Source: Astropecten irregularis
Taxonomy: Eukaryota > Echinodermata > Asteroidea > Paxillosida > Astropectinidae
Assembly: GCA_963971285.1 (NCBI GenBank)
Contig: OZ020262.1
Coordinates: 5,861,036 to 5,925,035 of the forward strand
Direction of reading: 5' to 3'
Length of the DNA: 64,000 nucleotides
This document shows, one piece after another, positions 1-64,000 of the stretch. How positions within the stretch are numbered: the stretch's first letter is position 1; each line of letters opens with the position of its first letter. The position numbers were made by a program, and so were the translations under genes. Under the pieces are notes generated by a model that saw nothing but the letters and a program-made list of their open reading frames with translations, had not been told where the DNA came from and made no database searches.

Positions 1-204
1 TGGACTTCGGGATATCATCTGGAGGTATTCAACCACTTGCTTGCCAACATTACTTACGCCAAGCTCCCTGTAAACACAGGGCCTGTTTGTTTCGCCGTTG
101 ATCTTGATCATCATATATGATCTTACAAATCCACTTCTCAAGCAGGATACACTAAAAATGGGATCCAGAGCAGCTTTTCGGCGCTGGGTCACTGATCACA
201 TTCC
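1..204. other. Intron of the SLC16-like gene, left window edge
   Basis: No transporter exon could be recognised on the minus strand between the donor at 576 and the left edge. The sequence is presumed intron. It contains no clear repeat apart from the family A copies immediately to its right. Confidence 0.4.
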
Positions 205-298
205 TGAAACAAACAGGGGCCACTTTCACAGAGCTGCTTAAGCAAATTATTTTTGGTGCTTAAGCAGCTCTGTGAAAATGGCCCCAGTTTGTTTCAGG
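205..298. repeat. Foldback (palindromic) copy of repeat family A
   Basis: A near-perfect inverted repeat about 94 bp long. Each arm reads from TGAAACAAAC through GGGGCCA and TTTCACAGAGC to TGCTTAAGCA, separated by a short AT-rich loop. The arms match the terminal sequence of the A-family elements found elsewhere in the window (for example near 24.0, 44.3 and 48.6 kb), but the internal part of the element is missing. It looks like two element ends joined head to head. Confidence 0.8.
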
Positions 299-490
299 AA
301 CTTTGGTAAATATAATCAGTATGCCAGCCAAAACTCCTTGTGAATGTTATGCTCAGCAAATGGGACGAATACAAGTCAAAAGCAGTAAACATCACATGAA
401 AGTTTGGTTGGTAATCTTGTTTAACGAAGGGAGACTTTTCATGCTTAAAAGCAAATTTTGTGTATAAGCAGCTCTATGAAATTGGCTCCA
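299..490. mobile_element. Family A MITE-like element, GCTTAAGCA subfamily, partial
   Basis: Directly follows the foldback and carries the internal body of family A (AGTATGCCAGCC, AAAAGCAGTAAACATCACATG, then CTTTTCATGCTTAA) and one terminal repeat ending in GCAGCTCTATGAAATTGGC. No reading frame is present. It is a non-autonomous element of unknown superfamily, identified by comparison with at least four other copies in the window. Confidence 0.75.
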
Positions 491-576
491 GGCCATGGCC
501 TAGCCAGATGACCTTTATTTGACCAGTGGCTGATAATGAGGCCGGTAACTCTTGGAGGATTGACTTGACCACCAAC

Positions 577-1497
577 CTGCTAGGACTCCGTAGGTCAGGA
601 TCAGTGTCATCAGATCCTTAGCCCGAGATGCGATGATCAAGCTGATGAATGTGATGAAACCGCTCCCCATACCCAGCTTCCGCGGACCCAGCTTCCTGCA
701 GAGTATCCCTCCAAGCGGACCTAGAAGAAAATATAATTTGTTACGTCAATTTAGGCAACAAGAAGATTGGTAGGGCTCGTGGGGTGATGGGCTCACTGGA
801 CCGGTCTGTATGGTGTTCGCAATATCTATGCAAGAGGACAAAGATTCGGGTCTTCAGGGCCCTGGTCTTGGCTGTCTTACTCTACGGTTGTTAGACATCG
901 ACTTTGACTGGGGGCCTGGGGAGACGACTCAATGTCCTCAGTACTGGGTCTCTGAGGAGGATCCTTGGGTACCGCTGGTCGGATCATGTGTCTAACTAGA
1001 GGTTACTCAGGGAGAGTCAGATGAGACCTATTGCCTGCATGATATGTGAGCGCTAGATGCGACTGTACGGTCATGTGGTTTTAAGGATAATAGTTCTAAC
1101 AAATAAAGCGAGGTTTGTTGAGTGTTGAACATCCTCTTTAAGTGCAAATGTCAACTTCAAAAACAGAGAGCTTACATACAGTAAATAATGAACTCTTTTT
1201 CAGGGTGGGAGCAATACTGATTCTGTACTGAAGGTTTAATACCCAAGGGAAATAAAATGAAAAATTATGATGACGACACTTACCCATAAAGAGGAAAGTT
1301 GCACTGTGAGCACTGCTCACTGCTCCGACAGCCATCGCCGTGGCCCCGAAGTAATCCTTCCATTCGTTGAAGAAGATCCCGGTGAATCGGACGAAGAGTG
1401 ACAACTGCAACATGATGTTGCAGCTGGCGACCACCACCCAACCCCAGCCCCCATCCGGCGGCTCCCCACGGCTGGGACTATCGGACTTCTGAGTCAT
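577..1497 (-). CDS. SLC16-family (monocarboxylate transporter-like) membrane transporter, 5' part
   Basis: A major facilitator superfamily transporter of the proton-linked or facilitative monocarboxylate type, expected in the plasma membrane. Two coding exons are visible, complement(1284..1497) and complement(577..720). The first opens with a short polar N-terminus and PPDGGWGWVVV, which matches the SLC16 signature DG(G/S)(W/F)(G/A)W at the start of TM1. It then continues through TM1 and into TM2. The donor TATGG|GTAAGTG and the acceptor TTCTTCTAG|GT join in frame to give FLFMGPLGGIL, then TM3 and TM4 ending LTYGVLAG, a familiar MCT segment. The ATG at 1497 precedes MTQKSD; an upstream in-frame ATG at 1545 exists, but splice-acceptor-like CAG sites lie between, so 1497 is preferred. 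119 codons are seen. The remaining transmembrane segments lie left of the window. The substrate cannot be told. Confidence 0.85.
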
Positions 1498-1662
1498 GAC
1501 GATGCTGGAGGTGAGTTGCCAGTTTTTACAGTCTGTCAAATACAAAACAAATTACAGAAAAGCGTCAGTCACTTATTACTGCAGAATATCCTGCCACTCA
1601 CCTCTTCCTCAACCTGTGTGGCGTGTACAGTCAATGCTTTTCTTGACTGCTCATATGTTATA

Positions 1663-1727
1663 GTTGCGATGATCGAACCCTAGGTCCTCAGTCCCCATGT
1701 CAGACCCAGGGTTACGATCATCGCAAC
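1663..1727. repeat. Short hairpin-forming inverted repeat
   Basis: Arms GTTGCGATGATCGAACCCT and AGGGTTACGATCATCGCAAC are complementary with one mismatch-sized irregularity and enclose about 25 bp. TA dinucleotides flank both sides. It is probably a small foldback MITE upstream of the transporter's first coding exon. No other copy was recognised in the window. Confidence 0.6.
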
Positions 1728-3459
1728 TACATATTTCTACAGGGTTTTTGAGTGGTGGGGTATGATTTTGTTTTTAGAAATGACATTTTTTTTGGATAAT
1801 GCCAAATTAAGGGGTTAGTGTGCTTAGTTTTGGTCCACCTCATGCCCCACAAGCCTAATTATCTTCACTCAGCTTAATCCTTAATTTCTCTCAAAAATCA
1901 ATCAATTCATGACGGCTATGACGGGCACAGGGTTATTTCCTCCAAGAGTTAACTTATTTGATGCAAGTCACAATGAACTTCAATCTCAGGTGTGTAAACT
2001 GGTGTAGCTTATCTAAAAAGTGAGATTTTCAGGTTTTTTTTTTTACCTACAATTGTACACTTCGAATGCAGCGGTAGCCATTTTTATCAAAACGCCCTCT
2101 GTCGGTCCCATAGGTTTGTGCACAAGTGATGGCCGTCAGTCATCAGTGGAATTCTTTCCTAAATTAAACCTTGCTAATTTTGATTTTGAATTTGAACTTG
2201 AAGTTGAAATCACAACTTGTCAACATATTTATATATTTAGGAGAGTTAGTTTACTGTAGAAGCCATGTCTGAAAATAATCCTTGTTGACTGAAGCACACT
2301 AACCCACCAAATGGATATGGATGGCAATGGCATGCAAGTGGTATTTGAAATACTCACAGTCACAATCACACGTGTTGGCCTACTGTCAAATCACAACTAA
2401 CGTTACACAAGTTCACAACTAACTTCACAAATGCTGAGTTGACTGCCTCGACTCGTGTTAGCTAAGCTTAGCCAGGCGAAAATGTACATTACACTTTTTA
2501 CAGCATGTACAGTGAACCACAACTCATGAGCGAACCTTTGTCTTTTGAAAAAGGAGAAATCTAATACGGGTTTTATGCAACTTACGAGGCCACAACCGGC
2601 TGATGAAACATCGTTCGTCTGTGCACAAATCATGGCTATGAGTATGACGTAATATTACACCAACATGACAGCAGTTTTTGCACAATAATATGGGTACGTT
2701 CGTTTAGCTTCGACGGGGCAGATCTGCACTGGAAAGGAGAGCGCATACTCCACAAAACAAGCGAGAGAGTCCGGCGAGGTCAGACTAGAGCTGACCTAGA
2801 TAAAGAAACCGAACGCAACTTGCCCCTGGTAAATAGTCAAAGAGAGGGCGCTCTTCTCTAAATAAAGATCTTGAGAGGGCGCTATTTAATTTGTAAACTA
2901 CAAAAAATGATTTTGACAGTTTGTCATGTTTGTAAACAAAACGAAAATCATGATCAAGAGAACTGAGAATAGTCGGAACTGAGCTAGTTGTAGCGGATCT
3001 TTTCAAAATCGGTTTACGTCAAGAAGTAGAGGTAAGGATTCTAAAGAAGGTGTTAATCGTCAAACGACCAGGCATGTTGAAACAATTTGTTTTAAAAACA
3101 TGTTAAATTGTGACAAAACACATCTGTGATCCTGGGTTCGAATTCACGAAGTAAACTAAAAGTTTACCGTAAACGTAAACTGACGGGACTAAAGTTCATT
3201 ATTTACAAACTCGATCAAAGCTAGTTTCAGTTTTCACTTGAGTTTCACTACTGAGTTCCTTGTAGTGTAGATTACGGCTCTGACATAAGTTTTCAATGTT
3301 TGATGAGATGTTAATTCTGATGCAGTAACGTAACTTTGGTAAGAAGGTCTTCTGCAAACGATCAATGATTTTTTGCAATTTTTTTTTTGTAAACAAACAT
3401 TAAACAAAACCAATTGTCAGTTCCTTAGTACAGCTGGCTAGTACAGATATGTTGAGAAA
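1728..3459. other. Intergenic region between the transporter and BIVM
   Basis: The divergent genes' promoters should lie here. No protein-coding exon could be supported on either strand. The sequence is AT-rich with no dominant repeat. The 2.7-3.0 kb part is less AT-rich and might hold the transporter's 5' untranslated exon, but no definite start site is visible. Confidence 0.4.
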
Positions 3460-3610
3460 TCATCCTGGGTCGATTTCACGAAGCCCTTCAATTGATCGTA
3501 ACTTGACTTACAAAGGATAATCCATCAACATGTACGTAGGGCTGCAATGCATCATTTCCTATGGGTAGCAAATTACATGTACAATGAGTGTGGTGAAATC
3601 GACCCCGGAC
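3460..3610. mobile_element. Family D MITE-like element, degenerate copy
   Basis: Ends read TGGGTCGATTTCACGAAG and GTGGTGAAATCGACCCC, the terminal inverted repeat seen in family D copies at 27.0, 43.5 and 60.3 kb. The interior (TAACTTGAC, GATAATCCATCAACATG, GGGCTGCAATGCATCAT) is a decayed version of the same body. It sits just upstream of the BIVM first exon. Confidence 0.7.
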
Positions 3611-3684
3611 GTCATGTCAAATTTTGTTGAAAACATATCCTGTCTATATTAATTTGTTCCTGCTAAGGTTAAAGACTACCAGGC

Positions 3685-6600
3685 ATGGGGAACGTCGCTA
3701 CATCTAGGATTTTGGGCAAACAGTCCCAATCCGACGACGAGACAGACAGCTCAGGTGAAGAGGACGGTCTGAGATATGACGGCCCCCTGGATCTGGAGCA
3801 AATCATCTTGCAGCACCGTGGATCTCTTCTCGCGTTTGAGGGAGAGCCAGTTCTCCAAGTTGAGGAAGAGAAACAAACTCGGAAGGCACAGACATTTGAA
3901 ACCTATGTCATGCCAGGGAGTGTCACTCGTGAGAATGCGAGACACAGCGGCAGTGACTCGGCAGAGAGTGACGGTCACGTCGCCGAGATCGAGTCTGATG
4001 ATGGAACAGAATCAGTAGATGTGCGTCATTTGGAGACGGGGAAGCAGACCAAGCCAGTGGCCTGGGAGATAGATGTGACTGATCTTGCACTGCCCAAGGC
4101 CAAGAGGACCGCCAAAAGTAATTATAAGCTGAGTATAATGTGGCATTGTGACAGGTCTATTCATCTCCTGATTTTTGAAAATCAGTCAGATTTCACAAAT
4201 TAATTTGAGTTATGATGAAGAATGTGTTAGGAGCTGGGACCTTTAAAGAGAGGGCACTGTTTATAAAAGGCAATGATGTGGGGCACCGAGGTGATGAAAA
4301 TAATCAGGGTCACCAAGTCAAATTTCAAGGGGCACCAACCAAGGCAATGACCAGGGGCACCAAGGAAATGACCAGGAGCTTCAAGGCAATGACCAGGCCT
4401 AGGGTAGGGCACCAATGTAAAGACCAGAGGCACCAAGGCACTGAAGCAGTGGCTGAAGGGCACCAGAGAAATTGCCTTCAATTGTTTCAGGAAACAAAGA
4501 ATCCACCTATTTTCTATAGAGGATAGCCTTTTCCTTTTGAGAATGATAATCCTGCCATGCTAACATCCAAGTCCATTTTGTACATATTTTAGGAAAGGAA
4601 AATGATGCAAAAAAAAAGTAGGCATAGACAATTCTTACGCACTTGTGTTTTTGTTTGTCTTTTAGCAGTAACAAGGAGAGTGCCAAAGAAGGACATTTTG
4701 TCATCATCAATGTGTCCCACACCAGATGAAGAATCCTACATCCCACCAAGTGTGACGGTGACCTCTGCTATGATGGCAGAGAGGAAAGTCCTGGATCAAA
4801 GAAGATGGTAAGATTCCAGGTGTTCGGCAAAAAAGAAGCTTAAACCAGCCCAGCCGTCCTGGGGGCAGTCATTTTGAATTTGTGTGCGTGTCTGTGGAAC
4901 AAGAAAACTTTGACTGGAATGTCTTTCGAATAATGTACTAGTCTAAATGCAACGCACAAGTACACTGTACGAGCGAACGTTACCGGAAGCGCGTCTTGAA
5001 GGTGCGTCAGACTTTGGCCGTATTGGGCTTCGATGACGCACCTGTATAGAACAGATATAGATGTACAAAAGACGTATAAAATTTTGTGCTTTCCGTAGCT
5101 TTGTGCACAAACATGGATGCGGCCAGCAGGCATCACTCTGTACACGGAGCTAGCACTCTAGCAATTATGATATAGCGCTATGGTCCGCCGAATCTTACAA
5201 CCCATCTTCTCTAGTATGATGCTTGAGCCTTCTGACACCTCCCTCTTTCAACTCCTTCAGGTTCTGCATGTCGTGTCCCCAGTACAGCAAGTCCTGTGGC
5301 CTGTCTTCGTTGGTATCCTGCTGGAACTACCTGTTCTCCACACTTGGCGCCGGCAACCGTCGCCCCATCACCCAGGAGGAGGCTCTGACTGTCCTGGGCT
5401 TCAAGCCTCCCTTTGGGGAGATCCGCTTCGGACCGTTCACCGGTAATGGTACGCTGATGAGGTACGTAATGAGCAAAATCCTTTCCCCTCATGCCAGCTA
5501 AGACACACTGACTAGAGCGTCAAGCTCAATACCTCTTTAAGTTCTCGAGCTCTTTCAAATCATAACTTCCATTTACAAGCTTAGTACAGAATCAGTAATG
5601 ACCAAGTAAAAGTTTAAACACAATAGCAGCGAGTATGGGGTGGTTCTGAAAAGAGCCGGTAAACTCGACGTTTCGGCCAGTATGCTCTGGCTGTCTTCAG
5701 GAGAATACACTCTTTTGTGAGTGTATGTGGCTCTGAAAAGAGCCGGTTAACTTGACGTTTCGGCCAGTATGCTCTGGCTGTCTTCAGGAGAATGTTCACT
5801 ACAAAAGTAGCAGTGGGCACAAATTCTCTGAAAAAATCTAACTTTTATCAATTGCTGTCTCAAAATGGAGATTCCAGTTCTAATGAAATCTTCACGGGTT
5901 AGTTTTATGATGTTAATCTTGAAATCTGAATAATAAATAGGATGAATGCTCTTTTTCCAAAATGTCAACACAGACAATCTACTTTTGACCGTTTAACCAA
6001 AATGGATATTTGAAATTGATATTAAAGCAATGTGTATTCCAAGGGTTCGAATGAACTGACTGAAAATTCTTACTTTTTATCAATCGTCACAACTTGTTTC
6101 ACTTTTCCGTTTAGGTGGTTTAGGAAGCTGAACAACCATTATGGGACTAAGGGGAGAGCCTACCATATGTACAAGCCTGTCGGGAAAGCTTGCACGTTGG
6201 GTCGGACGCCGGACGAAGCTCTGAGACTTTTGAAGACCGGACTGCAAGATGAGGGGATGACGTTCATCTACCATTGCTGGAATCACTACTTCTGCCCGGT
6301 GGGGTTCGAAGAGGTCCCCAAGAAGGCCGTGGATGCCTACAGGTACCTACTTAGAGTACATGTTTACATGCAGTTAAAATTGCCATCATTTTTATTGCGA
6401 TCTTTTGATTTATGACTTGAAATGATTTTGTTTGATTGCAGAGGTCCACTTTCTGAGGATGAAGTTGACAACTGGATTCTGGTGGCCGACCCTAGCCGGA
6501 AACATGCAGGGATTCACTTCTTCAGGTATCTTCTTCTTCGATCAATCAATAGATCAATCAATCAATCTTTGGAGATTTCTGTTTTAAAGTAGTAGCCGGC

Positions 6601-7214
6601 CAAGTCTTGAAATAGAAGGAAAAGGAACTTCCATTTTGACCTTCGGCCGTTACGTCCCAGTTCCAAATGGGCCTCATAATAGTATTATCATTTATTTCTG
6701 GTACTGACACCAAGGATTCCTCAAAAGCGCCCTAGACACTGTAGCTCAAAAGTCTGATGAAACCATTTTATGGAAAGATGATGAGAAGAAGATACAGTTT
6801 TTAGAGGCGGGAGGAAAACCCCAGAGTAATATTCTGGGTAAAACCCACAGAATCAGGTAGGGACTGAAAACCCAATCCACTTGTGGACCGAGCAGGACTT
6901 GAACCCGGTCCGCCAGAGGTGAAAGGCGAGGAAAGAACCACTACACCAACCTGACTGAAGTTAGCATGGGATTTGAACCTGCTCAGTGTAAAATGAAAAT
7001 AATTTGGTTTTGATTTATTATCTCTAGGTGGGAGGACGTACTGACGGACCTCCATTGCCGGAGCCCAGACCGCCTGAACATTCGTAAGCTTCACCTCGGC
7101 GTTCAGACTAGCAACAAGAAGCCCAAGGGTCCTGGGGGAAACCTCCACTGCCTCATGGCGTTCCAGCGGAGTAGCTGGCAGGGAGGCGAATCGCTGAGGC
7201 AATCTACTGATTAG
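3685..7214 (+). CDS. BIVM: BIVM (basic, immunoglobulin-like variable motif-containing) protein
   Basis: Six coding exons join in frame: 3685..4117, 4666..4807, 5261..5461, 6115..6342, 6442..6525 and 7028..7214, giving 424 residues. All introns are GT-AG. The N-terminal 140 residues are acidic and serine-rich, followed by PVAWEID, which corresponds to LAWEID in vertebrate BIVM. The core then follows: KVLDQRRW at the exon 2/3 junction, [75 protein letters not shown] and [12 protein letters not shown]. The family was described as widespread in deuterostomes; its biochemical role is unknown to me and no catalytic function is claimed. Oddities: the protein stops about 13 residues after MAFQR, so it lacks most of the serine-rich tail of the roughly 500-residue vertebrate protein. 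It also begins MGNVATS, which fits an N-myristoylation consensus. Exon 2 has a tandem TAGCAG acceptor. Confidence 0.93.
4281..4475. repeat. Imperfect GGCACCAAGGCAATGACCAG minisatellite in BIVM intron 1
   Basis: About seven degenerate copies of a 20-30 bp unit built on GGGGCACCAAGGCAATGACC follow one another. A short related stretch occurs at about 8417-8460 (GGGGCACCAAGGCCAAGAACC). The open frames across it are by-products of the repeat. The function, if any, is unknown. Confidence 0.65.
5646..5800 (-). ncRNA. Tandem pair of hammerhead-ribozyme-like cores in BIVM intron 3
   Basis: On the minus strand two copies, 87 bp apart, each read CTGAAGA, then an arm pairing GCCAG with CTGGC around AGCATA, then GAAACGTC. 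This is the hammerhead order CUGANGA, stem II, GAAA. The cores occupy complement(5671..5700) and complement(5758..5787). The spacer can fold into two hairpins, GGCTCTTTTCAGAGCC and ATACACTC/GAGTGTAT. I could not assign stems I and III or the cleavage site with confidence. Tandem hammerhead units are known from Penelope-like element pseudo-LTRs and retrozymes, so this is most likely a retroelement relic. Cleavage activity is not shown. Confidence 0.5.
6684..6956 (-). mobile_element. tRNA-derived SINE, family 1, in the last BIVM intron
   Basis: The minus strand begins GTCAGGTTGGTGTAGTGGTT, a tRNA-like head with an A-box-like TGGTGTAGTGG, and has a B box GGTTCAAGTCC at complement(6895..6905). 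It continues into a conserved body with GGGTTTTCAGTCCC, GGTTTTACCCAGAATATTAC and GGTTTTCCTCCC. Full-length or partial copies occur at 15.7 and 58.6 kb in the same orientation. The length is about 270 bp. No poly-A tail is evident. The family name cannot be given without a database. Confidence 0.8.
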
Positions 7215-8839
7215 TTTATTTAAGGTGCATTGCAACTGACCAATACTTCCGTCCACCAAAGTATTTTTGTGTACAATTTGTACTTAAATGTATTTATGAG
7301 TTTCTTGTGTGGGCCAAACTAATTCATGAAATTTTTCTACAAATTAATATTATTTCACAAAGTGTGGTCAATGAAATTGGCAAGATTTGTGTACAAGTAT
7401 TCCTTAAATTTTGATGTTTGAGTGGCTTTTGTGTGTGAAATTTATTTATGACTAATTTGATAAGCAGTACTATGTACTAGGGCCTTAAGCATGAAATTGA
7501 CAAAATTGTGAGCAAAAAGATGCTATTATTGGGCAATTTAAAAAAGATTTTCAGTTTGTCATTTTGTGTTTTTTCTTGCAATTTGAAATTGCAGTGTTTT
7601 GAGTATGTGCGCCGTTCTACCCGCAAAACGTCCAAACCTTAAAATATTTTAGGACATTGTTTTTTTGGTGAATATACATTCCTATTTGTACAACTTGCTT
7701 TTTTAATATTATGTATTTTTAATATAATATTTGTACACAGAGACACGATTTGAATTAAAATTGTTGGCAAATAATACTTTATTGCATTGTGTCCAATCGC
7801 AGCTGAATGTTGCATCAAAATATTTATAAATGGACAGCTTTTATGTACAGAGATCAAAATGGTAATATAAAAAAAAAGCTTACAAATAGTTGTGCATCTT
7901 AAATTATTGTCCATTTAATGAGTTAGGGCAGAGCATAGGAGAGGAGAACCAATGTATCAGACGTATTAGAAGGTACAGTAGAAACTGGTTCAAATAGAAT
8001 AATTATGGTAATGAGTACCCATAACCAGCATTACATAAGTTCTTGGTTACAACTTGGATTGTTTTCGTAAAAGAAGGTTTCCAAAATATTGTGAAGAATT
8101 TCTGAAATGGAAACCGGTACACTGTTTAAATTATGCAATTTTAATAAAATATATCAACAGTTATGATGCTTCCTATCAAAACAGCAATTTACACCACCAA
8201 GTTGCAACAACAGAGCTCACTTTACACTTGCGCAGGTAAAATTATCCTACCTTTGACTTTGTAAGATGAAGGATCTGTCTAAATTCTGGGGCTGGCTCTT
8301 ATAACTTGAGTATATCAGGCCTTGAATTTGGTTCTGAAATGAGCAAGGCCACTTTTCCATTGCAAGGGGCACTTCCCACTTCCATTGGAAAATCATAATG
8401 TCTATGGAAACATTTGAAGGGGCACCAAGGCCAAGAACCAGGGCAATGAAGGTCATGGCCTCTGTTAAATTCAAGGCTTGGTATATTATACTAATTGAAA
8501 CAAAACAACCATCACTGACAACTCGAAATCCACCAAAGTCCATAAATACTGTAGGATTTTGAAGGACGCAGAACTGTAAAACCCTGACACTATTCCAACA
8601 CACATGTGGCCCACATGCCACAAACGGATGTACTGCACATCACTGAACTGGGCGGACTGGGCAGTTTTTAGGTAAAATTGTAAATAAGAAATTAAGAACT
8701 TGTAACAAGTTCTGTAAGGCAACGGTAAGAGCTGATGCATATTAACATGCTAGATACCTTTCTTATAAAAACCCAAATACAAGGAATAAATTGTTGCAAA
8801 CTGCTCGTTGACCAAAATAATGACATGAAATTATTATAT
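7215..8839. other. BIVM 3' flank and intergenic DNA
   Basis: AT-rich sequence after the BIVM stop presumably contains its 3' untranslated region, but no unambiguous cleavage signal could be chosen. A fragment of the GGGGCACCAAGG repeat lies near 8.42 kb. No coding exon is supported on either strand. Confidence 0.4.
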
Positions 8840-8905
8840 AAAATGCTTGGAGTTAGGAGGGCTTGATGTTTCGATCCTAGCAGGATCTTTTTCAAACTAA
8901 GGCCA
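8840..8905 (-). mobile_element. Retroelement fragment with GATCC-type hammerhead-like core
   Basis: The minus strand reads AAAAAGATCCTGCTAGGATC followed by GAAACATCAAGCCCTCCTAA. GATCCTGCTAGGATC is a self-complementary stem II candidate and GAAAC follows immediately, but the CTGANGA half is decayed (TTTGAAAA). The same unit recurs at 11.5, 14.9, 20.4, 52.5 and 53.8 kb with a shared downstream flank (GCATTTTATA, then an AATAATG-containing stretch). It is probably a Penelope-like or retrozyme relic. Confidence 0.5.
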
Positions 8906-9246
8906 CAAGAAACTAGCACCTTGTTTCGCTGGATGGTTACGTAAAATACACCTTAAGACCACAGAGTTTAAAGTAAAGGCATCGTTGTCATCATACAAAA
9001 GTATACATTGTGGTCAACCAAGCAAGAAAACCAAGGTTTAATTCCACCAGGTTGGAGCAAGATAGGTGAGTGCCTGTTCCATCGAGTTTTTCTGTCAAAA
9101 TGGAAAGATTATAAAATCGTCAATCTCTCTCGTTGCCAAATATCGTACATTTACTTACATCACCAAGGGACACCACACACAATTTGCCTCAACTTAGTAG
9201 ATTAGCATGATAATAATACACCAAGCTGTTTGAAGACAAACTTATC

Positions 9247-9475
9247 TAGGCCGTTTATGAAAAGGAGCCTCAGGCTCCGGCTCCATCTTGTGAATCCATT
9301 CTGAAATAACTGGTCTATCAAAATAGAGGCTTTTGGCTGCAGTTCGAAAGTAGATTCTCTGGTTTGAAAAGGAAAACAGAGCTTCAGCTTCATTGAAAGA
9401 CCACAACCTATATTTTCAGCGCATGGATGACAGAGCTGGAGCCTGAGCCTAAGCCTCCGTTTTGTAATCACCCTA
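9247..9475. mobile_element. Family B MITE-like element with GAGCCT-hexamer ends
   Basis: Ends are GGAGCCTCAGGCTCCGGCTC and GAGCCTGAGCCTAAGCCTCC, forming inverted repeats that contain a few GAGCCT hexamers. The body has TCAAAATAGAGGCTTTTGGC, AGATTCTCTGGTTTGAAAAG and AACCTATATTTTCAGC. The same body is found at 35.9, 40.5, 44.8, 54.3 and, in decayed form, 61.8 kb. There is no coding capacity. Confidence 0.8.
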
Positions 9476-9800
9476 AGGCTTTGCAGAAGCTCAGAGCTTA
9501 TTGCCAAACAAAAATAAAAACAACAACACAGAAAAAACTAGGTCCAAACTACTGGCGAAATGTAGTTCGGGCTGAGGCTTTTAAATCTAACCACCCAAAA
9601 TGTACCGATATCCATCTTGAGGTACTGTTGGACTTTGAGGTCTTGTAGAACACAAGGAATGTTACTTGGACTCAAGTTTTTTAATTCTTCTCTGATAGAA
9701 TTCCAAGGTACTGGCCTGACAATTGTTTTTTTCTTTCTTGTGGATGAAGCAGGGAGCTTGCTGAAGCAGCTAAACTGAGATTACTTTCAGAGGGAATGAT

Positions 9801-10298
9801 TCAGAAGACTGGATCAGAGTCTTCTCCAGAGTCCCACCCCGAGGACTCGATCCCTCCTCCGAATTCAACGTCCACGTCATACGTGAAGCCATCCTCTCCT
9901 GGCTTCTTCCGATTCTTCTCGAAGGTCTCGTCCATGATGCTCTTCTTCTTGTTCAGAGCGCTGTCGTCCAGCTTGTTCAGATCCTCCTCGGGGTCCACTG
10001 ACAACTCCTTCTTGACCTTGTCCAGGGATTCCTCCATGCTCAGCCCTGACAGCCTCTCCTTGATGAGCATCAAGAGCTTCTCCAGCTGAATGGCGCTGAC
10101 CGACTCCAGGTACTTCTTGTGGCGGGGGTTGGACTTGAGCTCCCGGACGAAGCGGTCCACGCCCGAGCGCTTGGTGAAGTTCCTGAGCGGCATGGAGCGC
10201 TGGCGGTCCTTGCCGGTTTTCTCATCAGTGTAGGTCAGGATGAGGGTGGGCGGATCCACCCTGATGCCGCACTTCTTTGGAGTTATGTTGCTGGACAT
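9801..10298 (-). CDS. CEP19: Centrosomal protein 19
   Basis: A 165-residue protein encoded without interruption. The N-terminus carries KKCGIRVDPPTLILTY, and the middle carries MPLRNFTKRS, SNPRHKKYLESVS and QLEKLL. The C-terminal half has the family hallmark DPEEDLNKLDD, then KKKSIMDETFEKN and FTYDVDVEF before an acidic end. These blocks correspond to vertebrate CEP19 throughout, and the length is almost the same as the human protein. CEP19 sits at the mother centriole and ciliary base, works with FOP (CEP43) and CEP350, and recruits RABL2 to start intraflagellar transport. The start ATG is the first after a 5'UTR splice acceptor (CCTGACAG|AA, exon starting at 10311). The gene is transcribed away from the one described at 28.6 kb and towards BIVM. 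Confidence 0.95.
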   Translation of the reverse strand: MSSNITPKKCGIRVDPPTLILTYTDEKTGKDRQRSMPLRNFTKRSGVDRFVRELKSNPRHKKYLESVSAIQLEKLLMLIKERLSGLSMEESLDKVKKELSVDPEEDLNKLDDSALNKKKSIMDETFEKNRKKPGEDGFTYDVDVEFGGGIESSGWDSGEDSDPVF

Positions 10299-11066
10299 TG
10301 TCAGAAGGATTCTGTCAGGACGATAAAAAAAGTGTTTCAGCCTGGCTGAGTTGTCATAATTGGTTCCTCTCTAATCTCAATACTACTATCAGTATAGCCC
10401 ACATCGTGTAACTATACGCCACCTGGCAGATTTGTGGTAGGCTAGGCCTATTGTCGTACAGGTAGTAGGCCTACAGCGTTTATCAAAATATGTCTTTACA
10501 TAATAGTAATTTACTTTAAAATTTCTCAATAGATAATGTATCCACAATTTCACCCATTTTTTGTAGCACTAGCAAGTCAGCAGAAGTGTGTGTGCACCAA
10601 AAATGTTGGGTGTGTGTGTTGACTGTCATTCTTTGTGTCGCTGTAATTGACTCCCCACAATAATCCCCCCCCAAAAAAAACCCCTCAAAACCCTGCCCAC
10701 TCTGCAAACCTTGGCTTGCTGACATCAAAATGGATATCAATCAAACAGTTTATGCATGTGTTCTTTCCTCCATGGTTTATGTAACTTTTGGGTAACACCA
10801 TAACAGTGAAGTGTGATTTTCTTGTCTTTGACTTAAAATTAAAAACTTGACTCTTTGAGTTAAAAAAAATAAAACTTCCCCACAACAACGACACAAGTCA
10901 CAAGATTTAATTAAAAGACAAACGGAAACGGGGAAATACATACCTAAGTCATGACAACGTTTGCTGAGTTCGCTCACGGATATGCACGTTGATTTAAGAC
11001 AAATAATTCACATCATTCATGGAACTCTTTTCAAGATTTTAAAATCACCGGGCGCAGCCATCTTGT
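10299..11066 (-). promoter_or_regulatory. CEP19 5'UTR intron and promoter with a YY1-type site
   Basis: On the minus strand a candidate noncoding first exon ends at 10944 with donor CTTAG|GTATGT and would join the acceptor before 10311. Just upstream, at complement(11051..11065), lies CAAGATGGCTGCGCC. This matches the YY1 motif AAGATGGCKGC, commonly found at the start site of housekeeping and ciliary genes. Sequence beyond 11.07 kb turns AT-rich. The start site itself is inferred. Confidence 0.55.
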
Positions 11067-11484
11067 TACTAGCAAATGTGTTTTTCATTTTACACCGTGT
11101 ACATCATGTTTTCACAATTTTCAAAAATTGTAATAAAAACTTCTTTTCTCGTTTTAATTTTATGACAGACTTCTTTCGAAACACTTAAAATCTTGTGTAA
11201 TTAACTTTTGTTTACCATTTTCAGAGTAAACTTATAAAAGCAAAAAGAACATCATCTGCATGTATAAATTTGCTCATGATATTGGGCACACAAAGCATAA
11301 TCAACAGATGGCGCTATTTTGCGTTTTTACCTCAAACCTCGGCTCACCTTGGGCTGCGGTAAGGAGCGGCAAAACATTTTTAGCTCTGAATCCATGACAA
11401 AAATAATATCAAAAGGCCCTACAGTAATAAACTGCCGCAAATGCTCATCAAGCAAAATAATGGCCTAAAGTATAAAAATGCTCA

Positions 11485-11580
11485 GAGTTAGGAGGGCCTG
11501 ACGTTTCGATCCTAGCTGGATCTTTTTTTTCAAAAGCTAAAAACCTTTGAAAAATATCCTGCTAGAATCGAAACGTCAGG
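11485..11580. repeat. Inverted pair of GATCC-type hammerhead-like fragments
   Basis: The left arm reads GGGCCTGACGTTTCGATCC and TAGCTGGATC. The right arm reads ATCCTGCTAGAATCGAAACG and TCAGG. The two copies face each other across a short AAAAGCT-containing loop. Each carries the GAAAC element next to a decayed stem II. The left copy extends into the flank shared with the 8.85 and 20.45 kb copies (AATGCTCAGAG, TAATGG). Confidence 0.6.
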
Positions 11581-11585
11581 CTAAA

Positions 11586-12309
11586 AAATTATATAGGCTG
11601 ATTTCAATTGGAAGATTGAAGCAATAGGGAAAAACGTGCACAATGAGTTTATTTCACTAAAAAACACAAACTTATATAATTAAATCCATAATCAAGTGTA
11701 AACATTTATTCACTTATTTTGCAGCGTAATAGCGCCCCCATGCGTTTAAACAAAATCAATCTTTTCTGATGAGATGCTGATTTGTTGTAAAAGGAGGATT
11801 TGTAAGGCCAGAAAGAGTTCCCGTATTTTTTAGTTAGCTCCTAATTGCCTTATTGAATGACAGAAAATTGTATGTGATTCAAACCCAAAGTCATGCCAGT
11901 TTGTTTACATTAGTACAAAGAAGGCCAAAAGGAACATTATAAATTCAACCAACAGTTTAACTCTTGTTGATTACTTTTGGAAAAAGCAGAGTGTAGGCCT
12001 ATAAATTTGGATTTTATGGCGGCAAAATTAACTTTAAAACAGGCAAAACGATATACAAATGAAATTTCTGAACCTATTCCGTGTATAATTTCACGGAAGA
12101 TTACATAGACGAAGACTGGCAGTTCTGTTGGCCCAGGTGTGCGAACTTTGAAAATGTTTTCAGCAAACTTGCACAATTGGCTTAAAAAAATTAATAAACA
12201 GCAAAAGAATAGGGCAATACTTGGCAATACCACGACTGTAAACTGTCTGTTATGATCACATTGAACCTTCTTGGCTGACCATAGAGCTAAGGGCTAATCC
12301 ACGTTTACC
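11586..12309. other. AT-rich intergenic DNA
   Basis: No coding exon, RNA gene or recognised repeat could be supported in this stretch. Confidence 0.4.
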
Positions 12310-12558
12310 AGGGGCCAATTTCATAGAGCTGCTAAGCACAAAAAATTGCTTAGCACACAAATAGCTTGCCCAATCAAACAAACCATCATTAAAATTTCCA
12401 TTCGATATTCGTGGTCAGCAAACAACAGCCAAAGAACAATCACAACAGTGATTCACATCACACGGAAATTTGGTTGTTAATCCTGTTTTTACTAAGACAG
12501 ATCTAATGTCATGCTTAGCGAATTTGTGTGCTAAGCAGCTAGTATGAAATTGTCCCCT
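12310..12558. mobile_element. Family A MITE-like element, GCTTAGCA subfamily
   Basis: Inverted ends GGGGCCAATTTCATAGAGC/TGCTAAGCAC and GTGCTAAGCAGC...GAAATTGTCCCC flank a body with CCAATCAAACAAACCATCAT, AACAACAGCCAAAGAACAAT and GGTTGTTAATCCTGTTTTTA. The same body is found at 29.2, 57.6 and 63.1 kb. It differs from the GCTTAAGCA subfamily in body sequence while sharing the ends. Confidence 0.8.
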
Positions 12559-12839
12559 GCTATATTATGATACATTGGGTCCGTTATAATACCCAGTGCG
12601 GTCTCTTGTGAGTAATTATATCACTAACTTTACGTAACACCTCATCCCACACTAGACCCACCATCCTCCTGAGTTGCTGCACACACTCTGTCGTGAAAGC
12701 TTGGAGAAAACAAACACCACATCACAATAGGGGAAACCACTCTTGCTTGTGGAGGCGCAGAAACATACAAGCCCACCAACATATACTACAAAGCCTTAGT
12801 TTGTTTAGTGAGCTGGTGTAAATAAAGATCAACGTGTAG

Positions 12840-13075
12840 GAGTAGTTAGTGTTCTCCGGGAGACGGGATAAGGCGAGCGGTTTTGGGGATCGGTGGATGC
12901 CGTGGCTGTGAGCGAATTCACCGGGCGAGGACGGAGTGGAGACACGGTGATATCTTTCCTCGTTCGTTGTCACCGTGATTGCTGGAGATTGTTGGCGGTT
13001 TTTGGGCGTTTGATGGGCGGGGGAGGATGCGGGGCGACACCCCATCAACGCGTCGCAGCACAACCCAGGAAAAAA
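12840..13075 (+). other. GC-rich, repeat-free island ending at a donor-like site
   Basis: Sequence with many CpG dinucleotides in an otherwise AT-rich region, ending CCAGGAAAAAAG|GTAGGCC, a plausible splice donor. It could be an untranslated first exon, a promoter or a conserved enhancer. The open frames through it on both strands show no recognisable protein. Confidence 0.25.
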
Positions 13076-13960
13076 GGTAGGCCGACCTCAATCCATCTTA
13101 CTCCATGCTCCTACTAACTGACACAATTACATCACAGTTCAAACATTACACACACACTCTGCCCTCCATTAATGAACACATGTCATTCATAGGTGTATAA
13201 TACAACGGGACCAATTAGCATAGGACTGTAATGTATCGATTTTCAAAGCGATAAATAATATTGTTCCCTTGCCCATCAAATATCCACTATTTACCCAATG
13301 CCCGGGCATAATGAGAAGAGTGTTTGCCAGTTAGGGCATAATGTAAGCCTTGCTGTGAAAAAACATAATCACGCCAAGGCAATGACTGTCTACACACCTC
13401 AGAGTAATTTTTAGAAGACAGACGATTGTGCTGTGTTCTGGACAGAAAAATGTCTACAAATGTTGAGGCTGGTTTTCTATAATGAGAACGGCTAACTCGT
13501 TAAGCAATGAACAAGTTTCACTCTGCATAATTATGGAATAAGAAACGAAGGCTTGCATGCCACACCAAAATGGGAATGCCACTTCGTTAAAACTGCTTAA
13601 CGTACTCAGGGCTTTGCTTGCTCATCTTTGCTAAGAACCGACCGGACTCGAGTCTGAATCTGCTAATTCGTCTTAAACTGCGCTGGGATCATTTTACACC
13701 AACTTTCCACGGAACATTGTGGCACCGTAATTTCCCAAGCAACCTGTACCGTCCGCTGAGCGAATCCTGCCGGGAATCATGACGACGAGGCACGCTCTTA
13801 CTTCTCGGCGGCAACGTGGAACTTCATTTAATGTTGTGAATGGCAAACGGGCAATAGGTGTCATGTAAGTAAACCAAATTGATGTAAAGCGCTTTTGCAA
13901 GAACATGCTTATAATGTAAAGTTTACTCTTGACAGGAAAGTAGTTTATATATTTATTTTT
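13076..13960. other. Intergenic DNA without recognised features
   Basis: Mixed-composition sequence. No coding exon or repeat from the window's families was recognised. Confidence 0.35.
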
Positions 13961-13964
13961 TTAC

Positions 13965-14110
13965 TTCTCCTGATGACGACTAGAGCAGGCTAGTCGAAAC
14001 GTTGAGACCTTACGAGAAGTGCGAAAGTACAAACGATTCTTACATGGTGTTTCCGCAAACCGATCCACATACCAATTGTCACCATGCAAAGCCGCAAATC
14101 TTTCTTATTT
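13965..14110 (+). mobile_element. Retroelement end with intact type II hammerhead-like core
   Basis: Positions 13970-13999 read CTGATGA, then CGACTAGAGCAGGCTAGTCG as a six- to seven-pair stem, then GAAA, followed by CGTTGAGACC and TTACGAGAAGTGCGAA. This is the exact hammerhead core order. The downstream flank (ACGATTCTTACATGGTGTTT, CCGCAAACCGATCCACATAC) is shared with copies at 44.6-44.8 and 58.4-58.6 kb, so it belongs to a dispersed element. A Penelope-like or retrozyme origin is inferred. Confidence 0.6.
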
Positions 14111-14624
14111 TTACTTCGTTTAAAATACGTAGAAAGCCTGCCTGCTTTGCTATCTGGTAAAAGAAATGAATCATTCAAGTTTGTATTTTTTTATATTTTT
14201 TTTAATGAAAAATCGCCAATCACAAGGCCCAAAACAGGCCACTTGAGGTGATGGCTAAAACGAGGAGAAAAGGGAACAAAGAAGAAATCATGGGGTAGAA
14301 AGATAACTATTGATGTTGCACTTAAATTGAGACAAATTGTAAGTGGAAGGGAAGCAGGATGCAAAAGTGTTTGTATGTTTCGGAAAGGGAACATTGCAAA
14401 TTGCACTCCTATGAACTGCATGCAGCGCACGAGCAAACGCACACATAAGGTATAAATGCTACCAAGTCAAAATCAGTTCTAAGAACTATTCGAGCAGCCA
14501 ATGGGAGCGCGAAACTTTGGAACAAATTTGCATAATTTCAGATCACAAATCTGTTAGATCGAAACGTAAAATTGACAGGATTTTTCCAATCACGGCCCAG
14601 TGTAATCACAATGTCATCCCTACC

Positions 14625-14795
14625 CTCACATGTACCCATTTACTTCTGGGTGAAGAGAAACATTATGTGACAAAGTGTACTGCCCAAGGACACAAGTACC
14701 ACTAGCCCATGGCTGAACTCGAACCCACAATCTGTAGATTGACCACAAGATCTTGAGTACGACACGCCAGACCAAGAGGCCACAACACCAGGGCC
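14625..14795 (-). mobile_element. tRNA-derived SINE, family 2
   Basis: The minus strand reads GGTGTTGTGGCCTCTTGGTC (A-box-like), then GTGGGTTCGAGTTC (B-box-like), CAGCCATGGGCTAGTGGTAC and CCCAGAAGTAAATGGGTACA. The same order is seen on the plus strand at 25.4 kb. The CCCAGRAGTAAATGGGTAC segment is typical of invertebrate SINE bodies. Confidence 0.75.
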
Positions 14796-14884
14796 TACTC
14801 CAAGTTAACAAAGTAAAACAAGCATTATTATGCCTGGCACACAATTATCCGACTACACTTTTGCAAAATCAATATGTATGAATA

Positions 14885-14965
14885 CTTTGAGAATGATCCT
14901 GCTATAGGATCGAAACGTCAGACCCTCCTAAAACTCTAAGCATTTTATACATTTTATATAATTAC
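14885..14965 (+). mobile_element. Retroelement fragment with GATCC-type hammerhead-like core
   Basis: Reads TTTGAGAATGATCCTGCTAT, then AGGATCGAAACGTCAGACCC, then TAAGCATTTTATACA. The stem GATCC/GGATC and GAAACGTC are intact, while the CTGANGA half is altered. Confidence 0.5.
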
Positions 14966-15736
14966 TTGTGTTGTTTGAATTCAGACCATGAGTTAGAACT
15001 GAGCCACCCATGCTGTCCTGAATGAATTTAACTGGTCCTAATTTTCTTCGCCTCACGATTCTTCTACCCACAAAATGTTTGGAAGACATAACTTGTCAAG
15101 TCCCGTTATTTTGCGTCCCCTTGTCCGTGCATACTTCCTCACGTCTTGTATTCTTCACTAAAGCCGAGAATCCCACTAACTGCCGCGCCGTTAATAAGCT
15201 CCAGACGCCGGTAGCATAATAGCGTGTCAGCTCCGGTAATCCCGTGCCGTCTTTGAAGGCTAGCCGTGCCTTTTCAACGGCTTAATCCTAGTTTACTTAA
15301 GGGGGCAGGTTATTCGAGTGAGGAAACCATGTTCTATAGCATCTTAGGCCTTAAGATAACTGGGAGTAAAAGAGAATTTGGCAATTTTTGTCTGAAAATA
15401 GAGTCTGTTTTCATCCTTGATCTTTCGATCGTCGTTGCACAACATGAAAATAGGCATGAACCTATTTATTCTGTAATTCGGTAAATTGGAATCAATTTCT
15501 TTCAAATTTCATAATATGCAGTTTCTAACCCTAATGTTTACCTGATTCTATAAAGCGTGGATCCTATTATAGTGATGTATGATCACCAGAGTCTTTATCC
15601 ATTACTTCACTACACAAAAGAACAAAAAAATCAACAATATAGTAAGCAGGAGGTCCTGGGTTCGAATCCCACCTACCTTGTACCTTGTAGTATTTACTTC
15701 CAAAAGGTCCTCCAGGGACTATACTGGAAATTGAGA
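14966..15736. other. Intergenic DNA with a repeat-free island and a tRNA-like B box
   Basis: 15.04-15.28 kb is less AT-rich and free of the window's repeats (a candidate conserved noncoding element). At about 15.65 kb CCTGGGTTCGAATCCCACC looks like the T-arm half of a tRNA or SINE, but no matching A box or acceptor stem was found, so no tRNA is called. Confidence 0.3.
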
Positions 15737-15922
15737 AGATGAGAAGAAGATACAGTTTTTAGAGGTGGGAGGAAAACCCCAGAGTAATATTCTGGGTCAA
15801 AACCCACAGAATCAGGTATAGGGACTGAAAACCCAATCCACTTGTGAACCAAGCTGGACTTGAACCCGGTCCGCAGAGGTGAAAGGCGAGGAAAGAACCG
15901 CTACGCCAACCTGACACCCTGA
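15737..15922 (-). mobile_element. tRNA-derived SINE, family 1, truncated
   Basis: Shares the B box GGTTCAAGTCC and the body blocks GGGTTTTCAGTCCC, CAGAATATTACTCTGGGG and GGTTTTCCTCCC with the copy at 6.7-6.95 kb. It lacks the outer part of the body. Confidence 0.75.
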
Positions 15923-16197
15923 CACCTGAGCCAGCGCATTTGTTCACTGTACTCTCAATTCAAAAAGCATTTAGTGAAATGCTTATCTACCTCGGTGAAG
16001 GGTAATATAATTATTAAATAATTTTGCATAAATTTAACTAGTAGGTATACGAAAAATGATTAATTGTTTAAGCACTGTCTCGATTTTGAAACTTGGCTGC
16101 CAGTCGCAAGCCGCGGTCCTATGATAACTTCGGGCTACAGGCCAACGCAGTGTTGTGTCAGTTTGTAGTGGTTTAGCCGCAAACTTTCATCAGTTGC

Positions 16198-16240
16198 CTG
16201 ATGAAGGCTAGCAGTTCCAGCAGCTGAAACGTCGCTACCA
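16198..16240 (+). mobile_element. Hammerhead-like core, degenerate stem II
   Basis: CTGATGA at 16198-16204 and GAAACGTCG from 16226 are intact. The intervening AGGCTAGCAGTTCCAGCAGC gives only a weak, bulged pairing. It is likely a decayed relative of the other CTGANGA...GAAAC fragments. Confidence 0.4.
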
Positions 16241-16261
16241 GCAAGACGACATCGCGTGACA

Positions 16262-16640
16262 TTGATCAGTTTCCTTGGTCACAGAACAGCACTCACACCT
16301 TGTCTGATCCAGCATGTACATGAAATAATAAACCTGTGAAAATCTGAGCCCATTCGGACATCTGAGTCCAATAGCGAAAACACGACTCAGAAATGCTTTT
16401 AAAACATAAAGAATCGTTTTGATCTTACCCCGAGATCAAAACTGTTTTCGGGCTTTGTTTGACTAATTTCTGGATAATACACCATTTCAGGTGGAAATAT
16501 TTTATCGGTATGTTTCTACCAGCACCATCTTCATACCCTGAAAGTTATAGGTAAATCTGTGAACATTTCTGTTTGGGTATGTCACCAATCCTGTACTGTT
16601 TCTTTAAATTTCTACAAATAGTGTATTGTACATTACTTCT
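16262..16640 (-). mobile_element. Family E repeat, subtype 1
   Basis: Carries the conserved internal hairpin TTTTGATCT...AGATCAAAA around CCCCG, the block TGAGTCCAATAGCGAAAACA, and CGGTATGTTTCTACCAGCAC followed by CATCTTCATACCCTG. It is the reverse orientation of the copies at 23.5, 29.5 and 33.8 kb. It appears non-coding. Confidence 0.7.
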
Positions 16641-17118
16641 GTCACCAAATGGCGTCACACTTGCAGAGAGTATTTCAATGGACGCCCGAATTAACGACTG
16701 CACGCAAAACGTCGATCTGCACACCAGTAAAGTACCAGTATAAATCCTTCCCCACAAAATAATGATCTCAAAAATCATCGTCTTCACTCAGTTTTTTTTC
16801 TGGGGTCCTTTATTAAGAAAAACACCCAACAAATTCAAGCGACTTTGAAAGTAAACGGACTGGAAATATGTCGACTTTTGTCCGACCCTTGTATAAAATG
16901 TCCCTCTTGGAATCAACGGCTTTTATCTCGGAAGGACGTCGGTATAAATAAACCTCATCGCTGTCAGCGTAGAATAAAGCAAAGAAGAGCGACCCAGCAC
17001 TTAATTGACCACCAGGAAAAGTGAGGGTCACACGACCCTATAAATATGTCTATTTGGCTGGTGGAAATTTGTCGTAAAATTGATGAGGCTGCACTAAGTT
17101 GTTAAGTCACCTTTTTGG

Positions 17119-17580
17119 TCACAAACAATAAGAGTCGGCTGCTATAAGATTCATTCGGCTCGACCAAGGAGGACAGGGAGGAGGGGCCATACTAGACGAG
17201 AATAAGACATGATGGGTGACAGGGAGAGCCATGGGGAGACAGGGAACCGGATCCTTCCTGGTTTTTGTAGGGAGTTGTGGTATAGAACAGTTTGATGACC
17301 TAGGGTTAGACAGCCGAAGCTGGACGGACTTCAAGCCTTCAGAATTGGGCCTACCCCTCGCTGCTAGCTCAGAGGTCAACCTGCCAATAAAGTCAGCACT
17401 AGAAGTCACCGGTTCGAATCCTTACCGTGCCGCCCGGACCCCTGAGTCCAGCGGTCTAAAGATCACTCTTGTGAATTCCGTTCCTGCATGCATGCAACTT
17501 CGAGTATTTTTGCCAAGCAGGCGCGGCGCAAATACCGAGCAAAACACCGGGGCAGGACCAAGCCTAATTTAAGGACAATA
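17119..17580. other. Intergenic DNA with a tRNA-like fragment
   Basis: CTGCTAGCTCAGAGGTCAAC and ACCGGTTCGAATCCTTACC resemble tRNA A and B boxes spaced about 45 bp apart (roughly 17361-17425). No acceptor-stem pairing was found, so this is at most a tRNA pseudogene or SINE head. The surrounding open frames show no protein similarity that I recognise. Confidence 0.25.
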
Positions 17581-17954
17581 TTCAAGGTTCTTCGTAAGTT
17601 TTGATCGCACTAATTATAACGTGTACTACTAGACTTCACTGCCAAACCAAAACACCAAGTTACAAGGAAGCGTTACCATAGACGTAACGGGCTGTCAACA
17701 AACCCAAGACCTATTATAAATCCCCAGTTCGCATAAAGGAACTACCCAGTTAAGTGCAAATGAAGCTGTGCCTTCTACAACAAAGCAACAGCCGCAGAGA
17801 TTTGACAAAGATACCTTACAAGTACAATGGCAGAAACCGTTATAATAAGAGTACATGTAATCCCTATTCATCTTCTTTGGCATAGCTCGAGGATATTGTA
17901 ATCAGGGACAGATGATTATTTGTACATTGAGCTGCACAGATTATAAAGGACGTC

Positions 17955-18060
17955 TTTTCATTGTGCGTATAAGATAGGCCTACATCTTATAAGTGCAGAC
18001 TGGACAAAGTTCGTCTTGTGGTGGCAGCAGATTAGTATTATTCTCGAACTGAGTATGCGC
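17955..18060 (+). repeat. Direct repeat, first copy
   Basis: TTGTGCGTATAAGATAGGCC, then AGTGCAGACTGGACAAAGTT and GCAGCAGATTAGTATTATTC, recurs almost unchanged at 18550-18655. The two copies bracket the family G element at 18.07-18.55 kb, so they may mark a long target duplication or a recombination event. Confidence 0.65.
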
Positions 18061-18067
18061 CTGAAGG

Positions 18068-18550
18068 TTGCATCCAAGTAAATAAACTCCCATAGACAAC
18101 AGGGATAAATCATTATACTTCAACAATCATTTAAAAATACTCAGAACTCACACAGGTGTTCAAGTTGCACAGAAAATTGATGATGAACATGTCACCTTTC
18201 ATTTTCTTTTCATTTTATGGTAGGGTGACCATTGAATTTTCTGAGATATTCTCATTCTCAGCTGACCACCCCTAAAACAAGGTATGGATCACTCCAGTCA
18301 ATGAAGCCATTAAAAAAAACATCCCTCTGCAAAGCGGCTGAAATAGACCATCTTTCTCACCCAATTGCATCAAAAATGGTCACAAATGGAAGCCCAGAGT
18401 CCAGGCAGGAGGTCCAGTGCCCTATTTCTTCAATCCCTCAGTTTCATAGCTCTCAGAACTCTCTCATTTATAATATATTGAGTGCTTAACTTTGATTAAT
18501 GAGCTCGGCGATCGGATTTTGGGATTATTATATTTTACTTGGGTGTACCC
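18068..18550. mobile_element. Family G non-autonomous DNA transposon, copy 1
   Basis: Ends read CATCCAAGTAAATAAAC and TTTTACTTGGGTGTACCC, an inverted pair of the consensus GTGCACCCAAGTAAATAA. The body is the reverse complement of 21522-21990, with many matching blocks such as CAAAGCGGCTGAAATAGACC and AGTCCAGGCAGGAGGT. There is no transposase. Confidence 0.75.
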
Positions 18551-18660
18551 TTGTGCGTATAATAGGCTTACATCTCAAAAGTGCAGACTGGACAAAGTTC
18601 GTCTCGTGGCGGCAGCAGATTGGTATTATTCTCGAACTTTTGAGCATGCGCCTGAAGTCA
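18551..18660 (+). repeat. Direct repeat, second copy
   Basis: Matches 17955-18060 (GCAGACTGGACAAAGTTCGT, GCAGCAGATTGGTATTATTC, GCATGCGCCTGAAG). Confidence 0.65.
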
Positions 18661-20440
18661 TTGTTTACAGTGAGCCCCAGCTATCTTGTTCTCGAAGGAA
18701 CATGATTCTGTGTAGTTTATTGTCAAACAAGCTGACAAGCTCAAAATCTTCGAACTTCTTTGATACTGTATATGGAAGATGACTCGGTTTTATTTTATGC
18801 AAACTTGAATCACTGTCTTGCGCGTTGCGGTCAGTTTAACAGAATCCTGCAAAGAGCTCCTGACCAAAATGCGGTGTTTGAGAATGGAGCCATAAGCATG
18901 CAAACCCCTCCAGGTACCTGTTTTGGTGTGGTCAAGTTGCGAATTTATGCCTACAAATCCCTGGCAAGCTTCCACTTTTGAATAGCTGTTACTTCTTGAG
19001 GGGAAGTTGGCGGTAGCAAGCTGGTGGCCAGCCCGAGTATCATCTCTCAGGCCGGGCGTTCGAGTCGAGACGCGCCGGTCAAGAACCAGCCAACCGCACG
19101 AACGACCCTTAATACTCGGATTACCCCCAACCACAGCAGTTCGCCTGCAACATGGTAAGACAACCCATCGCAAGTTACATGTCCTTCATATGAAACCGCC
19201 CTTAAAAATTAGAAGAATAAAAAAAGTAACTCTTTCAGAACACAAGCATTGTCCACTGACCACGCCGTAAATAAAACGCACCGCACCGAGTAAACAGAGC
19301 TTCTTACAGCGGGGGTAACGCGGCGATTTCAGGGTCTTGAGCGTGAGGGACACCGCTGATGAAAAATCCTTTCCGGCATGTTGATTTTGCTCTGGGCGGT
19401 CTTGGAGGGCCGAGGCAGGGACGTATAGCTAGGCGAGAAGGACGAGTGGGCATACGAGACGGTCAGGATAATAAAACGTTCGAGCTTAAAATATGACCCT
19501 CGGGCTATTGTTGGATACACTTTGTGTTTCTTACAGTTACACACAAGTGCACACCTAGTATCCCTTTACGGTATATAACGGACGCACGTTTTCACACTGT
19601 TGATATAAAATATCCGAATTTTGGGCGGGAAAAACATTGTTTTGCATTCCCATAATGCTTTTAGGCTTTTCACGTTGTTTTAAGTAGAACATCACGAAGT
19701 AGTCTTTTCTCGTGCTTGTTCTTATGCTTGAAAATCAAATGAATTCTCGCTGACGCATGACATTTTTCATATGATAAAAGCGCAACTTATCAAAGCAGAC
19801 GATAGCGAGTGAGCCCGTAGAGCGCCCTCTGTCTAGCGATGTCGGTAAGGTTTCTGAGTTCACAGTTTTACCGACGAAATTTTCTTTCTGACACTTTGTC
19901 ACAAATTGAGAAGCGAACAGATTGAAATCAAGGACAGGTCAAACTGTGTGATTTTTCACCGGGGCACTCGATCACCTTCTACGGGTTCTGTTTACTCTCA
20001 TCAAATGTCCATTTTTCCAACATTCCTTCTTACACCAACAATAATTAGTGACTAATTGTTTGAAAACACAATAATGAATAAAGGCTTAGCTGGCAAGAAT
20101 AGGACACCGTACAATATGCACTCATTACGATCAATGGGAGTTTGAACTATTATGGCTTCCGTACAAGCTCCGTATCAAATTATGTGGAATGGTAAACATG
20201 ATTGACCCTATATAAGGGATGTTCGAAACTTCTTCCCAAGGTGTGTTTACGGTGTGCAATTAAGTCCCACGTATTTTGGAACCGGATGTAAGACGAAGCT
20301 TACAAAGAGTACAGTGGGCTCAAACTATCATAATTATTACATTCCTACATCGTCAAGAAGCGCTGCTTTGTGTAGCTTCAGACGATTTACATGCTTGGGT
20401 CTCTGAAAGCTGTCACTATTTCTTCAGTTCTTGTCCCCTG
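18661..20440. other. Intergenic DNA
   Basis: No coding exon is supported. At about 19.05 kb a GGGCGTTCGAGTC stretch resembles a B box, but without a paired A box. 19.3-20.4 kb shows no recognised repeat. Confidence 0.35.
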
Positions 20441-20443
20441 TTT

Positions 20444-20545
20444 CTCTGAGAAAGATCCTGCTAGGATCGAAACACGTCAGGCCCTCCCAACTCAAACCAT
20501 TTTGTATAAATTACAGGTCATTCTTTCTGGGCGATGAGCAGTTTG
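20444..20545 (+). mobile_element. Retroelement fragment with GATCC-type hammerhead-like core
   Basis: Reads CTCTGAGAAAGATCCTGCTA, then GGATCGAAACACGTCAGGCC. This copy keeps a recognisable CTGA at the start of the core. The flank TTTTGTATAAATTACAGGTC continues to GATGAGCAGTTTGCAGCAG, shared with the 8.8 and 11.45 kb copies in the opposite orientation. Confidence 0.5.
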
Positions 20546-20946
20546 CAGCAGTTTATTACTTGTATTTTTAAAACTCTCGATACATTCTGTCCCTCATTCG
20601 GATTGCTTGCATGTTGATCAGGGCTCGTTCCCTCGAACCAAATAACGATCTTTTTCTCCGACGTGCCGTACAACTAGAACTCGACTCCAAGACAGGTAAG
20701 AAAGTATGAATCAATGTACGGAGTCCTATAGACAAGAATAGCACACTGAGAAGTAATCCATGCGTCCTGTGCGGTGCATGCTATCTGTTTTCGCAACATC
20801 ATCTCGACGGACAAGCAGCTGCATGAAGGTTGTTTAGTTTTGTTCGCCTTTATTTTCTGAAATAAGCCAATGTCGTCTAGCTTTGATTTGATACTCATTT
20901 CATCGACAGCGCCACCATGCGGTGATACAGATTGCGACGGATCTGA

Positions 20947-21420
<474 letters not shown>

Positions 21421-21521
21421 TCGGCGGCATTATGTCTGAATCTAACTTATAAAAATGACCACCTGTATCCCGTGTTCTCTTGCCACAAAGGGACCCGTAT
21501 GGGTGCACCCATGGAGGAAGG

Positions 21522-21990
21522 AACGTGGTGCACCCAAATAAATAGTCCCCAAATCCGTCCGCCGAGCTCATTAATAAAAGTTAAGCACTCAATATATTGT
21601 AAATGAGAGAGTTCTGAGAGCCGTGAAATTGAGCGATTGAAGAACCTCCTGCCTGGACTCTGGGCTTCCATTTGTGACCATTTGCGATGTAATTGGGTGA
21701 GAAAAGTGGGTCTATTTCAGCCGCTTTGCAGAGGGGTGTTTTGTTTAAAATGGCTTCTTTGACTGGAGTGAACCAAACCTTGTTTTAGGGGTGGTCAGCT
21801 GAGGATGAGTATATCTCAAAAATGCAATGGTCAACCCACCATAAAATGAAAAGAAAATGAAAGGTGGCATGTTCCTCATCATTTTTCTGTGCAACCTGAA
21901 CACCTGCGAGAGTTCTGAGTATTTTTAAATGATTTTGAAGAATTAGGAGTTATCACTGTTGTCTATGGGAGTTTATTTACTTGGGTGCAC
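21522..21990. mobile_element. Family G non-autonomous DNA transposon, copy 2
   Basis: Ends GGTGCACCCAAATAAATAG and TTTATTTACTTGGGTGCACA are inverted repeats. The interior is the reverse complement of the copy at 18.07-18.55 kb. Together the two form a large inverted repeat separated by about 3 kb. Confidence 0.8.
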
Positions 21991-22883
21991 ACCGTATCGA
22001 TCCTGATGCACAGCGCCACCTACAGGTGAACCTTGATAAATTTTTCATTTTTTTGGCAGTCGCCTCGGAATCAGAACTCTGTTTTTACAGCTCCTATTGA
22101 GTGCTTAGCGTATTAAAAGGAATAAGAGCCCAAAGAAAATGGAGATTATCCGGAGGATTAGCAGCTCAACTGAAAGGTAATCCACACCATAGGCGCCCTT
22201 TGGTATGTCTAAGAAGGACACAGAGGCAAAGAAGACATAGGTCCTCAGAATAGATTGTGAACATTGCGATCAATAATCTTACAGGAGTTTCGATTCGGAA
22301 GACACTGCAGTGGCATATTATGTATACCTATTCACGGAAAGAAACTGCTGATATAATAAATTTTTATTCCTGGTCGGCTACTGTTTTACTTCCCTACAAC
22401 ACTGATTTTTGCTTGTGCAGTGCATTTTCTGTGTTGATGCTGCTTCGTGTATGAGAGAGTGTTGTTCTTTTTGGGTTGGGCTCTTCAACTCAAGCTCCAA
22501 CAATATTGACCAAGTTATCAGGAGCTCATACAGAGCAACATCCTAGTGGCCTGACCCAGAGTCAACATGCTGTGCTTAGTCCCAAAGGCTCTCGCCTAGA
22601 ACTTAGAAGAATAGGTTCCGATTCATCGAGTAAGACGTGTGCAGCACCGTGCCTAGCCCACATGGACAACTCGGGTTGACGCAGTGACGTCGAACTTTGA
22701 GAAGCCAACTTTTGGCAGGCTGCATTTTAGGTTCAAGTACAGGGTATGTCAACTTGTGGCGGTAGAATCGACTCGACACAATACGTCAAGTCTCCAAACA
22801 GCGCACCAAGTTGATACTAGGAGCACCGTCGCAGCCCGTAGACTACAACCACCGTGAACCGGGTACCATGGGAAGTGTTGATT

Positions 22884-23178
22884 GAACCTGTCCCCACGCC
22901 AGGCCGTATGGAACTTTCCAGTCAACAGCTTCTCTCATCAGCGATACCAGCGAGAGCTCTCTAGTCCCCCCTTGTCAACGGCTGAGCCACCAGCTCGCCA
23001 TCATGTCAGAGTCCGGGGACAGAGGGCTGAGGACACCCTCACCAACCCTCCTAGTCACCCCTCCTTCCCCACCGCCAGTCGACAACCAGGACCCTTCTCC
23101 CAAACAGAGGTCCAGAAAGCTTCATCGCGGGAGAGCGGTGACTTCAAAGTCAAAAGCTGCCCTCCTACACATCAGATG
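22884..23178 (+). CDS. Possible coding exon of unknown product
   Basis: One frame is open from a TGA at about 22881 to a TAA at 23179. From the ATG at 23003 it gives 59 residues: MSESGDRGLRTPSPTLLVTP, a proline-rich stretch with PPSPPPVDN, then a basic tail KQRSRKLHRGRAVTSKSK. The frame ends CAGATG|GTAATAAT, so the stop could instead be the start of an intron. The composition looks protein-like, but I recognise no family. A second frame over the same DNA is also open. It may be a fragment or a first exon of an unseen gene. Confidence 0.25.
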
Positions 23179-23236
23179 GTAATAATTGTTTGATTCAGTC
23201 TTGTCAGTGATCATTAGAAATATTTTTGATTGTCTT

Positions 23237-23770
23237 AAAGGTACAGTACATGATTGGTAACATACCCGAACAGAAATGTTCACTGATTCACGTATAGGGG
23301 CTTTCAGGACATGAAGATGGTGCTGGTAGAAACATACCATTAAAGGTACCGTACAGATTATTGGTAACATACCCAAACAGAAAATGTTCACAGATTTACG
23401 TATAACTTTCAGGACATGAAGATGGTGCTGGTGGAAACATACCGTTAAAGGTACAGTACAAAATTGGTAGCATACCCAAACATAATTTCTCACTGATTCA
23501 CGTATAACTTTCAGGGTATCAAGATGGTACTGGTAGGAACAGAGCGTTAAAATATTTCCGCCTGAAATGGTGTATTTATTCAGAAATTAGTAAAACAACG
23601 ACCGAAAACAGTTTTGATCTCGGGGTAAGATCAAAACCATTCTTTATGTTTTATAAGAAAATTTGAGTCGCGTTTTCGCTATTTTCTTAGTCTCAGATGT
23701 CCGATTGAGCTCAAATTTTCACAGGTTTATTATTTCATGTACATGTTTGATCAGTTAGGCATAATTTATA
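23237..23770 (+). mobile_element. Family E repeat, subtype 1, with tandem amplification of its first part
   Basis: Three tandem units of about 105 bp begin AAAGGTACAGTACATGATTG (23239), AAAGGTACCGTACAGATTAT (23342) and AAAGGTACAGTACAAAATTG (23449). Each contains TTCACAGATTTACGTATAAC-like and GACATGAAGATGGTGCTGGT-like blocks. The last unit runs into the usual body with TTTTGATCTCGGGGTAAGAT and the tail TTTTCACAGGTTTATTATTT. Confidence 0.75.
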
Positions 23771-24026
23771 GCAGCCCTAGCAAACCTACCACTTACAAAC
23801 TCGCTTGTTTACATTCAGTCTTTGAAATGCCGTCAATATCTTCTGTAATATTATTGTTGTAACATGGCGGCGTAAAATGATAATACATTATTAAAACTTA
23901 CTTCAATAGCAAGACACTGTATACATGTACTATACGTATGTTTTCAATTCATAAGCAAAATTTCGGCATGAAGTCCAATTTTACGGACAAAATTAATAGT
24001 CATTTGCAAATTATCAAAGTTTGAGC

Positions 24027-24266
24027 ACCAGGGACCAATTCATAGAGCTGCTTAAGCACACAAAAAATGCTTAAGCTTGAAAAGTCTTCCTTGATCAAAA
24101 CGGATTATACCAACCAAATATTCATGTGATGTTTACTGCTTTTGACTTGTATTTGACCAATGTTTTCACAAGGAGTTTTGGCTGGCATATTGATTTTATT
24201 TACCATGGTTTTTGGTGCTTAATCAAATGTTGGTGCTTAAGCAGCTCTATGAAATTGGTCCCAGGG
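24027..24266. mobile_element. Family A MITE-like element, GCTTAAGCA subfamily
   Basis: Inverted ends CATAGAGCTGCTTAAGCACA and TGCTTAAGCAGCTCTATG enclose ATTCATGTGATGTTTACTGC, TTTTGACTTGTATTTGACCA and AGGAGTTTTGGCTGGCATAT. It is essentially complete at about 240 bp. Confidence 0.85.
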
Positions 24267-25423
24267 ATATACAATTGCTGCCGAGCCTACGTGTAAACCG
24301 TGTGGTGCAGTGAGATTTGTAAGTGGATATATAGAAATCGGCAAAGTTCGAGGCCGCGCCAAGAAACCCGGATGAATCGTGTTCAATTACATGAACACAT
24401 CCCAACTGTAACCTCACCTTAGTATAAAAAAACCCGGACATTTTCATTACAAAAGCAACAAAAAACCCCACTGCATTGAAATATTGAATTATCAAAACTT
24501 GAAATATTGACAAGAATTGTTTGTCCACCCCTTGAGTAAACCGCAAACCCACGGAGAACAATCTATCAATGTTTGCAGTTTTCATTTTGACATTTTTTTC
24601 GGGGGCGAAGTGAATTTCAGGTCACCAAATCGATCGTACGATGTCTTAACTTCAAGATTGTAAACCCAGATTTTTTTCCTCATGAATTTATGAAATTTAG
24701 AAGAAAACTTGAAGTTTCTGTGTTTGTCTCGCTTGGGCTGTGGCTGTCATTTACGGTGTGTAACTTGATACGCCCCGTTACTTTTCAACGGGGCTACTTT
24801 TGTGGAGTTGCTGGGGCTTTTATGTGTCTCCGTTGGGACGGTTTAGGTGGGCAAATGTCAGGCCAAAAAATGAATTGATTTTTTTGTCCTTCTCGTTTTA
24901 CAATAGCGAGGAGGTCCATTGTGGTTTATTCCCCGTCTGTTCAGAGTGTTCTGTGCTCTGTTATTCCAGTGCTGTCGCCGCAGCTTGCTCTTTTGTTTAT
25001 GACGTGAAAGTGGAAAGAAAATATTTCGCCTGACTCACAAAGGATGCAGATTGTTTTTGTATAAAGCATTCAGATGTCAGCTCACAGGTCATGGTTGTCA
25101 TGCAACAACGCCCTCTGTCGTTCAGGTGTCACCAGTCCAACTGTCCGAGTGAGGTCACAATAAAAAGAATCCGTTCTTGAGATCACTGAACAAGAATTGA
25201 TGATTTTGAGCTGCCGAAAGCGGGGCGTGGCCTCGAAATCGGTGGGGGCATTCAGATTGAACCCCGGTGCATGCATGATACCCCTTGTGTGGATGTGCAC
25301 CGGGGCCCTACGCAGTTACGGCCCAGGGGTCTTATGACAGAACCTGCTAGAAGACAGTACTTCGTTCCCATTCAATTTCCCATTCAAAATATGGAATTTG
25401 GGCAACTATAGACATGGGGTGCT
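24267..25423. other. Intergenic DNA
   Basis: Mixed-composition sequence without a supported gene. No repeat from the window's families was recognised. Confidence 0.35.
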
Positions 25424-25735
25424 GTGGCCTAAGTTGTCTGGCGTGTCGTTCTTGTGGTCAATCTACAGATTGTGGGTTCGAATCCAGCCATGGGCTAGTG
25501 GTGCTTACATCCTTAAGCAAGACGCTTTGTCACATATTGCTCATCTTCACCCAGGAGTAAATGGGTACCTGTGAGGGTTGAGATGGCTTGAGTTTAGGCT
25601 TAATTAGAATTGTGCGCCTTACAGCAGCCGTGGCTGTATACTCCCCAGGGAGTTGAGATTGTTTCAGGAATGTATAATAATAATTGTAGCACAATGACCA
25701 GGGATAATAGTAATACGCGCGCATCATACGTTGAT
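25424..25735 (+). mobile_element. tRNA-derived SINE, family 2, full length
   Basis: The A-box-like TGTGGCCTAAGTTGTCTGG and B box GTGGGTTCGAATCC lie about 50 bp apart. They are followed by CAGCCATGGGCTAGTGGTGC, CCCAGGAGTAAATGGGTACC, GGAGTTGAGATTGTTTCAGG and an AT-rich TAATAATAAT tail. The order matches the inverted, shorter copy at 14.6-14.8 kb. Confidence 0.8.
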
Positions 25736-26233
25736 AGTGATAGACTCAGGTGCCTTGGCCACCAATGTCCTCTGTGAGAGCCTCGGTTTTCCAAGTCGGC
25801 CCATGATCAAAAGGGCTAAGAAGTAAACAGGCGCTCGTGAGCTGGCTTGGAGACGGGTCCTCATAGCACGAGCTGACGTCAGCTCAGAGTGTTGCAAATC
25901 CTTACGATCCCCCTGCGTACTATTGATTTCCGTTTGCTTTCCCAAGAGATTACTCAGGTGTTCTGTACCGTTAGTCTTTTTTTTTTTAACTACGGAAGCA
26001 CACAAAGTCTTCAAAATCGATTCCGACCACGTTTTTCCCTTCCGAATTTACAAGGGGTTGTTTCTTTGGGCCCATGACCGCTGTCCATCAAGCCGCGCTA
26101 GCTGCTCCTGTCATGCTAGTGTTGTCCCCTGTTGATTTAGATTGAAGCTCCTTGTTGATCCACTTCGAAGTTTGTAAAGGTGTATGGTTGTACTTGTAGA
26201 GAAGTGCTAGATTATGGATGCACTGTATTGAAA

Positions 26234-26373
26234 TGCCATGTTGGGTCGATTCACCAAACTCATCGTAACTTACATACCAATCGTAAGACTTATGACGCAT
26301 TGCAGCCATTATGTAGGATGCATACGATGGGCTATGTACTCATAACTCGAGTTACGATCGATCGTAGGGTTTG
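26234..26373. mobile_element. Family D MITE-like element
   Basis: Carries TTCACCAAACTCATCGTAAC at one end and ACTCGAGTTACGATCGATCG followed by TAGGG at the other, with GCATTGCAGCC in the middle. The orientation is opposite to the pair at 27 kb. Confidence 0.75.
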
Positions 26374-26983
26374 ATAATGATGTTTAGGGTCAGTGACTTT
26401 GGTTAGGCTTTGATGGTTCAAATCATGCAATCTGATTGGTCGACAACATTTTGGCCATTTCTGGCGTCGCTCGTTGTAAAGTTTCGTTTTAAAAAAGAAG
26501 GCAACTTTACCTGATCTGTGCTTGAAGCCAGGCAGGAAGAATGCTGACATGATGTTGTCGGTCTCAGCGAAGAGCGACTCCAACCGAAGGTAATTATCAG
26601 CGGTCCACCCAATTTTGAAGCAGCTGAATAAAAATAATGGTTTTATAATAGTCGTTTCGATTATTAAGGTTAGGATTTGAACTAAATGCACAAAACTAAG
26701 ATTAATCTTAACTTCGAGATAACAAATATCACCATAGTGATTTGTATTGTGATATCACACATTGCTTAGCAATGAGGATTGATCTTCAAAGGACATATGC
26801 AACAATAAGACGCACAAAGTAAAACATGAGTATGAGAATGTACTAAGTTGACAAAGCAAATGATTGGTACACAGGGTTAACGTTGAGGGAAATCGTTCAG
26901 CTGAACTTGTGTACATTTCTCTTACACATATTATGACACAGGCAAAATTTGGACAATGAACATGCAACACAGTAAAGAACTTG
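26374..26983. other. Intergenic DNA with a partial family H repeat
   Basis: 26.69-26.78 kb contains AAGATTAATCTTAACTTCGA, ATATCACCATAGTGATTTGT and CACACATTGCTTAGCAAT. The last two match the family H element at 46.2 kb. Nothing else is recognised. Confidence 0.4.
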
Positions 26984-27300
26984 GGGTCGATTTCACAAAG
27001 CCCTACGATCGATCGTAACTCGAGTTAAAAAGGATAACCAATCGTTTATCAAGGGCTGCAAATGATGCAATGTATCATAAGTCCTATTACGATTGATAGT
27101 AAGTTACGATGAATTTGGTGAAATCGACCACTGGCATTGTACAATGTACCTCGGCTGGTGTCGATTTCACGAAGTCCTACGATCGATCGTATCTCGAGTT
27201 ACGAAGGATAACCCATCGTATCCTGCGCATAAGGCTTTAATGCATCATAAGTCCTACGATTGATAGTAAGTTACGATGAGTTTGGTGAAATAAACCCCCG
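26984..27300. mobile_element. Two adjacent family D MITE-like elements
   Basis: One copy covers about 26984-27135 and a second about 27158-27300, in the same orientation. Each runs from GTCGATTTCACRAAG through CCTACGATCGATCGTA and ACTCGAGTTA to GATTGATAGTAAGTTACGAT and a terminal TTTGGTGAAAT. They are separated by about 20 bp of unrelated sequence, so either insertion next to an existing copy or a tandem duplication is possible. Confidence 0.8.
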
Positions 27301-27629
27301 GGGGTACAATTTACAGAAAAATAGAAACATGACTCCGTTGTGATCGCCTTGACTGAACATTACGCTGTTTAGTAACGCGGAAAAATGGCGCGGCGCGTGT
27401 AACTTACGTGGATAATTTTACAACCGTTGTGGGTATGTGTACTTTGACCCAAACCTGTTGTAAACAATTGCCTTTTCTCAGTCAGTCCAAACCATACTTT
27501 CTCTCTAAAAGACAAATGTACTGATAATGCCTAGCTCTCCTTGCATGTATGTTTTCCTGTGGTGCAGCTCAATGAAACGCGTTTTCATCCTATTGGCTAT
27601 ATACAGAAAAGTGTGCACGTATTTAAGGT

Positions 27630-27998
27630 AATTTCATACTTTGATTTTTGTCAAAGAAATGCAGATTCATGGGCAAAAGTATCCAGAAAGATACAGTAAC
27701 AGTCATCTGTGAAATTTTTAGTCCCATACGGCGCCCACTTTGTGAGAAAACAGTGAAAAACGCCCACGGTATGTTAAAAAAACGTTTCACGGGAATTTGT
27801 TTATCTTCTGAAGACCAAATTGTTTTAAGTCAATTGGTTTTACTCTTTTCTGGATAATGCAGTATTTCAGACAGACAAATTTAACGGTATGTTTCTACCA
27901 TCACCATCTTTATACCTTGTAAGTTATAGATAAATCTGTCAAGATTTCTGTTTCGGAATGCTACCAAGGTATGATAGTACCTTTAAAGCAATGTGACT
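27630..27998. mobile_element. Family E repeat, subtype 2
   Basis: Ends AAGGTAATTTCATACTTTGA and CCAAGGTATGATAGTACCTT are inverted repeats. The interior has ATGCAGATTCATGGGCAAAA, AGATACAGTAACAGTCATCT and CGGTATGTTTCTACCATCAC. It shares one half with subtype 1 but has a different other half. Further subtype 2 copies lie at 40.8-41.0 and 55.07-55.4 kb. Confidence 0.75.
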
Positions 27999-28582
27999 TC
28001 ATCAGAACATTATCAACATTATTATTATAATTGATGGGCTCTTAGTTTTTCAGCGAAAAGAGCGAAGTAAGCAGCAAAGTTAGCGGCGAAGTAAGCAGCA
28101 AAATCAGCAGCCAAACTACCATCACATGTGAACGTACCTACATTTATAAAGCACCCCAAATCCCCAGCTAATTCCCAAATTTACAACGATCCATCTTTAA
28201 GCTCTTCCCTCTCAATTTAAGCCCAACACCGAATCACTAATCAGTTATAACGGGATTGGAAACTGAATCAATTACTGGGCTATGTTGTCCGTCGGAAAGG
28301 GCTCTTTGCCACTCGAGTTCCTGATCGATACCGACCATTATAACGAAATCCCCGGCCTCTTAAGCAAAGCACACGGCTCGCCGAGCGATCAGAATACATA
28401 ACACCGTAATCGATAGGGCTTGGCAGTGGACTACATGACGGTGTTTTTATTCTTGGCTGGCTGGCAAAGGAGGAAAACACAAAATGAAAACCGTGGACAG
28501 AAAAACGGTGTAATTTTATGCGATAAGCTGCTAGTGTCGTACACGGTTTTCCTGGCTAGCCACGAGACCGTATTTACCACCC

Positions 28583-31181
28583 ATGTCTGTCGAGGGCTAC
28601 GACCGGGCATCGCGGCGCTGGAGGCCGGTCGGAATGCGGCGACTGACTGCGTGGCTTACGGGAAAGACTGGATTATACACGTAAGGTTTCTTACATTGCA
28701 CACAAACGGATGAACACGGCATACTCAGTACGTGTTGAGTGCACATGAAAACAAAATTCATGCGTTGGCTCAGATGGGATTCGAACCCACGACCTTTTGC
28801 TTACAACTGCATTGGCGAAAGAAATCATGGAACAAGGAACAATATCTTGACCACTACTGCCCAGTGGATGGACAAAGGTATGGTCATGTCCAGCCCATTG
28901 TCTCCGGACACGAGCATGTCCAAATGCTCGCCTTACTTTATTTGACAAAGGAGCTATTGTTAATGATTATTATTTTTTGTTTTGTGTTCCATGCAGGATT
29001 CCCATTGACCCGGCCCCACCCTATGAAATGACGTCATCGACTAGAACCAATGGTTCGATGGGGACATATCAAACTGGTGAGAGCTTTTTCCGTAGCCTTT
29101 TCGAAACATTTCAAACTGTGCAAATCCACTCTTTTGAGTGAAATTTCATTCCCTAATACACCGACTGAGACCAGGGGCCAATTTCACGGCGCTGCTTAGC
29201 ACAAAAATTTGCTAAGCATGACATATCTGTCTTAATAATAAAAACAGGATTAACAACCAAATTTCCATGTGTTGTGTATCACTCGTGATTGTTATTTGGC
29301 TGTTGTTTGATGACCATGAAAATCAAATGGAATTTTTAACGGTTTGTTTTTAGGCAAGAAATTTTTGTGCTAAGCAATTTTGTATTGTGCTTAGCAGCTC
29401 CATGAAATTGGCCCAGACATAATTATGACCTATAAAATCAGTATTGTAATGCATAGTCATCATAGGTAAAGGTACAGTACAGGATAGTTGACATACCAAA
29501 ACAGAAATGTTCACAGATTTACGTATAACTGTCAGGATATAAAGACGGTGATGGTAGAAACATACCGTTAAAACATTTCCGGCTGAAATGCTGTATTCAT
29601 CTAGAAATTAGTAAAACAATGGCCGAGGACAGTTGTGATCTCGGGGTAAGATCAAAACCATTTTTTTATGTTTCATAAGAACATTATAAGAACATTTTAG
29701 TAGGGTTTTCGCCTTTTTTCTCGCGACTCAGATGTCCGATTGAGCTCACATTTTCACAGGTTTATTATTTCGTGTACATGTTGGATTCGACAGCATGTGA
29801 GTGTTGCCAGTTCTGTGGCCGTTGCCAATCATGTATTATACCTTAGCTTTAAGCGTTCAGTCAGTGTTCCCTCTCATCAATAGTCACCATAACGTTAGTC
29901 AGAAGATGATGCAAATAGGCCCTAGATGTTTGGCAATCATGGTTGAGGTTAAAATTCGTGCGTTCACGAACCGCCATCAAGATTGCTATGTATGTCCTTG
30001 CTGGACGTGATAATTGGATTTGATCTATCGGGGAGGGAAAAGCTGAAAGCTGGGGAGGATTGGGATCGATAGGACCCGCTAGACGGGCTGGCTGGATCTC
30101 GCTCTCCGTTTGTCCTGGTGATTGAAATTGGTGTCACTGCAAACAACCTCTGCTTGATAATAATCAGGAGTGTTTTTCCTTCTTATCTCTTTCTATCCAC
30201 GTCCCAGGCGATTTTTCCTCCGATGCCGGTATGCTCAAGGACCCTTACGCCCTGACGCTTCATTTTGTCACCGATCCAGGAGGCGGAACCAAAACCAAGA
30301 ACCTCATCAGACCTCTGGTGAAGTGGTTCGATCCGTCCTTCAAACTGTTCAACATCGCCGAGCGGAGCAAGCCGAATGGAGTCAGGGGAAGGCCGGCCGA
30401 GAAGGACGTCTTCCCGTCCCTGTCCGTGGTGCTGTTTCTCAACCACGGCGGAGAGGAGGAGGGAGAAGAAGGTGTTGGGAGGGGGAGTAGAGTCCAGGAG
30501 TGTCAGGAGTTTCTGAACAGGAAGCCCTGGGTGCATCACCACCGGGCATCGACTCCTAGCAGAGTCGGCCTCTGCGAGCCGAACAATCAGAACTTCTACA
30601 CCACAGAGCAAGAGATGCCACTCTGGGGTGTGAGGCAGGTCCACTACGGCAAGGAGCACCTCCGGTTCATGCTGTACACCTCCCGAGACGCCTGGCACGA
30701 CATGATACGCTTCTACTGCATGCTGCTCGGTCGGGACGTGGAGTACCAGAAGGACGACTTCTGCTACTTCGTGGTGCACGACAAAGACTCCAGCATGGAC
30801 ATCCAGTTTGCTCTGAAGAGCGTCCCCGAGGACTGTACTCCACGGCCTCTCAACTCGGCCTTCCTGCAATTCAAGGTCCTAGAGATCGGGGACCTTGTCC
30901 CCTTGCTGCCTCATTCTTGCTCTCCGATCAGCCCCCAGCGGTGGCAGACTACGGACCCTGACGGGAACGTGACGCTGCTCCTACTTGGCAAGAAAACCAT
31001 CAACAATAACCTCCCTTGCGTCAAGCCGCGACGGCAGTCTATCGATACGCTGCAGACTCTGCTAGCCCCGAAGGCACTGAGACCCCGAGCGAGCACTGCC
31101 AGGCGCCGTATGGGGACAACAACCACCCCGACACTCCCCGCAGTTGATGATGATGACGAAGAACAAAACCTCTCCTGTTAA
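28583..31181 (+). CDS. FAM124 family protein
   Basis: Three exons join in frame: 28583..28680, 28997..29076 and 30208..31181, giving 383 residues. The ATG at 28583 is the first in frame after a TAG about 54 bp upstream, and donors and acceptors are standard (TACAC|GTAAGG, ATGCAG|GA, AACTG|GTGAGA, TCCCAG|GC). The third exon carries the whole FAM124 domain: DPYALTLHFVTDPGG, FKLFNIAERS, PSLSVVLFLNHG, PWVHHHRAS, MPLWGVRQVHYGKEHLRFML, FYCMLLGRDVEYQK, then VPLLPHSCSPIS and RWQTTDPDGN. These match both vertebrate paralogues (FAM124A and FAM124B), so it may be the single pre-duplication gene. The domain is described as glyoxalase-like; I know of no firmly established function. The C-terminus ends in an acidic DDDDEE run and is shorter than in vertebrates. 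Intron 2 contains one family A and one family E repeat. Confidence 0.92.
29173..29416. mobile_element. Family A MITE-like element, GCTTAGCA subfamily, in FAM124 intron 2
   Basis: Ends GGGGCCAATTTCACGGCGCT and AGCTCCATGAAATTGGCCC flank CAGGATTAACAACCAAATTT and GTGATTGTTATTTGGCTGTT. It is full length at about 244 bp. Confidence 0.8.
29460..29835 (+). mobile_element. Family E repeat, subtype 1, in FAM124 intron 2
   Basis: Starts AAAGGTACAGTACAGGATAG and ends GCCAATCATGTATTATACCT. The interior hairpin block reads GTGATCTCGGGGTAAGATCA, where most other copies have TTTGATCT in the left arm. Confidence 0.75.
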
Positions 31182-31850
31182 ACTCGCAAACCCACTCAGC
31201 TAGCAACAGCCATTGCCACGTCCGGGAACCACACTGCTGCATACCTGAGCGACACTGTCATCAACTCGCCATCAACAAACTCATTCAAGAAGGTCATTGG
31301 CAGAACCTTCTAATCATACCTGCGCCCTCTCTCACCCGATGCGTTTATGCCCAGTATAGTAGGGTCCTGCATCGTATACATTCAGATTCAGATTCAGATA
31401 CCAACCAAAAACAAAGACTGATCTGACAATCCTCAAAACGGAATGCCACAAGGGAGACTACTCCAATGGGTCCTACACTGAAACCTTCTGTAATCTTCCA
31501 CAGCAAAATGGCCGTTAAGTCACACACAACCAACATTGAAATGATAACTGCCACTGAATCGAGCTCGAAAAGCATTTTACCAGTAGTATCTGAAACTTGA
31601 GATATTGTCCATCTTTCGTCTGCTAAAACCTACAGTCTTCAAAGCCATCGAAACTATGGAAAATCGTACAGGCTGATGCCAATGACACATGGCGACAATC
31701 CGCTTACTGTGTAACGGGATGTAACACACATGGAAAAACCTGTGTTCATTAAACTTGCAGTGGAAGAGACTGCAAAACCGCGTGGTAGACATGTGATCCA
31801 GCAAGACTCTTGGTGGCGCTAGACACACAATTTTAAGCATAACCGAAGTC
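31182..31850. other. FAM124 3' flank
   Basis: Presumed 3' untranslated and intergenic sequence. A short ATTCAG triple (CATTCAGATTCAGATTCAGA) lies near 31.38 kb. No clear polyadenylation signal could be assigned and no further exon is supported. Confidence 0.4.
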
Positions 31851-32076
31851 GTGTCCAAATTAGGCCGTGTCCCAATATTCTCTGGCTGCGGCTGCAAATT
31901 ACGCATGTACCTATGGCAGCCACTAGCCAGTGACTGCAGCCATTTTCATAGACTTTTGTGTTATTTGCGATCGCAGCCAGAGAATTGGGACAAGGCCTTA
32001 CATGGCTACGGCGTAAATTTCCACCTTTATGGCCGCAATACGCCCTATAGCCAGTTTTCTTTTGGACACGGCCCAT
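31851..32076. mobile_element. Nested MITE-like inverted repeats
   Basis: The outer pair is GTGTCCAAATTAGGCC and GGACACGGCC. The inner pair is GGCCGTGTCCCAAT with TTCTCTGGCTGCGGCTGC and GCAGCCAGAGAATTGGGACA ending AGGCC (about 31863-32000). The outer and inner ends share the GGCCGTGTCC motif, so this is one element inserted in a related one, or an element with a duplicated end. Confidence 0.65.
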
Positions 32077-33710
32077 GAATACGCATACAAATACGCCACA
32101 CAGCGACAGCAGAATAATTGATGTGTCTGTTGCCACCCACAGTTCGAAAGGGTTAAACTTTCCACATTATAAAGCAGGACACCACAGTGGAAAACGATTG
32201 ACTTTTTAAAAACACGTTTTAAGAAGGAAACAGAAATACTACTGTCTATATAGCGCCCTCTTGCAATACTCCCGATACCAAACTTTTCGAAAAAAGTGAA
32301 TTTTTTTCACATGTACAGAGGACTGCCCTTCCTTGCATGCAACAGTCGTAGGCTGAATATATTTTATTAGGAGGGCTTCGTGTACATAAACAAAGTATTA
32401 TAATTATGTAACTAATTATTCTAATATTGCGTTGATGACAATCCTGTTTGATGTTTATTAATTAACAATAATCATTATGCTTTTTTTTTCAATGTGTTAA
32501 TAATAGGGTTGTTTTTCGACAGAAAAATTAACTTCAGACATCTCTGTACGAAAGACGATGTAATTTTTTCAAATGAATTTGGATAACCAATTTGATGTTA
32601 TCAAAAATATTTCATAAAAAAAGCAACTCATTTAAAAAAAATTGACACTAATGAAACAATCCAATGCCACACCCTAAAACAGCCACGCCTCTAAAAAAGA
32701 GAATTTTGTAAGAGAAACAAGACTAGTGCCCTCCCCTGTATTTTTCTAGAGTTTTTTCGTAGATAATCGTCCTGTCCGTGACGTCATACTTAATAATGAC
32801 GTCATCTTATTACCCAATGTCTTTCAAAGATGTAATGTTAATAATAAGTCAACTAATCAATCATTTGATTAAGCTCCAACACGAGAGGGCGCTGAGCACA
32901 CATCTTCAAGAAAGTGCCTGTTCAGTGTTTGGATACAAAATGGCTGGCTATTATTTGTACGAATGAGAGTGCGGTATTTTTGGACAATTAATGTGTACAC
33001 TAATCATACATTCTGCTCTCTCATCGCAGCCAGAGACGCCCTCTCTGATTGAGATACGGTACATGTTTACGGCAGTGCAAAGGTCACGCATAGAACGCCC
33101 TCTTGTGTTGGAAAGTGTTTCCCTGAAGTTTTAATGCACAATGTGTAATTCTTAAATGCCCATTAAAAACAAATAGTTTGTCATATCAGAACGAACAAGA
33201 TTATGGATTTTGAAATGTTTATGCTGTACCTAATTGAATTTTACGTATTATACTAATAAAATAATAAAAATATAAATAAAAGACCCTTTAGTTCTTAAAC
33301 TATTTCGGCTCACTCTTTCAAAATTAAGGTCACATAATCAAATGCATTTTTTCCGTTTAAAAAATAATGCAGAATAAGCTACATGATACACTACACGCAT
33401 CAGCAAATTAATGTTCAGGACGTACATGACTATTTTGTGTCTAATGAGGGCGCCCTTTATAAATATTGCGGTGATAAATTGCTTTAATTTTTGGCAATCT
33501 GAACATGGGCACTTACACAAATCTACTTCATTGTATTAAAGTACAGTGTATTAAATGGTATTCTTCAGGACTGCCCCCCCCCCCCCATTATTGACGAGGC
33601 TTAGAACAGCGCCCTCACTTGACCAATAATAACATGATTGCAATTACCAAAGACATTGAAAACGCAGTGCATGCAAACAGATTAAAACACACTGCCAAAC
33701 ATTTTAAAGG
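32077..33710. other. AT-rich intergenic DNA
   Basis: Long AT-rich stretch with several short homopolymers, including a 13-base C run near 33.58 kb. No gene or window-family repeat was recognised. Confidence 0.4.
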
Positions 33711-34080
33711 TATGATCGGTAAAGGTCACAGAACAGCACTCGCACTTATAAATGTTCACAGATTTACGTATAACTTTCAGGGTACGAAGATGGTACTGGT
33801 AGAAACATACCGTTACAATATTTGCCTGAAAAGGTGTATTATCCAGAAATTAGTCAAACAAAGACCGAAAACAGTTTTGATCTCGGGGTAAGATTAAAAT
33901 CATTCTTTATGTTTTTTAAGAGAAATTGAGTCGGGTTTCCGCTATTTTTCTCGTGACTCTGATATCAGGTTGAGCTCAAATTTTCACAGGTTTATTATTT
34001 CATGTTCGTGTTTGATCAGACAAAGTGTGAGTGCTATTCTGTGACATTTACCAATCATGTATTATACCTTTAAAGCTCAA
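33711..34080 (+). mobile_element. Family E repeat, subtype 1
   Basis: Reads GGTAAAGGTCACAGAACAGC at the left, TTTTGATCTCGGGGTAAGAT in the middle and TTTACCAATCATGTATTATA followed by CCTTTAAAG at the right. CAGAACAGCACTC/GAGTGCTATTCTG forms an inverted pair near its ends. Confidence 0.75.
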
Positions 34081-34299
34081 TATTGAGTTACTTTAAACTG
34101 CATCTTAATACTGAGATATTGGGCAACTTGTCGCGTATTTTAGTGGTGCCATTCCATTATTGGTTTGAGTTCTACGATTCGAAGGTCTGTTTTGTCAGAT
34201 TTGCACAGAGCCCTCTACCCCCTGAAAGACTGGCGTAAATTGACTCTCGCTTCTTGACGTATGGTGACCACCCGGCAAAAGTCGATTTCGAAGTTTTGA

Positions 34300-34450
34300 T
34301 CCCAGGCCTCCTCGCTCTTGTAGCCTTAAGCGGTGTCCCCCGCAGTTCGGGACGGGATAATTATAGAAAATACTGTTGCAACTGTTGGTCCTTAACCGTC
34401 CTCTCGAAAGGAATTAAATAAAAGACTGAAGAAGAAGAAGATGAAGAATA
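34300..34450 (+). mobile_element. Probable LINE 3' end remnant
   Basis: Ends GAATTAAATAAAAGACTGAA followed by (GAA)n/(GAAGAT) repeats. That is the form of many CR1/L2-type LINE tails in invertebrates (AATAAA-like signal then a short microsatellite). Upstream CTCTTGTAGCCTTAAGCGGT is also tail-like. No reverse transcriptase coding is present, so the class is uncertain. Confidence 0.35.
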
Positions 34451-34479
34451 ATGAAATGATCAGCGAGACATTACGACGA

Positions 34480-34920
34480 AGGGGGTAGAGACGGATTCAT
34501 CCCGCCGCCCACCAGCCGGCGCTTGATCGAATCAGTGGCATTACTTCCGCGCCGTTGATCGCAGCGTTAGCCCCGCGCGAGTCTACCGGCCCGTGCCCGC
34601 CCGACAATTGACGGAGACGCGCTGGCTAATTACCCGCCAAACTGCACACGGAATCTCCGGTCGATCTTTTCATTTCATTTATTTATTTTTTTACTCTCTT
34701 CTTCTCTTCCCATCTTTAGAAGTAAGTAGCCTTGATGACGGGCGGTGAAATAACAGACCGGTGAGGCCAAATTCAGTTTGGCCGAGACGAAGATCAAGTT
34801 AGCGGGCAGCTGGGTGGACAAATTCTAGCCCCGTGTTGTCCCGGTAATTCAATGAGCGGTGCAAAGAGGCGGAACAAACTGGCCTTTAATACCTTCAAGA
34901 TGAAGGATCAGACCGCGCCT
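34480..34920. promoter_or_regulatory. Candidate conserved noncoding element
   Basis: A GC-richer, repeat-free island between an AT-rich interval and transposon debris, with homeodomain-type core GGCTAATTACCC and several CpG dinucleotides. It has no open frame with protein character. A regulatory role is inference from composition and setting only. Confidence 0.25.
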
Positions 34921-35897
34921 GCCTATTAAGGAACTTCCCCCACCCCAATATCAAGAATCCCTCCAGTCGAAGATTAATGAGTAAAAACAAATAGGACAGT
35001 AATTTGCAAGCAAAGGACAGTTTGCACATTTTAAGCTAGCTCACGTGGTCCCCTCGTTTAGATTTGTCGAAGATGAATCTCCTTAACAGACAATTCACTT
35101 GAGTCATTCGAACATTTTCAAGGAGCAGTCTTGCTTGAGAGGCGGGGCTTGATCATCAGTAAGAGGGCGGAAGAACAAGCAGCAGGAATGTGCCAACATT
35201 ATCTTCATACAAGACGCACTAACCCTATTACAGTGTATTGCTTACATACACCAACATGGACTCAAAATGCATTTACAATATTTTCAAGACGTTGATCAAA
35301 TATTGCAGCCTGACAGGTTGCATTGCCAAACTGTTGAATTCATTTATTTAATACAGCGATTTCTTTCATTTTATTACGGTTTCTTTTATTGAAATGACAC
35401 GGAAACGTCACATATTGCTAAGCCACATTGTAAGTCCGATTTGATACCAGTCTCAATGTTAAAACGTGCCGTGTTTTGCTTCTTTGTAATCTGTAAAGTG
35501 TTTCGTTTTTACTATGGTTTGTTTCAGTGAACTCCACATGAAAATGACACGTACTGTTGTAGAAATAACGTCCACTCCAACAAGCCTGCCAGCTTACTAT
35601 AGGAATCAAAGTCCAAAAGTGTAAGCGTCCGAGGGGTTAAAAGCGGCAGACGTGGGTGGAAAGTACAAGTCAGGATGTATGTTATTGGGCCTTTACGGAA
35701 ATGAGGTTTGAGGCTAGGCTTGGGACTTATTTTGCTACCGCCATTTGAGGCCCACAAAACGAAATAAAGGGATTGGGCCACATGACGAAGCCGACGGAAG
35801 GCTCCAGTTTCGCCACGTATCTCATTAAGCCCTTCATTTCATTGAAAACACAAAATGGCGGAAGCATCACAATCCTAACCTTAACCCTAAGACACTA

Positions 35898-36115
35898 AGG
35901 GCGTTTACGAAACGAGGGCTCAGGCTCAGGCACCAGCTCTGACATATGCTGAAAATATAGGTTGTAGTTTGTCATTGAAGCTGAAGCTCTGTTTTCCTTT
36001 TCAAACCAGAGAATCTACTTCAGAACCGCAGCCAAAAGCCTCTATTTTGATACTCGCTTTTTCAGAATGGATTCACGAAATGGAGCCGGAGCCTGAGACG
36101 GAGCCTGAGCCTCAA
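35898..36115. mobile_element. Family B MITE-like element
   Basis: Left GGGCGTTTACGAAACGAGGG and right GAGCCTGAGACGGAGCCTGA ends, with body blocks AGCTGAAGCTCTGTTTTCCT, CAGAGAATCTACTTCAGAAC and AAAAGCCTCTATTTTGATAC. Confidence 0.8.
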
Positions 36116-36479
36116 AATGTATTTGCAGCTTACCTGGTTTGCAAGCGGCTCTGACACGCATTCTGAAGCCGTCTCATTTTGCATTCAACAATACGGCGTC
36201 GACGTTAATTTACCACCGTCCGTGGAGACAGCCAGAAATCCGTTAATGGAGCCATCGATCCATTCTGCGTTAAGTGTGACCAAACACGCCTGTATTAGCT
36301 ATGTATGGTTTGTTCACCGTTTATGTAATTAGACCGGTGGCCGCCGGTGCGAAAAGGCCAACTATACCTTCTAATTCTAATTTTCATTCACCTTGAACGC
36401 TAAATAAAATTGGCTTAGGAATATTTTTGGCGTCTGCAAATAGACACTGGATCGATGGTGAGTTTTGATTTTGTGGTGA

Positions 36480-36665
36480 TATATGAGTGGTGAGTTAGGC
36501 CTAAAGCAGAGTGTATACTCTGTCAATATTTTCGGTAACAATCTCGGTAACATGTTGCCCAGGTACCTTGTTGCTGAAAATGTTGTCAGTGTACACAGAG
36601 CAAAACGAGTTGGGTAAAATGTCACAGCAACATCTCGGTAACATGTTGGCCAAATGTTGCTAGTG
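36480..36665. repeat. Imperfect repeat of CTCGGTAACATGTTG
   Basis: AATCTCGGTAACATGTTGCC and ACATCTCGGTAACATGTTGG lie about 75 bp apart with related GTTGCT...AGTGTA blocks after each. It is a short two-copy degenerate duplication. Confidence 0.45.
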
Positions 36666-36809
36666 TATACATTGCCCAAAAGACCTATCATCTTTGGACA
36701 ACATTATAAATGAATGAACAAAATGACAATGATATAGATATAGCTGGTTCCTGCTAAATCTGCCCATTCCTCCTCCGTGGAGGAAAGAATATTGAGTGCA
36801 CTCAAACGA

Positions 36810-37225
36810 ACCCATCACGTGGTATTTCCACCACGTGGTATGACCAATCTGCTGGATCAACGGTCAAGTTCACCGTTTAAACACAGGGATCCTTCTTCTT
36901 GCATAACATAATCGTCCAAAACGTACTTTGCACAAACATTACTATGCCTTATTCCTTACTCCAATGGTTCTACATACCTAGGTATAGCAGTGAATGTGGT
37001 TATAGTCACGTGTAGCTTTTAGAGTCATGCAATGCAGAACCACTGTTAAATCAATTCATGTTTAACGGTTCAACATACCTACGCATAGCACTGAATGTGG
37101 CTTTAGTCACGTGTAGCTTTAATAGAGGCATGAAATGCAGAAACACTGTTAAATCAATTCATGTTTAATGGTTCAACATACCTAGACATAGCACTGAATG
37201 TGGCTATTGTCACGTGTTGCTTAAT
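36810..37225. repeat. Cluster of CACGTG sites including a 3-copy minisatellite
   Basis: CACGTG occurs at 36816, 36832, 37007, 37108 and 37211. The last three lie in tandem units of 101-103 bp that begin GGTTCWACATACCTA and contain GTGAATGTGG-like, AGTCACGTGT and CTGTTAAATCAATTCATGTT blocks. CACGTG is the E-box bound by bHLH-Zip proteins. Regulatory use is inference; the repeat is directly visible. Confidence 0.7.
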
Positions 37226-38549
37226 AGAGGCGTGTTAGATCTCCATGTGGTTACTGCATGCATGTCCAGTGTACTCTGGGGAATCTTCTTTCGATACAGC
37301 CCAGCTCTGTTAACGATTTCACCCAATGTCCACGGCCCCTAGGATCGAGAATCTTGTGCTTTGAATCCTACCATGTTGGCTTCACAATGTTTCTATGTTG
37401 GGATTCTGACCACTGTTGTCCGTTGTCCGCCAAGTCTGGGAGTACCGAAGATCGTGTCAAAACATGGTGGGGCTCATGGTTCGAATCACCCCGTCCGAAC
37501 ACGCACTAGTGCGCGCGGACAGTCTACAGACAATACTTCCATTAGGCCTATTTTGCTCCAAATTTTTGTAGGAGTAACGTATCAATTATATGAATCTGCA
37601 GACTACCTAATTCAGCATGCCTTAAATTCGCCAAATCGAGAGCAATGCTTTCTGGCTCAGCTCATATTCATTGCTAACTTAGCTGCTTTTACCCACATTA
37701 CGTAATGTATTCATGCTTTCATTCCAGCCTGTCACGGCCTGAATTGAAACGTCACATTTTTCAATCCGGATACAAATAACCCGATGATTTTATACTTCAT
37801 TAAAGCCAAAATGTATGGAATATCTTATAATCGTATTGTGCAATATACTAACAATTAATTGCTTCATTTTTTTGTATCATAATTATGTTAAGTAGAGTGA
37901 TGACCCCGGTTTGTTTGACCTTGCATAATTATGACGTCACAAGCTAGGGCTTATATAATACGAAATCCCCATTTGGAGAGATTGCTCTCAAACTATTGCT
38001 TAAAGGTTCATCATTTGAATACACGAACGACATGACATGTAAACTCACGATTTGACCTTTTAGTCCATGTAACGTAAAATGATTTATTCAATAGGCATAA
38101 TCCCAAAACAGCGCCCTCACTAGACCGAAACATAAACATGTAAATTTGCTGGTTTAGACTTGTAAACTTCTATTTAGAATAGAAATTGATTTCAAATTAT
38201 AACAGAGAAAAATCGTATTCACCCATTGTACTCGCATAACCGTGGTCCATTATGGATCATCGAAAAACATTGATTATAAAAACAGGAAAAGCTATGTCAA
38301 TAGTGAAGTCACTATATATAAGCCGCTGATGGTATTTCAGTTCGGTGTAGAAGGCATGACGACAGCCATAATAAGCAGCGCAGGCGACATTTGGAAAGCA
38401 TAACATCCCATCATAGCAATCGGAATTTGAGCCTAGCATCTGACTCCCCTCCCCAATTGTGTGTGACATGTTTAAGTCACACGCAATCGCGACGGAGGGG
38501 GGATGTTTGACTAAAAACGTCTGCTTCCCGACTGTATGTGTATAGATTA

Positions 38550-39270
38550 ACCAAACTCGTTTTTTTCTCTGTCTTCAATGCAGCGTGTACAGGCTTACCC
38601 CCTTGGTGAATTGACACGCGACCAAATCTCAGTGGACTCTTGGAGCAAATCTCCCGGAAAAAAAAAATACAGAATGAGATAAAATGAAGTGGGGAAGGCT
38701 GCCGAAATCAATACTGCCGCATTCTGAATCGGCCGAGTTAAGCGATTGAGCTCTCAAAGATTTTGACACATCGCTGGACAAACATCGAACAGGGAATCCT
38801 GTCAGACCGCTCCCTATAACTCCCCTCCTTATCAGCTCGAAGAATTAACTCAGGCCGTGGAGGGAGCACAGAGCAAAAGGCGTGAGGGATAGAGCGGGGG
38901 AAGGGAGGGGGAGAGGGTGAGGGGGTGCCTTAATTTGCCTCGGAACTTCCATTGTGTCCTTCCGTAAAAATTCCCAGATTGGCCCAATTAATTGATTCCT
39001 AAGTGGGACGGGGTAGATCGATGTTGACGGTGTGGAGGTCTGACCGGCGTGGGGGCAACTGTATGCTTCACTCGGCCCACCTGTACTCCCATGAGATGGC
39101 AAAGAAAGGGAGCGAGAGAATGAGCACAGCTATACGGCACATTAGCACATTCCGTGTGAAGCCTTCTCCCAGTCACATCATCTCACCGAGACCCTAACTC
39201 CCTCAGCGCCCGACGCCGACTCTGCGTCACTAAGCCAGGCGGCATCGTGATGCCGATTATCCTCAATTTC
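38550..39270. promoter_or_regulatory. Candidate conserved noncoding element
   Basis: Repeat-free, mixed-composition island with GGCCCAATTAATTGATTCC and long purine- and pyrimidine-rich runs. No coding frame looks real. It lies in the gene-poor interval upstream of the nuclear receptor, where long-range enhancers would be expected. Confidence 0.25.
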
Positions 39271-39392
39271 CAATTATTTTCAGCAAGAATTTGTCATGCA
39301 ATTGGCTTCACCCATTATAACGAAGAGTTAATCATGAATATGATTCTCCCCTATCAAAGGAACAAAACAAAATGATAAATTGACTATATGCA

Positions 39393-39696
39393 GGTGGCAA
39401 TTTCATGGAGCTGCTTAAGCGCAAAATTGGCTTAAGCATGAAAAGTCTTCTTTTACCAAACAGGGGCCAATTTGCTGCTTAAAAACTAAAATTTGCTAAC
39501 GCACCAAAAGCTAAGTAAATAAAATCAGTATGCCAGGCAAAACCCCTTTTGCATGTGTTTTGAATAATGGCCAAATACAAGTAAAAAGCAGTAAACATCA
39601 CATGAAAATTTGGTTGGAAATCCTGTTTGATCAAGGAAGACTTTTCATGCTTAAAGCAAATGTTGTGCTTAAGCAGCTCTATGAAATTGGCCCCAC
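39393..39696. mobile_element. Family A element with a duplicated end
   Basis: A first end (TTTCATGGAGCTGCTTAAGC, then AAGCATGAAAAGTCTTC) is followed by a second start, ACAGGGGCCAATTTGCTGCT. The body then has CAGTATGCCAGGCAAAACCC and the far end GCAGCTCTATGAAATTGGCC. This is best read as an element inserted into, or recombined with, another copy. Confidence 0.75.
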
Positions 39697-40465
39697 GATT
39701 ATACCAAACAAATTGTGTATGTAGTTTTTGTTTATGCAATATAATAGAATAGACAATATTATTGTGCTTGACCAAGCAAATGCACAATCAAATCACAAAT
39801 TGTATAGATAATTATCTACGGTATATAAAAAGTGACACAATCAAAACAGATCCCTCTTCAACAAACACATAACCGAACAAAACATAGCCAATTGGATTTC
39901 TATAAGAATTTCAACACATTATAATAGGCAAAAGGCATATATTTTTTTTTTCAAATTGTAAGACCAGTGAAATTAATTTATTGTGACTGACACACAGCCG
40001 GTCGTTATGACAGCAAAAAATTGCACATTATTATAAGAATTACCCAGCTAGCATGTGAATGAACTGGATTAAACAAAAAACGATTATTGAATTCGACGCG
40101 CCGTGCCGAACTATTATAATCTTATGTCAACAGATAGACATGACAACAATCTCCAGACTTAAACACGAGAGCAGACGATATTAAAGTCTGTCTTTCCCGC
40201 CCAATTTCTCGCCCCTAGACCACTCACTTTTCAGCGCTCTCCTATACCCCCTCTTATTATCCTCTTCGTCTCTCTCACTCTCAGAAATCACTCGATTTCT
40301 TCTTGTCTTTCCGTGTTCGTCTGGTTTTATGCTCTACATATCTTTCAGCCCGTCCAGGATGAGACTTTGGTTGCGTTATACCGCGCAATAACCTCGCGAC
40401 AAATCCGCACCGGTATAATTATAAGAATAGCCTAGTCTGTCACCTCAACATGAAGCGAGCCTTAC
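39697..40465. other. Intergenic DNA
   Basis: AT-rich to 40.13 kb, then a repeat-free, less AT-rich block at 40.13-40.44 kb that could be a conserved element. No gene is supported. Confidence 0.3.
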
Positions 40466-40662
40466 ATAGGGGGTTTATGAAACGGAGGCTCTGGCTCAGG
40501 CTCTGGCTCTGTCGTCCATGATGTTGAAAATATAGGTTGTGGTTTGTCATTGAAGCTATGAAGCTAATGTTGTTTCTCAGTCAAACCAGAGAATCTACTT
40601 CCAAACTGGAGCCAAACGCCTCTATTTTGATACGCGTTATATTAGAACGGATTCACGAAATG

Positions 40663-40712
<50 letters not shown>

Positions 40713-40714
40713 AC
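40466..40714. mobile_element. Family B MITE-like element with eight or so end hexamers
   Basis: Begins TAGGGGGTTTATGAAACGGA with GGCTCTGGCTCAGGCTCTGG. It ends in a perfect run of GAGCCT hexamers (about 40662-40710). This is a clean intermediate between ordinary copies (two to four hexamers) and the large array at 21 kb. The far outer end is missing and a family E element abuts. Confidence 0.85.
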
Positions 40715-40717
40715 CTT

Positions 40718-41050
40718 ACAGGGTATTAAGATGGTGATGGTAGAAACATAGTGTTATAGGTTTTTCCGCCTGGAATGCCGCATAACCAAGAAAAGAGTAC
40801 AACCAATGACCAAAAACAGTTTCATCTTCGGAAAATCAAAAATAACAGTGAACGGATCTAAAAATACCGTGGGCGTTTTTTTTTTTTTTTTTTTACTGTT
40901 TTCTCAAAAAGTGGGCACCGTGTGGGACTGGGAATTTCACAGATGACTGTTACTGTATCTTCCTTGATGTTTTGCCCATGAATCTGCATTTTCTTTGACA
41001 AAATCCAAAGTATGATATTATTTTTAAAGAGTGTGAATAATCATTCTTGT
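40718..41050. mobile_element. Family E repeat, subtype 2
   Basis: Contains TACAGGGTATTAAGATGGTG, ATACCGTGGGCGTTTTT with a long T run, AGATGACTGTTACTGTATCT and CCCATGAATCTGCATTTTCT. It is inverted relative to the 27.6 kb copy. Confidence 0.7.
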
Positions 41051-43528
41051 ATTTTTTATTAGGAGGGTGAATTTTCTGTTTTGTGGACACGGTGGAAGTG
41101 CCACCAGTAAGAGGGTGTATCGTGGCTATGACCAGACTAACCAAGACTAAAGAGTTGCATGTTAGCAAGCTTCACACTGAAGCTGGGCTATATAATACCC
41201 TCCCTCCCCCCCACACACATCTCTCTGTCTTATAACTCGCCTGTGCTTTTGAGTCTCACCCAGCATCCCCTCAACAAAATCCGCTTGAATTTCGGCTGAA
41301 GTGGGCCGCAAGACGTGGCCACAATATCCACAAGTGGCCCTGGGATAAAAACGGTATTGAGGGAGAAAGCGAACGACTGCACTGCCCGTAAAAGAAGACT
41401 GTTTCCCCATCAGAAGGCACGGTGGAGGCAGCGAAGCACCCGTAAGAAGAAAACAAAAAAGGAGACACGGAGTACTGCAGACAGAAAGAGAGAAGAAAAA
41501 ACTCCGGACGGAGTAGGGAGAATGGGAGAAGATGGATGAAGGCTCAGCGGGTGGAGAAGAAGCTCCAAAGCCGACGGCTTGTTTGTACAGCTTCGCCCCT
41601 CCACCACGTCAGGAGTCACAAACAAGCGCGCGCTGGAAATAAATTACGGGGCATCTCGCAAGCAAACTGAATGGCGAGCTGGGTTGCTGGAACCGTCTCT
41701 CCCCCTTCAATGGCAGTCGATGACAGCTGAACGTACACACTGGTTAATGATAATCCATATGATTTTTCCTCGGCCGAAAGTAGGGAACCCCTCTTCCCCT
41801 CTCAGTCCCTGAGATTGCTGTTCCTTCACTTTTTCTGTACTTAGCGATTTTTTTTTTTACCTCGTTCACAATCTCAACTCTCTTTTTTTTTTGCTTTTTT
41901 TTTTTTAATCAGAACCCCGGCTTGACGTTGATGGAGATGTCACGTGATCGAGGGGCTGTCATTCTTTCCATATTACCCAAACTCCTTGAGAAGTCCTCAA
42001 GTGTAGGTCTTGTCATCCGTCATGTCAACTGCGGGGCCCGTTCATGAATAGCGCGCGCCGTCCGGTCCACTCCGGGGGGACGTGTGCTGATGCCAGCCCC
42101 GATGCATAATGCTTCAGCTGAACGCAAAATGAAGAAAAAGAAGAAGAAGAAGAAGAAAAAAAACTAGATATGCATCGAAGAAGAAAACACTCACCGAAGC
42201 TACAAACATGAACCAAATCTAAATGCACGCCCAGAAATCTATCATCGCATTCATTCGCACCTATTCTGAATACCAACAAGTTAACCACATCACATCCAAA
42301 TGAGCAATGAACGATGGATGAAAATGTGTTAATAAGAATAGAGAAAGTAAGAATCAACGGTTTAAAAAAACAGATTCTATAAACACACGGCATGGATAGT
42401 GCATCGTTGAATGTGCAAGGCGCACACACGCGTGATGGTTGTTCTTTGAGTCTAGGGATTCGGAGCTTCGCTACGTTACGGAGATGTGTCCCCTAAGGCT
42501 CCACCTGATCTTACAGGAATAGAAGTTTCAATCCCGCAGAAGCAAACCGCTCCCGATGGAGATGAGCAAGTCAGGCTACAAGGGGGGAGAGAAATTCTAG
42601 ACCCCGTGCCCCTAAGCGCGACGGCTGACCTGACCGTGCGCTACGTGATCGGGGGGCCCCGGCCATGCAGTCGATAGGTTGGATATAAAAGCAAAGAGCG
42701 ACAGAGCGAGCGAGAAGCAAGATGATGACGGGGGAAATTTATCATAATAAAGGGAGACGGTTAGGCCTAGTCAGTGGAGGTCCTCATCTTTCTCGGAACG
42801 GATCTTACCCTTCTACGAAATGACCTCTCTTTCAGGTCATCTTAGTTGAAATCCTATACAGACCTACATCGACACTCGAAACTTCAATAATGATAACAAA
42901 ACACGAGCGATTTCTCGCGTCACTCCAACAAATTAATCAAAAATCCCAACCATTAGAGAAATCCTGGAGAAAAATCTATAAGTAGCTAGGATAAATAAAC
43001 TGAAACAATATCAAGTTCTGACTTTCGCATCCTGACATAATTATGGCTTAAAAAGCTGAAAACGAAACAGGGAAATGCGAAAACAAAAGTATGTTAACAA
43101 AGAATGGATTAATAACTAACTACGAACATGGACATTAATTAAATATTAAATAATAAGAAATCGAATGAAATGATACACATTAATAAAATAATTAAGAGGG
43201 TTTAACATGGTGGTTTGGTCACCGTAAACTCTTTCGTAGAAAATGTCAAACAAAGACGTTAATTGTCAACATATTGCTAGTGATGTTATTAAAATACAGT
43301 TATACGAAATTTACTTGACATCTATAAAACAAAGGATCCCATTAACATTTCATTAATTATCAGATGTTTCATGAAAAACAGCACCTTAGTGTTACACGCC
43401 ATTGGAAAACCTTTTCCAAATATTATACTGATTTTTAAAGTGACATCTGAAATGTTTATATTTTGACAACTACCGAACCACCAAAAGTAGGGTAGATGTA
43501 TCGCATCTCCCTTGCCGTGGAATACAAG
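41051..43528. other. Gene-poor stretch with repeat-free islands
   Basis: 41.2-41.8 kb and 42.43-42.78 kb are GC-balanced, repeat-free blocks; the first is purine-rich on the plus strand. 42.8-43.5 kb is AT-rich. No exon was recognised on either strand. These blocks may be regulatory, but the sequence alone does not prove it. Confidence 0.3.
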
Positions 43529-43680
43529 GGGTTGATTTCACGAAGCCTTACGATCTATCGTAACTCCAGTTACGAAAGATAACCTTATTGTAGGGTACAT
43601 ATCCCACGTAGGGCTGCAATACATTAAAAGTCCTACGATTGATAGTAAGTTACGATGAGTTTGGTGAAATCGACCCCATT
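43529..43680. mobile_element. Family D MITE-like element
   Basis: Runs from GGGGTTGATTTCACGAAGCC to TTTGGTGAAATCGACCCC, with ACGATCTATCGTAACTCCAG near the left end and GATTGATAGTAAGTTACGAT near the right. Confidence 0.85.
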
Positions 43681-44254
43681 TCATCACTCTAAACGATTGT
43701 GCGACTTACATGTCACTAAAAGACATATAAACCTCTACCATTTGATAAAAATACCCACGGATTCAGCGTAGTCAATTTGACACAAATCTGCCATTTTTTA
43801 CAATCGATCGATACTAGCCACGTGACCTATAGACCACTCGACTGACGAATTGAAAAGAAGACAACAAATTTAGGCAGACCACACGAAAGACACAGAGCTA
43901 GAGATGGTAGAGGGAAAAAAATATCAAAATGTCATTTAACTGAAGTGAACACATCATTGGGTTCTCCTATGATTACTTGGCAGGACTCTTTGACGGTCTT
44001 AGTCAAGTTGTTGCCTTCTCTATCTAGCTCTCTACTCTCTTGATGAGAGGGCTATACACGCGTGCTGGTGACGGCCTGTCGTAACAGACAAGCGGCCGAA
44101 CGTCAGGTAGCCAGGGGCTGAAGGAATCACAGCCCTGGCTGGGCGATGGTGAGGGATAATTGCCAACCGATGATGACGATAATGATCTAAAGGGCAAACT
44201 ATAATCAAGCGCTCTGCGACCAGTTTCAAGGCTCTGTGCTTCATGCCGCTGAAC

Positions 44255-44508
44255 TGGAGCCAATTTCATAGAGCTGCTTAAGGACAACATTATTTTGCTT
44301 AAGCATGAAAAGTCTTCCTCGATCAAATAGGATTATACCAACCAAATGTTCATGTGATGTTTACTGCTTTTGACTTGTATTTGGTCATTGTTTGCTGAGC
44401 ATAACATTCACAAGGAGTTCTGGCTGGCATACTGATATTATTTACCAAGGTTTTTGGTGCTTAAGCAAATTTTGGTGCTTAAGCAACTCTGTGAAATTGG
44501 CCCCTGGG
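44255..44508. mobile_element. Family A MITE-like element, GCTTAAGCA subfamily, full length
   Basis: The best-preserved copy: AGCCAATTTCATAGAGCTGC at the left, GCAACTCTGTGAAATTGGCC at the right, with TCATGTGATGTTTACTGCTT, TTGCTGAGCATAACATTCAC and GAGTTCTGGCTGGCATACTG in the body. Confidence 0.85.
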
Positions 44509-44569
44509 CACTTATGATCCCCATTCTTTGCTTACAGGGTAAGCGCCGAATATCCAAGCTAGCTTAATA

Positions 44570-44815
44570 GTAAGAAAAGTGGTATGTGGATCGGTAAGCG
44601 GAAACACCATGTAAGAGTCGTTGGTACTTTCGCACTTCTTATTTCGTTCGCACTTCTCGTAAGGTATCAACGCTTCGACTAGCCTGCTGAAGTCCATCTG
44701 ATGAGGACTAGAACAGGCTAGTCGAAACGTAGAGACCTTACGAGAAGTGCGAACAAAATAGAAGTGCGAAAGTACGAACGAATTTTACGTGGTGTTTCCT
44801 CAAACGGATTCACAT
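44570..44815 (+). mobile_element. Head-to-head retroelement ends with type II hammerhead-like core
   Basis: On the plus strand 44698-44727 reads CTGATGA, then a GACTAG/CTAGTC stem around AACAGG, then GAAACGTAGAGACC. Immediately left, an inverted relative reads CTTCTCGTAAGGTATCAACG and CTTCGACTAGCCTGCTGAAG. The outer flanks of both arms share GTGCGAA and the block ending in a GGTGTTTCC/GGAAACACC segment. The arrangement is therefore a large imperfect palindrome of two element ends. Confidence 0.6.
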
Positions 44816-44844
44816 TAATATTATCAATCTTCGTCACTGTATAT

Positions 44845-44990
44845 GATGAAAATATAGGTTGTGGTTTTTCATTGAAGCTGAAGCTCTGTTTCCTTTTCAA
44901 ACCAGAGAATCTACTTCTGAACCGCAGCCAAAAGCCTCTATTTTGAAAGCCGTAATTCTATAATGGATTCACGAAATGTAGCTTGAGCAG

Positions 44991-45032
<42 letters not shown>

Positions 45033-45040
45033 AGAAAGGC
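44845..45040. mobile_element. Family B MITE-like element, partial
   Basis: Body blocks GAAAATATAGGTTGTGGTTT and CAGCCAAAAGCCTCTATTTT lead to a right end of five or so GAGCCT hexamers (about 44991-45028). The left end is missing and is replaced by the hammerhead-bearing element. Confidence 0.8.
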
Positions 45041-45104
45041 CCCCCAAAAGCCAAAATATCCAAACCACTTCGTGTGATATATTCTGTAATATCATAATAA
45101 AACA

Positions 45105-46190
45105 TCATCTTCCAACCAAATAATAACTTTTTATTTGTTTGTCATTTTTTACACAGATTTCTTGTTTATCTTGGATTAATTGATATGAGAATGCTGGAAA
45201 TAATTCACAACCGAAAAACCGGACCGGCGCACCTTTGTATCCCTGGGCCTCGGATCGATATAAGCGTCTAATTGCTCGGAGACAAGGCAGACGATAATAC
45301 AGAGACGCGATTGAATTGGCGCGCGCGGGAAAAAACAGACGAGATTGGCGACAGAATAAATAAGAAGCCAAAAAGAAGAAAAAGAAAGTGGCCACATTTT
45401 GCCCTCTCGTCTTTAACCGTGACGGATTCATCTTTGACAGATCACGCTGTTACGGAGGCCGTCTAAAGCCAGGGTTAATTAGATACCAGAAAAAAAGAGA
45501 AAAAAATCCTTCATGAAGATTTTGGTTTTCTATCGATTCCCGCCATTTTTTTTCTCCATAATTGAAACAGTGTGTGTGTTATTTTGTTCACTATGTCGCC
45601 AATCGTAAACAACTTAAAGGCAGCGTACAGAATTTGCAAGGCCTCCCAAAACAATTATTGAGTTTGAGACAGAAAATGGACTCAACAGTTCGTAAACAGT
45701 GCAAACAGTCACCATGGGAAATCCGAGTTGGTTCATCAGATGCTGTGTTTTTTTTAAGGAAATCAAGATTTAATGTCTTTTAAAAAGATCGTTCGCCTAA
45801 CGATTTAGTAGCATTTCAAAAGCGCATTGTAACCGTGAAGGATTTGGAGGGGGCAAGATCATTTCGGCCATATTTCTGCTATCCAGATGACAAAAGCGTA
45901 AAAAGGTACATGAAACAACGTCTGTAAGGAAGTTTAAGACCTTCACTTCTGTTTAAGTACCAAATTCAGCCAAAACGCACATCTGTGCAATATGCTCCCT
46001 TTAAGGAAGAAAATATTGCCATACGGGTTTGTAATTATTTGGGGTTTATTAACTTGGGCTGCTATAGGTCTGGATGGGTGCTGTTTCTCATAAAAGAAGT
46101 CCTGGCTGTTTTTAAGCCTATGTACTCTTCAAGTTGTTCCATTTTATACAGCGTATGGAGACGTACTGTCTGACAACAAGCTCGTAGGCT
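45105..46190. other. Intergenic DNA with a repeat-free island
   Basis: 45.23-45.48 kb has balanced composition, CpG dinucleotides and AGGGTTAATTAGATACCAG. It is a candidate conserved element. The remainder is AT-rich with no recognised gene. Confidence 0.3.
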
Positions 46191-46194
46191 GGAT

Positions 46195-46335
46195 TTCACA
46201 AAGCACTAAGATTAATCTTAAGAAGAGTTGTAAATATCACCATATAGTGATTTGTTTTGTGACATTACACTTTGCTTAGCAATTAAGATTAATTCACAGT
46301 CACTTATGATCAATCTTAGTGACTCGAACCGCATC
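46195..46335. mobile_element. Family H MITE-like element
   Basis: GATTTCACAAAGCACTAAGA at the left and CAATCTTAGTGACTCGAA at the right enclose ATATCACCATATAGTGATTT and CACTTTGCTTAGCAATTAAG. Related fragments are at 26.7, 48.9 and 53.65 kb. Confidence 0.6.
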
Positions 46336-46439
46336 TTTCTCCAGAATCTCCCACCGTATCTTGCTTCAAAATTCCCGCTCAAATCGTAGCTATAAGCTGA
46401 CATAGCATTAATTCAGTATCATACTTTGTAGCATACTAA

Positions 46440-46640
46440 AACAGAAATCTTCACAGATTTACCTATAACCTACAAGGTATAAAGATGGTGATGGTAGAAT
46501 AGGTGTGCTCTAGTCGTCCTCAGGAGAGAGAGAGGACGACTAGAGCACACTAGTCCAAACGTCGAGAATCAACTCTCATCTGTCCTTTTCAGGACCACAC
46601 ATCTTCCAAAAAGAGTGTTACACATGGTGTCACCTCAAGT
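46440..46640 (+). mobile_element. Family E fragment followed by a decayed hammerhead-type palindrome
   Basis: 46.44-46.50 kb has the family E block CTACAAGGTATAAAGATGGT. It is followed by GTGCTCTAGTCGTCCTC and GAGGACGACTAGAGCACAC, a palindrome around GAGAGA, and then TAGTCCAAACGTCGAGA, where GAAA has become CAAA. The downstream text TCCTTTTCAGGACCACACAT resembles the flank of the 53.5 kb copy. Confidence 0.45.
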
Positions 46641-47607
46641 CTGAATCATTCTAGTACAGCGAAGATCATGTCGATATTTCTGTTCTTAGTCTTACACTCA
46701 AGCCACTCTTTGTATCAAAGTGTTTCACAATAAGAAGTCCGTCACGGCGGCGTAGGCGAACGTTGTCTGGAGGGCAAGACTAATACCCAGGCAATATTGT
46801 TGTCAAGCCCCAATTTCTAAAAGAAAAATTTGGCCTAGCTCCATCCTCGCGATGGAAACACAAATGAAACCAAGTCGCAGTACGGTACGCGGCTTAGGCC
46901 CCGGAGGCCAGCGGGAGCCAACCGGGGTTTCGGAGGGTAAAGACGGCGCTTTTTGCGGTATGGACTGTTGCATGCGCGCGTGCTTGGTTCATTATGTTAG
47001 GGCGTTGTTCCCCATAGGCTGGACGAGGTTTGGGCGGGTGCTGAGTACACAACCAACCTTCCGGGACAGTGTGTAATATAAAGCACGCAGGCCACCGCAG
47101 CCTCAACCGCTATAAAACAGAATGACGAGCAATAATAACAGTTGCATGTCCAGAATTCGGGCATGACAGCGCGGGGGACAGAGAAAATTGGGTCAACTGT
47201 TTTTTGTCGCGGGGATAATTTTTGTTTTGTCCGACCTCCCCCCAAGAAGAATGAAATGAACCGTGGCATTGGGTCATTCCGAGATATTATGGAAACAAAG
47301 GGTTTAAAAATTAGGTTGACTCACCAACCTTAGGGGTAAATTATGACACTCAATGACAAACCGAATTGCTGACTTTTTTATCTTAAAGTCTCATAATTGC
47401 TCTGTTTCATTTACATTTCTATTGTCACATGATTATTATTAAAAAATTGTTGGATTTTTTTTTTTTTGTATTTCCCACTTAATTGGGAACTGGATATTCC
47501 ATAACTTGTTGGAACTTAACATATCATCGGTGTACGTTTAGCAGTAACGTAAAGCGCATGGGTAGTAATGTTATACAGTGACCTCATCGATGATAGTGCC
47601 CTCACCG
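46641..47607. other. Intergenic DNA
   Basis: 46.75-47.3 kb is repeat-free and of mixed composition. No gene is recognised on either strand. Confidence 0.3.
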
Positions 47608-47682
47608 ATAGGAGCGGGATTTGAAGCAACGACCTCCTAAATACCGCACAGGCGCTGTACCAACTGAGCTATCCAACCCTAC
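47608..47682 (-). pseudogene. tRNA-like sequence (tRNA pseudogene or SINE head)
   Basis: The minus strand reads GGTTGGATAGCTCAGTTGGT, with an exact A-box-like TAGCTCAGTTGG, and further on GTTGCTTCAAATCCCGC, a B-box with GGTTCRAATCC altered to GCTTCAAATCC. The D arm can pair (GCT/AGC). The acceptor arms do not pair, the T arm is broken and no standard anticodon loop with T33 is found. It is therefore probably not a working tRNA gene. Confidence 0.5.
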
Positions 47683-48179
47683 GTTGATCGTGTCCGTAAT
47701 TCCCTAATGCACGAGACGTCATAAGTAGAGCCCCAAATACACGGATTTACACATTGGCGGCCATCTTAGATTTTGATCGCAACTTCAAAACGAGGCACTT
47801 CTACGCATGCGCACTTTTCGAAGTGTAAACCCGTGTATGAAGACGAGGGACAGCATCCCAACAATGAGGGCGCTGTTTGTTGAAAATATGTATCGCTAAT
47901 GACCTCACAGCATGAAACAGAAAGCCTTTTCAAACAAAATCCAGTGAACGATTCTAACTAACGCATTCTACTCTACAGTGCTGTTAAAAGATCAAAGACA
48001 ATGCAACACGCATGTGGAAGCCGTCGTATTAAAACAACAAGCGTGCTGGCAAAAGCGCTGTGACCAAAAAAAAAAAAGTAGTACAAAACGGTAGCAACGT
48101 TAAGCTGCGAAAAATCGTCGGTTATTATTTTTTTGGTCAGTGTTCTCTGGGCAAAAGTCACGTGCGCGTGTGTTGTATA

Positions 48180-48560
48180 GCGAGAGCAATTATTCTGACT
48201 GTTTATGTACACGTGGCGGTGTTTGCGCCCAGACCTATGGGTGGCGTGTGTCCTTAGTGGGTTGTGTGTTGTGTTTCTCGTGCGCGCGTGCGGTGCTTTT
48301 TGGCGCGCATGGATAAATGCTTCATCTTCGTCAGTGGACTCCGTGAAACCGTTATTACGCAGGCCTAGGATTGATATCGATACGTTATATCCCCGCGGAG
48401 GCGGACTCAGAAGTCTTCGGCCGGCCGTGTACCCCAGGCCGGCCGGCCGGCTCAAGATGGCGGATGTCCGGGGCCCTACGCCGCGCAGCCGCCCGTGCGG
48501 AACTCGGTACTTCAACTTGAAGAGCTCAATAGCTAGCTACAGCTTGTCTCTTTAAGAGGT
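48180..48560 (+). promoter_or_regulatory. CpG-rich island with a YY1-type CAAGATGGCGG motif
   Basis: GC-rich sequence with repeated GGCCGGCC, and CAAGATGGCGG at 48453-48463, the form usually seen just downstream of TATA-less start sites. An open frame of 116 codons over it has no protein character that I recognise. It could be the promoter of an unseen transcript, or a distal first exon of the nuclear receptor 3 kb to the right. Confidence 0.35.
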
Positions 48561-48628
48561 ACACGGCAAGCCTCTAACACAGCAGCACTCATAGCTCGAG
48601 CTTGACTGAGCGAGACTAATCCGACCAG

Positions 48629-48872
48629 GACCCAATTTCATAGAGCTGCTCAAGCACCAGCATTTGCTTAAGCACCAAAGATCTTGATAAATAAAATCAG
48701 TATGCCGGCCAAAACTCCTTGTGAATGTTATACTCAACAAACAATGGCAGAATACAAGTCAAAAGCAGTAAAACATCATATGAAAAACTGGTTGCCAATC
48801 CTGTTTGATCAAGGAAGACTTTTCATGCTTAAGCAAATATTGGTGCTAAGCAGCTCTATGAAATTATCCCTG
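48629..48872. mobile_element. Family A MITE-like element, GCTTAAGCA subfamily
   Basis: CCAATTTCATAGAGCTGCTC at the left and AGCAGCTCTATGAAATTAT at the right enclose AAATCAGTATGCCGGCCAAA and AAAAGCAGTAAAACATCATA. It is inverted relative to the 44.3 kb copy. Confidence 0.85.
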
Positions 48873-49599
48873 GATTTTGCAAACCAACCTTAATAATAAA
48901 AATAAATTGTGAGCGACATCGCACTTTGCATAGCAATTAATACAGGTCTGACGTTTAAAATTAATTCTAGTGCTTTCTGAAACCGACTATCCAAATTACC
49001 CATAGCGATATTGACATCGTCTTTCCCTAACGCGGAATAATAAAGCTATGATGTGAGATCGAGCACAAATTGACGAACTTGCGCCAAAAGGTCCAAAGTT
49101 CTGCCTCCATTATTTTAAACATTAAACACCAAGACTATTAAATAAGCCAAGAGCCGTTAAAACAGCTTAGCAAATACTCTTTTGAACAACGATCTCAATA
49201 ATTTACGAACGGTGATGGGAAAAAGAAATTAGACCAACTCAAAAAAAAAAGGTAATTGATATATTACCAGACAAAGGACTATGCACAGAAAAAAAGAAAA
49301 AGAAAAAAGAAGACAAATAAAAAAATCAACAAAAATATAAACCAAAACAAAAACAGGAGCAAGACTGAGGAAAATCAGCGAGATATCAAACCAGATATCA
49401 AATTAAATTGAATACACAGTTTTACTATGAATATTATTCGTGGTTAATTGTTATATTTATTGAAGAAAATTATTACAGATTTATGTAATCAGGTTAAAAC
49501 TAAAGGCTTAGCGGCAAATGATCAAATGACTAGAAATTAAGAGTTTGGAAAATAAGTGATTATTACATTGACTCTTAACGCAAACTACATCAATTTGAG
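48873..49599. other. AT-rich intergenic DNA
   Basis: Begins with a fragment of family H (GAGCGACATCGCACTTTGCA, TAGCAATTAATAC). The rest is A-rich with no recognised feature. Confidence 0.35.
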
Positions 49600-51772
49600 A
49601 AAATTATATCGTTTTTCCACCGTCCCTTAAAAATCAGCCGTGGAGAAGTGTGACAAAAAAAAATTACAAAATTGGCCAGGTCCTCCGCACGGCTTGTTAC
49701 CGTCTGCCCGATTGTTTGAAGTAAAATTCCCCCTAATCGCACGGGCTGGGAAATGGATACTCGCCCCGCTGAAGTGCAAATCGGTCGATCGCTCCGTGGC
49801 GTCACTAGCACGTTCATCACCGTGCGACGCGAGCAAAATTCACCCCTACTCACCCTCACTGTTTCCCCCGCACATTGCCTCGACTCTTCGGGGTCTCAAC
49901 ACCGTCCGGACAAAAAAAAAAATCTAAGGTGAACCCGTACCTTTTTTTTTTGGTTGTTTATTCTTAGCTTGTTTCTTTTTTATATCATTTTTTTGTTGGT
50001 TGTTCATGTGGTACGGTACCCCCGCTCGATTCCTTGTTATGTGTTCTGTCTATAAGCAGCTTGCCGGGCGGGCAACTCGATCGAGATTCACCGGTGAGCT
50101 AGCTAGGACGGAGGAGTAGGGGGAAAAGTAAAACGATGGACCCTAGGGGTAGTCAGCGTGGTCTACCTCAACCGTATCATCTGTCACCCTACGGTACCTT
50201 CTTTCTTTTTCATCAATACTCACTAACCCTTACAGGTACGCCTACAACCAAACCTGTTACATACTGCAGCCCCAGTCGCTCGACCACCTTATACGGTGTC
50301 CCTCTTTTTTTATCCCTTTTTTTTTCTTCACTCTTATGATAGAAAACAAATCCAGAAGGTAGAGATCAATAAACCAGACGATTAGGAACCGCTCGTTTAT
50401 ATTATGTGTGTGCTGTCAAAATCCGTAACGGTGGTGGCGTCTGTTTTTTCCCCGCCATTTCGTGTTTTTGGCGCGAAACACAGGCCTGATTTTTTTAAGT
50501 AAGCCCCCGTTTGTATAATAGAAAAGAAAAGTTTGATTTTTTCGTATTTTTTGGCGCAAAACACAGGGCTGAATTTTTAAGCCCCGTTTGTATAAATTAT
50601 ACAAAAAATGTCTGATTTTTATTTTTTTGGGCGGGAAAAACGTCATGCAAATTTTGATTTTGTTTTAAATTCGTCTTGGGTTTTGTTTTGCTTGGGCCGT
50701 AATCTGATGCCGTGCTTAAACACCTTTGACTAGCTAATATAATAGCGGATGAGGCCAGGACGTTAGCATGTCATCCCCACCCAGTCTTGTTCCTCAGGAA
50801 CAATCCCCACCCCCTACTCCCACCCCCTGACAAATTTGACAGGTTCCCTATTTTCATCCGTCTGCCGAAAGTCCACCGATCCAATAAAAGAAAAAAAAAT
50901 GCATTCCTGTTTTCATCTTCATTTTGCCTTTATACCCTCCCCCCTTTTTTTTTTTACATCACTGGCTCCGTTCCGGTCGGTGGTCGGTGGTCGGGGGGGG
51001 GGGGGGGGGGGTGAGACATTTTCTCCCCCCTCCTCTCCGAGCGAGCCGAGATGAGCGACGTTTCTGGCAAGCATTCACCATCGATTGCCAACTGATTAAA
51101 CAAAATTATCCCGTTATTGAAGCCACGCAAAGCAATAGATCAGAGAGCACGATATATGGCTGGAAACAGTGCTGCGATTTTGCCTGGGCGCCCCGTCCCC
51201 TGCGCATGCCGTTCCGCCAGCCGTCGCTCCGCCCCACCGGACGCCGTCCGCCCACCGCGCCGTTCCAGCTGGAGTGCCGGCGGCTCCCGGATCCGACCAT
51301 CTCACCAAAAAAAAGCCTGGAGTGAGAAAGTTTGGATTCAGAAAGCTTATCCTTTCTTCTTTCTATCACGTATTTTTTTTATTCTCCCTTCGTCTTCATT
51401 CTCCTCTCTCTTTGGTGAGGGGTTGGTGGCGAATGAATCGGCTCATTTTCTTGGTTATCATGGGTTTATACAGTCAGTCGCGATAGTCACTGCTGTCTTG
51501 AAAGCTAACGCGCTTTGATGTTGGTCCGGAGTCACTCACAGACACCGACGCAACACCGACCGGAGAGGTGAGGCTTATTCCGCCGGGACTTTCGCCGTGA
51601 TCTCTCGGGACATCACTCGCCAAGTAACCTCCTCCATCCTCGCAGTTTCCTCGGACCTTTTCACTCGATCGTTCTTTTTATTTCATCTGTGCTAATTCCT
51701 ACTGCGTTTCTTCCTCGGATTTCCCATTTTATTCCCGTCTGATTTGTACCTGATTTGGAGCCGCCATCCATC
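49600..51772 (+). promoter_or_regulatory. Upstream region and presumed 5'UTR of the NR2E-class receptor
   Basis: 49.62-50.35 kb and 51.04-51.77 kb are GC-balanced and repeat-free. Between them are a long pyrimidine tract and a run of 19 G residues at 50993-51011. A stretch of related units TTTTTTGGCGCRAAACACAG occurs near 50.46 and 50.55 kb. The last 250 bp before the start codon are T/C-rich and lack an obvious TATA box. The transcription start cannot be fixed; the receptor's 5'UTR probably lies in 51.5-51.77 kb. Confidence 0.35.
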
Positions 51773-54700
51773 ATGGGTGAGTCTGATTTTTCTGGAAATC
51801 AAAAGAATCATATCATGATTTTTCAATTCAATCCTTTTTCTCGAGTTAAACACTAAAATGTCGCGATTTTCTTGTAAATTTTCATCGCAATGAACATGTA
51901 TGAGGATACCGAGACTATAAATTCGGAAATGTTAATTTTTTAGTCAAATTAGTAATTCATTCTCTTCATTTCAATCATTGATGAATATTGACTAAACCCA
52001 ACTGAAGATATAAAAGTTCAGAAAATACTGAAATTGTTAAGAAAAAACATCTTTTTGTTTGAAAAATTAGTTGTTACTCTTGCTTATTTGAATGGAAGTC
52101 TAAAATTAAATATTTCAAGAAATATGTTTCAGCTTAAACAATTTGTGTTGCCAAAAAAAGAGAAAATGTCAGATTTTAGTATAGTAATCTAAATAAATCA
52201 CTTAATCAATGACTATTATTTTGTTATGCTATGATTGTTCCTTAATTTGTAGCTAGGGCTAGGAAAATCATTTCATCAAAGAAATAATCTTGACTCTTAT
52301 TCTAGGCGAAATTTCTATTTCATTTCTATTTCACCAAAAAGCCATCAGATTTTGTGCTTTTTACATGTCAAATGTCATACGAGTAAATTATTTAACAAGT
52401 CATTTTTAAGCAACCGTTTTGAGAAAAATAACAGCCTAAATTATTTGGAGGTAGGAGTTAGGAGGGCCTGACGCGTTTTGATCCTAGCAGAGTCTTTTTT
52501 TAAGGCTAAATATGTTTCTTTATATTAGTTATATTTGATTTTTGTTCTGAAACAAGTTCTGTACAAAAGTCGCGTGATACACTGAAACGCTTAAAAGCAG
52601 GCACACTTAGAAATTAAATGACAATTCTAATTAGAAAACAGAGAAAATAACGAAAATGATTGAAACAAAAGCATTTCCAATAAAAAAATCCATCCTGATT
52701 TTGTTTTCGTTTAAACGCTAACCAATCCGTTACCTAGCAACAGGTTTCAGCCTTAAAATCTCGAATAAAATGATTGCCTGTGTTTTTCGTATAGATCACA
52801 TTGTCTTAAGTTAATTAATTTCATTCGAGTTTTGTTATATTACAGTGTTTATCCATTTGAGAAAAGTCGAGTAAATTTGTTTCTCGAGAGATTTTGTTTT
52901 AATTGCATCTACATTAATTCGTGCTGTAACAGTATGCAGCTGCGTTTATGCATCATGCATCACGCGCTATCGTTTGTGTACGTGAATTTCGCGTTGAGAA
53001 GGAATCTGTATTTTTGTCCAAGTCGACTAACTTGACGATTTGGTCTTTATCGCTGTTGATCGCTTTTGATCAAAAAACGTATTCAAAATGTCATCAAAAT
53101 ATCTTGAAATTTGAATAAATGGAAATCTTTACTGCCTTTTCCTTTTTTGCTACACTAGGCCGCACTCTGCCGAATCCGGTACCATGTAAAGTCTGTGGCG
53201 ATAAGAGTTACGGGAAACATTACGGCGTGTACTGCTGCGACGGCTGTAGCTGTTTCTTCAAGCGGAGTATCCGACGCAACATGCGGTATACTTGCATCGG
53301 TAAGGGGAACTGCCTGGTTGACAAGGCTAGAAGAAACTGGTGCCCGTACTGCCGGCTGAAGAAATGCTTCGGCGTCAACATGAACAAAAATGGTAAGATT
53401 GTAGAGAAGCTTGACTTATGCCCTCAAATACTCCAATAATTGTATAATACCTTTGGCAAAATCCTTGCAAAATTCGTGTCCTGGCTCGATTTCACGAAAG
53501 GCAACATGCGTATCAATCTCAGTCACTCTCCTGAAGACGAACACAGCACACTGTTCGGAACGTCGAGATAATACCAACGGTTCTTCTCAGAACCACACAC
53601 TCTTAAAGAAGAGATTACATGGTGTCACCGCAAACCTACCTTCTTTCAATTTTTAATTGCTAAGCAAAGTGTGATGTCACAATACTATAGCTACTATGGA
53701 AACATGAAAAACTCATCTAAAAGATGAATCGCAAATCTTTGTTATCAAAACCACTGTTTTTTTTATAACATAAACCTTGAGGCCTTCAAGATGAAGGCCC
53801 GCTAGGACCGAAACGTCAGGCCCTCCTAACTATGAGCATTACGTATTTCGAGTCATTATTTTGATTGAAATGAAGTTTAAACCATATTTATTTTATTGCA
53901 TTCATTTCATATTTCGTTGATAGATTTCAATCAATTTTGAAATCCAATTGGAACGATTTCGCCAAGTTTGTATCTTTCCCCTTTATTATTCCAAAACTTC
54001 AAAGAGATAAGTATCATCTAAGAAACGGAATGAAATAGACAGTAAAATATGTGCGTAAATTAAGGATAGACTTTAGAAAAACAAGCGTTTTAATTTGCAT
54101 TAGTGTATATGTGATAACGCATGCTGGTTCATTTATAAAATGGCTATTCTTTTTTAAGTTTGATACACAGAGGAATGCGAATTTGCAAATGATTATAATT
54201 ATACATTTTTGGGTGGTTCCTAATAATGTTTCCGGGCAAAATCGTTAAAGATACTTTGGGCGTTTACGAAACGGAGGCTCAGGCTCCGTCTCAGGCTCCG
54301 GCTCCATTTTCCTGAATCCATTTTGAGTATCAAAATAGAGGCTTTTGGCTGTGGTTCTGAAGTAGATTCTCTAGTTTGAAAGGGAAAACAGAGCTTCAGC
54401 TTCAATGACAAATCACAAGCTATATTTTCAGCATATGGATGTCAGAGCTGGAGCCTGAGCCTGAGACTGAGCCACCGTTTCGTAAACCCCCTGTGATTAA
54501 TGCTCATGTTTAAATTTGGTATGTAAGTATCATGTGATAGTGCAGATTTGATAAAAACCAAAACCACAGCAATTTAGCGTATACGTAACTCAATGTATGG
54601 AACATTTGCATATACCATTACGTAGAGAAATAGGATTTATATTTTGCAATGCTAATTACAATACAAGCATCACAGGATATTGAATTCATCGGCTTTCCAC

Positions 54701-57700
54701 AGACAACACCGTACCTTATTCCCCTTTTTGGTGTCTACCCGAAATTCTATCCTACATAGTCCCCGACCGCTCGGCAAAGCAGCCGGCTCGCTCACCGGCG
54801 CACCTGAGTAGCTGCGTGCCGGGGAAAGGTGCAAATCTCCCGGTCGCCGGTTTGAATCAACCCGGTGAGGCTCCACCGTGTCCGGTGAAATAAGGGACGG
54901 AAAAAATGACAAACTTGTCAGGTCTTTTAGAAACGGATTTTCATTCTGCTTTTGTCCTTAAGATTTGTATTTTGATGTAATTTCGGACTCGGCAAGAAAA
55001 CGACGAAATGGCCTATAAGATAAAGTTATTAATTTAAGAAGACAGATTTCATGAGATTGAATCATTAAAGGTAATATCATACTTTGGTTTTTGTTCAAGA
55101 AATGCAGAATCATGGGCAAAAATATCAAGGAAGATACAGTAACAGTCATCTGTGAAATTACAGTCCCATACGGTGCCGACTTTTCGTGAAAAACGCCCAC
55201 GGAATTTCTTTAAACTTTTCGCCGTTGTTTTTGATCTTTTAAAGATCAAGAATATTTTAGGCGGTTGCTTTGTCTAATTTCTTGATAAAAACACCATTTC
55301 GGGCGGAATCTTTTTAACGGTATGTTTCTATCAGCACCATCTTTATACCCTGTAAATCTTAGGTAAATCTGTGAAGATTTCTGTTTTGGTATCCTACCAA
55401 AGTATGATAATACCTTTAAACTATAGAAATCAAGAAAAGTCAAATTTAAGAGAATTTAGTCGTAAACATGATCAGCTTTAAGAATCGATACATTGCATTG
55501 ACGCCACATTAATCTTGAAATGATTCGAAATTCATTTTAAAAACGTTTTGTTTTTTGGTTTTGGTCGATATATTTAAAAGTGAAGGTTTAAGCTATACAC
55601 CTTATAAAAAAACCCCAAAATTGATAAACAACCGAAAATTGTTACACTTTTGAGAAAAAAAGGGAATTTTTCTGTAGAGTCACTCCTTCAAAATGTAAGT
55701 TAAACAGACGCCAAAAACGCGGTCAGCTTCGAAAGCAAAGTCAGACGCAAATCAATAAATTGCCATAATCCCTTAGCACTATCCTAAGAAATGAATTGAC
55801 TTCATTATACAAAAAAAAAGAGTCCACATTTTTTGCTTCTTCGCTCTTCAGCTTGACGGGAATTTTATAGAAAAACCCCGATGTAATAAGTAGGTTGTGG
55901 GAGTGAAGAAAAAAAACCCTATCGTCCATGAAACCTGAGTGAATTCCAATTAATAAAACCACGGCGTCAGGCATCAGATGCATCCGCTGTGAAGCCGCTC
56001 AAAAACACACAAAACAAATGCCGTGCTTTTGAAAAGAGAATCAACAATTGAATTCGGTTTTTTTTCTTTAGTTTTTCTTATAATACAAGAAGGAACCCTG
56101 GAAAGGACATGAAAAAAAAAAAACCGCCGTGAGATGTGAAACTTAAGGAAAAACACAAAGGAGGGTGTCTTGATACGGTCGGGTATAAGAGAGAACCAGT
56201 AGCCGTTTACAGAGGGGGGAAGGCTCGGCTTTGTTAGCCCGGGACCGCTGTTTCCTCTCGGCGGTGCGTGTTAACTTGCTCGGGCCGTCAACCGCGCACG
56301 GCGTTAAGTTCTCCATCTCTACCTATCCCCCCACTTCTCCACACCATTCAACTGGCTGATTAGAGCCGAGAAATCACGACACGCGTACCGCACGAGCGCA
56401 GTCATTATGAGCGCCTAGCCGACTGGAAGACGAAAAAAAAAAAATAGGTAGAAGGATAGGCCCTAAGAAAAAGAAGAAAAAGAAAAAGTGGGGTTTGCAT
56501 AAACGCCATCGCGTGCGCGGCGCGCGGAAGATTTGTTCAGCTTGCGCATTAAAGGTGTAGCATTTCTTGTTCATATTATAGTAGTGGAGTTGTCAATAAG
56601 GAATGGAGAGGGAAGGGGAAAAAAAGGGGGGGGGTAGGGATGGAGGGGTGGGGAGAGGGGGGGGGGGGTTTAAGTGGCGCGTGGCAAAGCCAAGACGACG
56701 TGGGGAGAGAGATCAAAGATCATAGTAGGTTTGGAATTCTTTACGTCAGAGCACGGAGGGACGGCCAAGCGATCGGCGCGACTCCACGGGACCACGACTC
56801 CAAATCCCCCACCACTCCTTCCTACAAATCACGCTGAAACCATCCTCCCCGTCACCCGTCACAACGCCAGTTAATCCCGCCATCCCTATACTTTGTTTCA
56901 CCTCTTCGTACTTTATACATTCATTCTTCCTCCCACGATCTTTTTTCATCCACGTCTTGTCTCTCCGTCGAAAGTGACTGCCTTTTTCTCTTTTTCACCT
57001 AATGAGACACGAGTTCCCCCGATCGATTTGTGAGCTGTTCCCTTGCCACAAAACGTGCTGATGTCACGTACGGCGGATTAAGCAAAATGAGGGGTGTCGT
57101 ATATGAAATAAAAAATAAAATGACTTCGCGGGTACGACGTACGGCCGGCCGGGCGAAGTGTTTGGAACAAATCTTTCTCCCCTACAGTGCTAGCGTGCTA
57201 GTTGGCTTCCGAGTGCGCGAGAGCAGCTTTGCTTTACCCAGCTGTCCAGGTTCTACTGGGGCCGGGGCTCGGCAATCATGCCCCTCTTTCCCGTCCATTT
57301 CACTCGTTCCTCCATTATTTATCGTATCAGGGGGAGGGTGTAAGCCGAACAGGGTAGAAACACACGTTCATTACACGCATTATTGCCGCGCTAAACGGCT
57401 GTGTTGTCATTGTAATGTCACACCTATATTCAGTTCAACATGTGGATGCCTTGTACTTTTTTTGGGTCGGAAGATAATACCAGACTACAATATGCAGACG
57501 GCAGATATTTAGCCATAAGAAGGCAGAAACACACGTTCTGGACACATTTTTTTTTGTTTTACAATTTCACAGAGCTTATAAGCGTACAAAAAATGTGCTT
57601 AGCACAAATTGTCTTGTTCAATAAAACAAACCACCATCAACAATTTCATTTGATATTCATGGCCAGCGAACAACAGCCAAAGAACAATCACAAGTGACAC

Positions 57701-60700
57701 ACAACACATTGACATTTTGATTGTTACATTTCATGGTTAGCAAATTTTTGTGCTAAGCAGGGCCGTGAAATTAGCCCCAGGTTCTTTTGTTTTTGTTCAA
57801 ACACGGGTGTAGCAAAAAAACTATTTTCACGACAGCGCTAGCTGCGCATGCGGCATTGTTGAATTATAACATAGGGTCTGTGTTAAGTTTGAACAGCGGC
57901 TATCTGCCAACCAATGGTGGACTATGCCTGGTACCCGGGCAATGATTTGCTATGGAGGCAACCAGGCAAATATCCGCTAGCGGTTGACAAAATGTTCCTT
58001 AATGGAACTCGTATAGTTTTCTAGTCGCAATACAAAGTACCGACTATGCTCACAAATTATACCAAATTGTTCCGGCGAAGTATGCGATTTTTGAGTAGTC
58101 TGTAAATCTTGAACGAGTAAAAAGTGAAGTAAAAAACACACCACAATTTGGTCAAGTTGTCCCGATCTTCTCTGTGATCTTACGTTAAGTGCTGAATCTC
58201 CACAAAGCAAGCCAATCCATTTTATTGGACGAATACGAATGTAAGGGCCTTTTCCAAACTTCGGCTCCGGCTCAGGCCCAGGCTCCGGCTTCGTCTCTGT
58301 CAACAACCATAACACGCTGAAAACAGGATTGCCAACCAAATTTTCAAGTGATGTTAACTGCTTTTGACTTGTATTCTGCATCCTCGTTAGGTATCAACGT
58401 TTCGATTAGCCTGCTCTAGTCCTCATCAGGAGACCCGGGTCTCAGGTCCTTACGAGAAGTGCGAACGAAATAGAAGTGCGACAGTACGAACGATTCTTAC
58501 ATGGTGTTACCGCAAAACCGATCCACATACCAATTGTCACTATGCAAAGCCTAAAATCTTTCATTATCATTATTATTTATTTCTGGTAATGACACCAAGG
58601 ATTCCTTAAAAGTGCCCTAGGCACTGTAGCTCGCAAGCCTGATGAAACCTTTTATGGAAAGATGATGAGAAGAAGATACAGTTTTAGAGGTGGGAGGAAA
58701 ACCCCAGAGTAATATTCTGGGTAAAACCCACGGAATCAGGCAGGGACTGAAAACCCAATCCACTTGTGAACTGAGCCGGACTTGAACCCGGTCCACAGAG
58801 GTGAAAGGCGAGGAAAGAACCGCTACACCAACCTGACTTATGATTATATTAGTTGATTCAAACGACTGAGTATCGTCTTCTTATTTTGGATGTTTTCCCC
58901 CACAGCAGTCCAGGAAGAACGAGGACCCCGGAAAAAGAAACCCCAGCAAAAGACCGACGCCACGGGCCCCAACGGTGAGCTGTGCTGCCAGGGGACGAGC
59001 GGGGCCAGCCACGCCCGTGCCCTGGCCACGGCCGCCGCAAAAGCCAACGCCTCCAAGCCGTCTTTCCGTCCGTTCCAGCCCTGGATCAACAAGTCGCAGG
59101 GCTGGAGGGAACACCACGCAGCGGCTGCTGCGGCTGCCGCCGCCGCGCATGCCGGGGGACCGGGCAGCGCGTTCCGTGTGGTGGCCGTCAGGAGTGGACT
59201 GTTCCCGGGCGGCGTGCCGCCACATCTCTCGCCTACTCTGCCGTTCGATGCCGCGGCAGATCGGGTGATGGTGCCCACACTACCTTCACAGTTTGCCGGT
59301 CTAAGAATGGAAGACAGAGCTGGTTAGTGTTTTATATTGAAACCAAAAAATCAAACTAATTGCAGGATGATTTATGCAAATTTTGCCAAATTCTCACAAG
59401 CCCCAAAATGTATGTTTGACTAAGAAATACAGAAGCAAAATCACAAAAAACTGTGTTTGACTAAGAAATACAGAAGCAAAATCACAAAAACTCAAAAAAA
59501 CAAACATAGAAAACCCAAAAAGAAAAACTCGAAAAAAGAAGAAGCGAAAATCCACAAACAAGCCCAAAACTTCTTAAAAAAAACCCCGAAGTTTTTGAAT
59601 TACTTAACTGAAGTTTGCATCGTTTTGAGTGATTTTACACTATGGCCCAGAGTGCAAACCACTCCAAAAGAGTAAAATATCCACCACTCTTTTTCAAGAG
59701 CCATATGAAGGACAACTCGATTTTCAACGAGTGGTACTTTTCACTCTGTTGCATTTAGAGAGTTGTTTTACAAGTCTATTTCTTTGTTTCTGTGTCTTTT
59801 ACAGCTCTTCTCGCCAAACGGTCGGCAGAGAGGCTGCCGTTCCCTTGGGCCAACCGTCCGACAGGTCCGGCCTCAATCCTCGCCATCCCCAACCCACCGT
59901 CCCCGAGCACCTCCATCGAGGAGATAGCCACCCATGTCCTGGTCCACGCCGTGCGGACCTCGCGTTCCGTTCAGCCCTTCCAGGCCCTGGATTCGTGGGA
60001 CCAGATCTCCGTCTTACAGGAATGCTGGAACGAGTTGTTCCTGCTGCACGCCGCCTACTGGCCAGGGGTGGACTTCTGTGCCCTGCTCAGTCATTCCAAC
60101 CTCCGGTCGGAGAGTGGGGGAGGTGGATCGTCAAGTTCGTCCAGCGAATCCTCGGTCAGTATTAATACACACTAGGGGTGCCATGGAAAATAACTTCCTA
60201 AGCCCTACTACCATTTTGTAGTTCTCGCTTATATTGATGCTAGCCATTGTTCCCAGCCCTAAAAAAATGCTTATATCATTAGGGCTAAACCACAAGGGGT
60301 TGATTTCACGAAGCCCTACGATCGATCGTAACTCGAGTTACGAAGGATAACCCATTGTATTCTACAATTACTGTAGGGCTGCAATGCGTCTCAAGTCCTA
60401 CGATTGATACAAAGTTACGATGAGTTTGGTGAAATCGACCTCAGAGCCCCTCCCGTGAATGACATCCCAGATTGTGATCAATTTTGTAGAAGGCCTCTAA
60501 ATTCTAATAAAGAGAAGGGAGCCTTTTGACGTATTGATAAACACCGCTGCTTAGCAGGTCTGCTTAGCAGGTCTGGTTAGCAGGTCTGCTTAGCAGGTCT
60601 GCTTAGCAAGTCTGAATAGCAGGTCTACTTAGCAGGTCTTGCCTCCCCTGCGTTCACACTAGCCTCCACGTTCCACCCAAGATTCACTGAGGGAGTAGAG

Positions 60701-60908
60701 AGAGAGAGAGAGAGGGCCTAATAGTTCATATTGGACCTCTTCTATCATTTACGGTGGATATCTGTTTTCATGCTTGATGTACAGGTGTCGGTGAGGCAGA
60801 GGAATGAGATCATTGATGACATCCAGGAGATTACAGTCCGTCTGAGGACTCTGAACCTCAGCTCTTATGAGTTTGCTTCGCTGGAGGCCATCGTCCTCTT
60901 TAAACCAG
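51773..60908 (+). CDS. NR2E-class nuclear receptor (NR2E6/HR83-like), 5' part through mid ligand-binding domain
   Basis: A DNA-binding transcription factor of the tailless/PNR group. Visible coding exons are 51773..51776, 53159..53392, 58906..59322, 59805..60154 and 60785..60908, giving 376 codons in frame. The first coding exon holds only ATGG, in a good start context (A at -3, G at +4). The DNA-binding domain follows directly: [32 protein letters not shown], then [20 protein letters not shown], with all eight zinc cysteines. The intron after NMNKN and before AVQEERGPR is at the place typical of NR2E genes. The hinge has ten consecutive alanines. The next exon has helix 3-5 signature text ([29 protein letters not shown]), then a GGGG/S6 loop. 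The last seen exon is helix 6-8-like ([24 protein letters not shown]). The final helices are beyond the right edge. NR2E is certain; NR2E6/HR83 rests on the [10 protein letters not shown]-box region and is less sure. Confidence 0.9.
52450..52512 (-). mobile_element. Retroelement fragment with GATCC-type hammerhead-like core, decayed
   Basis: Plus-strand text GTTAGGAGGGCCTGACGCG, then TTTTGATCCTAGCAGAGTCT, is the reverse complement of the GATCC-type unit. It lies in receptor intron 1. The stem and GAAA are both altered. Confidence 0.45.
53505..53665 (+). mobile_element. Hammerhead-like core, type IV, in receptor intron 2
   Basis: 53531-53560 reads CTGAAGA, a CGAAC/GTTCG stem around ACAGCACACT, then GAACGTCGAG, in which GAAA has become GAAC. 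The flank (CTTCTCAGAACCACACACTC, AGATTACATGGTGTCACCGC) is related to the flanks at 14.0 and 46.6 kb. Confidence 0.5.
53770..53870 (+). mobile_element. Retroelement fragment with GATCC-type hammerhead-like core
   Basis: Reads TTCAAGATGAAGGCCCGCTA, then GGACCGAAACGTCAGGCCCT, then CCTAACTATGAGCATTACG. The GATGA half and GAAACGTC remain; stem II has changed to GGCCC/GGACC. Confidence 0.5.
54252..54494. mobile_element. Family B MITE-like element, full length, in receptor intron 2
   Basis: Perfectly framed ends GGGCGTTTACGAAACGGAGG and CACCGTTTCGTAAACCCCC, inside which are two to four hexamers (GGCTCAGGCTCCGTCTCAGG; GAGCCTGAGCCTGAGACTGA). This is the reference copy for the terminal inverted repeat. 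Confidence 0.85.
54700..54900. repeat. tRNA-like fragment
   Basis: GTCGCCGGTTTGAATCAACC resembles a B box, preceded about 65 bp upstream by GGCTCGCTCACCGGCGCACC. The pairing is poor, so it may be a SINE head. It lies in receptor intron 2. Confidence 0.25.
55065..55420 (-). mobile_element. Family E repeat, subtype 2, in receptor intron 2
   Basis: Ends AAAGGTAATATCATACTTTG and CCAAAGTATGATAATACCTT form inverted repeats of about 20 bp. The interior has AGATACAGTAACAGTCATCT, GATCTTTTAAAGATC and TCTATCAGCACCATCTTTAT. Confidence 0.75.
55421..57565. other. Receptor intron 2, unannotated part
   Basis: 55.4-56.15 kb is AT-rich. 56.2-57.5 kb is GC-balanced and repeat-free except for G-rich runs at 56.62-56.67 kb. 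It could hold an enhancer or an alternative promoter. The 160-codon open frame starting at 57030 shows no recognised protein. Confidence 0.3.
57566..57782. mobile_element. Family A MITE-like element, GCTTAGCA subfamily
   Basis: Contains ATGTGCTTAGCACAAATTGT, TTGATATTCATGGCCAGCGA and ACAACAGCCAAAGAACAATC. It ends AGCAGGGCCGTGAAATTAGC followed by CCC. Confidence 0.75.
58240..58380. mobile_element. Chimeric fragment of family B and family A
   Basis: CGGCTCCGGCTCAGGCCCAG is a family B end. It is followed by GTTGACAGAGACGAAGCC-type inverted text and then GATTGCCAACCAAATTTTCA with TGCTTTTGACTTGTATTCTG, which is family A body. Confidence 0.55.
58388..58568 (-). mobile_element. Retroelement end with type II hammerhead-like core and inverted flank
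   Basis: The complement of 58400-58429 reads CTGATGA, a GACTAG/CTAATC stem around AGCAGG, then GAAACGTTGATACC. To the right the plus strand reads GTCCTTACGAGAAGTGCGAA, then ACGATTCTTACATGGTGTTA and CACATACCAATTGTCACTAT, the flank of the 14.0 kb copy in the other orientation. This is thus a second head-to-head arrangement like that at 44.6 kb. Confidence 0.55.
58570..58840 (-). mobile_element. tRNA-derived SINE, family 1, full length, in receptor intron 2
   Basis: The minus strand starts GTCAGGTTGGTGTAGCGGTT, has B box GGTTCAAGTCC and the same body as the 6.7 kb copy, ending near TTTCTGGTAATGACACC/GGTGTCATTACCAGAAA. It lies 65 bp from the exon 3 splice acceptor. Confidence 0.85.
59323..59804. 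other. Receptor intron 3
   Basis: A-rich intron with a direct repeat TGTTTGACTAAGAAATACAG at 59413 and 59453. No other feature is seen. Confidence 0.5.
60297..60449. mobile_element. Family D MITE-like element in receptor intron 4
   Basis: Runs from GGGGTTGATTTCACGAAGCC through CCTACGATCGATCGTAACTC to ACGATGAGTTTGGTGAAATC followed by GACC. It is full length. Confidence 0.85.
60549..60639. repeat. 13-bp minisatellite GCTTAGCAGGTCT, seven copies
   Basis: Seven consecutive units with few changes (GGTTAGCAGGTCT, GCTTAGCAAGTCT, GAATAGCAGGTCT, ACTTAGCAGGTCT) lie in receptor intron 4. A 17-bp GA run follows near 60.70 kb. Confidence 0.9.
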
Positions 60909-60934
60909 GTGAATATCCGCAGTTATAATAGAAG

Positions 60935-61560
60935 TAGCAGCAACAGCTAAAGCAGCAGCTAAGGCAGAGACAGCAACTTAGTATAGATGTAGCAGCAGCA
61001 GCTTTTGCAGCAGCAGAAGCAGCAACTTAGTATAGCAGCAGCAGATTATAGCAGCAACAGCAGCAGAATAAGCAGAAAAGATGCAGCACCCTATTACAGC
61101 AGCAGCAACTTAAAGTAGCAGCAGCAGCCTATAGTAGCAACAGCAACTTATCACATTAGCAGCAGAAGCAGCAACTTAGTATAGTAGTAGCAGCAGCAGC
61201 CTTTAACAGCAGCAGCTTGTAGTAGTAGTAGCAGCAGCAGATATAGAAGCAGCAGAAGCAAAAGCAGCAGAATAGAAGAAGCAGCAGCAGCCCAGCAGCT
61301 GCAGAAGCAGCAGCAACTTAGTACAGTAGTAGCAGCAATCTATAGTAGCAGCAGCAGTAGGCTACAGCAGCAAAGTAGCTGCAGTGGCTGCAGCAAAGTA
61401 TAAGCAGCAGTAGCACCGGCAGCGAAGCACTATAGGTGCCACAACAACAGCTGCAGCAGTAGCAGCAAAAGTCCTGTAGCAGTAGCAGTGCAGCAGCAGC
61501 AGTAGCAGCAGCAGCACTAGCAACAACCACACCAACTGCCAGAACAACAGATCTGGGCCC
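60935..61560. repeat. Long imperfect GCA (CAG) trinucleotide region
   Basis: About 600 bp dominated by GCA/AGC triplets with interruptions such as AACTTAGTATAG and TATAGTAGCA, directly after the 60908 donor, so inside the receptor's next intron. Long open frames on both strands (poly-Ser/Ala/Gln, or poly-Leu/Cys) are repeat artefacts. Confidence 0.85.
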
Positions 61561-61794
61561 ATCATGATAAATCACATTTCTATGAAACCCGTCATCACAA
61601 ACGACAACCAAATAGTCGCAAGATGCCACTAACATTACTAGGCTTACTGTCAAATCTCTGTAAATATTTACTACATCATCGGTAAAGGTCACAGAACAGC
61701 ACTCACACTTCATATAATCCAACATGTACATAAAATACAACACCTGTGAAAATTTGAGCTCAAAACTACAGTTTTCAACAGACAGATTTGTCTA

Positions 61795-61990
61795 AACCTG
61801 GGCTTCAGCTTAGGCTTTGTCTAAATCATCCCAAACCTGAATATACAGGTTATGGATTTTCATTGAAGCTGAACCTCCATTTTTCTGAGTCTATTTTACA
61901 AGCCGTAGCCCAAAGCCTCTATTCTGATACTTGCTATTTCAAAAATAGATGTATTGCCTAAGAAAGGAAGCCGAAGCCTGAGCCGAATGG
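61795..61990. mobile_element. Family B MITE-like element, decayed
   Basis: Contains TTTTCATTGAAGCTGAACCT, GCCCAAAGCCTCTATTCTGA and AAGCCGAAGCCTGAGCCGAA. The inverted ends keep only two hexamer-like units. Confidence 0.6.
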
Positions 61991-62499
61991 CCATATTCCA
62001 ATGGACACATTCCTATGCAATTCGCTTACTTATTGAAGTTGGGCGATTTTTCACTTGCTTCTGTGATGCGGTGCCCATTAAGTCTCCCCCCCAAAAAAAA
62101 TTACGACAAAACGCCAGAACCGTATCTAATCACAATATTTACCTATGCAAAATCCATGCACCCCATCAGCGAGAAATATCACCGGGGCAGTACGCGCGAC
62201 TTACCGGGTGCTCGACACTTTGGCGCCGAGAAAATATCACAATTTGCCCCGGTCTTCTCATCCTGGACAACACCGCCCAAAGATACCTCACTAAAATCCC
62301 GTTCATCGATCTTTCCTTAAAATAAAGACGAAACCAAAAAAGATAATCTCATTACAAAAAAAAGAAGATGAGAAAATCCTCATATCTGCTTTTGTTTTAA
62401 TGATTTGAGCCCGCCCAGCAGCCTTCTCATACCGAAGAAAAAAATCGTTATATGCATTATGTGTGCAGAGATTATAACCTATGGCGTAAGCTATTAGTA

Positions 62500-62942
62500 G
62501 GGGGGAGTTCTCCAATCCTACGCGCCGTATAAATGAAGTTGCTAGCCCATCAGGGTTTGTGTCAGACTCCTAGGTCAAATCGTTACCGAGAAGTGTTTGT
62601 TTCCTTTCGTTTTTTGTTGTTGTTTTTTTACACCGATCGCCCCAAATTAGATTAAAATATTGTGTGCGTGTGTAGCCGTGGATAAACAACCTATGTTTGC
62701 GCGCATTTATGATTGTAAGATCTCTGTAACAATCGATTTGCTTAATATAAATCCACGCTATTTAGAATAAATAAATAAATTGGTTTGAATAGATCAATTA
62801 AGCTTACTGGTATTGATCTTTCTGAATTTTTCTTTCAAATTACAACACAGAAAAAGAAATGTGTACACTACAATGTACCAGAAAGATGTGAAGCTTTTTT
62901 TGCAATCTAAATCGGCCAACAAAAGCTGAGATACAAAGCAAT
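62500..62942. other. AT-rich DNA, presumed receptor intron
   Basis: No exon encoding the missing C-terminal helices of the receptor's ligand-binding domain (an NR2E-type ...RFGKLLLLLP... segment) was found here or further right. Confidence 0.4.
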
Positions 62943-63020
62943 TTTACCACTGATGATGACCAGAGCAGGCTAGTCGAAACGTTGAGACCTTACGAGAAGT
63001 GCGAACGAAATAAGAATCTT
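62943..63020 (+). mobile_element. Retroelement end with type II hammerhead-like core
   Basis: 62950-62979 reads CTGATGA, a GACCAG/CTAGTC stem (one mismatch) around AGCAGG, then GAAACGTTGAGACC and TTACGAGAAGTGCGAACGAA. The flank matches the 14.0, 44.7 and 58.45 kb copies and is interrupted by a family A element. Confidence 0.6.
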
Positions 63021-63157
63021 TTGATTGTTCTTTGGATGTTGTACGCTGACCATTAAAATCAAATGAAATTTGTAACGGTGGTTTCTTTTATTTGGCAAGA
63101 CAGTTTTGTGCTAAGCACTTTTTTTTGTGCTTAGCAGTTCCACGAAATTGGCCCAGG
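63021..63157. mobile_element. Family A MITE-like element, GCTTAGCA subfamily, half copy
   Basis: Contains GACCATTAAAATCAAATGAA, TTTTGTGCTAAGCAC and the end TGCTTAGCAGTTCCACGAAA followed by TTGGCCCAGG. The left half is absent. Confidence 0.7.
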
Positions 63158-64000
63158 TCGAAGGACGAACTGTATACGTCTTTAACTTTGGAGAGCCGAG
63201 CGGGCAAATTCGATTAGTACAAGAATATTGCTGCTTCGTGATTACCCTCTCTACCTGTGGGCTTTTTCCTTTTTCCTTCACCCTAATGTCACCGTCGTAT
63301 ATAACGACTTTGGCTAAATCTAGCATGAAAAATGGATTGGGCCCATCACCATGAAAACATTAGGATCTTTCTCTCTGGTGATATTTATGGAGTGAATGTT
63401 CCTTCTGGGGGCGGAGACGATTCGATAGAATGGAGGGGGGGGGGGGGGGTCTTAAAGGTGCTATGCTTTGGTAAAATTAATTTGACTAAGCTGGCATGTA
63501 CGTCACGGGAAGCTTGACTGGAGCTCCGATTCTTTCGCTGCAGAAAGTTTTGTGAAATTTCACCAAAAAATCGTATTATTCATTGTCACGTACAATCGAG
63601 AAATCATATGAACAACAATGAAAGAGTGCGAGGAATAGGCATAGCAACAAGCGTGCGGTGAAAACTCGATATTTTTTGTTCTTAAAATTTGGCTTGTAAC
63701 CTTATAACCCTTGGACCAGTTTTCGCCCAACGACTTAACCCCTTAAGCCTCGGATTCGCGGTCAGTTTTATCCCTTTTTTTGGCGGTGAAAGGACCGTGT
63801 TTTTATTGACACATCCCAGGCCGACCCCTCGTTCACCCGGCGCGTGCTGGGCCTTTGTTTAAAGATAACAGGTTCTTTGCTTGACTTGTAACTGTATGGT
63901 GGTCGTATTAATTTTATAATCTCTCTTTCTTTGGTTCATGCACTTGCCGTCGGCGCGCCCGGGGGAATCGGCACGCGACACGGCATGGGGCCAGCACGCG
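63158..64000. other. Right edge of the window
   Basis: Mixed sequence with a run of 18 or so G residues near 63.43 kb and a GC-rich end. No exon is recognised. Probably intron of the receptor gene. Confidence 0.35.

Follow-up and report, generated by a model that had tools for sequence, protein, structure and literature searches.

Layout of the locus

The stretch of Astropecten irregularis DNA analysed here, referred to as the window, is 64,000 nucleotides long and carries on its minus strand two neighbouring repeat units of one family (family A), unit 1 at 5710..5793 and unit 2 at 5631..5706. The earlier note had described this place as two minus-strand units 87 bp apart, each bearing CTGAAGA, a GCCAG/CTGGC stem and GAAAC, and the description was borne out in every part: CTGAAGA lies at 5787-5781 and, at a spacing of 87 bp, at 5700-5694, GAAAC lies at 5761-5757 and 5674-5670, and the GCCAG/CTGGC stem is present in both units. 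The hammerhead-like core of unit 1 (5751..5790, minus strand) reads CTC-CTGAAGA-C-stem II-GAAAC-GTC-AAG with a mismatched stem I, and that of unit 2 (5664..5703, minus strand) reads CTC-CTGAAGA-C-stem II-GAAAC-GTC-GAG with a stem I of 3 bp. The only two exact matches of CTGAAGANNGCCAG in the window are these units; with up to two mismatches there are nine matches against 4.6 expected, a result that is weak on its own.

Two hairpin-forming segments had been noticed between the cores, and both are real, namely GGCTCT-TTTC-AGAGCC at 5744-5729 and ATACACTC-ACAAAA-GAGTGTAT at 5726-5705; what had been overlooked is that the first is a histone 3' stem-loop scoring above the Rfam gathering threshold. 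This stem-loop of unit 1, GGCTCTTTTCAGAGCC (5729..5744, minus strand), lies within a match to RF00032 at 5704-5749 (40.9 bits, gathering score 34, E 1.3e-8). Beginning 9 nt past it, CACAAAAGAG (5710..5719, minus strand) resembles the purine-rich element of the host H4 genes, and we take it to be like the histone downstream element, the U7 site. The stem-loop of unit 2 (5642..5657, minus strand) has one C-A mismatch and matches RF00032 with 23.5 bits (E 0.0005), under the gathering score; no purine element follows it, and the unit stops 11 nt past its own stem-loop.

None of 200 shuffles folds as well as 5700-5802 (z -3.47). For unit 2, taken together with its flank, the fold is about as good as those of its shuffles (z -0.24, 77 of 200 equally good), and neither motif appears in its best fold; a family C segment at 53518-53620 (z -1.61) and a family B segment at 13955-14050 (z -1.09) are mildly below shuffles. 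The BIVM intron in which the pair had been placed went unconfirmed: three pieces of plus-strand ORF were compared with Pfam, and not one was named. An ORF with a CEP19-like domain (PF14933, E 3e-51) lies at 9804-10370 on the minus strand, about 4 kb from the repeats.

A dispersed, high-copy repeat family

The window units belong to a non-coding repeat that is scattered through the genome in many copies, and on this ground the idea of an isolated ribozyme pair was rejected. The core pattern CTGANGA-N19-GRAACGTYG occurs at 3,477 sites genome-wide, compared with two for the reversed control, and among the places listed for it the letters of family B prevail. At least 48 genome matches were obtained with a 191-bp query, a lower bound set by the scoring of 40 out of 975 first-look candidates. 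As read from 30 loci, an arm of about 163 nt comprises CATTCTC, the hammerhead-like core, the histone stem-loop, CACAAAAGAGATAAAT, CATGGTGTTACCGCAAACC and a further part ending in AAATCT.

Two other families share a related 3' region with these arms. Family B has the core CTGATGA-N-GACTAG/CTAGTC-GAAACGTTGAGAC and no histone stem-loop, and family C has the stem CGAACA/TGTTCG and a stem-loop altered on both sides of one pair. In the window, family B is represented by a plus-strand copy at 13967..14101 (with a CTGATGA core and the stem GACTAG/CTAGTC, lacking a histone stem-loop but sharing the 3' end), a head-to-head inverted (foldback) copy at 44575..44815, a plus-strand copy at 58380..58559 composed of an inverted 5' part and a direct 3' part, and a hammerhead-like core at 62947..62986 on the plus strand. 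The diverged family C copy at 53528..53669 (plus strand, core stem CGAACA/TGTTCG, related 3' region) carries the stem-loop GGTTCTTCTCAGAACC at 53579-53594, covered by an RF00032 match at 53574-53618 (37.3 bits, above gathering), and the purine element AAAGAAGAGA at 53605-53614, at histone spacing and on the same strand. Motifs of the form GATGA-stem-GAAACGTC, unlike families A-C, were also seen in the window at 16195-16235 and 53783-53825.

The hammerhead-like motif

The hammerhead-like fold is real because stem II covaries, and the window units are poor hammerheads. Stem II was compared across 60 distinct sequences, drawn from the places listed for the core pattern, which itself fixes the core letters. 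Pairing was found in 92.2% of cells, and both-side changes numbered 39 against 14.2 in shuffles, with none of 500 shuffles as high. Paired cells, both-side-change cells and the covariation score each exceeded 500 of 500 shuffles, while the other two of the five measures did not rise above them (both-side-change pairs, 4 against 3.1; pair types, 9 against 8.5). In slid controls, stem II pairing dropped to 7-36%.

An extra base stands between A9 and stem II in these 60 sequences (C 23, T 17, G 17, A 3), and A9 is not joined directly to the first stem II pair, as it is in a hammerhead. Pairing of this base with G12 was considered and rejected, 20 of the 60 being unpaired and no both-side change occurring, with G12 itself fixed by the pattern. 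An extra base at the A9/stem II junction occurs in a viroid hammerhead.

Both window units keep C3-U4-G5-A6-N7-G8-A9 and G12-A13-A14 intact. Stem III is absent from them except as an ACGU:ACGU dimer, and the hammerhead models of Rfam gave no match in 5300-6100 even at E<=10. With a stem I of at most 3 bp and the extra base after A9 besides, the reading of the window pair as hammerheads is not supported. The earlier note had named observations that would tell against its ribozyme; among these, the lack of a covariance-model match and of stem III was indeed observed, whereas compensatory changes in stem II and an NUH cleavage site (GUC) were both found. A genome-wide search with RF00163 was uninformative, with no match in this genome or in any control genome.

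Decay of the motif is evident among 29 family-A units, made up of similarity-chosen loci and the window units with one family-B row left out. GAAA is kept in nine of them and absent from 20, and 14 have the CUC/GAG stem I. All of CUC, CUGAAGA, GAAACGUC and GAG are intact in two (window 5703 and L004); without the requirement for the ACGU palindrome, L007 and L008 bring this count to four. When folded, unit 2 in hammerhead shape lies within 0.2 kcal/mol of its minimum and unit 1 forms no stem I. Dimers held by the ACGU helix are 2.7 (unit 1) and 6.0 kcal/mol (unit 2) worse than the free dimer minimum. In the family B and C sequences the imposed ACGU pairs failed to form; their monomers in hammerhead shape lie 3.9 and 3.5 kcal/mol above their minima.

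As a candidate self-cleaving tandem repeat, the window pair is surpassed by the array at locus L053, where family B units form a 54-bp x 21.1 tandem array (63-1211, minus strand). It contains two Hammerhead_3 matches (28 bits, E 0.0017, under the gathering score of 48.5), in which stem I is closed and stem III is built from the ACGU of adjoining units. Together with the covarying stem II, this sub-gathering match upholds the placing of the motif in a hammerhead-like lineage, and a hammerhead ancestry is credible for it; the computed evidence does not support self-cleaving activity of the window units.

The histone-type 3'-end signal

The exact 18-nt core GGCTCTTTTCAGAGCCAC occurs at 619 sites in the genome and the reversed control at none; host histone genes are among these sites, and most of those listed are dispersed. 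Inside the window a strict stem-loop grammar is confined to these repeats, and 20 other stretches, 200 kb in all, contain no instance of it. Two genes of the C18 cluster, L051 and L052, recognised as H4 by eye, have the 3' ends AAACCGGCTCTTTTCAGAGCCACCCCTACTTCAAAAAAGAGATAAAA and AAAACGGCTCTTTTCAGAGCCACCACATTTTCAAAAAAGAGATGAAG; the H4 protein is complete in L052, and the frame of L051 departs from the H4 sequence near its end. The corresponding region of repeat copy L002 reads TTAACCGGCTCTTTTCAGAGCCACCCCATACTCACAAAAGAGATAAAT. Among the 3' ends listed for the H4 cluster on C18, two types succeed each other in turn for the most part.

In eighteen repeat copies that were selected with a stem-loop expression, 35-44 of 50 positions are identical to the first H4 end (L051) and 31-42 of 50 to the second. 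RF00032 matches at the gathering score were obtained in six of nine sources, comprising four repeats (39.1-43.8 bits), L052 (41.3) and L051 (37.6), and L010, L012 and L023 gave none. The purine element expression is matched by 14 of the 18 copies, and the element is present in unit 1 and at 53605-53614 as well. Downstream of the stem-loop, AAGA occurs in 19 of 37 stretches, compared with 3.9 in letter shuffles, and is missing from 18; these stretches are related by descent and may include host genes, and a final T was barred by the pattern. On C1 and C8, 16 of the 74 exact sites also have ANAAGA at exactly +11, as counted by eye. At the third pair of the stem-loop, the 100 places listed show C-G 81 times, U-A 13, U-G 3 and a mismatch 3 (also by eye), host genes being included, at least 22 of the C18 cluster if all of these are histone genes (two were read).

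The repeat and the histone 3'-end signal (RF00032 plus downstream element) are alike in GGCUCUUUUCAGAGCC, the AC-rich flanks, ACCC and CACAAAAGAGAU at H4 spacing. They differ in that the signal of the repeat sits in a dispersed mobile element rather than after a histone gene, and the longer repeat copies, unlike histone genes, continue with element sequence past it. What the repeat carries is almost letter for letter the signal found at the end of histone messages, and the sequence hints that a genomic parasite may imitate histone RNA. A search for the U7 gene with RF00066 was uninformative, giving no match in this genome or in the control genomes. Among open-licence papers, judged by titles and the starts of abstracts, none was found that brings the histone stem-loop together with hammerheads or with transposable elements. 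The term hammerhead ribozyme does occur in a tunicate genome paper (PMC8704543).

Insertion anatomy

Single-arm copies are about 100-190 bp long. Clear direct repeats flank five of them, L003 (11 bp), L007 (13 bp), L015 (15 bp, one mismatch), L022 (13 bp, one mismatch) and L041 (13 bp, one mismatch), and such variable-length target-site duplications of 11-15 bp accompany elements of 103-141 bp whose 5' ends lie 2-8 nt upstream of the stem I CTC. In the same five copies, the distance from stem II to the 3' end is about 89-122 nt. Best repeat scores averaged 6.4 in 31 elements whose boundaries were set by hand, as against 4.97 +- 0.19 for mispaired flanks; seven elements scored 8 or more, and the 24 below 8 have no clear duplication.

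The 3' ends fall into two main classes about 27 nt apart, 25 of 43 at model position 57-60, 13 at 29-38 and five between. Where the 191-bp query had a second match near a first, seven of eight such pairs were head-to-head inverted and one was direct. The insertions of L003, L007 and L022 extend beyond the purine-rich element, and their templates were therefore not made by histone-type cleavage.

Comparable behaviour is described in PMC11167929 for a Penelope-like element of Anolis. Its two reverse transcriptase start sites are separated by an optional tail of 30-40 bp, it cuts and extends both DNA strands, and its copying starts 111-118 nt inside an ORF whose beginning lies at hammerhead stem II; the RNA that was inserted in vitro was mainly RNA left uncut by the hammerhead. 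The spacing of about 27 nt between the two 3' ends compares with these published 30-40 bp. By analogy, the repeat units fit a Penelope-like element in their two 3' ends, their head-to-head copies, the distance of about 89-122 nt between stem II and the 3' end in the five clear copies, and the retained hammerhead motif, and the earlier guess at a Penelope-type source agrees with the duplications and the two 3'-end classes. No ORF for a Penelope-like reverse transcriptase or GIY-YIG domain was recognised by eye among 40 ORFs of at least 160 aa in the DNA of the loci retrieved, as viewed over their first 60 residues, two of them also by profile search. One of these ORFs, in L049, resembles a non-LTR reverse transcriptase.

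Weighing the alternatives

That the two units are an active, retrozyme-like pair of tandem self-cleaving hammerheads, the cutting of a dimer releasing an 87-nt RNA that may circularise, appears improbable. The intact CUGAAGA/GAAA/GUC core of both units, the near-minimal hammerhead shape of unit 2 and the Hammerhead_3 match of the sister array speak for it, as do the minimal, helix-III-less hammerheads that, according to PMC7761336, may work as dimers. They are opposed by the failed model search over 5300-6100, the mismatched stem I of unit 1, the extra base before stem II, the decay of the family-A units and the cost of the ACGU-helix dimers, and the ends of the insertions do not coincide with the cleavage site. 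Equally doubtful is a MITE or foldback DNA transposon, with the arms as terminal inverted repeats and the hairpins as DNA structures for a transposase. Duplications of about 9-11 bp would fit Mutator-like elements too, and head-to-head arms prevail among close pairs and recur at 44575-44815; against this, the clear duplications range in length between 11 and 15 bp, the two arms of an element do not stop at the same place (L044, L041 at 1817-1951, L025), and a MITE leaves covariation around a fixed core unexplained. In its simple inverted-repeat form the DNA transposon was rejected, since the single-arm copies carry duplications of their own.

The histone stem-loop might, on the other hand, be a mere passenger, taken up by chance from a histone gene and carried along without a role, a possibility that we rate as real and still rather unlikely. 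Twenty-five consecutive nucleotides spanning the stem-loop are identical between the H4 end of L051 and the hand-made repeat query, family B spreads without a stem-loop, and many copies have decayed, all of which such a capture would accommodate. It is countered by family C, which keeps its stem-loop through the compensatory change GGUUCU/AGAACC and has a purine element at histone spacing, and by the third stem-loop pair, where U-A takes the place of C-G at some of the listed places, host genes among them.

A probable Penelope-type retroposon

The feature is probably best explained as two tandem copies of a short, non-coding, non-autonomous retroposon, for whose movement a Penelope-like reverse transcriptase is the likeliest agent; the element bears a hammerhead in decay and, like the host's histone genes, a histone-type 3'-end signal. 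This retroposon reading starts from what is observed, namely the anatomy and copy number of the repeat, the covariation of stem II, the similarity to H4 3' ends, the duplications at some copies and the two main classes of 3' end.

The closest known counterparts are the minimal type I hammerhead motifs of Penelope-like elements, reportedly described by Cervera and de la Pena in 2014 and by Lunse et al. in 2017. Like the repeat, these have no helix III and occur as thousands of dispersed copies and in tandem pairs; they also share its dimer-only geometry and an adjoining Penelope-type 3' initiation region. The repeat differs, in a comparison made by description only, in the extra base between A9 and stem II, in the absence of GAAA from most family-A units, in the histone stem-loop and purine element just downstream, and in that no reading frame was seen. 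In PMC7761336, the role of hammerhead motifs in Penelope-like elements is called a mystery.

The metazoan non-LTR retrozymes, as presented in PMC7229834, resemble the repeat in their short non-coding tandem units, hammerhead-type motifs and duplications of more than 4 bp. They differ in having units of 150-450 bp, canonical type I hammerheads and circular RNA, compared with 87 bp and a degenerate motif here and 54 bp in L053. The word histone does not appear in the main text of PMC7229834.

Each unit begins a few bases upstream of the hammerhead-derived motif, which is followed in families A and C by the stem-loop and purine-rich element and then by a 3' region with two alternative ends. If the retroposon reading is right, the enzyme would bind the element RNA and prime from cut target DNA, beginning its copy at either of two 3' positions, and priming on both strands would give head-to-head copies. 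The hammerhead motif of family A may be a relic or a weak, dimer-dependent ribozyme. Judging from sequence, the histone-type signal could let the transcript bind SLBP and probably U7 snRNP, whereby some transcripts would be poly(A)-free and linked to S phase, and the transcripts that escape histone-type cleavage would be those that are copied. Against this reading stand family B, which has no histone stem-loop, the 18 of 37 stem-loops without AAGA downstream, unit 2, with its mismatched stem-loop and missing purine element, and the many single elements in which no duplication is clear; the inserted copies that run on beyond the purine element speak against the signal being required for making the template.

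A more tentative proposal, which we consider unlikely as it stands, is that of a selfish RNA imitating replication-dependent histone pre-mRNA, in which the stem-loop, the U7-type element and the hammerhead-type motif would tie a miniature Penelope to S phase and SLBP, outside the poly(A) pathway, and would time its insertion to DNA replication. In practice, whoever scans such genomes for histone genes by their stem-loops will also pick up many mobile repeats. A repeat that pairs a hammerhead-type motif with a host-like histone 3' end offers a testable link between retroelements and S-phase histone RNA.
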